Of a stretch of DNA of 37,181 nt, positions 1-37,181 are shown piece after piece. The first letter of the stretch is position 1, and each line of letters starts with the position of its first letter. Under the pieces are notes generated by a model that was not told where the DNA came from, did no database searches, and was given only the letters and a program-made list of their open reading frames with translations. The position numbers were made by a program, and so were the translations under genes. The stretch is from a virus. The stretch is from the IMG/VR virus record IMGVR_UViG_3300031566_000173, positions 1 through 37,181 of that record; one strand, written 5' to 3'.

Positions 1-171
1 CGGCGGGGCCGTCGGGACAAGCCCTATCATGGCGTTCTGAGCGACCCCGAGCGCCAGCGCCTCAGACGGCGCCACGACGGTGATGTCGATCTGGCGCCCC
101 TGTGGTCCGTCGACGGTGAAGCAAGCGCAGTAGGAGTCAGGGCCATCTTGTGGCTGAGTTTTATCGGACAT
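1..171 (-). CDS. Hypothetical protein, N-terminal part (runs off window edge)
   Basis: The first 57 codons of a leftward gene are visible and the frame is open to base 1. The start is ATG at 171, with a purine-rich AAGGAAA ribosome site about 5 nt upstream. The peptide begins MSDKTQPQDGPDSYCACF and continues with short beta-like stretches (QIDITVVAPSEALALG), then a hydrophobic patch. No family is recognised. It is the last visible gene of the leftward early block and lies 50 bp after the zinc-finger gene. Coding frame and ribosome site are seen directly; function is unknown. Confidence 0.6.
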   Translation of the reverse strand, partial: MSDKTQPQDGPDSYCACFTVDGPQGRQIDITVVAPSEALALGVAQNAMIGLVPTAPP

Positions 172-221
172 GTGCTTTCCTTTCCCCGAGAACACGAAGG
201 TGCGCACCCGGGCGTCGTGGG

Positions 222-707
222 TCAACGGCACTGGTACTTTTCTACGATTTCGGCCAGGCGCCGTTCATGCGCAGCGCGCCGGTTGTCCTCCGCCGTTGCT
301 TGCGGGTAGTGCTCAGCGCCGTGGCATCCGGTACAAAGCCACCGCACCACGGTCGGGGACTCGTAGTCGTCGTGGTGCATTTCGGCCTTCGCGCGCCCGC
401 ATCTCTCGCACGGCTGCCGCTTGACGGTACCTCGCGAAACGCGCTGTTGCATGCGGCTCCGCGCCCGGACGCGCGTCGCGAAGCCGGGATCCGACTGGTA
501 GCGCTCCGCGCCCTCGTCCGTGCTGCCCGCCGCGCGCCGAGCCCGCATGTAGTCCCGGTGACAGGCCCGGCAGCGGCGCTGCCTCCCGTGCTTCGCACAC
601 TTTCCGAACATTTCTCGGGGGAGTACCCGCTGACACGTCGAGCACCGTCGGTGCATCAAACCGTCGATCCCTTGCTCGAATAGCTCAGATTTCGTTCTGC
701 GTGACAC
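222..707 (-). CDS. HNH/zinc-finger protein, probable nuclease or DNA-binding
   Basis: The 161-aa basic protein has two Cys/His clusters. The N-terminal one (about residues 21-52) reads RRCSTCQRVLPREMF, then CRACHRDYMRARR, the zinc-hook layout seen in phage endonuclease VII-like and small HNH proteins. The C-terminal one (about 99-130) has CERCG, then AEMHHDDYESP, VVRWLC and CHGAEH, a treble-clef form common in small phage zinc proteins. The start is taken as GTG at 707, without a strong ribosome site, just after the short direct repeat GTGAAACGTGAAAC. Catalysis is not proven, because the HHDDY motif could bind either metal or DNA. Confidence 0.75.
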   Translation of the reverse strand: MSRRTKSELFEQGIDGLMHRRCSTCQRVLPREMFGKCAKHGRQRRCRACHRDYMRARRAAGSTDEGAERYQSDPGFATRVRARSRMQQRVSRGTVKRQPCERCGRAKAEMHHDDYESPTVVRWLCTGCHGAEHYPQATAEDNRRAAHERRLAEIVEKYQCR

Positions 708-717
708 GTTTCACGTT

Positions 718-1086
718 TCACAAAAAGTCGCGGTGAACCTCTTTGGACATGCGCTCTGACAGCGCACGGAGCCGCTTGTCGCGCTCAGGAGCGGGATCAT
801 CCAAGTGGTCGAGGATCTCTTTCGCGGCCACGTCGAGCACACCCAGCATCTCGCTCACACGCGCGATCGGCACGTACCCAGCGTCCCGCATGTCCTTGTC
901 GGTCGCGTAGTCCGTGCCCGCCGGCTTGAAGGCGGCCGCGCCGAACTTGTGCGCGAGCTTCGGGTCCACATTGGTGGTCCCTGGGCCCACACGAGCCACG
1001 AGGAGCACGAACTGCGTCGGATCCGGCCGCTGAAACGTGATCGGGCCCTGCATCTCGCGCTCGAAGCGCTGCTCGGTGTCGGACAT
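718..1086 (-). CDS. Hypothetical protein, 122 aa
   Basis: The start is ATG at 1086 with GGGAG about 5 nt upstream; longer readings from 1194 lack a comparable site and overlap the upstream gene. The protein begins MSDTEQRFEREMQGPITF and has a beta-rich middle (QFVLLVARVGPGTTNVDP). A helical, charged C-terminus contains EILDHLDDPAPERDKRLRAL. No catalytic motif or known family is recognised. It lies 10 bp after the preceding leftward gene and is probably co-transcribed with it. Confidence 0.65.
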   Translation of the reverse strand: MSDTEQRFEREMQGPITFQRPDPTQFVLLVARVGPGTTNVDPKLAHKFGAAAFKPAGTDYATDKDMRDAGYVPIARVSEMLGVLDVAAKEILDHLDDPAPERDKRLRALSERMSKEVHRDFL

Positions 1087-1096
1087 GGTGCTCCCG

Positions 1097-1663
1097 TCAG
1101 CGGCGTCGGCCGCGCCCCAGCTGCCGGCGCCCCGTGCCCGGCAGCATATTCCCAGACAGCCTCGGGCCGCCGACGCGCTCCAGCAGGAGCCCAACGGCCT
1201 CGGTCAGCTGCGTCACCGCCACGGCTTGATGGGCGGTCGCCTGAGTGGCCGCTCGGCGCTCGGCGCGCTGCTCGGCCATCGGGTCATATTCCTCAGTGGC
1301 GATGGCGCCGTCGCCGAAGATCCCGCCGGCGCTCTGGCCGCCCCAGCCGTGCACACCGTCCGGAAGCTCCTGCTCCTCGCGATACCACCGCTCCTGGGCC
1401 TCGGCGGGCGTCTCGTCGTCGTCGTAGGCGGGACGCTGGATCGCCTCCTCGCGCCGCCGGACCACCGGCGAGCCGGGGAAGTACGGCTCCTCGTCGCGTC
1501 TCGCCAGCTGGGCCTGCCGGCTCGGGCGCGGAGCGCTCGGGCGCGTTCCGCCGGTGTGGTTCTGGAGACGATCGCGAATCAGGTCGCTCTTCAAGTCCTC
1601 TACGGACCGACCCTCGACTGCTGCCAGGGCCTCGAAAGCTCGCTCCAGATCGTCTTGCGCCAT
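1097..1663 (-). CDS. Hypothetical helical and disordered protein, 188 aa
   Basis: The start is ATG at 1663, preceded by GGAGC. The N-terminus (MAQDDLERAFEALAAVEGRS) predicts amphipathic helix, residues 40-110 are rich in Pro, Arg and acidic residues and probably disordered, and the C-terminal third has another helix (QAVAVTQLTEAVGLLLERVG). This helix-linker-helix pattern would suit a scaffold or oligomerising accessory protein, but no homologue is recognised. It is the leftward neighbour of a small plus-strand membrane gene, and the two start regions face each other across 63 bp (1664-1726). Confidence 0.6.
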   Translation of the reverse strand: MAQDDLERAFEALAAVEGRSVEDLKSDLIRDRLQNHTGGTRPSAPRPSRQAQLARRDEEPYFPGSPVVRRREEAIQRPAYDDDETPAEAQERWYREEQELPDGVHGWGGQSAGGIFGDGAIATEEYDPMAEQRAERRAATQATAHQAVAVTQLTEAVGLLLERVGGPRLSGNMLPGTGRRQLGRGRRR

Positions 1664-1703
1664 GCTCCATGAGCAGCATCCCGCAAACGCTCTGTGAGGG
1701 CAA

Positions 1704-1726
1704 CTCCGATCCGGTAGAATCGGAGC
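1704..1726 (+). promoter_or_regulatory. Hairpin with -10-like TAGAAT directly before the 1727 start codon
   Basis: A 7-bp inverted repeat, CTCCGAT (1704-1710) and ATCGGAG (1719-1725), encloses TAGAAT (1714-1719), 7 nt before the ATG at 1727. The element is TANNNT-type and fits a leaderless promoter. The right arm also carries the only Shine-Dalgarno-like GGAG, so the palindrome could be an operator or, in a longer transcript, mask the ribosome site. No convincing -35 box is seen. Confidence 0.4.
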
Positions 1727-1933
1727 ATGTACCCAGCGCCTTGTCCCTGTTCCGCGCCGCAGCCGCTCGGCGCTCTCACTGTCCCCTACGCGCAAAAGCT
1801 CGCGATGATCGGCCTCGTCGGGATCGCGGCGGGCGCCGCCGTCTCGAAGAAGTACGAGTGGGCGGCCCCAGGCGCGATCCTCGGGGGCGTCCTCGCTCTT
1901 GGACTCGGCTACGCCGTTCTCCAGAAAGCGTAG
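1727..1933 (+). CDS. Small membrane protein, 68 aa
   Basis: A lone plus-strand gene within leftward genes. The N-terminus is short and Cys/Pro-rich. Two hydrophobic Gly/Ala-rich helices follow, at about residues 25-40 (LAMIGLVGIAAGAAV) and 46-65 (APGAILGGVLALGLGYAVL), joined by a charged turn KKYEW. This is an alpha-helical hairpin in the membrane. It resembles in composition the other small Gly/Ala-rich membrane proteins of this window (7536, 19444, 30040), suggesting a virion-membrane or holin-like role, which is inference. Codon use is like its neighbours. Confidence 0.6.
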   Translation: MYPAPCPCSAPQPLGALTVPYAQKLAMIGLVGIAAGAAVSKKYEWAAPGAILGGVLALGLGYAVLQKA

Positions 1934-1940
1934 CCGCGAG

Positions 1941-2129
1941 TCAGCGGTTTCTGGCCGCGTGCACCTGCGCCAGCAGGCACAGCGCGAAGAAACTCGCCTG
2001 CGGCTCGCCGCCGCGCATCAGAAAGCTCCTGCGCAGGAGTCGCTTCGGCGACTCGTCTATCCCGCGCACCTTCCGGACACGCTCCAGCGCTGCCGCGAAG
2101 TCGGTGCTGATCATCTTGTTGTCGCTCAT
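1941..2129 (-). CDS. Hypothetical small protein, 62 aa
   Basis: It starts at ATG 2129 after AAGAAAG. The sequence MSDNKMISTDFAAALERV is followed by a basic segment (RKVRGIDESPKRLLRRSF) and a mildly hydrophobic tail (FFALCLLAQVHA). No family is recognised. Its end lies 7 bp from the end of the convergent small membrane gene. An alternative overlapping frame exists, but this one has the better ribosome site and a natural composition. Confidence 0.55.
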   Translation of the reverse strand: MSDNKMISTDFAAALERVRKVRGIDESPKRLLRRSFLMRGGEPQASFFALCLLAQVHAARNR

Positions 2130-2215
2130 GGTACACTTTCTTGGCCCGGCCCGGGGCGCGCAGGGCTACGCCATCACGCCCCAAGCTTTGGGCTCGCGCT
2201 ATTCTCGCACGGCTG

Positions 2216-2536
2216 TCATCGCCGCCTCATGAAGTGAATCCACGCCTTCTGGCTTTCGCGAAGCTCCGTCGTAGCCTTCAACTCCATGAAGAAGGGCTCC
2301 TCTGCCTCGCGCAGCGCGTCGTGCGCTTCCCTCATGCTGCGCACCACGACCACGCGCACCCCACGCGGGGCCACGAACAGATCGGGGCCGCCGCCTCGCG
2401 TCTCAGGGTTGCCCTCCAGCGACGGGATCCGCAGCCCGAACTTGGTGCGACCGCGCGCGCCGGTGTGGTTCCGTGCCCATGGGACGCCTCGCTGCGACAT
2501 GAAGTCACAGACGGCGCGCTGCAGAAGTGCCTCCAT
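2216..2536 (-). CDS. VRR-NUC domain nuclease, 106 aa
   Basis: A compact PD-(D/E)XK nuclease of the VRR-NUC type, a family of phage and repair nucleases (including eukaryotic FAN1) acting on branched or flapped DNA. The core is complete: an N-terminal helix with MEALLQRAV, GGGPDLFV (catalytic Asp about residue 52), MELKATTE (Glu 85, Lys 87) and Gln 96 in ESQKAWI. The length matches stand-alone phage VRR-NUC proteins. The ATG at 2536 overlaps the upstream stop in TGATG, so translation is probably coupled. It is part of the leftward replication operon. Confidence 0.85.
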   Translation of the reverse strand: MEALLQRAVCDFMSQRGVPWARNHTGARGRTKFGLRIPSLEGNPETRGGGPDLFVAPRGVRVVVVRSMREAHDALREAEEPFFMELKATTELRESQKAWIHFMRRR

Positions 2537-2832
2537 CAGTTCGCCGGCGCAGGCAAATGTCTTCGGTGCTCGTCGCCGATCGTGTCGAGGACGGTCTTGA
2601 GCGCCTCGGCCTGCGCGTAGGCGTGCTCCGCGTCGTCGTCGACGACTGCGATGCGCACCTCGATGCCACCGCGGCACACCCGAATCTCCTCCAGGTCGCT
2701 GCGCAGCGCCGCGATGGCTTCCGTCGCTTTGCCGAGCAGCTGCTTGACATCGGGGCGCTCGTTGGAATCCCATGACGCTGACCACCACCACGGCGTGACG
2801 TCACTGATGATCGATGTGTTCGAGAGCCTCAT
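2536..2832 (-). CDS. Hypothetical helical protein
   Basis: The reliable part is the helical C-terminal two thirds: DVKQLLGKATEAIAALRSD, then a beta-like VCRGGIEVRIAVVDDD and AYAQAEALKTVLDTIG. No family is recognised. The start is uncertain. ATG 2832 lies 6 nt after a good -10 (CATACT) and would be leaderless; ATG 2886, four bases after the upstream stop, would give 18 more residues of unconvincing composition. Neither has a Shine-Dalgarno site. The gene overlaps the nuclease gene by one base. Confidence 0.55.
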   Translation of the reverse strand: MRLSNTSIISDVTPWWWSASWDSNERPDVKQLLGKATEAIAALRSDLEEIRVCRGGIEVRIAVVDDDAEHAYAQAEALKTVLDTIGDEHRRHLPAPAN

Positions 2833-2838
2833 GCGCGC

Positions 2839-2867
2839 AGTATGGGGACTCGCTGTTAGCATCGCAA
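2839..2867 (-). promoter_or_regulatory. Putative leaderless promoter (TTGCGA-N17-CATACT)
   Basis: On the minus strand, TTGCGA (2867-2862) and CATACT (2844-2839) are separated by exactly 17 bp, and the next start codon, ATG 2832, follows 6 nt later. This would allow internal re-initiation of transcription of the orphan and the VRR-NUC gene. Confidence 0.35.
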
Positions 2868-2889
2868 CGCGAGTTTTCAGCGACACATG

Positions 2890-3033
2890 TCAGCGACGAG
2901 TAAGCCACCGCCAGAGCTTCTCGGCGGCATATACCACCAGCGAGAGCAGCGCGATGGCGACCATCATGACGAGCACAGCGATCAGCGCGACGATCGCCAG
3001 CGCGATCCAGTCGGAGATGTACGGGTTTCTCAC
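2890..3033 (-). CDS. Small single-span membrane protein, 47 aa
   Basis: The frame starts at GTG 3033, overlapping the upstream stop as GTGA. It encodes a short polar N-terminus (RNPYISDW), one long hydrophobic helix of about 28 residues (IALAIVALIAVLVMMVAIAL onward, residues 10-36) and a basic aromatic tail (EKLWRWLTRR). This is a typical small phage inner-membrane peptide with a positive-inside C-terminus. It is easily missed because of its size and GTG start. Function is unknown; holin-like or host-modulating roles are possible. Confidence 0.6.
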   Translation of the reverse strand: MRNPYISDWIALAIVALIAVLVMMVAIALLSLVVYAAEKLWRWLTRR

Positions 3034-3599
3034 TTGTGCGGCTTGAACCAGTACGCCTGCATGTGCCGCAGCAATCGGTCGGAGGCGACGCGGCGAGGGA
3101 TCACCGCGTCGATACCGCAACGTGGGCACACGGCGGTCCGGTCCTTGTCCGCCCACTCCACCACCTCGGCTGACGGGAAGGTCTCCAGGCAGTGGTAGCA
3201 GGCGCACTCTTCGGCGCCTTTGATCTCCTCGCGGTTGTGAAACGACGCCTTCGCCGCCTCCTTCACAGCAAGCGTCGTCTCCGCCCTCGCCGTCATGGAC
3301 TGCGGATGTACGGTTCCGCGATCGCTCTGGACCCATGGCCCCCGCACGCCCGGCTGGTTGGCCAGCATCTCGTCGGGCAGCGCCTCCACCGCCCGGTTGA
3401 TTGCGTCGTCGAGCGATTCGCCCTCTCCGGCAATAGCTCTCCCCGTGTCCGAGACCAACTCGTTGCCGCCTTGCATCAGCGTGACGATGAACTTCTGCCC
3501 AGTCTCCCCTCGGGTGTGCCACTCCGCTCCCTGCACACGCAGGCTGACGTTTTCCCGGAGCAGGAAACCGATCAGCGCCTCGTCAAACTCGGATGCCAC
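3030..3599 (-). CDS. Zinc-ribbon protein, 189 aa
   Basis: The start is chosen as GTG 3599, which overlaps the dnaB stop as TAGTG; an in-frame GTG at 3623 is possible. The first 110 residues are mixed alpha/beta without recognised motifs. Residues about 148-180 form a four-Cys ribbon: CACYHCLETFPSAEVVEW, then CPRCGIDAVIP. The pattern CxxC, F, EW, D, T, CPxCGIDSVI is common in bacterial and phage cytoplasmic proteins of unknown role. Its place directly after the helicase suggests an early, DNA-related job. Confidence 0.7.
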   Translation of the reverse strand: MASEFDEALIGFLLRENVSLRVQGAEWHTRGETGQKFIVTLMQGGNELVSDTGRAIAGEGESLDDAINRAVEALPDEMLANQPGVRGPWVQSDRGTVHPQSMTARAETTLAVKEAAKASFHNREEIKGAEECACYHCLETFPSAEVVEWADKDRTAVCPRCGIDAVIPRRVASDRLLRHMQAYWFKPHK

Positions 3600-5041
3600 T
3601 ACGTCGTCCTGTCCTCGAACCACGATTCGTCGTCGCCATCGTACTCGTCGAAGTCATGATCGGCAAGAGTGTCGAAACGCACGTATTCCTTCGTGAAGCG
3701 CAGCGTAATCGTCCCCGTGGGGCCCTGCCGCTGCTTGCCGATGATGATCTCGGCGAGGCCCTTCGTCTCGTCCGGGTGGTCCGGGTACATGTCCGGTCTG
3801 AACACGAACATCACGACGTCGGCGTCCTGCTCGATCGCGCCCGACTCACGAAGGTCGCTCAGCTGAGGCCGCTTGTCTTTCTTGTCTCGCGTCTCGACGG
3901 ATCGGTTCAGCTGACTGAGTCCGAGCACGCACAGCTTCTCCTGCTTCGCGAGGGCCTTGAGCGCGCGCGACACCTCGCTGACCTGCTGCTCTCGCGTTTT
4001 GCCGCGCTCGTCACGTACGCCGCACAGCTGCAGATAGTCGACAACGACAAGCCGTAGTCCATGCGGCGCCGCAGCCTTGGCTCGTCCGCTCTTGATCTCC
4101 TGCTTGAGCTTGCGCACCCGGGAGCGGATCTCGGGCACCGTGATCGCCGGAGTGTCGTCGATCCAGATCGGGGCGTCCTGCAGCCGGCCGATCGTGTCGC
4201 TGATGGCCACCCAGTCGTTTGGTCTCATGGCGGTCGGCATCCGGAACATCGACATGTTCACCTTGGATTCCGCTGCCAGGATCCGATAGCCCAGCTGCAG
4301 GTCCGTCATCTCCAGCGAGAACACCGCCGCGCCGCAGCCGTTCGCAGCCACGCGCGTCACCATGTTCATCGCGAGGCCCGTCTTACCGGCGCCGGGACGC
4401 GCTGCGAGGATCACGAGATCCCCGTCGTGAAGGCCCGCAAGCCGCGCGTTGAGGCGATCGAATCCAGTGTCGATGCCTGTCAGCGCCGAGCCGCGCTGCT
4501 GCGCCGCCGCCAGATCGCCATGCGAGTCCGTCAGCACTTCCTTGACGTGCCGGAGTGTCCGCTTCGCTTGCTGGTGCGCCAGTTCACCGAACGTGACTTC
4601 CGCGCCTTCGAGCAGCGTCTGCACATCCGCGTCGCTTTGCGCTGCGCCGCTCTTGATCTCAGCGATCATCGTCTGCGCCTTCGCCAGCGCCACACGCAGG
4701 CGCCACTTGTCTCGCACGATACGTGCGTGCGCCTCCACGTTCACCACCGCCGGCGTCGCGTCCATGATCTCGGCGAGGTAGACGGAACCGACTTGCCCCC
4801 ACCGGTTCATCTCGTTCAGCCGCTTCGCGATGGTCACGGCGTCAATGGGCTCACCTCGCTCGTCCAAGTCGAGCGCGGCGCCGTAGATCAAGCGGTTGCG
4901 CGAGTCGTAGAGCGCCTCGGGTGTTGGCAGCAGGTCCCGCACCTCGGCGATGCGCGGGGGATCCAGGAGCACCGTGCTCAACACCGCGTCCTCTGCGCGC
5001 TTGTCGATTGTGTACGCGAGGTGTTCGCCTCCGCTAGCCAT
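3599..5041 (-). CDS. dnaB: Replicative DNA helicase, DnaB family
   Basis: A full-length (480 aa) RecA-fold hexameric helicase that unwinds the fork 5'-3'. The N-terminal helical domain spans about residues 10-110 (YTIDKRAEDAVLSTVLLD). A linker precedes the motor domain, which has Walker A ARPGAGKT (214-221), Walker B LVVVDYLQL (331-339), LGLSQLNRSVE with RPQLSDLRESGAIEQDAD, and the arginine-finger segment KQRQGPTG. All key residues are present. It starts at ATG 5041 inside the end of the loader gene (8-bp overlap), with GGGGAGG upstream. Order initiator-loader-helicase matches lambda-type and myxophage replication modules. Confidence 0.96.
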   Translation of the reverse strand: MASGGEHLAYTIDKRAEDAVLSTVLLDPPRIAEVRDLLPTPEALYDSRNRLIYGAALDLDERGEPIDAVTIAKRLNEMNRWGQVGSVYLAEIMDATPAVVNVEAHARIVRDKWRLRVALAKAQTMIAEIKSGAAQSDADVQTLLEGAEVTFGELAHQQAKRTLRHVKEVLTDSHGDLAAAQQRGSALTGIDTGFDRLNARLAGLHDGDLVILAARPGAGKTGLAMNMVTRVAANGCGAAVFSLEMTDLQLGYRILAAESKVNMSMFRMPTAMRPNDWVAISDTIGRLQDAPIWIDDTPAITVPEIRSRVRKLKQEIKSGRAKAAAPHGLRLVVVDYLQLCGVRDERGKTREQQVSEVSRALKALAKQEKLCVLGLSQLNRSVETRDKKDKRPQLSDLRESGAIEQDADVVMFVFRPDMYPDHPDETKGLAEIIIGKQRQGPTGTITLRFTKEYVRFDTLADHDFDEYDGDDESWFEDRTT

Positions 5042-5990
5042 TCTTACGCCGGTCCTCCCCTTGGAGCATAATCCTCCGTCCCATGCATCCCCACAGCCGC
5101 GAGTAAGCTCTCTCCCCTAGCGTCTGCCGGATCTCCTTCGCGCGCGCGTTCGTCGTCACGACGGTTGCGAAGCCACTAGACCACCGTGCGTTGAGAATAA
5201 TCAGCAGCTGCTCCTGCACCCACTCCGTGGTGCGCTCGGCGCCAAGGTCGTCCAGTACGAGCAGGTCGGCGCGCGTCGCCTTGCGTATGAGTGAGCGATT
5301 CGGGGAGTTAGTCGGTTCGTCGAAGGAACGTCGAATCGCGTCCAGGAACTCTGGCACGTACAGCATGTACGGGCGCCGCGAGGCACCTCGCTCGACGAGC
5401 GTCCGCAGAACCGAGATCGCCAGGTGCGTCTTGCCGATGCCGAAGCCTTCGCCGATGAGAAGCAATCCGCTGCGCTTCGGATCGGTTGTGCCGAAGCTCT
5501 CGACGTACCCGAGGCTCGCCGACAGCGCGCGGCGCTGCAATTCGCTCACCGGCTCGAACGTGTCGAAGCCGCAGTCTAGCATCGCCTTGGGCACACCAGC
5601 GATGCGGAGACGTTCCCGCGTCGTGTGCTTCGCGTATACGTCGCACGGATCCGCTGCGAGCCCAGCATCGGTCCACGCAGGCCGTAGCCCAATCTCCAGC
5701 AGCTGATCGGTACGCCCCGCACATCTCGCCGGCGCCCCGTCGCACCTCGCGCAGAAGCGCAGCCTCTCCTTCGCTGCATCCACGATGTAGTCGCTGGTGC
5801 CGCCGAGGTACTGACCCAAGCTCGTCTCGCGCGGCACGAGAGCCGCGAAGGCATCTCCGTGCTCGCGTGCCAGGTGCTCATGCATGTCTTGGTTGCCCAG
5901 CGCTTCGCGGACGCGCGCGGCACGGCTCTCGGCGGCGCGTTGTGACTCCGCCAGCACATGCGAGGCGACGTCCCCGAGCGGGCGCATCAT
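5034..5990 (-). CDS. DnaC-like AAA+ helicase loader
   Basis: A 318-aa AAA+ ATPase that would load the DnaB hexamer at the origin. It starts at ATG 5990, overlapping the initiator stop (GAATGATG), after a GGCGGGG site. The N-terminal part has a Cys cluster (FCARCDGAPARC, about 79-90). The ATPase has Walker A GEGFGIGKT (180-188), Walker B ADLLVLDDLG (241-250), sensor VVTTN (277-281) and the terminal R-x-x-S-R-L segment (ERAYSRLWG). This is the DnaC/IstB/DnaI architecture. Its place between initiator and DnaB makes loader far likelier than a transposition helper. Confidence 0.92.
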   Translation of the reverse strand: MMRPLGDVASHVLAESQRAAESRAARVREALGNQDMHEHLAREHGDAFAALVPRETSLGQYLGGTSDYIVDAAKERLRFCARCDGAPARCAGRTDQLLEIGLRPAWTDAGLAADPCDVYAKHTTRERLRIAGVPKAMLDCGFDTFEPVSELQRRALSASLGYVESFGTTDPKRSGLLLIGEGFGIGKTHLAISVLRTLVERGASRRPYMLYVPEFLDAIRRSFDEPTNSPNRSLIRKATRADLLVLDDLGAERTTEWVQEQLLIILNARWSSGFATVVTTNARAKEIRQTLGERAYSRLWGCMGRRIMLQGEDRRKNG

Positions 5991-7117
5991 TCGAGCCCCG
6001 CCAGGTATTCGCCGAGCATCTCGCGGTCTTCGTCGTCGAGCATACTCAGATCCACCTCGTTCGTTTGCTTGGGAGCAGGCGGTTTGTCCTTCTGGGATCG
6101 CCCCTTGCCGCGCTTGTCGTTTGCCCGCCCGTTTGCCCGCAGCTGGCGACCCCGCTCCTCGATGAAGCCGTTCAGCTTGCGGTCGAGGTACTCCGCGAGC
6201 GCGTTGCCCCCGCTGCGTGGCCGGGTGGCCTCCCGGTTGCGAAGCTCCGACACGGTCTCCTCGAACTGCTCGACGGTCAGGCCCCACTCCTCGGCGGCAT
6301 AGGTGGCATGCTCGGGGAGGGGCTCGTAGTCGGCCACGGAGATCGGCGCGGGGCATAGCCCCTTGGGTCGGACAGGTGGGGTGCGGGTAGGTGGGGCTGC
6401 AGCCCCCGCCACGCCCTTACCAGTAACCCCACCACCTAACAGGTCACGATCATGAGTACGGCTAGGTACGGCTAGGCTAGGAGTGACGGTCTGTGACGCC
6501 GTGTGACGATTTTCGGGGTTTTCGTCACGCGGCGTGATGCGGGGTTCGGCCCCCAACCGGGATTCCGTCACACCCTGTGACGAATCGTCACGCAGCGTGA
6601 CGCTGTGGGCTCTGGGCCCCGATTTAGGCTCCGTCACATCCTGTGACGAATCGTCACGCGGCGTGACGGGTACCTGATCCTCGAAGAGAGACTGTTGCGT
6701 CACGTGGCGTGACGAATCGTCACGCGGCGTGACGCCTGGGGCTGCGGAGCCTCGGGCGAGCTTGGCGCGACGAGCGCGATCACGACGGCGCGCCCGGTAC
6801 TCCGCAGCGCGCCGCTTGTCGTTGGTCTTCGCCTCCTGTGCGTCGATGAAGTTGGGGAAGACCAGCCAGTGATCGTGAAGCTCGATGACGTCACGCTCGG
6901 CGAGCGACGCGATCCCTGGCTCGACGACGTCCATGGGGATGTCGATCAACGCCGTGATCGCCGGCGCCATCTCCGCCCCCCCGAACTCGATGACCCCAGC
7001 GCGGTCACATTTGCGCAGCAGGAGCCCCACGATGCATTTGGCCTGCCAATTCAGCAGCTTCCATGTCGCCGTGTCCCTGGTGTAGAGACGGATGTACCTT
7101 TCGTCCGCGAAGTCCAC
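5987..7117 (-). CDS. Phage replication initiator with internal iterons
   Basis: A 376-aa protein starting at GTG 7117, with an excellent AAAGGAGG site 7 nt upstream. Residues 1-100 (MDFADERYIRLYTRDTATWK onward) look like the winged-helix N-terminus of phage replication proteins known from myxophages and related phages. A very basic stretch (YRARRRDRARRAKLARG) follows, then a low-complexity section repeating the peptide T(P/L)RDDSSQ-VT several times (about residues 128-200). The C-terminus is helical and charged. The repeated peptide is the translation of palindromic DNA repeats at 6483-6734, so the gene probably carries its own origin, as gene O does in lambda. Initiator assignment rests on neighbours and architecture. 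Confidence 0.8.
   Translation of the reverse strand: MDFADERYIRLYTRDTATWKLLNWQAKCIVGLLLRKCDRAGVIEFGGAEMAPAITALIDIPMDVVEPGIASLAERDVIELHDHWLVFPNFIDAQEAKTNDKRRAAEYRARRRDRARRAKLARGSAAPGVTPRDDSSRHVTQQSLFEDQVPVTPRDDSSQDVTEPKSGPRAHSVTLRDDSSQGVTESRLGAEPRITPRDENPENRHTASQTVTPSLAVPSRTHDRDLLGGGVTGKGVAGAAAPPTRTPPVRPKGLCPAPISVADYEPLPEHATYAAEEWGLTVEQFEETVSELRNREATRPRSGGNALAEYLDRKLNGFIEERGRQLRANGRANDKRGKGRSQKDKPPAPKQTNEVDLSMLDDEDREMLGEYLAGLE
6483..6734. repeat. Iteron array, probable replication origin inside the initiator gene
   Basis: Three 37-bp units at 6566-6602, 6632-6668 and 6698-6734 recur with a 66-bp period. Each contains two copies of CGTCAC-N5-GTGACG separated by AAT; the right half is the 17-bp palindrome CGTCACGC-G-GCGTGACG (A in place of the central G region in unit 1). 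A fourth, right-half copy (CGTCAC-N5-GTGATG) is at 6523-6539. Three direct GTGACG copies at 6483, 6493 and 6503 are spaced exactly 10 bp, one helical turn. This is the design of an initiator-binding array; origin function is inferred. Confidence 0.75.
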
Positions 7118-7148
7118 GAACTACCCTCCTTTCGACGGGAGCGCCTGG

Positions 7149-7361
7149 TCAGGCGACTGACGATTGTGGGGTAGCGGTGGCTGCAGCGGGCGCGCTCGCG
7201 GGTTCGAGAGTCTGCTTCGCGAACGCGCGGAGCGCGCGGCGAAGGATTTCGCTCTTGGGGAGCTTCTCGGCCTCGACGCATCGGTCGAGGAGGGCGGTGT
7301 CTTCGGCGTCCAGCTTCACGTTCGTGACGCTGGCCCAGGTCGGCGTTTCCGTGCTCGGCAT
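7149..7361 (-). CDS. Ribbon-helix-helix regulator, 70 aa
   Basis: It starts at ATG 7361 without a Shine-Dalgarno site. Residues 12-50 fit the RHH/Arc-MetJ fold: a beta strand SVTNVKLDAED, helix 1 TALLDRCVEAEKL, then PKSEILRRALRAFAKQ. The last 20 residues are an Ala/Pro/Thr-rich tail. RHH proteins bind palindromic operators as dimers, and several promoter-overlapping palindromes exist in this window (1704, 6483, 12019, 31453). It lies upstream of the replication initiator and may control the replication operon; that is inference. Confidence 0.75.
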   Translation of the reverse strand: MPSTETPTWASVTNVKLDAEDTALLDRCVEAEKLPKSEILRRALRAFAKQTLEPASAPAAATATPQSSVA

Positions 7362-7367
7362 ACACAG

Positions 7368-7397
7368 CGTGTAGCCGAAGCGTGTGCGCGGTGTCAA
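7368..7397 (-). promoter_or_regulatory. Leaderless-type promoter for the RHH gene (TTGACA-N18-TACACG)
   Basis: On the minus strand a perfect -35 box TTGACA (7397-7392) is followed after 18 bp by TACACG (7373-7368). The ATG at 7361 begins 6 nt later, at the expected transcription start. No ribosome site is present, so the mRNA is probably leaderless. Confidence 0.45.
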
Positions 7398-7535
7398 CGC
7401 AACACACGCAGCACACACACTGAACACACGACACGCGCCAACCGAACTCCAGCGACTCCGCGGGTTTGCAGCCCGAAGCTCGCGGGCTTTCGAGACGCTT
7501 GCACACGTCGGAAGCATCGTCGACCATTGGTCTGC

Positions 7536-7898
7536 ATGGCGCGCCTCGCCGAACTCGCCGCACATCCGCTCGTCTTTGCCGTGGGCGTGGGTGTGGCGAA
7601 CGGAGTGCTCGCAGCGGTGCGGGACAAGCCCGTGTCGAAGCAGGCGGCGGCGATCACGGCGCTCGTGATCGCGGCCGGCGAGCTTGCCCTTGTCTTCGAG
7701 CTTCCCGACGAGGAGCGCCCTAGCATGACCGAGTTCGCGATCTTCACCATGACCGGCACGTTCCTCGGGCTGGCTCCGTTCGTGTCGTGGCGCGAGGGCG
7801 AACCGGGATTCCTGCAGCGCGCTGCCGAGGCGTGGGCGGACCGAGCATCGGAGAGCCAACTGGAGCCGGTAAGCGGCGACTACAGCCGCTACTACTGA
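7536..7898 (+). CDS. Small multi-span membrane protein, 120 aa
   Basis: The protein begins MARLAELAAHPLVFAVGVGV and shows three hydrophobic stretches: about residues 10-28, 38-56 (AITALVIAAGELALVFEL) and 66-84 (EFAIFTMTGTFLGLAPFVSW). The C-terminal 35 residues are polar. Size and topology resemble a class I holin, and the next gene encodes a lipoprotein, but no peptidoglycan hydrolase is adjacent. It sits on the plus strand inside the leftward block, opposite the RHH gene. The ribosome site is weak. Longer upstream extensions are rejected because they read through regulatory DNA. Confidence 0.6.
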   Translation: MARLAELAAHPLVFAVGVGVANGVLAAVRDKPVSKQAAAITALVIAAGELALVFELPDEERPSMTEFAIFTMTGTFLGLAPFVSWREGEPGFLQRAAEAWADRASESQLEPVSGDYSRYY

Positions 7899-8125
7899 TG
7901 CGGCACGCGCTACTGATCTGCGTCCTCGCTGGGTGCTCGGCGCTGACGTCTCCCGAAACGCCGGCCGCCGTCCTCTCAGCGCTCGACACGATCGCGAGGA
8001 TAGTCCGCCAGGAGACCGGGAAGTCGCTCGATCAGGTACCGACCACATGCGAGACGGAGAACCACCCCGAGTCCGGGGAGCTTCTCATCCTGTGCACGGT
8101 CAACTACCGCAAGACGACCTACTGA
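7898..8125 (+). CDS. Predicted lipoprotein, 75 aa
   Basis: The ATG overlaps the preceding stop (TGATG), so translation is coupled to the membrane gene. The N-terminus MRHALLICVLAGC is a short lipoprotein signal with lipobox VLAG before Cys13. The mature part has a helix (AAVLSALDTIARIVRQETGK) and two later Cys residues (TTCETEN, LLILCTV) that could form a disulfide. With its membrane partner this resembles a holin or inner-membrane protein plus outer-membrane lipoprotein (o-spanin-like) pair. It is not proline-rich like Rz1, so the spanin idea is tentative. Confidence 0.65.
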   Translation: MRHALLICVLAGCSALTSPETPAAVLSALDTIARIVRQETGKSLDQVPTTCETENHPESGELLILCTVNYRKTTY

Positions 8126-8610
8126 GTCCGCAGCATATCCGCCAGGACGCGGAACTTGCCAAGCGACTTGCGGCCGTCGAGGAACGCGGCTTCCTTCGGG
8201 CTGATCTTACGTGGGCGCGCGGCGGTCTTCATGAGCATGTCTCGCGTGAATGGTGCCGGCGCCTTCCCGTCGATGCGGAAGAAGTCGCCGGTGACGAGCG
8301 GCGCGTCGAACGTCCCGTTGCGGTTGACGCTCCAGAACTTGCGCGCGGCCACCTCGAACACGAACATCGCGGCACCGCCCTTGCTCACAACGATGTAGCG
8401 CGCAGGCAGCGGCTCGACGTTCTGCCCGAGCGTCAAGCTGTAGCCGCTGCACTGCCACGCCGCCGTCCACTCGTGGGAGGACTGAACAACCTCGGACACA
8501 TCGACGATGCCGTGCGGCATCGTGACGCGCAGCAGGTGCGCCTCGCCGCGGCTCGCCTTCACTTCGAGGCCGCGGGCTTTGAGGAATCCGGCAACGGCTC
8601 TCGCTGACAT
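8119..8610 (-). CDS. Hypothetical protein, 163 aa
   Basis: The start is ATG 8610, with GGGTGACC nearby; GTG 8622 is an alternative, and both overlap the end of the upstream gene. The protein opens MSARAVAGFLKARGLEVKAS, then has a beta-rich core (ARYIVVSKGGAAMFVFEVAA, FWSVNRNGTFDAPLVTGDFF) and a basic helical C-terminus. No catalytic motif or known family is recognised. It ends convergently, overlapping the lipoprotein gene by 7 bp. Confidence 0.65.
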   Translation of the reverse strand: MSARAVAGFLKARGLEVKASRGEAHLLRVTMPHGIVDVSEVVQSSHEWTAAWQCSGYSLTLGQNVEPLPARYIVVSKGGAAMFVFEVAARKFWSVNRNGTFDAPLVTGDFFRIDGKAPAPFTRDMLMKTAARPRKISPKEAAFLDGRKSLGKFRVLADMLRTQ

Positions 8611-9191
8611 TCGGTCACCCACTTGGTGCGCTTTCGATCGCGCGGAAAGAACTTGGCAAGAGCACGGATGCTCCGCAAGTTATTCTGGCGCACACGCCAG
8701 CACGGTCGCGGCATATTGGCATCCCAGAACGTGGGCTGCCGCGCCTCGTCGCCGAAGCGCCAGCCGATCAGGAACATCGTCGGGTACGTCGAGCGGAGCG
8801 TGAGAACGAGCACGTAGGCGTTGCGCTGCACGTCGCTGCGGGCATCGCCGCCCAACTCGAACCTATCGTTGTGCTTCTGCAGCAGCAGGCAGCCGTCGAG
8901 TCGATCGGTGGCCTTCACCTGGATGCCGCCGCCGACGTCGCCGCCGCTCTCGCGCCACTCCAGCCACTCGTCCAGGCGCCGGAACGCGCCGTCCCATTCC
9001 AGCTTGAGCGCGACCGCTACGGCTTTCTCCGCGAGCGCCCCCTGAATGTGCAGCTTGACGCCAGCGCGCGGGTCGACCCTGGTGTCGAACCGACCCGCGC
9101 GCTCGTGCTCAGCGTGTCTCGCACGCCCGATCTCGATGGCCTGAGCGCACTCCTCTGGCGTGAGGGTGACGCGCAGAACCTCCCGGGTCAC
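8559..9191 (-). CDS. Putative PD-(D/E)XK-fold protein, 210 aa
   Basis: GTG 9191 overlaps the recT stop (GTGA). The order GALAEKAVAVAL (helix with Glu), GGDVGGGIQVKATD (Asp and the x-V-K strand) and YVLVLTLR resembles small phage restriction-endonuclease-like proteins. The catalytic second acidic residue is replaced by Gln in IQVK, as in some active variants. The C-terminus is basic (RDRKRTKWVTECQ). It sits between RecT and an orphan in the recombination block, which fits a DNA-processing role. The fold assignment is by motif reading only. Confidence 0.55.
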   Translation of the reverse strand: MTREVLRVTLTPEECAQAIEIGRARHAEHERAGRFDTRVDPRAGVKLHIQGALAEKAVAVALKLEWDGAFRRLDEWLEWRESGGDVGGGIQVKATDRLDGCLLLQKHNDRFELGGDARSDVQRNAYVLVLTLRSTYPTMFLIGWRFGDEARQPTFWDANMPRPCWRVRQNNLRSIRALAKFFPRDRKRTKWVTECQREPLPDSSKPAASK

Positions 9192-10042
9192 GCCTCGGCG
9201 TCAGCGCGTCGGCGCCGCCGTTGCTTGGGAGCCTCCTGCTGCTCGCCGGCTGAGTCAGCGACGGCATCGAGCGCGGGCTGCCGTTCGCCCAACTGCGGCG
9301 CGTCCTCGATAGACGGGAGCGCCTCCATCTCCGCGGCTTCCTCGCCGTCGACGTCCTCGGCGCCCATCGCCTTCACGATCGGGCTGTCCGCGCTGAGCGT
9401 GAGTGAGCCCAGGAGCTTGCGGAGCGCGCTCTTGCGCCACATGGCCTCCTCCCAGTTGGTCCAGGGAGAATCCTTGCTGGTCGCCGCGTCGCTCGCCTTC
9501 TTGATCTTGTTGATCTCGGGCGTCGTGAGCACGACGAAGCGATCGTACTCGTCCCGCCAGATGGCCTTCGCGTAGGCGTACTTAAGCTTGCCGCGCGCCT
9601 CCGGATCCTCGGCGGGGCGGAACTTCAACTCGGGAGGCTCGTACGTGTACGAGAAGTGGTCGTGCTCGTACACCTCGTGTGCGTACACGTCCCGTAGCTC
9701 TGGATCCGCCTGCAGCGCGAGCTTGCGGAGGCCCTTGTACCCAATCTGGAATTGCGCGACCTTCGCCTGCTGGTGCTTGTTCCAGCGCGGGATGAGGTAC
9801 GCCTCGCCGAACACTGTGTCGAGCGAAAGGCCAAGCTGCGCCGCCTGCACGATGGCGCCGATGATCGACATGGGCAGACACTCCGAGAGCCCACGGCCCT
9901 TCTGAGCCGCGACCATGTAGACTTGGAAAAGACGACGGCCGTCGAGGTGCCGCGGCACCATCGCCGCGATCTTGCCCTCGTACTTGCGCAACAGCGTGCG
10001 CAGCTGCTGCTTGTTCTGATCGGTGCCCTGAATCTCGCTCAT
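9188..10042 (-). CDS. recT: RecT-family single-strand annealing protein
   Basis: A 284-aa annealing protein that coats ssDNA and pairs complementary strands. The start is ATG 10042, with AAGGAGCGAG upstream. RecT hallmarks are present: QLRTLLRKYEGKIAAMVPRH, then CLPMSIIGAIVQAAQLGLSL, FGEAYLIPRW, FQIGYKGLRKLALQ, VYEHDHFSYTYEP and KDSPWTNWEEAMWRKSALRK. The last 60 residues are acidic, then strongly basic (KQRRRRRAD). It works with the YqaJ-type exonuclease encoded three genes upstream, equivalent to lambda Red or RecE/RecT. Confidence 0.95.
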   Translation of the reverse strand: MSEIQGTDQNKQQLRTLLRKYEGKIAAMVPRHLDGRRLFQVYMVAAQKGRGLSECLPMSIIGAIVQAAQLGLSLDTVFGEAYLIPRWNKHQQAKVAQFQIGYKGLRKLALQADPELRDVYAHEVYEHDHFSYTYEPPELKFRPAEDPEARGKLKYAYAKAIWRDEYDRFVVLTTPEINKIKKASDAATSKDSPWTNWEEAMWRKSALRKLLGSLTLSADSPIVKAMGAEDVDGEEAAEMEALPSIEDAPQLGERQPALDAVADSAGEQQEAPKQRRRRRADAEA

Positions 10043-10734
10043 GTGCTCGCTCCTTCTTTCCGCCGCCGGAATGTGACGGCCCAGACCCACGGATCACGAT
10101 CCGCAGGAAACTTCTTGGCGTTGATCTCGTCCCACAGCGCGAAGAACTTCTCGCGCTCACTCTCGCCCCCAGCGCCGATTGCCATCGACAGCCGGGTGCG
10201 AGCGATGCCCTCAGCGATGGCGTCGCGGTCGGTCATCTCGCGCAGCTGCTGCAGCGTCACGTCGGTGATCTCCAGCGCGAGTCTGGAGGCCCAGCGCGGC
10301 ATGAAGATCGACGGGCGCCAGGGGAAGCCGCGCTCCTCGCGCAATTCGGTTCCTGGCCAAGCCGGGTCGGCGGCGTACGCGACCGCCCACCAGCCGTTCT
10401 CGCTGCTCTTGGGAATATCCGTCGGGTAGTAGATGCTGTCCCCGTACCCAGTCTCCGGGTTGACGGCGACGCGGAGCGCCTGCCACGTCTCGCGGACCCA
10501 CAGCCGGTCGCCGATGCCACCGTAGGGGCACCTGAGCGCCTGGGGAATGTTCCCGTCGAGAGTGTCGGTGACGATCCAGACCGAGCGCCCATTGTTCTGG
10601 GGGATCGGCTTGGTGTAGCGGCTCGGGTCGCGGTTCAAGAAGTCGAGGCCCTGCAGGCGCCGCGTCTGCGTCTTGCGGTCCTCCAGGATGGCGCGCACGA
10701 GACGTCCCTGAAAGATGATGCCGGTGTCCTTCAT
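10039..10734 (-). CDS. ASCH-like phage protein, 231 aa
   Basis: The start is ATG 10734, preceded by GTGGAGG, and the stop overlaps the recT start. The protein has the layout of a common phage family: GIIFQGRLVRAILEDRKTQT, GDRLWVRETWQA, SIFMPRWASRLALEITDV, MTDRDAIAEG and a C-terminal PWVWAVTFRR. These proteins carry an ASCH/PUA-like beta-barrel expected to bind RNA or modified nucleic acid; the molecular role in phages is unknown. It sits between a zinc ribbon and RecT. Confidence 0.8.
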   Translation of the reverse strand: MKDTGIIFQGRLVRAILEDRKTQTRRLQGLDFLNRDPSRYTKPIPQNNGRSVWIVTDTLDGNIPQALRCPYGGIGDRLWVRETWQALRVAVNPETGYGDSIYYPTDIPKSSENGWWAVAYAADPAWPGTELREERGFPWRPSIFMPRWASRLALEITDVTLQQLREMTDRDAIAEGIARTRLSMAIGAGGESEREKFFALWDEINAKKFPADRDPWVWAVTFRRRKEGAST

Positions 10735-10913
10735 GTACGCCTCCACTGCCAAACCATGACGCCGTCGCGGCTCGTCACGGGCGCGCCGCAGCGCGCACAC
10801 ACGGCGAAGTCTCCGCTCGGGCCCTGCTCGTCGTTGTCAGGGCGCAGGCAGTTGGTGCACACGACCACGAGTTCCTGCGTCATGAGGCGCCGCAGCCGCT
10901 CCACGAACTTCAC
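10731..10913 (-). CDS. Small zinc-ribbon protein, 60 aa
   Basis: GTG 10913 overlaps the exonuclease stop (GTGA), and the stop overlaps the next start (ATGA). After an amphipathic helix (KFVERLRRLMTQE) come two CxxC knuckles, VVVCTNCLRPD and AVCARCGAPV, spaced about 20 residues, forming a rubredoxin-like or zinc-ribbon module. It is probably a small nucleic-acid or protein-binding accessory of the recombination operon. No specific family is recognised. Confidence 0.65.
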   Translation of the reverse strand: MKFVERLRRLMTQELVVVCTNCLRPDNDEQGPSGDFAVCARCGAPVTSRDGVMVWQWRRT

Positions 10914-11866
10914 GCGGCCACCGCGTCCTTCGGGACCTTCTTGCTGTAGCGCAGGTCCCGGTAGCGTTGCGGCTCGACCGTGTACCCAGGCTTCTCGACG
11001 GTCACGAACTTGAGCACGCCGGGTCGGTCAGGGAATATGCCGTAGGACGCGGTGCCCATCGCCGACGCCAGCAGCCGCTTCGCCTCCTTGTAGTCCTTCT
11101 CGGCCTGCGAGCGTCGGGCGCTCGCCTCCTGCATCTGCTCGAACCACTCGACGACCAGCGGCGGCAGGTCGAGCGCCTGCCCCGACTCACGGAGCTTCTG
11201 GAGCGTCTCGTACGTGCTCTCGCTCGCGTCCGGCGCCGGCGCCTCGCCACGCTGGATCATCTCCCAGAACTCGTGCGTCTTGCGAATGAGTGCCCGCTGG
11301 AAGCGCTTGTGCTCCACGTAGTGCTTGTAGCGGAACTGCTGGCCGCCGATCAGGCAGCAGATGGAGCCGTAGCGCCGCGCGGAGACGATCAGCTGCTGCT
11401 GCAGCTGGCACTGGTAGGAGACAGGCGTGTCGGTCGCCCAATACTCGGCGTTGTGCTCGGCCGTGGTCTTGATCTCCAACAGGCCGGCGACCACGCGCGG
11501 CTTGAGGCGCTGCTCGTAGTCGGGCGTGGCGATGAGCCACGGGTAGTCGCGCGAGCGAAGGAGCAGACCACCCATGCCCTTGAAGACCTTGCGGCCGGTC
11601 GCCTCGTGGAATTGCTCGGCGATCAAAGGCTCCAGCCTGAGCCCCCACTTCATGCGCTCCTGCGCGACGGGGCTGTCGTCTTCCTCGGGGATCTGCCCGG
11701 TCTTCTTCATGAACAGCGTGTACGGGCTCTCGAACGGATTCGTGCCCATCACCGTCGCAGCTTCGCTGGCGCCAAGGCCGGTCCGTCTCGCGGCGAGCCA
11801 CGTTTCCCGGTCGCCCGCGTCGGCGACGACCTCGTACTTGCTTTGCTTCTGGGTGCGGGCTACCAA
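10910..11866 (-). CDS. YqaJ-like / lambda exonuclease-type recombinase nuclease
   Basis: A 318-aa 5'-3' dsDNA exonuclease of the YqaJ family, partner of RecT. It shows TGLGASEAATVMG (about 29-41), WGLRLEPLIAEQF (Glu helix), LIATPDYEQ (Asp 116), LLEIKTTAEH (Glu 131, Lys 133) and YQCQLQQQLIV (Gln 154 region), that is, the complete PD-(D/E)XK core. The C-terminal half is a long helical segment (AEKDYKEAKRLLASAM). The start is TTG 11866, with GGAAGGAG 7 nt upstream. It heads the leftward early operon. Confidence 0.92.
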   Translation of the reverse strand: MVARTQKQSKYEVVADAGDRETWLAARRTGLGASEAATVMGTNPFESPYTLFMKKTGQIPEEDDSPVAQERMKWGLRLEPLIAEQFHEATGRKVFKGMGGLLLRSRDYPWLIATPDYEQRLKPRVVAGLLEIKTTAEHNAEYWATDTPVSYQCQLQQQLIVSARRYGSICCLIGGQQFRYKHYVEHKRFQRALIRKTHEFWEMIQRGEAPAPDASESTYETLQKLRESGQALDLPPLVVEWFEQMQEASARRSQAEKDYKEAKRLLASAMGTASYGIFPDRPGVLKFVTVEKPGYTVEPQRYRDLRYSKKVPKDAVAA

Positions 11867-11906
11867 TTGAGTGCTCCTTCCGTCTGTGCTCGGCGGAGTA
11901 GCGCCT

Positions 11907-11948
11907 GATGGGGCGCCCCACCATGCTCCGGGGCGCCCCGTCTCTTTT
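11907..11948 (+). terminator. Strong terminator-like hairpin with duplicated GGGGCGCCCC
   Basis: GGGGCGCCCC occurs at 11910-11919 and 11930-11939, separated by ACCATGCTCC. The copies can pair as a 10-bp GC stem, extended by GAT/GTC to about 13 bp, followed on the plus strand by GTCTCTTTT. That is a rho-independent layout for rightward transcription. No plus-strand gene precedes it, so it may block antisense transcription, act in the 5' leader of the leftward operon, or be a protein site, since each arm is itself palindromic. Confidence 0.5.
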
Positions 11949-11953
11949 CCGGC

Positions 11954-11982
11954 ACGGTAACCGGTCGCCGTTGTCCGCGCAA
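11954..11982 (-). promoter_or_regulatory. Weak candidate promoter for the leftward recombination-replication operon
   Basis: On the minus strand TTGCGC (11982-11977) and TACCGT (11959-11954) are 17 bp apart, upstream of the TTG start at 11866. The match to consensus is poor, but the region is the only upstream space for this operon. The small palindrome CGGTAACCG covers the -10. Confidence 0.3.
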
Positions 11983-12007
11983 GCTGAGGTGTGACGTTCT
12001 TTGGCCC

Positions 12008-12037
12008 TTGCGCTGGTGAGCTAGCTCAGCTAGCTAT
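12008..12037 (+). promoter_or_regulatory. Rightward operon promoter with palindromic operator
   Basis: TTGCGC (12008-12013), a 17-bp spacer and TAGCTA (12031-12036) form a promoter for the long rightward operon. The spacer and -10 contain the perfect 17-bp palindrome AGCTAGCT-C-AGCTAGCT (12019-12035). Sixteen of these bases recur, in the same position relative to the -10, at 31453-31468, so the two operons are probably co-regulated. Unlike the second site, this one has a 44-nt leader and a normal ribosome site. Confidence 0.55.
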
Positions 12038-12080
12038 GCACCCGTCGGCCCGTCACGCAACGGCGGCCCGACGGAGAGCT

Positions 12081-12182
12081 ATGGCTGAACCGAATGAACT
12101 CTGGGCGATGGCCATGGGCCAGGAGTTGGCCGAGGCCGCCAGCTATGACCCGACCAAGCTGACCGGCGGAGGTGATGCGTGA
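12081..12182 (+). CDS. Hypothetical peptide, 33 aa, first gene of the rightward operon
   Basis: ATG 12081 follows GGAGAGCT. The peptide, beginning MAEPNELWAMAMGQELAEAA, is short, acidic and helical, ending in TGGGDA. No family is recognised. The only support is its ribosome site, composition and position right after the promoter with the palindromic operator; it might be a leader peptide. Confidence 0.45.
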   Translation: MAEPNELWAMAMGQELAEAASYDPTKLTGGGDA

Positions 12183-12219
12183 GCAGCCCAATCCACACGC
12201 AAGACCGGGAGGTAGGAGA

Positions 12220-12477
12220 ATGAGTCCGCTGAGGTTTGCGACGGCATATGCCGTGGAAAGCTACGTGTCGACGGCCCCGGGTTGGCCCCCCATAGGGCGC
12301 CGACGCTGCCTCGTGCTCTCTCGCGAGTTCGCCGAGCGGTGCCTGTCCGACGTGAAGGCGACGCTGCCGAAGGGGCAGTGGGTGGACATCTCGGAAAAGA
12401 TCGTCATCACAAACGGTAAGCAGTACCTAGAAATCAGCGGCCCCTACGGGACGTTCACCGATGTGGAGGCAGAATGA
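12220..12477 (+). CDS. Hypothetical protein, 85 aa
   Basis: ATG 12220 is chosen over upstream starts at 12172 and 12175 because it follows an excellent site, GGGAGGTAGGAGA. The protein begins MSPLRFATAYAVESYVS, has a basic segment (GRRRCLVLSREFAERCL) and ends in beta-like KIVITNGKQYLEISGPYGTF. No motif or family is recognised. Its stop overlaps the next start (ATGA). Confidence 0.65.
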   Translation: MSPLRFATAYAVESYVSTAPGWPPIGRRRCLVLSREFAERCLSDVKATLPKGQWVDISEKIVITNGKQYLEISGPYGTFTDVEAE

Positions 12478-12716
12478 GCCAGTTGGGTAAGCTGACCATT
12501 TCCGTCGTGCGTGACCTCGGCCGTCTCTTGCGCGCCCGCGGCGTCGTGGTGCTCGCGCTCGACGACGAGAACATCGCGGTGGGCACGTGGGGCAGGCGCA
12601 AGCGCGACTGTGAGGACATGGCCCGGCTGGGCGACTCGCTGCTCGACGCGATCCAGCACGGGATCTTCTCGACGTGGCGCAGGCGCAACGCGGCGGGAAA
12701 GATCGTGCCCTCGTGA
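12474..12716 (+). CDS. Hypothetical protein, 80 aa
   Basis: Coupled by ATGA overlap to the gene before. The sequence is a compact mix: MSQLGKLTISVVRDLGRLLR, a beta strand VVVLALDDENIAVG, and a helix RDCEDMARLGDSLLDAIQHG with a basic end. The layout suggests a small alpha/beta domain. No family is recognised. Confidence 0.65.
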   Translation: MSQLGKLTISVVRDLGRLLRARGVVVLALDDENIAVGTWGRRKRDCEDMARLGDSLLDAIQHGIFSTWRRRNAAGKIVPS

Positions 12717-13024
12717 TGGCGACGTACTCGACCGAAACGCCGTACGTGCCTCCGCGACCTCCCGTCGACGAGGCCGAGATCCACGCACTGCGCGAGACGC
12801 TCATCGACCACGCAGGCGACCCGGACATGCTGCTGAACGAGGTGGTGCTTCCGCTGCTGCGTGAGAAGCGCCGCGCCGAGCGCTTCATCCGATGGGTGGC
12901 GTCCTGGCCATGCACCGGTGCGCCGGGCAACGCTCCGTGCCGGCTCAACAGCGGCGACGACCCGGAGGAATACTGCGCGGTCTGCGCTGCGAGAGAATAT
13001 CTCAGGACCGGACGGTGGCCATGA
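12716..13024 (+). CDS. Cys-rich hypothetical protein, 102 aa
   Basis: ATG 12716 overlaps the preceding stop (TGATG). The N-terminus is Pro-rich (ETPYVPPRPPVDEAEI), followed by helices (ALRETLIDHAG, VVLPLLREKRRAERFIRW). The C-terminal third has four Cys residues in CTGAPGNAPC and CAVCAAREYL, a possible zinc site. The pattern of a long helix ending in a Cys cluster is frequent in phage orphans. Function is unknown. Confidence 0.65.
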   Translation: MATYSTETPYVPPRPPVDEAEIHALRETLIDHAGDPDMLLNEVVLPLLREKRRAERFIRWVASWPCTGAPGNAPCRLNSGDDPEEYCAVCAAREYLRTGRWP

Positions 13025-13971
13025 CGAGCCCGCGCGGCGCCACGCCGGAGCACGCGGACGACATGTTCGAGCTTCCGGACTTTCAATCTCCCGCCGACGC
13101 GCCGACGCGCACCAAGGACGGCGAGCCTTGGACACGTTGGGGCCACTACGGAAGCTACGAAGGCTGGTATGCGGCCGGCTCGCGAAGCGTCGGGAAGCAG
13201 GGTCGCCCCGCGTTTTGGGATGCGACCTTCTATGTTGCGTGTCTCGCGACGGGCGGCAGCTTGGACCAAGCGCACTGCTGCGGCAGCGGCATCCTGTCGC
13301 TGGGCGGTCTCGGTGTGACGCTGCGTTCGGGGTTTGCGCAGATCCTGCTGCACCAGTGCCTTCTGACGGACCCGGAGCGGTACATGCAGACGATGGCGCC
13401 GGTGCTCTACGAAACAGGCACGTACACGAAGCGCACCGAGAAGGCCGACACGGGGATCGCGCTCGTCGACAGTCAAGGCAGGCTGGTACTCACGGAGAAG
13501 CGCTTGCGCGATGTCGTGATGCTCGGCAGCGACGGCACGAAGTGGAGCGAGCGCCAGAAGAAGCGCGCGCGCATCTGGGTCACATGCTGTAGCAAGCTGC
13601 TGCGCGACGCGCGAATGGACGAGGCTCAGGGCGCCTTCGCCGAGCATGTGATGCCGGCGATGCTGACTGAGCGCACCAAGGAGATCGTGCGGTGGCCTCG
13701 CAACGGGATGCGAGACTCCTGGCAGTACACGCAGGAGCAGCAGGCGCTCTGGGCGTCGGTGATGATCATGGGCCTCGCCGACCCAGAGGAGACGGAGCGG
13801 ATGGTCGAGACGTGCGTGGTAGGCGAGGGGCGCTTCCCAGACGCCGCGCAGTCCCTGCTGAACATCTGCACGTACGCGGGCGATGCCGCCTTCCTGCGCC
13901 GGCTGGATCGCACGATGCCCCGCCTCGGAGAGCTTTTCCGGGTGCAGCTGAACGCGCCGGAGGAACGATGA
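13021..13971 (+). CDS. Conserved-looking phage protein, 316 aa
   Basis: ATG 13021 overlaps the previous stop (ATGA). After an acidic N-terminus and a Gly/Trp segment (RWGHYGSYEGWYAAGS), a globular domain carries QAHCCGSGILSLGGLGVTL, LLHQCLLTDPERYMQTMAPV, and a helical half with WVTCCSKLLRDARMDEAQG and WQYTQEQQALWASVMIMG. The HCCGSGILSLGG region with its repeated hydrophobic helices recalls phage wall-active or virion-associated proteins, but catalytic residues cannot be assigned. I do not name a function. It is the largest protein of the 12-18 kb operon. Confidence 0.7.
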   Translation: MTSPRGATPEHADDMFELPDFQSPADAPTRTKDGEPWTRWGHYGSYEGWYAAGSRSVGKQGRPAFWDATFYVACLATGGSLDQAHCCGSGILSLGGLGVTLRSGFAQILLHQCLLTDPERYMQTMAPVLYETGTYTKRTEKADTGIALVDSQGRLVLTEKRLRDVVMLGSDGTKWSERQKKRARIWVTCCSKLLRDARMDEAQGAFAEHVMPAMLTERTKEIVRWPRNGMRDSWQYTQEQQALWASVMIMGLADPEETERMVETCVVGEGRFPDAAQSLLNICTYAGDAAFLRRLDRTMPRLGELFRVQLNAPEER

Positions 13972-14378
13972 CGAAGAAGAAGGTGGTGCGAAAGCCGCAC
14001 AGGCGTCGAGTAGCGGTGCAAACGGTGCGAGCGTACGGAGAAGCGCTCGCGCGCTACGGCGAGATGGGAGCGGACACGCCAGAACAGGACGTCGATGCGG
14101 CGCTGGAGCGTTGCGACACACTGTGGGCCAAGCTGACGCCGGAGCAGCAGGCAGAGTTCGACGAGCCCGCGCTCAATGGTCCTACGTCGCCGGGGGGGGT
14201 AGACAACGTGCAGAACATGTTCGCGGCGCTGACGACGGCCTGTGCTCGCGGAGCCGTGGGCGACTGGGAGGGCTGCCAGGTACAGCTGCTGGCAGCGCAC
14301 GAGCGCGTCCCCACCGGGATGCCGAGGAACGCGGTGAACTACTTGCTGCAGATCACCGAGGAGATGCGGCACCGATGA
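13968..14378 (+). CDS. Hypothetical basic/helical protein, 136 aa
   Basis: ATG 13968 follows GGAGGAAC and overlaps the previous stop. The N-terminus is very basic (MTKKKVVRKPHRRRVAVQTV), followed by helices (AYGEALARYGEM, VDAALERCDTLWAKLTPEQQ) and NVQNMFAALTTACARGAVGDW, with a helical end. A nucleic-acid-binding arm is likely. No family is recognised. Confidence 0.65.
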   Translation: MTKKKVVRKPHRRRVAVQTVRAYGEALARYGEMGADTPEQDVDAALERCDTLWAKLTPEQQAEFDEPALNGPTSPGGVDNVQNMFAALTTACARGAVGDWEGCQVQLLAAHERVPTGMPRNAVNYLLQITEEMRHR

Positions 14379-14665
14379 ACTACTGGCTGCGGCAACTCGC
14401 GCACCTGTCCGTGCACGTGGCTCTCGCCTGCGCGGCGGTGCGCCTCTGCTTCGCGTACGAGGAGTACGGCCTTGGCGTGTTCTGCTGGCTCTCCCAGCTG
14501 ATCTACGAGATCGTGCTGGGACAGACCCGCCGGGTGGCGCGCGGGCTGGCGCTCATGGAGTTCAACGAGGCCCTGCATTCGCGAGTGGATGTGGCCATGG
14601 ACGATTGGTGGCGTCAGCGCGGCGAGACTGCGGCGCCGGAGGACACGAAGGGACGGACGCATTGA
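14375..14665 (+). CDS. Small membrane-associated protein, 96 aa
   Basis: ATGA overlap with the gene before. Residues 8-25 (AHLSVHVALACAAVRLCF) and 31-48 (LGVFCWLSQLIYEIVLG) are hydrophobic, giving one or two membrane passes; the C-terminal half is polar and basic (MDDWWRQRGETAAPEDTKG). No family is recognised. Confidence 0.6.
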   Translation: MNYWLRQLAHLSVHVALACAAVRLCFAYEEYGLGVFCWLSQLIYEIVLGQTRRVARGLALMEFNEALHSRVDVAMDDWWRQRGETAAPEDTKGRTH

Positions 14666-15081
14666 GACGTGTAGTGGAAGTGCGCGCTGACGAGCCGAGG
14701 ACCGTCGACGAGGCAATCGCGAGACGGAATGCCCTGATCACCGATGTGCAGAAGATCCAGGCGCAGCTGGGACGCGAAGATGGCGGCGATGCTGAATGGC
14801 GGAGGACCGCCCTTCATGCGCTGAACGAGAAGCAGGGGGAGCTTCGACGCCTCAAGGACTGGCTGCGACGCAACGACGAACGCAAGGCCAGCGAGTGGCA
14901 GCTGCTGGCCACCGCGCATCGGCTGATGGAGGAGATCATGGAGAGCGGCGCGCTCGACCCGGACGCGAGCGACGCGCCGGCGCTCGTCTCCGAACTACAC
15001 GACCGCCTGGTAGCGCTTCTCGACGAGATCGAGAAGACGGTACCCGGGAAGTACCTGGAGGCGGCGAATGGCGGCGGTTAG
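14662..15081 (+). CDS. Coiled-coil protein, 139 aa
   Basis: The start is TTG 14662, overlapping the previous stop (TTGA) with GAAGGGACGG upstream. The protein is almost entirely helical: DEAIARRNALITDVQKIQAQ, then a second coil EKQGELRRLKDWLRRN and an acidic tail with LHDRLVALLDEIEKTVPG. Proteins of this shape are common in phage early operons and have no assigned role. Confidence 0.65.
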   Translation: MRRVVEVRADEPRTVDEAIARRNALITDVQKIQAQLGREDGGDAEWRRTALHALNEKQGELRRLKDWLRRNDERKASEWQLLATAHRLMEEIMESGALDPDASDAPALVSELHDRLVALLDEIEKTVPGKYLEAANGGG

Positions 15082-15358
15082 CGAGCAAGCACACATCCTC
15101 GTCGGAGACATTCTGGGGCTCGCGCGAGTGGATGACGACGACGTCGAGAGGCTGCAACAGATGGTGCTTGCGGCGCTGGAGCGCGCACAGCGCCAGGCGC
15201 TGCTTGTGGCGGTCACCGAGTGTGAGAGGGCGGCGGCGTCGAGCGATAAGCCCGAGGTGCGCGTCGCGATCCAGCAGCTTGCGATCCGCGTGGCGAAGCT
15301 CGCTCTCTCTCCGCATCTGGCGCCGATGAAGGGGCCACGAAAGGCGAACCAGCGATGA
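15068..15358 (+). CDS. Hypothetical helical protein, 96 aa
   Basis: It starts at ATG 15068, overlapping the coiled-coil gene by 14 bp, and ends overlapping the HNH gene by 4 bp. The sequence is helical: MAAVSEQAHILVGDILGLAR, DDVERLQQMVLAALERAQRQ, AIQQLAIRVAKLAL, with a basic end. No motif or family is recognised. Confidence 0.6.
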   Translation: MAAVSEQAHILVGDILGLARVDDDDVERLQQMVLAALERAQRQALLVAVTECERAAASSDKPEVRVAIQQLAIRVAKLALSPHLAPMKGPRKANQR

Positions 15359-15699
15359 CGCTTCCAAACTGGCGACGACTGCTCAAGAACCAGGCCGACC
15401 GATTCTGGGCGAAGACCATACGGCAGGGGCGCTGCCTCATCTGGATCGGAGCGCTCGACAAGGACGGCTACGGGAAGTTCACGATCAACTCTCGCACGCA
15501 GAACAACAGGCACGGGCTGCGCGCGCAGAAGCACATCCGCGCGCACCGCGCGGCGTACGAGATAGCGAAGGGGCCCATCCCAGCTGGCATGTCCATCCTG
15601 CACTCGTGCGACAACCCACAGTGCTGCGAGCCACGTCACCTGCGGCTCGGCACGCAGGCAGAGAACCGGCGCGATGCGTCGAGAAAGGGGCGAATCTGA
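15355..15699 (+). CDS. HNH endonuclease, homing type, 114 aa
   Basis: A stand-alone HNH (His-Me finger) nuclease. Seen: CLIWIGALDKDGYGKF (strand with the typical W and DGYG), RAHRAAYEIAKGPIPAG (first His region), SILHSCDNPQCCEPRHLRLG (His, CDNPxCC zinc/metal knuckle, HL) and the terminal TQAENRRDASRKGR, usual for phage HNH proteins. ATGA overlap upstream. Such genes are often mobile or assist packaging; there is no terminase nearby, so a free-standing homing nuclease is likelier. It lies directly before a DNA methyltransferase. Confidence 0.88.
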   Translation: MTLPNWRRLLKNQADRFWAKTIRQGRCLIWIGALDKDGYGKFTINSRTQNNRHGLRAQKHIRAHRAAYEIAKGPIPAGMSILHSCDNPQCCEPRHLRLGTQAENRRDASRKGRI

Positions 15700-16452
15700 A
15701 TGAGCAGCACGAACCGAGGCCGCGAGCGCAACGCGGACGACACCTACTTCACCCGGTGGCCGTGTGCGCTCGCGATCTGCGAGAAGCTCCGCGACGACCG
15801 AATCTTCGGCGACCCTGGCGACCTCGGAGGCGGCGAGACGCCTGGGCTGCACATGCTGGAGCCCAGCTGCGGCAAGGGAGCTTTCGTCGGCGCCATGCAC
15901 GAGGTGTTCAACCCCGAGAAGCACAGCAAGCGGCTCCACGCGCTGGACATCAACGACCGGTTGCTGCTGCCAGAGTACCGCGACGTGGCGACGAAGGTCA
16001 TCGCCGCGGACTTCGGGACCTACCGGCGCAGCGCGCTTCACGCAGGCTATGACGCGATCATCGGGAACCCTCCCTACACGCTCGCGGAGGACCACGTGCG
16101 TCACGCGATCACGTTGCTCAAGCAAGAGGAGCACGCCGCCGCCTGCTTCCTGCTGCGCCTCAACTTCATGGCCGGCATCGAGCGCCACGGCTGGAGCAAG
16201 TCCGAGAAGAAGTACGTGCCCGGGAGCTTCTACGAGAAGCACCCGCCGGAGTTCGTGTACGTGCTGGACAAGCGGCCACCCTTCATGGAGCGCAACAAGA
16301 CGGACAGCTGCGAGTACGGCGTGTTCGTCTGGCGGTCGCACACGCCTGATTACGAGACGATCATGCGACCCCTGCGGTGGCGCAACTACCTGGAGCAGTG
16401 GGAGATGGCGGTCGAGAAACGCCGGAAGGGAGCCGATGCCGATGGAGGCTGA
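15700..16452 (+). CDS. DNA methyltransferase, N6-adenine type
   Basis: A 250-aa class I SAM-dependent methyltransferase. SAM-binding motif I is HMLEPSCGKGAFVGAM (about 51-66), the acidic motif II region is ALDINDRLLL, and the catalytic motif IV is DAIIGNPPYT (NPPY at 123-126), diagnostic for amino-methyltransferases acting on adenine or cytosine N4 in DNA. It starts at ATG 15700 just after the HNH stop. Self-protection from host restriction is the probable role; no cognate restriction enzyme other than the adjacent HNH protein is visible. Confidence 0.88.
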   Translation: MSSTNRGRERNADDTYFTRWPCALAICEKLRDDRIFGDPGDLGGGETPGLHMLEPSCGKGAFVGAMHEVFNPEKHSKRLHALDINDRLLLPEYRDVATKVIAADFGTYRRSALHAGYDAIIGNPPYTLAEDHVRHAITLLKQEEHAAACFLLRLNFMAGIERHGWSKSEKKYVPGSFYEKHPPEFVYVLDKRPPFMERNKTDSCEYGVFVWRSHTPDYETIMRPLRWRNYLEQWEMAVEKRRKGADADGG

Positions 16453-16813
16453 GCCCGAGATCAACCCGGCGCTGATCGCCATGGCCACAGTGGCGCCGGC
16501 ATTGCTGGAGTGGCTCGCGTCGGACGATTTGAACCCGGAGTCCGTCGAGCGAGGCAGGCAGCTGCAGCGTCTGCTCGACGTCGTGCGCGCCGATCTGCTC
16601 GCGGAGGCGCTGGATGTGCTAACGCCGTTCGCGTTCATGGCGAGCGCGTACGCCGATGAGGAAAACTTGCTCGCGCCGGTCGCCAAGGTGAAGCACCAGG
16701 CGCTGACCGTGGGCGCGTTGCGGAACGCGCGCGACTTCGTCGAGAAGTACAGCCAGCGCGACGCGCGGGAGGGCAAGACGCGCAATAGCGAACTGCGACT
16801 CGAAGGACGGTGA
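16436..16813 (+). CDS. Hypothetical helical protein, 125 aa
   Basis: ATG 16436 follows AAGGGAG and overlaps the methyltransferase end by 17 bp. The protein is helical and acidic at the start (MPMEAEPEINPALIAMAT), with LLEWLASDDLNPESVERG, RADLLAEALDVLTPFAFM and a charged C-terminal helix (NARDFVEKYSQRDAREG). No family is recognised. Confidence 0.6.
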   Translation: MPMEAEPEINPALIAMATVAPALLEWLASDDLNPESVERGRQLQRLLDVVRADLLAEALDVLTPFAFMASAYADEENLLAPVAKVKHQALTVGALRNARDFVEKYSQRDAREGKTRNSELRLEGR

Positions 16814-16816
16814 CCG

Positions 16817-17218
16817 GTGAGCCACGGAATCGAGGAGATATACAGCGTATACCGCGAGACCCTCCGATGCGCGCGCAAGGCCCACACGTGCGACGCATGT
16901 GGCGAGACGATTCAGCCGCGCCACCGGTACTACTCCGTCGCGGCGGTTTTCCAGGGCGAGGTCGAGAGCGCCAAGCGGTGCCTGCGGTGCCAGGAAATCC
17001 ACGTCCACCTGCGCACTCTTGCCCCTGGAGATATGTGGCCAGACGAGGCGCTCAACTGCGGCACGGATTACGAGGACGAGTGGGGTGACCTGCCGGATGA
17101 CGTGGCGCGGCTCGCGTTCTTGTCGCAGGACGAGGCGCAGGCGCTCGGGAAGGACGGAGCAGTCGAGTACGAGCAGCGCCAAGGGGAACCGGAGCGGCTG
17201 CACGGGAGGAACGAGTGA
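16817..17218 (+). CDS. Zinc-finger phage protein, 133 aa
   Basis: It starts at GTG 16817, 3 bp after the previous stop. The motif RKAHTCDACGETIQPRHRYY, followed by CLRCQEIH, is the double CxxC treble-clef seen in many phage orphans (pattern K-x-H-x-C-x2-C-G-x-x-I-x-x-G-x-x-Y). The acidic C-terminal half (DYEDEWGDLPDDVARLAFL) may be an interaction surface. Role unknown. Confidence 0.7.
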   Translation: MSHGIEEIYSVYRETLRCARKAHTCDACGETIQPRHRYYSVAAVFQGEVESAKRCLRCQEIHVHLRTLAPGDMWPDEALNCGTDYEDEWGDLPDDVARLAFLSQDEAQALGKDGAVEYEQRQGEPERLHGRNE

Positions 17219-17817
17219 CACAAGGAGCCCTGGCTTTCGCCGCGAACGACAAGGGCGCGTGGATCAATCCGCGCGGGAACCGCCGGTACTTGCTGTGGCG
17301 CGTCTTCAACCCGGAGGGCACGACCGTCGCGTTCATCATGCTCAACCCGAGCGACGCGGACGCGAAGGACGACGACCCGACGCTACGGCGGTGCGTAGGC
17401 TACGCGAAGGCGTGGGGGTACGGGCGCCTGCTCGTCGCGAACCTGTTTTCGGTCATCGGAAGCGACCCGAAGGCGCTCAAGCTCCACGAACAGCCGGATC
17501 TCTTCGGGGATCGCATCAACGAGGCGGTCCTGGAGGACGTGCTGACGAGCGCGGACCTCGTGGTCTGTGCGTGGGGGGCGCACACGCGCATCGGGCACGT
17601 GACAAGCCAGTTGATCGAGCTTGCACGCAGTCATCGCGTGGAGCTACACCGCCTCGACTCGAACAGCGACGGGTCGCCGACGCACCCGCTCTTTCTGTCG
17701 AAAGACCTCAAGCCGCAGAAGTGGGACCCGGCACGGGACTACCGCAAGGGACGTGATGGCAGCCAAGAAGAAGCGCAAGAGGAAGCCGAAGACGTACGTG
17801 CTTCGGGTGACCGTTAG
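17215..17817 (+). CDS. DUF1643-like protein
   Basis: A 200-aa protein with the DUF1643 layout: RRYLLWRVFNPEG, FIMLNPSDADAKDDDPTLRR, YAKAWGYGRLLVANLFS, DLVVCAWGAHTRIG and DGSPTHPLFLSKD. The family is widespread in bacteria and phages and its biochemical role is not established. It starts at GTG 17215 (GTGA overlap). The last 20 residues overlap the next gene and are poorly conserved in style (GSQEEAQEEAEDVRASG). Confidence 0.85.
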   Translation: MTQGALAFAANDKGAWINPRGNRRYLLWRVFNPEGTTVAFIMLNPSDADAKDDDPTLRRCVGYAKAWGYGRLLVANLFSVIGSDPKALKLHEQPDLFGDRINEAVLEDVLTSADLVVCAWGAHTRIGHVTSQLIELARSHRVELHRLDSNSDGSPTHPLFLSKDLKPQKWDPARDYRKGRDGSQEEAQEEAEDVRASGDR

Positions 17818-17950
17818 CCACGCGATGCACGAGGCGATCGTCGCCGAGGCAAAGCGTCGCGATCTCACGCGCAAGCAGCTGATCCATCAGGTGCTACGTG
17901 ACGAGATCGTGCAAGTGCACCTACCGTTTCGGAAAACCGCGCAGGGTTGA
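17756..17950 (+). CDS. Small basic RHH-like DNA-binding protein, 64 aa
   Basis: ATG 17756, with AAGGGACG upstream, lies inside the end of the DUF1643 gene. A Lys/Arg-rich N-terminal arm (MAAKKKRKRKPKTY) precedes a ribbon-helix-helix-like core: strand YVLRVTVSHAM, helix HEAIVAEAKRRDL, then TRKQLIHQVLRDEI. It could be a second repressor/activator of the phage. The last gene of this operon, it ends at the promoter of the lytic transglycosylase. Confidence 0.65.
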   Translation: MAAKKKRKRKPKTYVLRVTVSHAMHEAIVAEAKRRDLTRKQLIHQVLRDEIVQVHLPFRKTAQG

Positions 17951-17974
17951 CTGGCGATGCTCACCTTGTAGATC
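17947..17974 (+). promoter_or_regulatory. Leaderless-type promoter for the transglycosylase gene (TTGACT-N16-TAGATC)
   Basis: TTGACT (17947-17952) and TAGATC (17969-17974) are spaced 16 bp. ATG 17983 begins 8 nt after the -10 and has no Shine-Dalgarno sequence. The TTG of the -35 box is itself an in-frame start codon, which would wrongly extend the gene. Confidence 0.5.
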
Positions 17975-17982
17975 AACGCACC

Positions 17983-18699
17983 ATGTTCCTCCTCCTACTC
18001 ATCACGTTCACCTGCTCCCTCATTGCCGCACACTGGCGCAGAGCGACGCTCCTGTGCGCGGTGCCCTTGCTGCTCGGTTCGACGCAGCCGTCGCGCAGTT
18101 TGGAGCAGAAGCTCCTCGATGCGGCGCTAGCTCAGCCGCGCGCATGGTACGAGAATGGAGTCGACACGCCTGGCGCGCGCGAGACGCAAGAGGAGTACGA
18201 GCAGCGCATCGCCCTCGCGGTGCGGGCTCTCTCGCACGCGACGATGCGCGAGCGCAAGGACGGCACGCACGCGACGATTCCACCGGACTGGTGGTGGCAT
18301 CGCAAGACGCTCGTCGCTGCGGTGCTGACGCAGTGGTACGAGGAGAGTCGGCTCGCGTACGAGGTCCACGCAGGAATCGATCATCCGGTTTGGACGCAGG
18401 ACGTCGGCCGCGCGCGATGCTTCGGGCAGCTGCACGTCGGGCTTGTCCCGCAGAACGAGTGGGAGAAGCTCGCCGGACTCGACGAGGAGGCCACGGCGCG
18501 CTGCGCCCTGTGGACGGCCAGGGCTCTCACGCGGATGGCGCTGCACTGCGGTCGCGGCAAGCGCGGCGCGGACAAGTTCGAGGACATTCTGCTACCGATG
18601 TTCTCAGCGATGGGCGGCCACGGCTGCGCACCAACGGTGTCGGGCAGGGCGAAGGTCGCGCGCTTCGCTAAGGTGTGGCGCGAAATTCAAAAGCGCTGA
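17983..18699 (+). CDS. Membrane-anchored lytic transglycosylase-like protein, 238 aa
   Basis: The N-terminus MFLLLLITFTCSLIAAHW plus ATLLCAVPLLLG gives a signal anchor or two short membrane spans. The C-terminal domain is goose-lysozyme/SLT-like: LVAAVLTQWYEESRLAYEVH with the catalytic Glu near 120-121, then GRARCFGQLHVGLVPQNEW (G-x-x-x-Q-L) and helices ATARCALWTARALTRMALHC. It would cleave peptidoglycan glycan strands during DNA entry or lysis. ATG 17983 is preferred to TTG 17947. It ends convergently, overlapping the glycosyltransferase remnant by 32 bp. Confidence 0.8.
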   Translation: MFLLLLITFTCSLIAAHWRRATLLCAVPLLLGSTQPSRSLEQKLLDAALAQPRAWYENGVDTPGARETQEEYEQRIALAVRALSHATMRERKDGTHATIPPDWWWHRKTLVAAVLTQWYEESRLAYEVHAGIDHPVWTQDVGRARCFGQLHVGLVPQNEWEKLAGLDEEATARCALWTARALTRMALHCGRGKRGADKFEDILLPMFSAMGGHGCAPTVSGRAKVARFAKVWREIQKR

Positions 18700-19367
18700 C
18701 GAGATCGTCGGTCGTAGCAAAGGCGTGGTGGTGCTCACGGTGCCACGCAGAGGAGCGCACGTGTACGCCCTTGCTTTCGCCGATGTTCTGCATCCGTGAG
18801 ACGCGAGGGAACGCTTCGAGCCGTTCTCCGCGCAGTTTGTTCAGGCGCGTGTCCCAGCCTGTCCCGGGGAGGAGCGCGCCTCGCCAGGCGACCTGTTCCC
18901 ACCTGTCAGCCCAGGTAGCGAAACCCCACGGATGGAACCACGGCCTGGCGCCGTACTCGAAGACGCTGCCAGACGGCATGCGCTCGTAGCCGGAGACGGA
19001 GAAGAAGTCCGCGTTGCTCCCGAGATGTTCTGCCCACTCGAACCAGAGAAGTGTGCCCCTCGACGGCAGCGTGTCATCCTCCATGTGGACGTGGTAGCTG
19101 GAGCCGGCCTCGAAGCCCCAGCGCACCGCTTTGCCCGTGTTGCCATCGACGCCGAGTTGTCTCTCGTTTACGACGCAGTCGAAGCCGTACCGGTCAGCTT
19201 GCTCGACGCAGGCTTGCTACGCAGGCACGTTGCTCCCGCTTCCGCTTGGTCGGATCGCAGAAGATCCTGACGTGGTACCGCTCAATCCCAGCGCACCGGG
19301 AAAGAGCCTGCAGCACCCTGCCGAGGTACTCCGGTCGCCGGTGGGCGGTGAGCGAAATGGTGCGCAT
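18668..19367 (-). pseudogene. Glycosyltransferase split by a 13-bp tandem duplication frameshift
   Basis: Two frames together make one GT-A-type glycosyltransferase of about 230 aa. The N-terminal piece (ATG 19367: MRTISLTAHRRPEYLGRVL, then YHVRIFCDPTKRKREQ) stops at 19194. The C-terminal piece resumes in another frame with CVEQADRYGFDCVVNERQLG and continues to HMEDDTLPS (the DxD-like metal site). At 19214-19226 a 13-bp near copy of the neighbouring 15 bp is inserted; removing it joins the frames as EQRACVEQADRYG. The gene is thus a recent pseudogene, a phase-variable switch, or a sequencing error. It is antisense to its neighbours and has its own promoter. Confidence 0.75.
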
Positions 19368-19374
19368 CGCGGCG

Positions 19375-19380
19375 ATTTTA
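19375..19380 (-). promoter_or_regulatory. -10 box TAAAAT, leaderless type, for the glycosyltransferase
   Basis: On the minus strand TAAAAT (five of six consensus bases) ends 7 nt before ATG 19367. A TTGACG lies 14 bp further upstream, shorter than optimal. No ribosome site is present. The promoter is back-to-back with the rightward one at 19432. Confidence 0.5.
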
Positions 19381-19431
19381 ACGCAAAAGACGCGCGTCAA
19401 GGACGTCCTTCCCTCTGGCGGGGGCCACGGG

Positions 19432-19437
19432 TAGACT
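19432..19437 (+). promoter_or_regulatory. -10 box TAGACT, leaderless type, for the 19444 gene
   Basis: GGGTAGACT ends 6 nt before ATG 19444, without a ribosome site. The same TAGACT hexamer occurs before the 27176 gene and TAGAAT before 1727. The only -35 candidate is TTCCCT (19409-19414), 17 bp upstream. Confidence 0.45.
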
Positions 19438-19443
19438 CCGGCA

Positions 19444-20022
19444 ATGTTCGACAACGAGAGCCCCGAAGTCTTCGCGAACATTCCCGACACATTCCGTCCT
19501 GACAAGGACCAGGAAACCAACGGCGTGTCGCAGGCGCACACCCCAGCAGCGCCACCGGGCATCTCGGGATACCCAGACGGCCTCGGTGGTCAGAGCCCAG
19601 ACGGCCTCGGTGGCATGGGGGCATATGCCCAACCAATGCCAGAGGGGTTGCCCACGTCCTACCCACAGGGTGTGCAGCCTGGCGCCGGAGTGCCGATGGG
19701 GGCGATGGGCCAGTGGCAGATGCCCTTCGAGCCGATGGACGTTTCGCCCGAAGCGGCGATCCGGTCGGCGGGAATGACGACGCTTGCCACTGCGGTCGCC
19801 TTCGGCGGTGGCCTCGCCATCGGAGGATGGAAGGGGGGCATCGCCGGGCTTCTGCTGAGCGGCGGCGCCTTCAACCTCTACCGTGCGCAGAAGTGGTGGG
19901 GCTCCGCCGAGCCCAGCGAGAAGCACGAGGCGGTCGTATCGAGCATCGTGGGCGCGGCAGGCGTCGCTGGCGGCGGGTACGCTGCCTACAAGGCATACAC
20001 GGAGAGGGAGACTGCCGAATGA
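19444..20022 (+). CDS. Gly/Pro-rich membrane protein, 192 aa
   Basis: The N-terminal 100 residues are disordered and rich in Pro, Gly, Gln and Met, including the tandem repeat PDGLGGQS-PDGLGGMG. The C-terminal part has Gly/Ala-rich membrane helices at about 107-127 (AGMTTLATAVAFGGGLAIGG), 130-142 (GGIAGLLLSGGAF) and 165-182 (VVSSIVGAAGVAGGGYAAY). It heads the operon of probable virion genes and overlaps the next gene by 4 bp. A disordered arm on a membrane hairpin would fit a virion-membrane protein contacting capsid or genome; that is inference. Confidence 0.7.
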   Translation: MFDNESPEVFANIPDTFRPDKDQETNGVSQAHTPAAPPGISGYPDGLGGQSPDGLGGMGAYAQPMPEGLPTSYPQGVQPGAGVPMGAMGQWQMPFEPMDVSPEAAIRSAGMTTLATAVAFGGGLAIGGWKGGIAGLLLSGGAFNLYRAQKWWGSAEPSEKHEAVVSSIVGAAGVAGGGYAAYKAYTERETAE

Positions 20023-20861
20023 GCGGCGCTGTCGTCCAGAACTCTGGCGCGACGATGGTCGACGCTCAGATGACCGCCGTGAAGGTGATCAAACCGTTCG
20101 ACGGATTCGAGGCTGTCTACAAGGGACAGCCGACAAGCACTCCGATTGCGTTCCCTGGCGTGCGCGACGCGCGTGCCGCAGCGAACAAGCCAGGCTTCGA
20201 CCCCAACCTGCTCGCCGGCATTCCAGTGCCGCAGGGAGCGCGGGTACTCATCCAGTTTCCGTTGACGCCCGCTCCTGGCGAGCAGGGCGGCTTCACGTCC
20301 TACACGTATCGCATCGTCGAGCGGTTCGCGAACCTGAACGACTATCGAGATCCGCCGCGAGGTCAGCCTCGACCGGCCTACCACTTCCCTCGTTCATCGC
20401 CCGGCGCTCCTGACACCACGGGCGGCATCTCGAAGCCCCGCACGCTGCGCCCGGCGTTCTTCAAGGACATCGGTTTCGAGGCAGCGCTCATGGCCGCGTC
20501 GAACGGCCAGCTGCGTCTTCGCCCAGAGGAGATCATCCTCGACGCGGCGAGCCTGCTCAACCTCGGGCTGCCGCTCCTCTCGGACGGAGGTACCGGAGTG
20601 CTGCAGCAGGGCGTTCTCGACCCAGAGACGAATCCCATCGCGGCGCCGATCCCGTTGTTCCTCCCCTTCTGGTTCGACGCCGAGGGCGACGAGATTATCA
20701 TTCTCGCGACGCGAACGGACCTGTCGGATCCCAGCGACACGTGGGACTTCGCGACCACCGAAGCCGACCTCCCGTTCTCGAACATCTACGGCACGGGTAA
20801 CGGAACGCACCCGAACTTCCCCGACCTGGGCATCTACGTCCAGACGGGCACGACGCCCTGA
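20019..20861 (+). CDS. Beta-rich probable virion protein, 280 aa
   Basis: ATGA overlap with the membrane protein. The chain is beta-rich and almost free of Cys: AVKVIKPFDGFEAVYKG, GARVLIQFPLTPAPGEQGG, TSYTYRIVERFANLNDY, then a Pro-rich loop, FFKDIGFEAALMAASNGQLR, LPLFLPFWFDAEGDEIIILA and a Thr/Asn/Gly end. Its place next to the collagen-like fibre and behind a membrane protein makes it a candidate capsid or vertex (jelly-roll-like) protein. No sequence family is recognised and the structural call is inference. Confidence 0.65.
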   Translation: MSGAVVQNSGATMVDAQMTAVKVIKPFDGFEAVYKGQPTSTPIAFPGVRDARAAANKPGFDPNLLAGIPVPQGARVLIQFPLTPAPGEQGGFTSYTYRIVERFANLNDYRDPPRGQPRPAYHFPRSSPGAPDTTGGISKPRTLRPAFFKDIGFEAALMAASNGQLRLRPEEIILDAASLLNLGLPLLSDGGTGVLQQGVLDPETNPIAAPIPLFLPFWFDAEGDEIIILATRTDLSDPSDTWDFATTEADLPFSNIYGTGNGTHPNFPDLGIYVQTGTTP

Positions 20862-20864
20862 GCT

Positions 20865-21776
20865 ATGACCGTCCGCGACAAGACAGGGACGGCGGGGCGA
20901 GGAACGCCGCGTGTGCCGCCAGGCGATGGGGGTGGGCCAGGACCCCCAGGACCCCCGGGACCGGCGGGTCCGCAGGGCCCCGGCGGCGGCCTCGTCGCCT
21001 GGGGCGTCACGTCGCTCCCCGTCGCCGCTGGCACCTATCGCGTCGCACCGTGGAACGAGGACATCGTTGCGCTAGCCGGTCAGTTCGCGTGGTCGTCAGG
21101 CTGCCCGCTTGTGCTCGCGTGCCTGACGGTGCGGCACAACGTGCTTGGCGCTGCTGCGGAGCCGATCACGTACACCCTGTTCATCAACGGCATCGCGACC
21201 GGGCTTTCGGTTGTGCTGAATGCAAACGCGGCGTACGCGACAACGGCGCTTCCGAATGTGCCGGTGGCGCCGTCCGACTTGGTCGAGCTTCGCGCGACGC
21301 ACGCTGGGCTCACCACGAGCCCACAGCGCATCGTCGTCACCGCAACTGCCGGGGCCGGCCTCTTCGGTGTCGACTATCAGCGGGTCGACTCGCCAGAGGT
21401 CTTCACGACTGGCGCGGGAATCCCATCGCCGCAGCCATATGTACCAAAGCCGGGGGCAACGCTGACGACGCCTGCGCTCAGCGGAACGTATCGCGTGCGG
21501 TGGGAGCTTCTGATCACGGGCTCCACCGCCAACGTCAACGCCGCGGCGCAGCTATGGAACGTGACTGACGGCCTCGTGGTCCCGGACTTGAACGGCATCC
21601 AGCGCTTCGAGCCATCTTCGTCGAGCTTTGAGGTCGAGGACATGTCCAAGACGGCGCTCATCGTCTTCGCGGGAGCGCCGAAGACGTTCGAGATTCGTGT
21701 CCGAAAGTTTTCAGGACCGAATCCTGGATCGATCATGTGCGCCCACGGCGTCATCGAGCTTTGGAGGGTCTTATGA
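20865..21776 (+). CDS. Collagen-like fibre/spike protein, 303 aa
   Basis: After a 26-residue N-terminus comes a short collagen-like stretch of about six G-X-Y triplets (GGP GPP GPP GPA GPQ GPG, residues 26-43), which can form a triple helix. Two beta-sandwich-like segments follow: SLPVAAGTYRVAPWNEDIVA to about 165, and ATLTTPALSGTYRVRWELLI to the end, both with the GTYRV strand. Trimeric phage fibres and the PRD1 P5 spike use a similarly short collagen segment before a knob. It is likely a receptor-binding or vertex fibre. Confidence 0.75.
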   Translation: MTVRDKTGTAGRGTPRVPPGDGGGPGPPGPPGPAGPQGPGGGLVAWGVTSLPVAAGTYRVAPWNEDIVALAGQFAWSSGCPLVLACLTVRHNVLGAAAEPITYTLFINGIATGLSVVLNANAAYATTALPNVPVAPSDLVELRATHAGLTTSPQRIVVTATAGAGLFGVDYQRVDSPEVFTTGAGIPSPQPYVPKPGATLTTPALSGTYRVRWELLITGSTANVNAAAQLWNVTDGLVVPDLNGIQRFEPSSSSFEVEDMSKTALIVFAGAPKTFEIRVRKFSGPNPGSIMCAHGVIELWRVL

Positions 21777-22402
21777 GCCAACAGTATGTATTCGACGTTG
21801 CCACGCAGACGGCCACCGGCAAAGTCAACGCCGACGTGATGGCGCAACAACTGATCGACGCGGCCTACGCGAGCGGGGGCCCCTTCGAGGGTCTATGGGT
21901 CGTGGGGGGCACACCAGAGGACGGCGGTGTCATTGCCGGCGGGACGATGACGGTCCAATGGCAGAACGCGCTGAATGCTGCCGACGATGCGGCGCAGACG
22001 GCCCTCGTGCTGGCGCACACGGCCCCCACCTTCGGTCCCATCGTGCAACGCGCCTCCAGCGAAGGCGTCGATAGCACCACGTCCACGACACCGCAGGCCA
22101 AGGTGAGTGGAACCGTACTGCCGCTACCGGCGGGGAAGTATTTGGTCGCCGCGTACTGTGAGATGCGGATGTCCGCCATCGTCGCGAACAGCGGAGTGAG
22201 GGCCCGCGTTATCCTCAACGGAAACGACGTCGCGGAAGACAACTGGGGGGAGGCCCAGTGGCATGCTTTCAGCGCTGCCGGAATCGTCACCATCAAAGCC
22301 GGGGAGACTCCCATGATGCTGATCGACTACCAGCGTATCGGCGTGCTCAACACGGCGGAGATCCGCCGCGCGCGCATCTCGATCTCGCAGCAGTACGACT
22401 AG
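21773..22402 (+). CDS. Fibre-like protein, 209 aa
   Basis: ATG 21773 follows GGAGGG and overlaps the collagen-like gene stop. Residues 1-100 are helical/Gly-rich (DVMAQQLIDAAYASGGPFEG, ALNAADDAAQTALVLAHTAP), suggesting a trimerising stalk. Residues 110-209 form a beta-sandwich (VSGTVLPLPAGKYLVAAYCE, RARVILNGNDVAEDNWG, PMMLIDYQRIG), similar in style to the head of the preceding protein, including a shared DYQR sequence. It is probably a second adhesin or fibre subunit. Confidence 0.65.
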   Translation: MSQQYVFDVATQTATGKVNADVMAQQLIDAAYASGGPFEGLWVVGGTPEDGGVIAGGTMTVQWQNALNAADDAAQTALVLAHTAPTFGPIVQRASSEGVDSTTSTTPQAKVSGTVLPLPAGKYLVAAYCEMRMSAIVANSGVRARVILNGNDVAEDNWGEAQWHAFSAAGIVTIKAGETPMMLIDYQRIGVLNTAEIRRARISISQQYD

Positions 22403-22434
22403 GCTGCACCCACCCAAAACCAGGAGACAGGAGC

Positions 22435-22902
22435 ATGGTGCTACACAAAGGGGCAAGAGTCGAAGGTGCCGATTACTTCGACGACTTCGGTACGAGGCAG
22501 AATCGCGAAGGCGGCGGCATCCTTTCGGGGCTCGGCCAGGACGACTTCGAGAGCGTGCAGGAAACGATCGGCGGCGAAGGGCTGCAGGTCAAGATGAACT
22601 GCCGTCTCTGCGGCAAGCAGCACGTCGTCACGTTGGAGTGGGAGGAGTTGTTCGTCGTCGGCACGAATGGGCCTGGCGTCGCGCCTCTTATGCCGACCGG
22701 CTGGCAGTATTCCGAGAACAACGGCGCCTGCTACCCGGCGATGATCAACTGCGCCAAGTGCGGCGAGGATGGCGGCCTCTGTCCGATGGTCACTCCACAG
22801 GAGGCGCGTGACCGAGTGAACGAGGCGGTCGGCCGCGGCGCAATCCCCGTGGGCGCGATCCAGATGTGGAAGCAGCGTGTCTCGGGGTTCCGTGGCGGAT
22901 GA
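22435..22902 (+). CDS. Zinc-binding hypothetical protein, 155 aa
   Basis: It starts at ATG 22435 after CAGGAGACAGGAGC. Two Cys clusters, MNCRLCGKQHVVTLEWEEL and MINCAKCGEDGGLCP, are separated by about 50 residues and would form a zinc ribbon around a beta sheet. The N-terminus has a Gly-rich turn (REGGGILSGLGQDDF). No family is recognised. It is followed by a metallopeptidase with a 4-bp overlap. Confidence 0.65.
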   Translation: MVLHKGARVEGADYFDDFGTRQNREGGGILSGLGQDDFESVQETIGGEGLQVKMNCRLCGKQHVVTLEWEELFVVGTNGPGVAPLMPTGWQYSENNGACYPAMINCAKCGEDGGLCPMVTPQEARDRVNEAVGRGAIPVGAIQMWKQRVSGFRGG

Positions 22903-23447
22903 ACTCATGCCGCGACACCGACACTGACCTGACGGTCGAGGAGGCGTACGCCATCCTCGAACCGTACTTTCTCGCGGTTCAGGAGCGGTTCGTGGCAGAG
23001 GGGGCCGGGCGCGCCTCAAGCGTGCGGCTCGAAGTTGCGCCCTGGGCGCACGACACGGCTCGCCACTTCGCGGCGACGGCGACAACCGGTTCTCCCGTGG
23101 TCGTCGCGCCCGAGTTGGCTGAGCTACCAGAGGAGACGGTGCTCGCGATTCTTTCGCACGAGTTTGGGCACGCGGTCGACTACCTCTACCCGGGTGAGTA
23201 CGTGCTCGTCGACGACGGTGAGCTTGTGCGGCAGCCGCCGACGCCGCCGCACGACCTCGGGGGCAAGCGCGGCGAGCAGGCGTGCCTCGCACGCATGAAG
23301 CGATGGGAGCGACGCGACGACGACGCCGTTGAGCGCACCGCGGACGCCATCGCCGAACACTTCACGGGGCATCTGATCGGGTACTGCGGCCCGTGCGACC
23401 TGCAGTGCTTCAACCGTGGCACGAGTCGCCCTGACGGGTTGCGATGA
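22899..23447 (+). CDS. Zincin-like metallopeptidase, 182 aa
   Basis: The active-site helix is AILSHEFGHAVDYL with HEFGH at 87-91 (HExxH), and the downstream helix DDAVERTADAIAEH (about 141-154) supplies the probable third ligand. The C-terminus GYCGPCDLQCFNRGTSRPDG is Cys-rich; the ending LQxFxRGxxRPxGLR is familiar from phage zincin-like proteins. Targets are unknown: such phage enzymes may process virion proteins or cleave host regulators. ATG 22899 overlaps the previous stop. Confidence 0.82.
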   Translation: MNSCRDTDTDLTVEEAYAILEPYFLAVQERFVAEGAGRASSVRLEVAPWAHDTARHFAATATTGSPVVVAPELAELPEETVLAILSHEFGHAVDYLYPGEYVLVDDGELVRQPPTPPHDLGGKRGEQACLARMKRWERRDDDAVERTADAIAEHFTGHLIGYCGPCDLQCFNRGTSRPDGLR

Positions 23448-23460
23448 CAGGAGAAGTCCG

Positions 23461-24885
23461 ATGATTGCAAACAGCAAGAAGCTCGAATGGCAGGGCGGCT
23501 CCTTTCGCCCAAACGGCGCCCGCAGCGGCTACGGAGAGGAAGGCGCGCGGCTCGCCAAGAATTTCACGCGGTGGTCCTCGAACGAGATGATTCTTGCAGC
23601 GCGGATCTTCGTCGGTTTCAACGTGGGCCAGGAGCCGGTCTACACGCTCGAAGACCTCGTGGAGATCGTGAAGAACGCTCGGTGGGCGCAGACCGGAGAT
23701 CCGAGCAGCACGTTCATCGCGCAGCGCGGCGTCTACCGACACGAGGGCGGCGAGGTCGTCGAGGAGGACGGCGCGCAGGTGATCATCCTCAACACGGAGG
23801 AGATGCCGTACAAGGAGTTCGTCGACCAGATGATCACGCTTGCGGAGGCCATCGCGGAGCGCATGAAGCAAGAGGAGGTGATCGTCGAGATCCAGCGCGG
23901 CGGCATCACGCAGCAGGTGCTCGGGGTCGGCGCGGGCCGCATGGCCCCGAACATCTCCTACCCGTACTGGGACGTCATCACGCCGGAGGAGTACGTCTCT
24001 CACCGTCGCGAGGCTAAGAGCGATCCTCACGCCGTGGAGGAGATTATCTCCCAACAGGAGATGGAGTTCGCGCGCGAGTATCCGGGCATCACGGGATACG
24101 AGGCGCGCCGCGCACGACGGTTGCATCAGTACGCCCCGAACGCCCATGGAGACATTCGCATCGAGTTCGGCGTGATTCGGCTCGACGACGACGCGGGATG
24201 GGTGCCAGCGATTTGGGAAGTTCTGACGGACACGCCGCCGCACCTGCTGACAAGCATTCCACCGCGCGGAGACGGCGACGACCGTGAGGACGCGCAGGCG
24301 AGCGCGCTGTCGCTTGCTCAGCGCGAGGCATCCCACTACATCGGCGACTGGAACATCTCGATCGTGCCCATCGAGGAGATGACGCAGGCGGAGGCAATCG
24401 CACGCGCGCGGCGGTATCACATGCGGCACCGGCCCAACGCCGACTGGGAGGCCACCGGCCGCATCGCGTACCGAGGCCGTGACGCCGGCGGACCGTCAGT
24501 CGAGACGAGCCTCGACACTCGCGCGGACGAGCGCCCAGGAGCCCGCATCGACTACAAGCTCGTGCCGAACATGCTGAGAAGCCGCTCTACGCCACACGGA
24601 GCCGCGCCGCTCACCGAGAAGCAGGACGAAGACGCCTACGCCGCAGGCTACGACGCGGCGTCGCTGTTCAGCAGCAGCCGGGTGCCGACCGATCTCGACG
24701 ACATCTTCCTGTTCACGCTCCTCCACGACCAACGAGTGCCGAACGTCAACGAAGAGGACCCGCAGTTTTGGGAGTGGCGGTTTATGGTCCGCGAGGGAGC
24801 CGGCGACTACCTAGAGGCGTACCCACCGGGGGAGCCAGACAGGGCTGCAACCCAGGCATTCCGTCGACGCTACGGGCTCGTCTAG
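23461..24885 (+). CDS. Large protein of unknown function, 474 aa
   Basis: It starts at ATG 23461 after CAGGAGAAG. The N-terminus reads WQGGSFRPNGARSGYGEEGA, followed by TRWSSNEMILAARIFVGFNV and a domain with AQVIILNTEEMPYKEFVDQM and KQEEVIVEIQRGGITQQVLG. A mid-region of charged helices and an acidic C-terminus (LDDIFLFTLLHDQRVPNVN) follow. No Walker, transmembrane or catalytic motif stands out. Size and position suggest a virion or maturation role, but no family is recognised. Confidence 0.7.
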   Translation: MIANSKKLEWQGGSFRPNGARSGYGEEGARLAKNFTRWSSNEMILAARIFVGFNVGQEPVYTLEDLVEIVKNARWAQTGDPSSTFIAQRGVYRHEGGEVVEEDGAQVIILNTEEMPYKEFVDQMITLAEAIAERMKQEEVIVEIQRGGITQQVLGVGAGRMAPNISYPYWDVITPEEYVSHRREAKSDPHAVEEIISQQEMEFAREYPGITGYEARRARRLHQYAPNAHGDIRIEFGVIRLDDDAGWVPAIWEVLTDTPPHLLTSIPPRGDGDDREDAQASALSLAQREASHYIGDWNISIVPIEEMTQAEAIARARRYHMRHRPNADWEATGRIAYRGRDAGGPSVETSLDTRADERPGARIDYKLVPNMLRSRSTPHGAAPLTEKQDEDAYAAGYDAASLFSSSRVPTDLDDIFLFTLLHDQRVPNVNEEDPQFWEWRFMVREGAGDYLEAYPPGEPDRAATQAFRRRYGLV

Positions 24886-25313
24886 TGAAGCTCTGCGCCG
24901 GCATTCTGCTGTGCGCGAAGGACTCCGGCCGATGCCTGTTCCTGCTGCGCGACGACGCCCGCTGGGATCTCCCAGGAGGCCACGCGGAGCGCTACGACCG
25001 CACGGCGCTCGATACGGCGCTACGCGAGCTTGCCGAGGAGACTGGCTACGGGGGCAGCTTGGCGCTCGCGCGCGAGCGCATGCGCGTCAGCTGGTGCCCC
25101 GATCTTCTGCTCGGACACCTGTGGCAGTCGTGCAAAACGCGCTACACCGGAGTAGTCGGCTACGTCCCAAGGGAGTTCGTGCCGCGGCTCGACGATGAGC
25201 ACGTCGACGCGCTCTGGGCACATCCCGGAGACGCACCGGGGCCACTGCTGCCCGGGGTCGATTTCATGCTGGAGTGGGCCGATAGTCTTCAACTGCTGGG
25301 AGACGCATCATGA
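24885..25313 (+). CDS. Nudix hydrolase, 142 aa
   Basis: The GTG overlaps the previous stop (TAGTG). The Nudix box region is WDLPGGHAERYD, then ALDTALRELAEETGY, giving the R-E-x2-x-E-E-x-G core (Arg 47, Glu 48, Glu 51, Glu 52). The position normally Glu before the helix is Asp and there is one extra residue, a variant known in the superfamily. It hydrolyses a nucleoside diphosphate linked to some moiety; the substrate (damaged dNTP, NAD-type or ADP-ribose) cannot be told. Confidence 0.88.
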   Translation: MKLCAGILLCAKDSGRCLFLLRDDARWDLPGGHAERYDRTALDTALRELAEETGYGGSLALARERMRVSWCPDLLLGHLWQSCKTRYTGVVGYVPREFVPRLDDEHVDALWAHPGDAPGPLLPGVDFMLEWADSLQLLGDAS

Positions 25314-25567
25314 GGATGATCAGTGACGAAGATTGGTGGAATCTGATGCACGAGGCGATCGACGCGATCGGTGAAGGGCACGAAGCGATCCAGCGCAAGG
25401 CAGCGTACAAGTGGGCGGCGTACGCGGCCTACGCGCAGGAAGACGGAAGGCCGCTGCAAGCCCGGGACTACGCGCATGAAGCCATCGAGCACGCGGCACT
25501 CAGCGGCGACGACTATGTGCTCGACGATGTGCGAGAACTACTTGCGAATTACGAAATCGAAACCTGA
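25310..25567 (+). CDS. Hypothetical helical protein, 85 aa
   Basis: ATGA overlap with the Nudix gene. The chain is all helical and rich in Ala, Tyr and acidic residues: EDWWNLMHEAIDAIGEGHEA, KAAYKWAAYAAYAQEDGR, AEALSG-like turns and DDVRELLANYEIE. It may be a small TPR-like helical hairpin. No family is recognised. It ends 6 bp from the convergent gene, with no visible terminator. Confidence 0.6.
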   Translation: MRMISDEDWWNLMHEAIDAIGEGHEAIQRKAAYKWAAYAAYAQEDGRPLQARDYAHEAIEHAALSGDDYVLDDVRELLANYEIET

Positions 25568-25573
25568 AACGTG

Positions 25574-26740
25574 TCACAGACGTCCCGCGTCGATGTCCTC
25601 GATCAGCGGAGTGATCACTTCCCAGAGCGCGGAGTGGTTGGCGGTGCCAGCGGTGCGCCCGAGCGTCTCCCAGAGCATCCATTGCGCCTTAGCGAACGGC
25701 ATGAACCAGTCCGGGTCGAAGTACGGCGTCTCGCTGAGCCTATCCTCCATCTCTACATATGCGTTGAGCGCGGCGCGAGTGCTGCCGCGTGCGCCCTTCG
25801 CCTTCGAGCGTGCCTTCGTCTTGTCCATCCACCGAACACGCTCCGGCTCTTTCGCGCGGATGCCCTTGTAGAACTCCTCCTCCTCCTGCTTGGCGAGCGC
25901 ATCTAGCTCCCCGACGTCGAAGCTCGCATCTTCCTCCTGCTCGTCGTACTGGCCGAAGAAGTAGCGTTGCATCCGCGTGTCGAGGCACGCGGCGTCGCGG
26001 CCCATGAGCATCATCGTGAAGGACAGCTTCGCGAGCCCGATGCCGCGCGGGAGCCATTCGATGGCAACCATGTCGCGGAATCCGCGATTGTAGTTCGGCG
26101 AAGCGTTCGCTTGCTCGGCGACCCAGGGCGCCCACTCGAAGATCGAGACGTACGCAGGAATGTCGTCCCACGAATACTCGCCCTTGCGTGGCCCCTTCTG
26201 GAGCCTTCGCACGGCGCGTGTGTTCGCGATCCCCTTGAACCGCTGCAGCTGCTTCGCGGTCGGCGGCTTGCCGCGAACGAGCGCGTCGCGGATCGTCGGG
26301 CCGAAGATCCGGAACAGCATCTCGGCTTCCTTAATGGAGCGCTGGATCGAGTTGCGCGCGAAGATCGCAGACAGCGCGACGGTCCGCCAGTCAACGGCGA
26401 CGCCCTCACGCCACCGTCGAATGTACTCCCACGCGATCGGGTATCCGCTGGGAAACTCGCCGCCCCCCTCGCGGGCCTCCAGCATCACGACCTCGGCCCG
26501 GTTCGCGGCGAGCGCCTCTTCGGTGACGAGGTGCCCGGAGAAGGGTGACTGCACGAGCGCCGGCGAAACGCCTGGCAGCGTCGCGCCGCCCTCCGTCTCG
26601 ATGACGCAGAAGAAGTCCTCCGGAGCTACCCAGGTTGATCCGAAGATCGGGTCGGCGACCAGCGTTCGCCCCCGGGATATGTCGGCGAGAAAGCCGACGG
26701 AGCCAAAACCCTCGGGGCGCACGTAGGCGGCTGCGTACAT
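25574..26740 (-). CDS. Putative HhH-GPD-like (DNA glycosylase-fold) protein, 388 aa
   Basis: A lone leftward gene. The N-terminal 100 residues include a beta-rich domain (FGSTWVAPEDFFCVIETEGG) with a helix-rich remainder. At 229-241 WLPRGIGLAKLSF resembles a helix-hairpin-helix, followed by MLMGRDAACLDTRMQRYFFG with Asp 254 at the place of the catalytic Asp of HhH-GPD base-excision glycosylases; phage proteins with a similar GIGLAK...CLDxH pattern exist. The C-terminus is acidic/basic and helical. ATG 26740 is preceded by a -10 box and no ribosome site. It may be a repair glycosylase or a non-catalytic relative. Confidence 0.6.
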   Translation of the reverse strand: MYAAAYVRPEGFGSVGFLADISRGRTLVADPIFGSTWVAPEDFFCVIETEGGATLPGVSPALVQSPFSGHLVTEEALAANRAEVVMLEAREGGGEFPSGYPIAWEYIRRWREGVAVDWRTVALSAIFARNSIQRSIKEAEMLFRIFGPTIRDALVRGKPPTAKQLQRFKGIANTRAVRRLQKGPRKGEYSWDDIPAYVSIFEWAPWVAEQANASPNYNRGFRDMVAIEWLPRGIGLAKLSFTMMLMGRDAACLDTRMQRYFFGQYDEQEEDASFDVGELDALAKQEEEEFYKGIRAKEPERVRWMDKTKARSKAKGARGSTRAALNAYVEMEDRLSETPYFDPDWFMPFAKAQWMLWETLGRTAGTANHSALWEVITPLIEDIDAGRL

Positions 26741-26747
26741 GGTCAGC

Positions 26748-26753
26748 AGTATA
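26748..26753 (-). promoter_or_regulatory. -10 box TATACT, leaderless type
   Basis: On the minus strand TATACT (five of six consensus) ends 7 nt before ATG 26740. No Shine-Dalgarno and no good -35 box are visible. It fits the leaderless pattern of the window. Confidence 0.5.
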
Positions 26754-26820
26754 CCCGTTGACAGCCAGAACGAGATACGCCGGCGGGCGCCGATGGATTG
26801 GGGCGTGGCGTCGAACAGGG

Positions 26821-27114
26821 TCAGCGTCGCCAGGGGACCCGGGGAACGGCCGCGTTGAGAGCACGCCGCCGCGCCTCGCAGGGCGTGCACGGCTTCTGCC
26901 CGAACGCGCGCGCGATGGGCTTCGCGATGGCCGCGATGGCATCGCCGAGGCCGAAGCCAGACGGGGACTGGTGCTGGGCGTGAGCCTGGGCGAACGGTGG
27001 GACCTGCTCGGGGGAGGCTAAGCCACCGGCGCCGCAGACCTCGCACCGCACATTGTACCCACCCTGGGCGGCTTCGACGAAAATCCAGGGAATCTGCGGG
27101 GAGTAGCGCTGCAC
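26821..27114 (-). CDS. Small zinc-knuckle protein, 97 aa
   Basis: The start is taken as GTG 27114, 9 nt after a good promoter; longer starts up to ATG 27192 would run through the promoter. Motifs are YNVRCEVCGAGGL, then AQAHAQHQSP, giving a CCHH-like cluster, and a C-terminal segment GLGDAIAAIAKPIARAFGQK with PCTPCEARRRALNAAVP. That terminal pattern (GLGDxI... KPCxxCxxRxxxLN) is familiar from small phage proteins of unknown role. It is followed leftward by the HhH-like gene after 80 bp. Confidence 0.6.
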   Translation of the reverse strand: MQRYSPQIPWIFVEAAQGGYNVRCEVCGAGGLASPEQVPPFAQAHAQHQSPSGFGLGDAIAAIAKPIARAFGQKPCTPCEARRRALNAAVPRVPWRR

Positions 27115-27123
27115 TTCTACAGA

Positions 27124-27152
27124 AGAATATGCGGCGTAGCGGTTCCCGACAA
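27124..27152 (-). promoter_or_regulatory. Promoter TTGTCG-N17-TATTCT for the zinc-knuckle gene
   Basis: On the minus strand TTGTCG (27152-27147) and TATTCT (27129-27124) are exactly 17 bp apart. GTG 27114 begins 9 nt after the -10. It overlaps the rightward promoter region at 27157, forming a compact divergent control region. Confidence 0.45.
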
Positions 27153-27156
27153 GCCC

Positions 27157-27165
27157 TGGTAGACT
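27157..27165 (+). promoter_or_regulatory. Extended -10 TGGTAGACT for the virion operon
   Basis: TGG-TAGACT is an extended -10 (TGn-TANNNT), 10 nt before GTG 27176 and 25 nt before ATG 27191. No -35 box is apparent, as expected for extended -10 promoters. It shares TAGACT with the promoter at 19432. Confidence 0.45.
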
Positions 27166-27175
27166 CAGCCTCGTC

Positions 27176-27544
27176 GTGCCGGCACATGCCATGGCGAACC
27201 GTGCCCCCGAGGGCTTCAACGAGACGTGGCGTCTGCGAACGGTCATGGTGCCGGATGTGCTGGTGCGCGTGCTGCTCGACTGGGCGCGCCCGGACACGCC
27301 TGCCGATCGGCTAGGCACGCTGGGCATGCGCGAGCCGGTGTCCTTGTCGATGATCGATGCGGCCGTCTCGGATCTCGCGGAGATGAACGAGCAGGTCGAC
27401 AGCGGCGAGTTGGACGTTCTGATCAGCGAGCTACAGGAGGTCCGGCGGGACTGGCGCAGCTACACTGTGCCGCCCGCAGAGGACGACCAGTACGACCGAG
27501 GCGGGTACGAGTTCGTGGACAACGAGATGGAGATCGAAACATGA
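27176..27544 (+). CDS. Hypothetical protein, 122 aa, first gene of the virion-like operon
   Basis: The start is uncertain: GTG 27176 (10 nt after the -10 box) or ATG 27191. The sequence has TWRLRTVMVPDVLVRVLLDW, MIDAAVSDLAEMNEQVDSGE, LDVLISELQEVRRDWRSY and an acidic tail (DDQYDRGGYEFVDNEMEIE). It is mostly helical with a possible coiled coil. No family is recognised. It is coupled to the next gene by ATGA overlap. Confidence 0.6.
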   Translation: MPAHAMANRAPEGFNETWRLRTVMVPDVLVRVLLDWARPDTPADRLGTLGMREPVSLSMIDAAVSDLAEMNEQVDSGELDVLISELQEVRRDWRSYTVPPAEDDQYDRGGYEFVDNEMEIET

Positions 27545-28056
27545 GCAGAGTCACAGGTGACAGCCAGATCGAGTTGGAGGTCGGCGAGCTTGAGCTTCCC
27601 GGCGTCGAGATCCGACATCTGCAAGCCGCAGAGCCGGAGACCTTGGAGCGCCTTTTCGCACAGCTGCAGAACGAGATGCTGGCACGTGGAACCGAAGGAC
27701 CGGACGGTCCTTCGATCTGGCGTCTCGCGTTTCTCGATCTCGCCGGCGCGGGCGACGGGCACGTCTTCACGTGCTCCAGCGTCTGGGTCAACACGGATGA
27801 GGTCGATGTGCTGGGAGCGATTCCGACGCCGCCCAGCCTGCTCAGCGGCAAGCTCTTTTTCTTCATGGGCTCGTCGGCCGACGCGCTCACGGCGGCGCGC
27901 AAAGAGGCCCAGAAGAGGCTGGCTGCGCGCTTCGACGAGGAGACCACGCCGCCCGTCGGTCATGTCTCCGAACTGCAGACCCTGCTCGCTGGCGCTCAGC
28001 AGGGGACGCGCTTCATGGGCGCCGTGCTTGCCGTCACCGCGCAAGCTCCGCAATGA
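27541..28056 (+). CDS. Probable virion protein, paralog 1 of 3 (171 aa)
   Basis: The first of three related genes in a row. Shared features, in order: FLDLAGAGDGHVFT (64-77), GKLFFFMGSSADALTAARKE (helix), and AGAQQGTRFMGAVLAV near the C-terminus. The N-terminal 60 residues are acidic (QIELEVGELELPGVEIR) and helical. The alternation of beta strands, one central amphipathic helix and a final strand suggests a small capsid, cement or spike-base domain. No known family is recognised; paralogy is seen, the role is inferred from position. Confidence 0.7.
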   Translation: MSRVTGDSQIELEVGELELPGVEIRHLQAAEPETLERLFAQLQNEMLARGTEGPDGPSIWRLAFLDLAGAGDGHVFTCSSVWVNTDEVDVLGAIPTPPSLLSGKLFFFMGSSADALTAARKEAQKRLAARFDEETTPPVGHVSELQTLLAGAQQGTRFMGAVLAVTAQAPQ

Positions 28057-28078
28057 TCGCGGGGAAAGGGAAAAGGCC

Positions 28079-28633
28079 ATGCGTTTACAAAGTGGTACAC
28101 AGTTGATCTTCTTCTCGAAGGAGGCCGCTCTCGGTCCGGGAGCGCAGAGCGTGTTCGTCCAGGGCTCGCTCGACGGCACACTCTCCAGAAACGTCAGCAA
28201 GGCGATGATCGCGCTCTCCTTGGAAAACGAGGGAAGTGCCGATCCAAAGTGGTCGCCGACGCACGTCGATCTGGCGGGCGGCGGCGACGGCACTGCGTTC
28301 ATGCTCGGGGTGCGTGTAGCATCCGGCACCGCGGAGGAGGTCCAGGTCCTCGATAGCGGGGCGATCGAGATCGAGACCGAAAACTCTTTCGTCGAGGCTT
28401 TCCCCTTTTTCATGATGTCGGGAGGCGCTCAAAGCGAGGCGCTCACTGCGCGAGCGCACGCGGCGCTCCAGCAGATTCGCTCCAGCGGAGTCTTCGATGA
28501 TGCTGCCCCGGTGCCAGAGAGTTGGGAAGCCATCGGCCTCTTCTTCGGGTCGATGTTCGCGGGAGCCTCTGCCGGCGGCGACTTCATGAGCGTCGTGTAC
28601 GGAGCGCGGGTCGCCTCCTCCACAGAGGAATGA
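28079..28633 (+). CDS. Probable virion protein, paralog 2 of 3 (184 aa)
   Basis: ATG 28079 follows AAAGGGAAAAGG. It carries the family motifs HVDLAGGGDGTAFM (62-75), FPFFMMSGGAQSEALTARAH and GASAGGDFMSVVYGA, but the N-terminal 60 residues differ from its neighbours and are beta-rich (TQLIFFSKEAALGPGAQSVF). Gene spacing of 22 bp before and 13 bp after suggests one operon. Likely arose by tandem duplication and divergence. Confidence 0.7.
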   Translation: MRLQSGTQLIFFSKEAALGPGAQSVFVQGSLDGTLSRNVSKAMIALSLENEGSADPKWSPTHVDLAGGGDGTAFMLGVRVASGTAEEVQVLDSGAIEIETENSFVEAFPFFMMSGGAQSEALTARAHAALQQIRSSGVFDDAAPVPESWEAIGLFFGSMFAGASAGGDFMSVVYGARVASSTEE

Positions 28634-28646
28634 AAGGGAGTTCACA

Positions 28647-29459
28647 ATGAGGATAGATTCCGACGTCATAGTAGATTTCGCGGTGCCGCAGGGTAGTTCC
28701 CGGCAGCGCGACGACTACGTGCAAGCCTCCGACGCCGCGACCATGGAGACCCTGGTGAGCCAGAAGCTCGCAGAGGTCGCGAAGCTCAACCTCGCTGCGT
28801 CCATCGACACTCTGTGGGCAAGCCTTTTCATCGACATCGCAGGAGCCGGCGACGGGCACGTCTTCATGACGCGCCTCTACTCGAACGGCAGCGGACCCAT
28901 CGACGGCAAGGTTTCGGATAACGAAGGCGGCGTGGATCCGGCGCTGCTGCGCATCTTCTTCTACTCCGCCGCCCAGTCGGAGGCGCTCGACGCCGCCGCC
29001 GTGCGGGCGAAGCAGAGGATCGGCAAGCTGTTGGTCGACCTCGAAGAGTTCGAGGACTTTCTCGAAGACGCGATCGTGCGACAGACAGGGCTGTGCGGCG
29101 CTTCGCAGGGAACGCAGGTGATGGGTTTTCTGCTCGTCAAGCTGCTTCCAGACCAGCCGATCATCAACAGCGTCGTGCTCAACGCGCCACCTGGCATGAG
29201 TGAGATCAACGGTGAGGGTCTGCAGAGTCTTCTGCCGAATACGCAGACGATCGTGCAGGTGGACGGGCCGAACCTGACGCCGGACAGTCAGCTGATCACG
29301 GAGAAGCAGATCATCGACGCTGGTGGAACCATCACGCCGACGCAGATCCTGTTTCCGGTTTCGCTCGTCAGCGGCACGCTCGGCCCCGGGGCGACCGACA
29401 GCGTGAAGGTGTACGCGAACGGCGTCACGAACGGATCCAACTCGTTCGTCATCCCCTGA
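28647..29459 (+). CDS. Probable virion protein, paralog 3 of 3, with C-terminal Ig-like extension (270 aa)
   Basis: ATG 28647 follows AAAGGGAG. Residues 1-175 contain the family motifs FIDIAGAGDGHVFM (61-74), LRIFFYSAAQSEALDAAAVR and GASQGTQVMGFLLVKL. Unlike paralogs 1 and 2 it has a further 90 residues, NAPPGMSEINGEGLQSLLP, then IVQVDGPNLTPDSQLITEKQ, ILFPVSLVSGTLGPG and VKVYANGVTNGSNSFVI, which read like an IPT/TIG-type immunoglobulin domain found in surface and fibre proteins. It is probably displayed at the virion surface. Confidence 0.7.
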   Translation: MRIDSDVIVDFAVPQGSSRQRDDYVQASDAATMETLVSQKLAEVAKLNLAASIDTLWASLFIDIAGAGDGHVFMTRLYSNGSGPIDGKVSDNEGGVDPALLRIFFYSAAQSEALDAAAVRAKQRIGKLLVDLEEFEDFLEDAIVRQTGLCGASQGTQVMGFLLVKLLPDQPIINSVVLNAPPGMSEINGEGLQSLLPNTQTIVQVDGPNLTPDSQLITEKQIIDAGGTITPTQILFPVSLVSGTLGPGATDSVKVYANGVTNGSNSFVIP

Positions 29460-30037
29460 TGAGCAGCACGCCGTACATTCTCGGCACCATCGCCGCATTG
29501 TCGGCCGTGAAGGCAGTCTTCCGGCCGCACAGGGCGGTGGTGCGCGAGGGTGCGGTGAGCAGCTGCCCTGGCGTCAATCAGTACAACGAGTGCGACCCCA
29601 CGCTGCCGATCGACGCTCCCGTCGGCAGCGCGGTGTACTCGACGGCGACGGGTCGCGTGGTGGCCGTCGGCGAGGATTTCGTTCACGTCGCCACTCGGAA
29701 CGAGCCGGTGGTGCTCTACTACGACGGCATCGCGCCGAGCGTTCGAGAGGGGCAGTACGTCGGCCGCGGGCAGGAGATCGGCGCCTCCAAGGGGCGCGTG
29801 CACTTCGGCGTCCAACAGTTCGCCCAGGGAGGCCAGATCCTTAACATCGAGCCGTCCTCGTGGCTCGCTGCTCGCGGCAACCGCATCGCTGGCAAGTACA
29901 CGGGAGGGGGAGGCCAGTGGTGCGAGCAGAACCGGCACATCTCCGTGCCGCGATCCGCCGGCGCCCCTTGCCAGTTCTACGAGCCAGACAGGGCTGCCTT
30001 CGCGCTGCTGCCGGTCACCGTAGAGGTGGAGCGGTAA
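29459..30037 (+). CDS. M23-like (LytM) domain protein, catalytically degenerate, 192 aa
   Basis: ATG 29459 overlaps the previous stop (TGATG). An N-terminal hydrophobic segment (YILGTIAALSAVKAVF) may anchor it. Residues 45-135 follow the beta-barrel of M23 peptidases: DAPVGSAVYSTATGRVVAVG, VREGQYVGRGQEIGASKGRV and HFGVQQFAQGG. The zinc His/Asp of the first strand and the HxH motif are not intact: only one His (VHFGV) remains, and the YAHL-like position reads VVLYYDG. It may be a wall-binding or structural relic rather than an endopeptidase. Four Cys residues fit an exported protein. Confidence 0.65.
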   Translation: MSSTPYILGTIAALSAVKAVFRPHRAVVREGAVSSCPGVNQYNECDPTLPIDAPVGSAVYSTATGRVVAVGEDFVHVATRNEPVVLYYDGIAPSVREGQYVGRGQEIGASKGRVHFGVQQFAQGGQILNIEPSSWLAARGNRIAGKYTGGGGQWCEQNRHISVPRSAGAPCQFYEPDRAAFALLPVTVEVER

Positions 30038-30039
30038 GG

Positions 30040-30354
30040 ATGCGCCCTCTCGGGCAAGATGTGCCCGGGGAGACCGCGCAGATCGCAATCCTGTCGGTCA
30101 GCGCGCTCGTGGGCGGCGGCTTCCTGGGCTACCAGGCGGTTCGGTCCATGCAGGAGGGTGGCCTGTTCAGCGTGGCCGAGCATGAGCCGCAGCCGCTGGG
30201 CATCGTGGACGGTGTGGCCATTCTGGGCGGCCTGTACTTGACGTGGGAGGCGCTCAAGGAAACGGCCCAGGACATCGGGATGGAACCCCTCGTCTACGCC
30301 GGGGTGGGCATCTCCGCCCTGGCTGGTGTACTCTGGCTGAAAAGCCGGCTCTAG
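30040..30354 (+). CDS. Three-span small membrane protein, 104 aa
   Basis: ATG 30040 follows GGAGCGGTAAGG. Hydrophobic spans lie at about 11-30 (TAQIAILSVSALVGGGFLGY), 52-70 (LGIVDGVAILGGLYLTWEAL) and 82-100 (PLVYAGVGISALAGVLWLKS). It sits between the M23-like protein and a basic peptide just before the endolysin. The position suits a holin; Gly/Ala-rich composition also suits a virion membrane protein. Confidence 0.65.
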   Translation: MRPLGQDVPGETAQIAILSVSALVGGGFLGYQAVRSMQEGGLFSVAEHEPQPLGIVDGVAILGGLYLTWEALKETAQDIGMEPLVYAGVGISALAGVLWLKSRL

Positions 30355-30370
30355 CCGGAAGGAGGCTCGC

Positions 30371-30478
30371 ATGGCCACGAAGAAGAAGAAGGGCGCCCGC
30401 AAGAAGAAGACCCTGCGCGACATCGTGCTCCCGCCGGACTCGGTTGTCGCGAGGCTCCGCGCGCGCTTCAAGAAGTGA
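30371..30478 (+). CDS. Very basic 35-aa peptide
   Basis: A short gene with a perfect ribosome site (GGAAGGAGG, 6 nt from ATG 30371) and GTGA overlap with the endolysin. The peptide MATKKKKGARKKKTLRDIVL ends VVARLRARFKK; 15 of 35 residues are Lys or Arg. It may bind or condense DNA, or be a virion-internal peptide. Too short for family assignment. Confidence 0.65.
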   Translation: MATKKKKGARKKKTLRDIVLPPDSVVARLRARFKK

Positions 30479-31296
30479 CGGGCGAGCTACCCGTCCTCCG
30501 CGTAGGCTCGCGGGGCCGATGGGTCGGCGTCCTGCAGACGTTCCTGCTCGGACGCGGGCACTACAAGGGCCGCGTCGACAATGCGTTCGGACCCCTGACG
30601 GAGAAGGCCGTCAGGGCGTTCCAGCGCGCGCACATGCTCAGGGCCGACGGCGTTGTCGGCAATCAGACGTGGGGCGCCGCGATGATGCTCGGGCTGGAGC
30701 TTGTCGCGTCACCGGCACGGGACTCGAAGCGCGTCGACAGCCCGGCGTGGCCGTCGCCGCCGGTCGATCTGCGGCCGATGTACGGGACGGCCCGGGAGAA
30801 GCTGTTCGGCCACATCGAGTTCAAGCACACGCCGACGCCGCGGAGCCCCGAAGCCGTGACCATCACGAACGGCTGGCAGAAGGAGAACCTCGTCATCGCG
30901 AAGGTGCCGCAGCTGGCGACGCTCTACGAGGAGCGACCGGCGCGCTCGGGCTTCCCGAAGAACGGCAGCATATTCTGTCACCGGCTTGCCGCGGAGCCCG
31001 TCCGCGCGCTCTGGCAGGCATGGGAGGACGAGGGGCTGCTCGACCGCGTGATGACGTTCCAGGGTGCCTGGGTGGCTCGCTTCGTGCGAGGCTCGCGCAC
31101 CACGCTGAGCAACCATTGCTATGGCAGCGCCTTCGACATCAACTACGCATGGAACATGCTGGGACACCGCCCCGCTCTCGTCGGTGAGGAAGGCAGCGTT
31201 CGAGAGCTTGTCCCCACCGCGAACAAGCTGGGCTTCTATTGGGGAGGCCACTTCACCAGGAACGACGGCATGCACTTCGAGGTGGTCCGGCTATGA
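30475..31296 (+). CDS. Endolysin: peptidoglycan-binding domain plus M15 peptidase, 273 aa
   Basis: Residues 5-75 are a PG-binding type 1 domain (VLRVGSRGRWVGVLQTFLLG, NAFGPLTEKAVRAFQRAHML, DGVVGNQTWG). A linker leads to a D-Ala-D-Ala carboxypeptidase-like (M15/VanY) domain with TLSNHCYGSAFDINYAW (His 214, Asp 221) and the terminal NDGMHFEVVRL (His 268 region), the full SxHxxGxAxD and HxE-type zinc set. It cleaves peptide cross-links at lysis. GTG 30475 overlaps the basic peptide gene. No signal peptide, so a holin would be needed. Confidence 0.92.
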   Translation: MTGELPVLRVGSRGRWVGVLQTFLLGRGHYKGRVDNAFGPLTEKAVRAFQRAHMLRADGVVGNQTWGAAMMLGLELVASPARDSKRVDSPAWPSPPVDLRPMYGTAREKLFGHIEFKHTPTPRSPEAVTITNGWQKENLVIAKVPQLATLYEERPARSGFPKNGSIFCHRLAAEPVRALWQAWEDEGLLDRVMTFQGAWVARFVRGSRTTLSNHCYGSAFDINYAWNMLGHRPALVGEEGSVRELVPTANKLGFYWGGHFTRNDGMHFEVVRL

Positions 31297-31305
31297 GGAT
31301 CTCGT

Positions 31306-31458
31306 CTGTGGTTCTACGACACCGACGCCAGCGGAGGAGGCGTGGTGGTCTATCAGCTAGGCCCAGACGGGAAACCACGCTGGAGCGGCAGCACCGCGTT
31401 TGATTGGTGGGATCGAGCCATCGACGTGATGCGGTGGGCGCGTGACAACGGCAGCTAG
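31306..31458 (+). CDS. Hidden 50-aa protein with CTG start (or endolysin read-through extension)
   Basis: Directly after the endolysin TGA the same frame stays open for 54 codons and encodes a natural-looking sequence: LWFYDTDASGGGVVVYQLGP, then GKPRWSGSTAFDWWDRAIDV and MRWARDNGS. CTG 31306 is preceded by AGGA at a good distance, so an independent gene with a CTG start is the best reading; GTG 31342 or 31345 after GGAGGAGG are alternatives. Translational read-through of the TGA is also possible. No ATG start exists in this frame. The gene ends inside the -35/-10 region of the next promoter. Confidence 0.5.
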   Translation: MWFYDTDASGGGVVVYQLGPDGKPRWSGSTAFDWWDRAIDVMRWARDNGS

Positions 31459-31470
31459 CTCAGCTAGCAT
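31442..31470 (+). promoter_or_regulatory. Leaderless promoter with shared palindromic operator (GTGACA-N17-TAGCAT)
   Basis: GTGACA (31442-31447), 17 bp, TAGCAT (31465-31470), then 7 nt to ATG 31478, with no ribosome site. Spacer and -10 contain AGCTAGCTCAGCTAGC (31453-31468), identical to 12019-12034 and in the same register, a palindromic operator probably read by one regulator. Confidence 0.6.
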
Positions 31471-31477
31471 ACGCGCC

Positions 31478-31759
31478 ATGGCCATCCAGAAGAAGGCGCC
31501 GAAGACCGACGTCACACCGAATGCCGCTGCCGACTACTACGTCTTCGAGATGAAGGTGCGCTCACGAACCGAGCCGCTCCGCCAGGTAAACAAGAAGCCG
31601 CTCGACCTCAAGGCAGCTAAGCAGCTGGCGCGCATCGGCGCGAAGGAGGGGAAGCACGACCGGGCCGTGACGACGAGCCCGAAGGCGAAGGACTTCCGGA
31701 TCGTCGCCCAGTACGAGAAGGGCACCGGCGACAACGTCACGCGGAAGCTCTACAAGTGA
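31478..31759 (+). CDS. Hypothetical basic protein, 93 aa
   Basis: ATG 31478 is 7 nt after the -10 box. The protein (MAIQKKAPKTDVTPNAAADY) has a beta strand YYVFEMKVRSRTEPLRQVN and a basic helix (LDLKAAKQLARIGAKEGKHD), then TTSPKAKDFRIVAQYEKGTG. The pattern suggests a small nucleic-acid-binding or virion-associated protein. No family is recognised. Confidence 0.6.
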   Translation: MAIQKKAPKTDVTPNAAADYYVFEMKVRSRTEPLRQVNKKPLDLKAAKQLARIGAKEGKHDRAVTTSPKAKDFRIVAQYEKGTGDNVTRKLYK

Positions 31760-31989
31760 GCCACGCGAGCAAGCAGGCCGAGTCGCGCCGGCACGAGGAG
31801 CGCCGCGCCGCCGCGCGCGAGATTCTGGAGGAGGCCCTGGCAGACACGGCGGACTTGCGAGAACGCATGCATCGCGTGCTAGCGACGCCGCACGAGGCGG
31901 TGTTCCTGTTCGGGAACATGCTGGGGATCGCGGTGCGTTGGCAGGAGCGAATCCGTGCCTACCACGCCAAGTACATCGAGAGGCCGTAA
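31756..31989 (+). CDS. Hypothetical helical protein, 77 aa
   Basis: GTGA overlap with the previous gene. The protein is helical and charged: KQAESRRHEERRAAAREILE, EALADTADLRERMHRVLAT, then a more hydrophobic helix (AVFLFGNMLGIAVRWQERI). A coiled coil is likely. No family is recognised. Confidence 0.6.
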   Translation: MSHASKQAESRRHEERRAAAREILEEALADTADLRERMHRVLATPHEAVFLFGNMLGIAVRWQERIRAYHAKYIERP

Positions 31990-31991
31990 CC

Positions 31992-32780
31992 ATGAGCTAC
32001 GCGAGCAAGACCCTCGACGAGATCCGCGCGGAGATGAACCGACAGTACGCCGACGGCACCGCGTACGCGGACATGCTGGCGTGGGACGTGGAGCGCATGA
32101 AGCAGCTGCACTGGAACGTGCTGGACCTCGCGCTGCACCCAGGGACGATGACTCCCGGCGTGCCCCGGGAGACCGGGCTCACGCTGGACGTGGGGTGCGG
32201 CCAGGGCGGCATCGCGTCGTACTGGCCGAACCTGCGGCGCCTCGTAGGGGTCGAGATCAGCGAAGTCGCCGTAGAGAAGGCGCGCGCCGCGAATCACGGC
32301 GTCGAGTACCACGCGAGCGCCATCGAGGACTTCGAGTACCACGCGAAGTTCGACACGATCGTCGCTGTCGAGAGCATCGAGCACTGGCGCGACGTGCCCA
32401 AGGGGCTCGACAACATCCGCAAGCTCATCGCCGACGACGGCGTGTTAGTGCTGACGACGCCGAACCGGGACAGCCTGCACGCGCGCATCGGCCGGAAGCT
32501 CGGGCTGCCGGTGCCGTTCTGCTCCTCCGACCACGTGTACGAGTTCGGTTTCAGTGAGTTGGTCGCGCTGCTCGCTGCGCACGGCTTCAAGGTCACGCGG
32601 TCGCTCGGGGCATGCCTCATGCCGTACTGGGCCCTGGAGCGCGAGTTTGGGAACAAGATCCGGCGGCTGACGGACGGAGATGCGGAAATCGTCAAGCTGC
32701 TCGGCGAGGCCGGGCGCAACGTGCCGCAGATCGCGTTCTGTCAGTGCCACGCGGCGATGCCGGTAGCGGTGCCGACGTGA
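31992..32780 (+). CDS. SAM-dependent methyltransferase, class I, 262 aa
   Basis: The Rossmann-type core shows motif I LTLDVGCGQGGIASYW (about 63-79), RRLVGVEISEVAVEKARAAN (motif II Glu), DTIVAVESIEHWRDVP (motif IV region) and VLVLTTPNRDSLHARIGR. This is the small-molecule/sugar/lipid methyltransferase type (UbiE/COQ5-like), not a DNA methyltransferase, as there is no NPPY. It sits three genes before a sulfotransferase, suggesting a shared task in modifying a surface glycan or metabolite; that is inference. Confidence 0.82.
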   Translation: MSYASKTLDEIRAEMNRQYADGTAYADMLAWDVERMKQLHWNVLDLALHPGTMTPGVPRETGLTLDVGCGQGGIASYWPNLRRLVGVEISEVAVEKARAANHGVEYHASAIEDFEYHAKFDTIVAVESIEHWRDVPKGLDNIRKLIADDGVLVLTTPNRDSLHARIGRKLGLPVPFCSSDHVYEFGFSELVALLAAHGFKVTRSLGACLMPYWALEREFGNKIRRLTDGDAEIVKLLGEAGRNVPQIAFCQCHAAMPVAVPT

Positions 32781-32878
32781 GCGACCCGGTGAACTACGTG
32801 GCGCTGTGCAACGGATGCGCGAGAGTCATCGGCCTGCGCGGCCGGTGCCGGTGGGAGAGATCGTGGCTGCGCTCGTAG
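32777..32878 (+). CDS. Small Cys-containing peptide, 33 aa
   Basis: A GTG start overlaps the methyltransferase stop (GTGA). The sequence contains ALCNGCARVIGLRGRCRWE: three Cys residues in CxxC...C spacing, possibly a partial zinc knuckle. Support is only the coupled start and composition. Confidence 0.4.
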   Translation: MSDPVNYVALCNGCARVIGLRGRCRWERSWLRS

Positions 32879-32903
32879 CGCGCCACGTAGCGGAGGCAAG
32901 CAA

Positions 32904-33548
32904 GTGATCATCACCAAGAGGTTCGTGTTCGTGCACATGCCGAAGACCGGAGGCACATGGCTCCGCGAGGTGCTCAAGCGCTACAAGCATCCGCTGTGGC
33001 ATTTGAAGGAGCGACCGGGGCACGAGACGTCGGCGGAGGCGCCTCCGGGGTTGACGACACTCGGCACCGTGCGGAACCCGTGGGACTGGTACGTCTCGTG
33101 GTACTTTTTCCGCTGTCGCGAGTACCAGGATCGCACCGGCCTGTTCGCGCCAGATCGTCCGAGAGAGGGCTGGGTAGACCTCATGAACCGTTGGAAGGAG
33201 CACGTCGCGCAGCCCGACGTCAGGACACGCGAGGGGTTTCTGCGAGCGCTGCCGCGCCTCATGGACGGTTCCCTGACCGAGTCGTACACGAAGACACACA
33301 CGCAATTCTTCGAGCGCGGGCGCCCGGTGCAGCTGGCCCGGTTCGAGCACCTTGGGGCTGACGTGACGGCGTTTCTCAAGGAAAACCGCATCCCGAACAA
33401 GCTCAAGCTGCGCACCGCGCTGCGCACCGCACCGCGGAAAAACACCTCACGTCACGGCCCTTACCGCGACTACTACGACGAGGAGGCTAGGGACTTGGTT
33501 GCGAGTGCCGACCGTGCGATCATCGAGAGGTACGGCTATGAGTTTTGA
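32904..33548 (+). CDS. Sulfotransferase family protein, 214 aa
   Basis: The 5'-phosphosulfate loop FVFVHMPKTGGTWLREVLK (residues 7-25) and the 3'-phosphate motif GTVRNPWDWYVSWYFFRC (about 53-70) identify a PAPS-dependent sulfotransferase of the Sulfotransfer_2-like group. Later parts have QLARFEHLGADVTAFLKEN and YYDEEARDLVASADRAIIER, also typical. It transfers sulfate to a carbohydrate or other hydroxyl. Such genes are rare in phages and may alter host surface polysaccharide to prevent superinfection. GTG 32904 start. Confidence 0.85.
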   Translation: MIITKRFVFVHMPKTGGTWLREVLKRYKHPLWHLKERPGHETSAEAPPGLTTLGTVRNPWDWYVSWYFFRCREYQDRTGLFAPDRPREGWVDLMNRWKEHVAQPDVRTREGFLRALPRLMDGSLTESYTKTHTQFFERGRPVQLARFEHLGADVTAFLKENRIPNKLKLRTALRTAPRKNTSRHGPYRDYYDEEARDLVASADRAIIERYGYEF

Positions 33549-34065
33549 CGCTGAGGCCGAGGCCAAGCTCGCGGAGTTGACGCCGGAGACGGAGCGGCGC
33601 GTGCGCATGCTGATCCGCTACGCGGAGCGCAACGGCATCCCGATCGAGTTCATCGACAAGACGTACCGCACATGCAAGGAGCAGAACGCGCTCTACTCGG
33701 CGGGCATCACGCCCGCGCGTGGCTGCAAGTCCTGGCACACGTGGGGACGCGCAGTCGACCTCTACATCCCAGGCTGGCGCACGTGCAACGCTGCATGCCA
33801 GGCCAACTACGCCTTCCTCGCCGACTACTGGAAGGGCATGGGGGGGAAGTGGGGCGGCGACTTCTCGTACGCGGACCTCGTGCACTTCGAGTGGCATCCG
33901 GAGTACGGGTCGATCAACGACGTCTGCCCGAGCGCGGACGCGCTCTGCCCGGCGCCACCGTGGCCGGAGGATCGGCCGTGGCAGGTCCGCGCGGCGCTGC
34001 CGCTTGGGATTGCGCTCGCGGCCGCCGGGGCCGGCGCCGCGTACTACATCTGGAAAGGAGCATGA
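33538..34065 (+). CDS. Tail-anchored M15 peptidase, 175 aa
   Basis: An L-Ala-D-Glu endopeptidase-like M15 domain: LIRYAERNGIPIEFIDKTYR, CKEQNALYS, CKSWHTWGRAVDLYIPGW (His 67, Asp 74) and FSYADLVHFEWHPEYG (His 116, Glu 118), the complete zinc set. After a Cys/Pro-rich linker the C-terminus is a membrane helix (VRAALPLGIALAAAGAGAAY, about 150-170) with a short charged tail. A C-tail-anchored wall hydrolase is unusual for a free endolysin and fits a virion-membrane enzyme for DNA entry. ATG 33538 overlaps the sulfotransferase end by 11 bp. Confidence 0.85.
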   Translation: MSFDAEAEAKLAELTPETERRVRMLIRYAERNGIPIEFIDKTYRTCKEQNALYSAGITPARGCKSWHTWGRAVDLYIPGWRTCNAACQANYAFLADYWKGMGGKWGGDFSYADLVHFEWHPEYGSINDVCPSADALCPAPPWPEDRPWQVRAALPLGIALAAAGAGAAYYIWKGA

Positions 34066-34067
34066 GC

Positions 34068-34757
34068 ATGGACGTGTTTGGAGTCGGGAAACCCTACGGG
34101 GCCGGGGACTACTTTCGGGAGGAGAGGAACCCAGGGCACGGCGGTGTCCTCGACGGTGACGGCTATCGAGGCACCCACGACGGTCCGTCGTTCGACGGGC
34201 ACTCGAAGGTGAACGTCTGGAATTGGAACCAGCTGCTGACGTTCGAGATCGGCCGCGTCGAGCTTCTGCGGCTCGCACTCGGCCGTCCCGTGAAGCTCGC
34301 AACGATCAAGGGCACCGACCTGTTCGCCGACGTCACGCCGGAAGAGGCGCGGGCGGCTCTTGGACGCCGAGCGTACGCGCGCGTGCTTCGCGGCGTCGAC
34401 CGTCTTCGGAACCGAGGCTCCGGCCAGTGGGGCCCCTATCAGCACGAGTACGCGGCGGTGGCACCCATGCCGACGGCCGAGCAGATCCTCAGCCCGTGGC
34501 TCCTGGCCATCATGGAGCGGCTGGACAGACTGACGCCCGCCCGGCACGACGTCGACCACGACGAGCGATGCAAGGAGCGCCGGGAGATGCTCTACGCGCT
34601 CGTGGAAATGCTCCGGCAGGGCGGCATCGGCAACAAGACGGTCAAGACGCACGGCTGGGATCCTGAGCTTTTGGAGGCCGTGCGTGACGTGGCGAAGTGG
34701 GTCGAGGACGACCGCCGCCAGTGCGTCGAGCGAGAGAAGGGCCGCGAGGGGAACTGA
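34068..34757 (+). CDS. Hypothetical protein, 229 aa
   Basis: ATG 34068 is preferred to ATG 34062, as GGAAAGGAG lies 7 nt before it. The N-terminus is Gly/Asp-rich (FGVGKPYGAGDYFREERNP, GVLDGDGYRGTHDGPSFDGH), then VWNWNQLLTFEIGRVELLRL and helices (TPEEARAALGRRAYARVLRG, MERLDRLTPARHDVDHDE). It is mostly hydrophilic. No family is recognised. Confidence 0.65.
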   Translation: MDVFGVGKPYGAGDYFREERNPGHGGVLDGDGYRGTHDGPSFDGHSKVNVWNWNQLLTFEIGRVELLRLALGRPVKLATIKGTDLFADVTPEEARAALGRRAYARVLRGVDRLRNRGSGQWGPYQHEYAAVAPMPTAEQILSPWLLAIMERLDRLTPARHDVDHDERCKERREMLYALVEMLRQGGIGNKTVKTHGWDPELLEAVRDVAKWVEDDRRQCVEREKGREGN

Positions 34758-34759
34758 CC

Positions 34760-35152
34760 ATGGAGCGTTCCGCCCTCATCGGAATCGGCGCCATCGCGGC
34801 CGGCATGATCGTGGCCGGCGTGGCGCTTCGGCGTCGGGAGGGGGCAGGACTCCCCGAAAGCCCCTCTGAGGGCGCTCTGGAGCCATGCTGCGGGCAGCCC
34901 GTCTGCGGCGGGGAGAGCCGCCACCCCGTGGGGATCCCGGGCGGCTGGAGGCGTGCCACGGGCGCCGAGGCCGGCCCCTACGCGGGGACCGCCCAGAGCA
35001 TCCTGAGCGCCCACTACTCGGACCCGTACGGGACGCTCATCCCCATCGACGCCGACACGGCCGCCATGGTCGAGCAGCACTGCCACGAGCCCGGGGGCCC
35101 CGTGAAGCCGTGGGGATATCACCACGGGATCACTCTTCTGAAGGCGGCGTGA
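34760..35152 (+). CDS. Membrane-anchored Cys-containing protein, 130 aa
   Basis: ATG 34760 follows GAGGGGAACTG. The N-terminal helix SALIGIGAIAAGMIVAGVAL (residues 4-23) followed by RRR is a signal anchor. The rest is Gly/Pro-rich and polar with a CCGQPVC cluster and a His/Gly end (VEQHCHEPGGPVKPWGYHHG), possibly metal-binding. No family is recognised. Confidence 0.6.
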   Translation: MERSALIGIGAIAAGMIVAGVALRRREGAGLPESPSEGALEPCCGQPVCGGESRHPVGIPGGWRRATGAEAGPYAGTAQSILSAHYSDPYGTLIPIDADTAAMVEQHCHEPGGPVKPWGYHHGITLLKAA

Positions 35153-35156
35153 GCCG

Positions 35157-35492
35157 ATGGACGTCGAATCGCACCGCAGAGCCATGGCGCTGGTCGACGA
35201 AAGCCGCCTGCTCGAACTCGCTGGCAAGCACGAGGCGGCCCGCGAGAAGCTCGAACAGGCAGCCGGGCTGGAAGAAGCGTGCGCCGATGCAGCGGGCAAC
35301 GAGAAGCCGCGGACCCGCGGCATTTTGCGGGTGAGCGCGGTCTCGCTGTGGCTCTCGTCAGGGCGTCTTGAGCGAGCCGAGTTGGTCGCTCGCCGATATC
35401 TGACCGAGCCTCTGTTGCCCGGATTCCACCGGGAACTCTCCGCCATTCTCTCGCAGACCGTCGAGCGCAGGGCCACCCTGCGGGGGACATGA
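35157..35492 (+). CDS. Small TPR-like protein, 111 aa
   Basis: The sequence is a row of helices in TPR spacing: DESRLLELAGKHEAAREKLE, QAAGLEEACADAA, then RGILRVSAVSLWLSSGRLER and AELVARRYLTE. Proteins of this shape (a short two-to-three-repeat TPR with LAxxAxxLAxxxGxxxEAE) are common in phages and bacteria without a known role. ATG 35157, 4 bp after the previous stop. Confidence 0.65.
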   Translation: MDVESHRRAMALVDESRLLELAGKHEAAREKLEQAAGLEEACADAAGNEKPRTRGILRVSAVSLWLSSGRLERAELVARRYLTEPLLPGFHRELSAILSQTVERRATLRGT

Positions 35493-35851
35493 TGGCGGCG
35501 GTGCTGATGGAAGTTTTTGAACGCGACGAGCGCGGGTGGCGCCGCCGCTACCGGCTCTGCAGGGCTGGCTTCGAGAAGAGGGTGCAGGCGCTCCTGCAGA
35601 GCCGTCTCGACGTCGGCCACGATCTCGCCAGCCACGCTGTGGAGATCGACAACGCGGCAACGGACGAAGACCTGCTCGACGCCGGATGGATCCGGATCGA
35701 CAGCGGCGCCGGGGCCGGCATCTGGGTCTGTTCCGAGCACGCTAAGACGTCCACGCCGGTGACGCCGGCAGGAGGTCTCCATGCACCACAAGAGGAAGCG
35801 CCCGAAGAAGCAGAGGGCCGGCTGCCTGTTCTGCAAGCCCCACAAGGGTAA
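35489..35851 (+). CDS. Hypothetical protein, 120 aa
   Basis: ATGATG start overlapping the previous stop. The first 80 residues are natural-looking (MEVFERDERGWRRRYRLCRA, VQALLQSRLDVGHDLASHAV, LLDAGWIRIDSGAGAGIWVC). The last 25, from the overlap with the next gene, are Pro/Glu/Ala-rich and may be unconstrained. No family is recognised. Confidence 0.6.
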   Translation: MMAAVLMEVFERDERGWRRRYRLCRAGFEKRVQALLQSRLDVGHDLASHAVEIDNAATDEDLLDAGWIRIDSGAGAGIWVCSEHAKTSTPVTPAGGLHAPQEEAPEEAEGRLPVLQAPQG

Positions 35852-35915
35852 CGCGGCTTCCGCGAAGAACCGTGACCCTGCGGCTGTCCGCCGCAGGCTG
35901 CAGGTCGGACGCTAG
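35781..35915 (+). CDS. Basic Cys/His peptide, 44 aa
   Basis: A hidden small gene with a near-perfect ribosome site (CAGGAGGTCTCC before ATG 35781), overlapping the previous gene by 71 bp. The peptide MHHKRKRPKKQRAGCLFCKP continues HKGNAASAKNRDP and ends in a basic helix. The KxRAGCLxCKPHK pattern recurs in small bacterial and phage peptides (from memory). It may bind zinc and nucleic acid. Its stop overlaps the convergent kinase-like gene by 4 bp. Confidence 0.65.
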   Translation: MHHKRKRPKKQRAGCLFCKPHKGNAASAKNRDPAAVRRRLQVGR

Positions 35916-37162
35916 CGCGTGTTGTGGATCAGCCGCTCAGGAATCTCCCAGGTGCCGACCGTCGGCGTGTGCCCCGGGTCGAAGATTACGATGCGCGCCC
36001 AGTCGTCATCGTCTCTCGGAACATGCCAGCCGATGTTCAGGAGGTGAACGTCGCGCAGCAGCACGTCGTTGGTGGCCAGCATTTCCAGGGACTCACCGAG
36101 CGGCGCCGCGGATGGGCCATGGAAGTATCCGCGCAGCGCGCGCAAGGCACGATCCATGGCGACGTCACGAGTCCGGATGCCAAGATGGTCGCGGTAGTAC
36201 GAGCGCTCGCGTTGGACGCGCGGCGACCAGCGCTGCTGCGCTCCCAGCACATGCCAAGCCGTCGCTGCGTCACGATACAAGCGGAGGCCCTTGATCATCG
36301 ACGAGACGTCCTGTGCACGCGGGCTGCCAGGCAACTCTGCGGTCTCCAGGCGAGTCGCAGACGGCAGTCCAAGAACCCGGTTCGTGTAGTCGCTGGTCGC
36401 GAGAATCTTGCCGCCTCCGTGTTCTCCAAGCTCGCGCGCGTTGTACTCCTTGAACACCGGCTCGACGCCCTCGCGCACGATGGCCCAGACCTTGCGTTTG
36501 CGCCCGCCGATCACAAGGTCCGGCGTCAGGCGGTAGATGCCCTTGATTTCCGTGAAGCCGTCCTGTCCCCACTGCTCGCCCTGCACGAGCCCGGCGATCT
36601 TCGACCACGCCGGCCCCTCGGTGGGGTCGATGGAGAGCTTCACCACCCACGGGTTCGCGCTCTCGAACACGCAGCCCCAGTGGCCACATCCGAGCAAGTC
36701 CCCCAGCGGCACGCTGATCGCGCGTTGGATCGCCTCACGCTTGCCGAGCAGCGCATTCACCCATTTTTTGCGGGTTGCGTTCGCCGTCATACCCGCCCCC
36801 TCCGCGGCCAGAAGCATCGTGTAGTAGTCGGCGCGCTCGGCGAGGTGGTCGAGCGCAATCTCCTTGGCGATGTCGGGGTCGCTGGTGTGTTCAAGCTCGG
36901 TCTGGATACCGAGTCGCAGCTGTTCTGGATCGACGTCGCTCTCCGTGATGCCGAGACGATCGGCGAGTCCCCCAGGGAGACTGTCAGGGTTTGGCGCCAT
37001 TTTTTCAACGGCGCCCAGTTCTTCCAGCCATTCGATGGCCTCTCCAGGCGTCCTAAACCACTCCTGCATGTGGTCACCATCGGCGTCTTCTGACTCGAAG
37101 CGAAAAGAGCCATCGTACTCGCCCGTGAACACGTCGTATTCGGAGCACGCGGGAAAGATCAC
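35912..37162 (-). CDS. Protein kinase-like protein with DUF5661-like segment, 416 aa or more
   Basis: Residues 78-118 (DPEQLRLGIQTELEHTSDPD, then IALDHLAERADYYT) match the DUF5661 style. From 152 on, kinase hallmarks appear in order: a glycine loop LLGCGHWGCVFE (156-167), PWVVKLSID with Lys 175, a catalytic-loop-like VLLRDVHLLNIGW (367-379; Asp 371, Asn 376) and IVIFDPGHTP with Asp 395 at the DFG place. It could phosphorylate host proteins or small molecules. The GTG start at 37162 has a poor ribosome site and the frame is open to the window edge, so the N-terminus may continue outside. Confidence 0.7.
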   Translation of the reverse strand: MIFPACSEYDVFTGEYDGSFRFESEDADGDHMQEWFRTPGEAIEWLEELGAVEKMAPNPDSLPGGLADRLGITESDVDPEQLRLGIQTELEHTSDPDIAKEIALDHLAERADYYTMLLAAEGAGMTANATRKKWVNALLGKREAIQRAISVPLGDLLGCGHWGCVFESANPWVVKLSIDPTEGPAWSKIAGLVQGEQWGQDGFTEIKGIYRLTPDLVIGGRKRKVWAIVREGVEPVFKEYNARELGEHGGGKILATSDYTNRVLGLPSATRLETAELPGSPRAQDVSSMIKGLRLYRDAATAWHVLGAQQRWSPRVQRERSYYRDHLGIRTRDVAMDRALRALRGYFHGPSAAPLGESLEMLATNDVLLRDVHLLNIGWHVPRDDDDWARIVIFDPGHTPTVGTWEIPERLIHNTR

Positions 37163-37181
37163 CTGCCTCTGGTTATCGGTG

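Follow-up and report, generated by a model that had tools for sequence, protein, structure and literature searches.

Three tandem genes of an uncultured virus as probable short members of a new family of fibre or spike base domains

Three consecutive genes, here called A, B and C, in the stretch of DNA analysed in this study (the window, 37,181 bp, which is the whole IMG/VR record) are homologous members of a multi-copy domain family, and they probably represent short members of a new family of base domains of virion fibres or spikes. The reading as surface structures of the virion is based on the N-terminal position of the domain on collagen-like or YadA-type stalks in longer paralogues, on the variable tips of these proteins, and on the adjoining wall hydrolases. 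The domain family is new, while the functional kind to which it is assigned, a fibre base, is a known one. The genes in and around the trio are the following:

27176-27544, plus strand: first open reading frame of the operon, 122 aa, with a stop codon that overlaps the start of A (ATGA)
27541-28056, plus strand: gene A, 171 aa (ATG 27541, TGA 28056), a single domain of the putative fibre-base type
28079-28633, plus strand: gene B, 184 aa, the most diverged copy among A-C
28647-29459, plus strand: gene C, 270 aa, with the domain at residues 24-162 and then a C-terminal extension
29142-29456, plus strand: C-terminal extension of C, ~105 aa
29459-30037, plus strand: M23 peptidase (PF01551, 29 bits against a cut-off of 28.7), overlapping the end of C
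30475-31296, plus strand: PG_binding_1 domain and M15 peptidase
33541-34065, plus strand: M15 peptidase, homologues of which in relatives stand first in the conserved tandem cluster of the family

The three genes lie in one tight operon, with no gap before the M23 gene, whose start overlaps the stop codon of C (TGATG). The 122-aa frame at the head of the operon has no Pfam match. In regard to A, B and C themselves, GC content by codon position is that of protein-coding sequence in all three, and their products share 31-32% pairwise identity, with E values of 1e-14 for A/C, 1e-8 for A/B and 6e-7 for B/C, and Z scores against 500 shuffles of 24.7, 13.1 and 11.8, respectively. They are real genes, homologous far beyond chance, and the initial annotation, which had placed a tandem homologous trio at 27541-29459, was exact in its coordinates. 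It had also described three motifs as common to the trio. One of them, D(L/I)AGxGDGxxF, is indeed present in all three proteins, while SEAL is limited to B and C, with SADAL in A instead, and QGTxxMG to A and C, with AGGDFMS in B instead.

The region common to A, B and C is one domain of ~125 aa composed of two copies of a beta-alpha-beta-beta unit, and the domain shared by the tandem genes is therefore itself a tandem repeat. Comparison of its N-terminal with its C-terminal half by hhalign gave a probability of 92% and an E value of 6e-7. According to the family alignment, each half follows the same plan, namely a strand ending in VQSA/YLAS, a helix starting with D/E-A-x-x-L, and then a hairpin with a conserved glycine-rich loop, centred on AGxGDGxxF or AGxxKGxxFMG. 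The GDG motif is located in the first repeat, and the SEAL and QGT..MG motifs in the second; given the internal duplication of the domain, the three motifs do not count as independent signatures. The AlphaFold2 model of A, built from 26 alignment rows (pLDDT 83, pTM 0.79), presents the order strand-helix-strand-strand twice, (beta-alpha-beta-beta)x2, and B and C would be expected by homology to share this fold. The repeats in A are located as follows:

27604-27792, plus strand: repeat 1, residues 22-84, beta-alpha-beta-beta with hairpin loop AGAGDGH
27850-28041, plus strand: repeat 2, residues 104-167, beta-alpha-beta-beta with hairpin loop GAQQGTR

Sequence and fold searches of PDB returned no significant match to the domain, and a fold search of BFVD with A also gave none. 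The weak Foldseek similarities of A were to tandem ACT and SOUL proteins (best E 0.024, TM <0.4); since no Foldseek match was significant, no known anchor shares the fold. Likewise, a scan of 26 family members against Pfam, NCBIfam and PHROG models gave no family below E 0.017 and none common to two members. The family had been proposed as unrecognised, and this agrees with the outcome in every library tried (Pfam, NCBIfam, PHROGs and PDB). Unrelated folds or a known enzyme family, which would have spoken against the proposal, were not found: one profile covers A, B and C, no enzyme family was matched, and the structure predicted was that of A. The added domain ascribed to C exists as ~105 extra residues, but its Ig-like character was not confirmed, as a Pfam search to E<=5 found no family for the extension, PDB offered no sequence below E 0.5, and the relatives had nothing else that matched it. 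An IPT/TIG assignment of this tail likewise found no support in the Pfam search.

Rather than standing as an isolated triplication, the three genes belong to a multi-copy family. Scans of IMG/VR with A or C as single proteins found nothing, and relatives were reached only with a three-row profile of A, B and C, from which the family was extended by iteration with the use of two sub-family alignments. Counting the window and 13 further contigs of uncultured viruses in IMG/VR (designated by G numbers), it comprises 66 domain rows, 65 of them different; ~60 copies lie outside the window, and the largest relatives carry about 8-10 copies each. Some copies of the domain stand by themselves, frequently in tandem and close to M15/M23 peptidases, and others form the N-terminal part of long proteins. 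No relative was found in GTDB genomes, which were searched twice, or in isolated phages and plasmids; matches in Staphylococcus phages at E 0.6 were dismissed as chance matches in a nuclease-like gene. The distant relatives G007, G009 and G010 have no detectable member, and therefore the domain is not essential to all these viruses.

Short members show a recurring arrangement. In G002, G003, G004, G011 and G014 they stand in tandem directly behind an M15 peptidase gene, where G012 keeps a single one, and the third genes of these sets carry a C-terminal extension of ~150 aa, so that relatives repeatedly show three genes of which the third is longer. The corresponding M15 gene of the window (33541-34065) is located 4 kb from the trio, which precedes the M23 gene; in G002 and G003, homologues of this M23 gene (29459-30037) are followed by a long family member. 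In the phylogenetic tree, the first genes of the tandem sets cluster at 99/90, the second genes at 100/99, and the third genes fall in a clade at 99/99. A groups with two copies from G001 at 99/97, with B and C outside. The latter two form long branches, neither of which is placed with the conserved tandem genes of the relatives; the AU test gave p 0.098 for the grouping of C with the third-gene set, and p 0.08 for a lineage-specific triplication of A-C.

About half of the family members are long, with the domain at the N-terminus, often starting with MSRYG; collagen-like GxTG repeats or hexapeptides of the YadA type come next, and a C-terminal region completes the protein. The collagen-like stalk was recognised by PF01391 (E 4e-7 in G004), and PHROG models of tail fibres and tail proteins cover the collagen part. 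A 732-aa member in G003 (59185-61383) contains 21 SHAEG hexapeptides and matches YadA_head (PF05658) with 32.5 bits against a cut-off of 25. Among 25 long members, a comparison that excludes the G004 frame 21101-25471, which runs past a plausible gene, the N-terminal domain is conserved (median normalised score 0.51), whereas the last 120 aa are as unlike each other as shuffled sequence (medians 0.05 vs 0.05). Long members combine a constant base with variable tips, which is the pattern of receptor-binding fibres. Their heads appear beta-rich by eye and have no Pfam match, TNF/C1q included. Two further genes of the window are relevant here:

20019-20861, plus strand: P0004, 280 aa, conserved single-copy core protein, beta-rich
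20865-21776, plus strand: short collagen-repeat protein with a different N-terminus (RGTPRVPP), a second fibre type

Long members adjoin the conserved gene of the capsid candidate P0004 in G004, G011, G013 and G014. Members with collagen or YadA stalks were found in relatives and not among A-C, and the base-plus-collagen form is absent from the window contig, where the collagen protein at 20865-21776 uses another N-terminus; this observation stands against the fibre-base reading, as do the lack of a known anchor with this fold, the position of B and C in the tree apart from the tandem genes of relatives, and the distant relatives in which no member was detected. Collagen N-termini of the RGTPRVPP type or close to it, unrelated to the A-C domain, are present in G004 (39334-41163) and G010 (121977-123851) as well as in the window, and this type is shared with the more distant relatives.

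In regard to the function of the family, the ~125-aa domain most likely serves as the base that holds a fibre or spike on the particle. Long paralogues would then consist of the base, a trimeric stalk and a variable receptor-binding tip, and short members of the base only, or, as in C, of the base with one extra domain. A, B and C would build, or line, the base of an entry structure, such as a spike base or vertex, beside the M15/M23 wall peptidases, which would open the host envelope. We infer that the domain is present in the virion, that the base is trimeric and that it has a role in attachment. Virion-like components near wall hydrolases had been suggested from the outset, and the fibre/spike architecture, the viral family and the linkage to peptidases lend it partial support, with fibres or spikes as the presumed location.

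Bases of this kind are known from other phages. PfN is a ~134-aa N-terminal domain of phage collagen-like fibres, proposed to contain the viral attachment site (PMC3368898). The family described here resembles PfN, as found in collagen-like fibres of E. coli prophages and in lambda Stf, in the N-terminal base of ~130 aa, the trimeric collagen or coiled-coil fibres and the variable C-terminal ends (PMC3368898). However, the A-C domain represents another family by sequence (26 members, no family below E 0.017), and it also occurs without a stalk and in tandem arrays, with up to ten copies in one genome. The spike protein P5 of the tailless phage PRD1 is built of an N-terminal base, a collagen-like segment and a TNF-like head. 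Long members follow the same layout of base, collagen-like stalk and, as judged by eye, beta-rich head, but the base of P5 is a jelly roll, while that of A is predicted as (beta-alpha-beta-beta)x2. The second-best viral fold match to A in BFVD was a collagen-like protein of Escherichia phage vB_EcoS-BECP10 (A0A7T7GU87; prob 0.96, TMq 0.38), which at E 0.028 and 16% identity is not significant and serves as a lead only.

Several other explanations of the trio can be considered. In line with the initial annotation, A, B and C could assemble as obligate subunits into one hetero-oligomeric complex of the capsid, penton or vertex, with the stalked paralogues as later offshoots. The presence of three non-identical copies in one tightly packed operon is consistent with such a complex, and the tandem sets of relatives have recurring, separately conserved members, as expected of distinct subunits. 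However, B and C do not group with the ortholog sets of the relatives (for C not firmly, given the AU result above), most family members are located outside such trios, and single-copy P0004 is a better capsid candidate; we consider an obligate complex rather unlikely. Less probable still is that the domain trimerises collagen-like fibres or keeps them in register without needing to contact the particle, its short copies acting as chaperones, caps or assembly regulators. Since stalks of the collagen and YadA types are obligate trimers, the N-terminal domain would have to suit a trimer, and short members without any stalk would fit such auxiliary roles. Nevertheless, a genome has several short members, which are conserved in tandem beside peptidases and bear extensions of their own, and this exceeds what a chaperone would need, and in the E. 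coli phage collagen fibre that was studied, the N-terminal domain alone is largely monomeric and trimerisation is accomplished by the C-terminal domain (PMC3368898).

Finally, A, B and C could lie outside the virion and act on the host wall together with the neighbouring peptidases, as secreted or cell-surface proteins, as enzymes, or as ligand-binding proteins of the ACT/ferredoxin-like kind. The operon shared with the M23 gene, the M15 peptidases nearby and the weak fold similarity of A to tandem ACT and SOUL proteins point in this direction. On the other hand, that similarity is below significance, no enzyme family matches, and the fused collagen/YadA stalks with variable tips would be left unexplained, which makes this the least probable of the explanations. 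The fibre or spike base is the reading that we prefer.

The viruses carrying the domain may constitute a new lineage. One contig, G006 (IMGVR_UViG_3300031539_000106), is 99.99% identical to positions 1-25414 of the window and runs 15.9 kb further to the left; the window is therefore only part of a viral genome that measures at least ~53 kb. Circular genomes, recognised by exact end repeats of 123-132 bp or by a 9.9-kb end redundancy, were found in G004 (~138.3 kb), G014 (~136.1 kb), G012 (~120.5 kb) and G015 (~111.5 kb). Replication genes common to the lineage encode DnaB and a DnaC-like loader, with RecT- and YqaJ-like proteins, named by eye, in some relatives, and the genomes also encode several peptidases directed at the cell wall, along with many small proteins that end in one hydrophobic segment. 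A run of such small proteins is located beside a transglutaminase-like protein in G006 (L060:1-11203), and as candidates for inner-membrane virion proteins they are suggestive only. Elsewhere in the window, a 408-aa protein (25574-26800, minus strand) has a close relative (63%) in G003 only, and a DUF5661 protein with a remainder that is kinase-like by eye (35912-37162, minus strand) is conserved across the lineage.

None of the 10 records screened, complete-looking circular genomes included, contained a terminase large subunit of the three families used (phrog_2, PF03237 and PF03354, which do not represent every terminase family), and the positive controls were found. Searches of the same number of records for one portal family (PF04860) and for the HK97-fold major capsid protein (PF05065), from which diverged HK97 proteins could escape, were equally negative. 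In a look for a packaging ATPase of the HerA/FtsK type, the only ATPases recognisable among broadly conserved proteins with a Walker A motif were DnaB-like and DnaC/IstB-like. The relatives are a candidate lineage of very large tailless phages, and a literature search for a described group of this kind retrieved no matching paper. P0004 is the best candidate for their major capsid protein; its predicted model is beta-rich but of low confidence (pLDDT 59, pTM 0.61), and its fold matches, none of them significant, commonly include a picornavirus capsid protein, TNF and other jelly-roll proteins.

SSIP-1 is described as a tailless phage with a circular dsDNA genome of 44 kb, an internal membrane and T=49 (PMC6260650, PMC6356626). 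Its virion protein gp34 is homologous to a transglutaminase-like core protein of the lineage (hhalign 97.8%, E 1e-12; tblastn 1e-7), and both genes adjoin a gene for a coiled-coil protein. Transglutaminase-like folds are widespread, and this homology suggests a link of the lineage to SSIP-1 but does not prove it. The lineage also resembles SSIP-1 in the circular genome and in having no terminase or portal match, but its genomes are 2.5-3 times larger, P0004 has no sequence match in SSIP-1, and SSIP-1 has no fibre-base domain, so the family was rejected as an SSIP-1 module. Among the 35 proteins of SSIP-1, gp34 alone convincingly matches core families of the lineage, and a close relationship was rejected on this ground. 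A tentative wider scenario, which we would not expect to hold in full, is that of undescribed circular, tailless and membrane-containing phages of ~111-138 kb, distantly akin to SSIP-1, with 8-10 different fibres and spikes held by one new duplicated base domain and with A, B and C forming a hetero-oligomeric base at a vertex that carries the wall peptidases.

The domain marks the presumed fibre or spike proteins of a whole group of uncultured viruses, so it offers a means of finding such viruses and of identifying the proteins with which they recognise hosts. If the lineage is tailless, its genomes would be roughly three times larger than that of SSIP-1 (44 kb), the largest tailless bacterial virus listed in the literature consulted, and these viruses would reveal a novel means by which a single shell is fitted with many different fibres.
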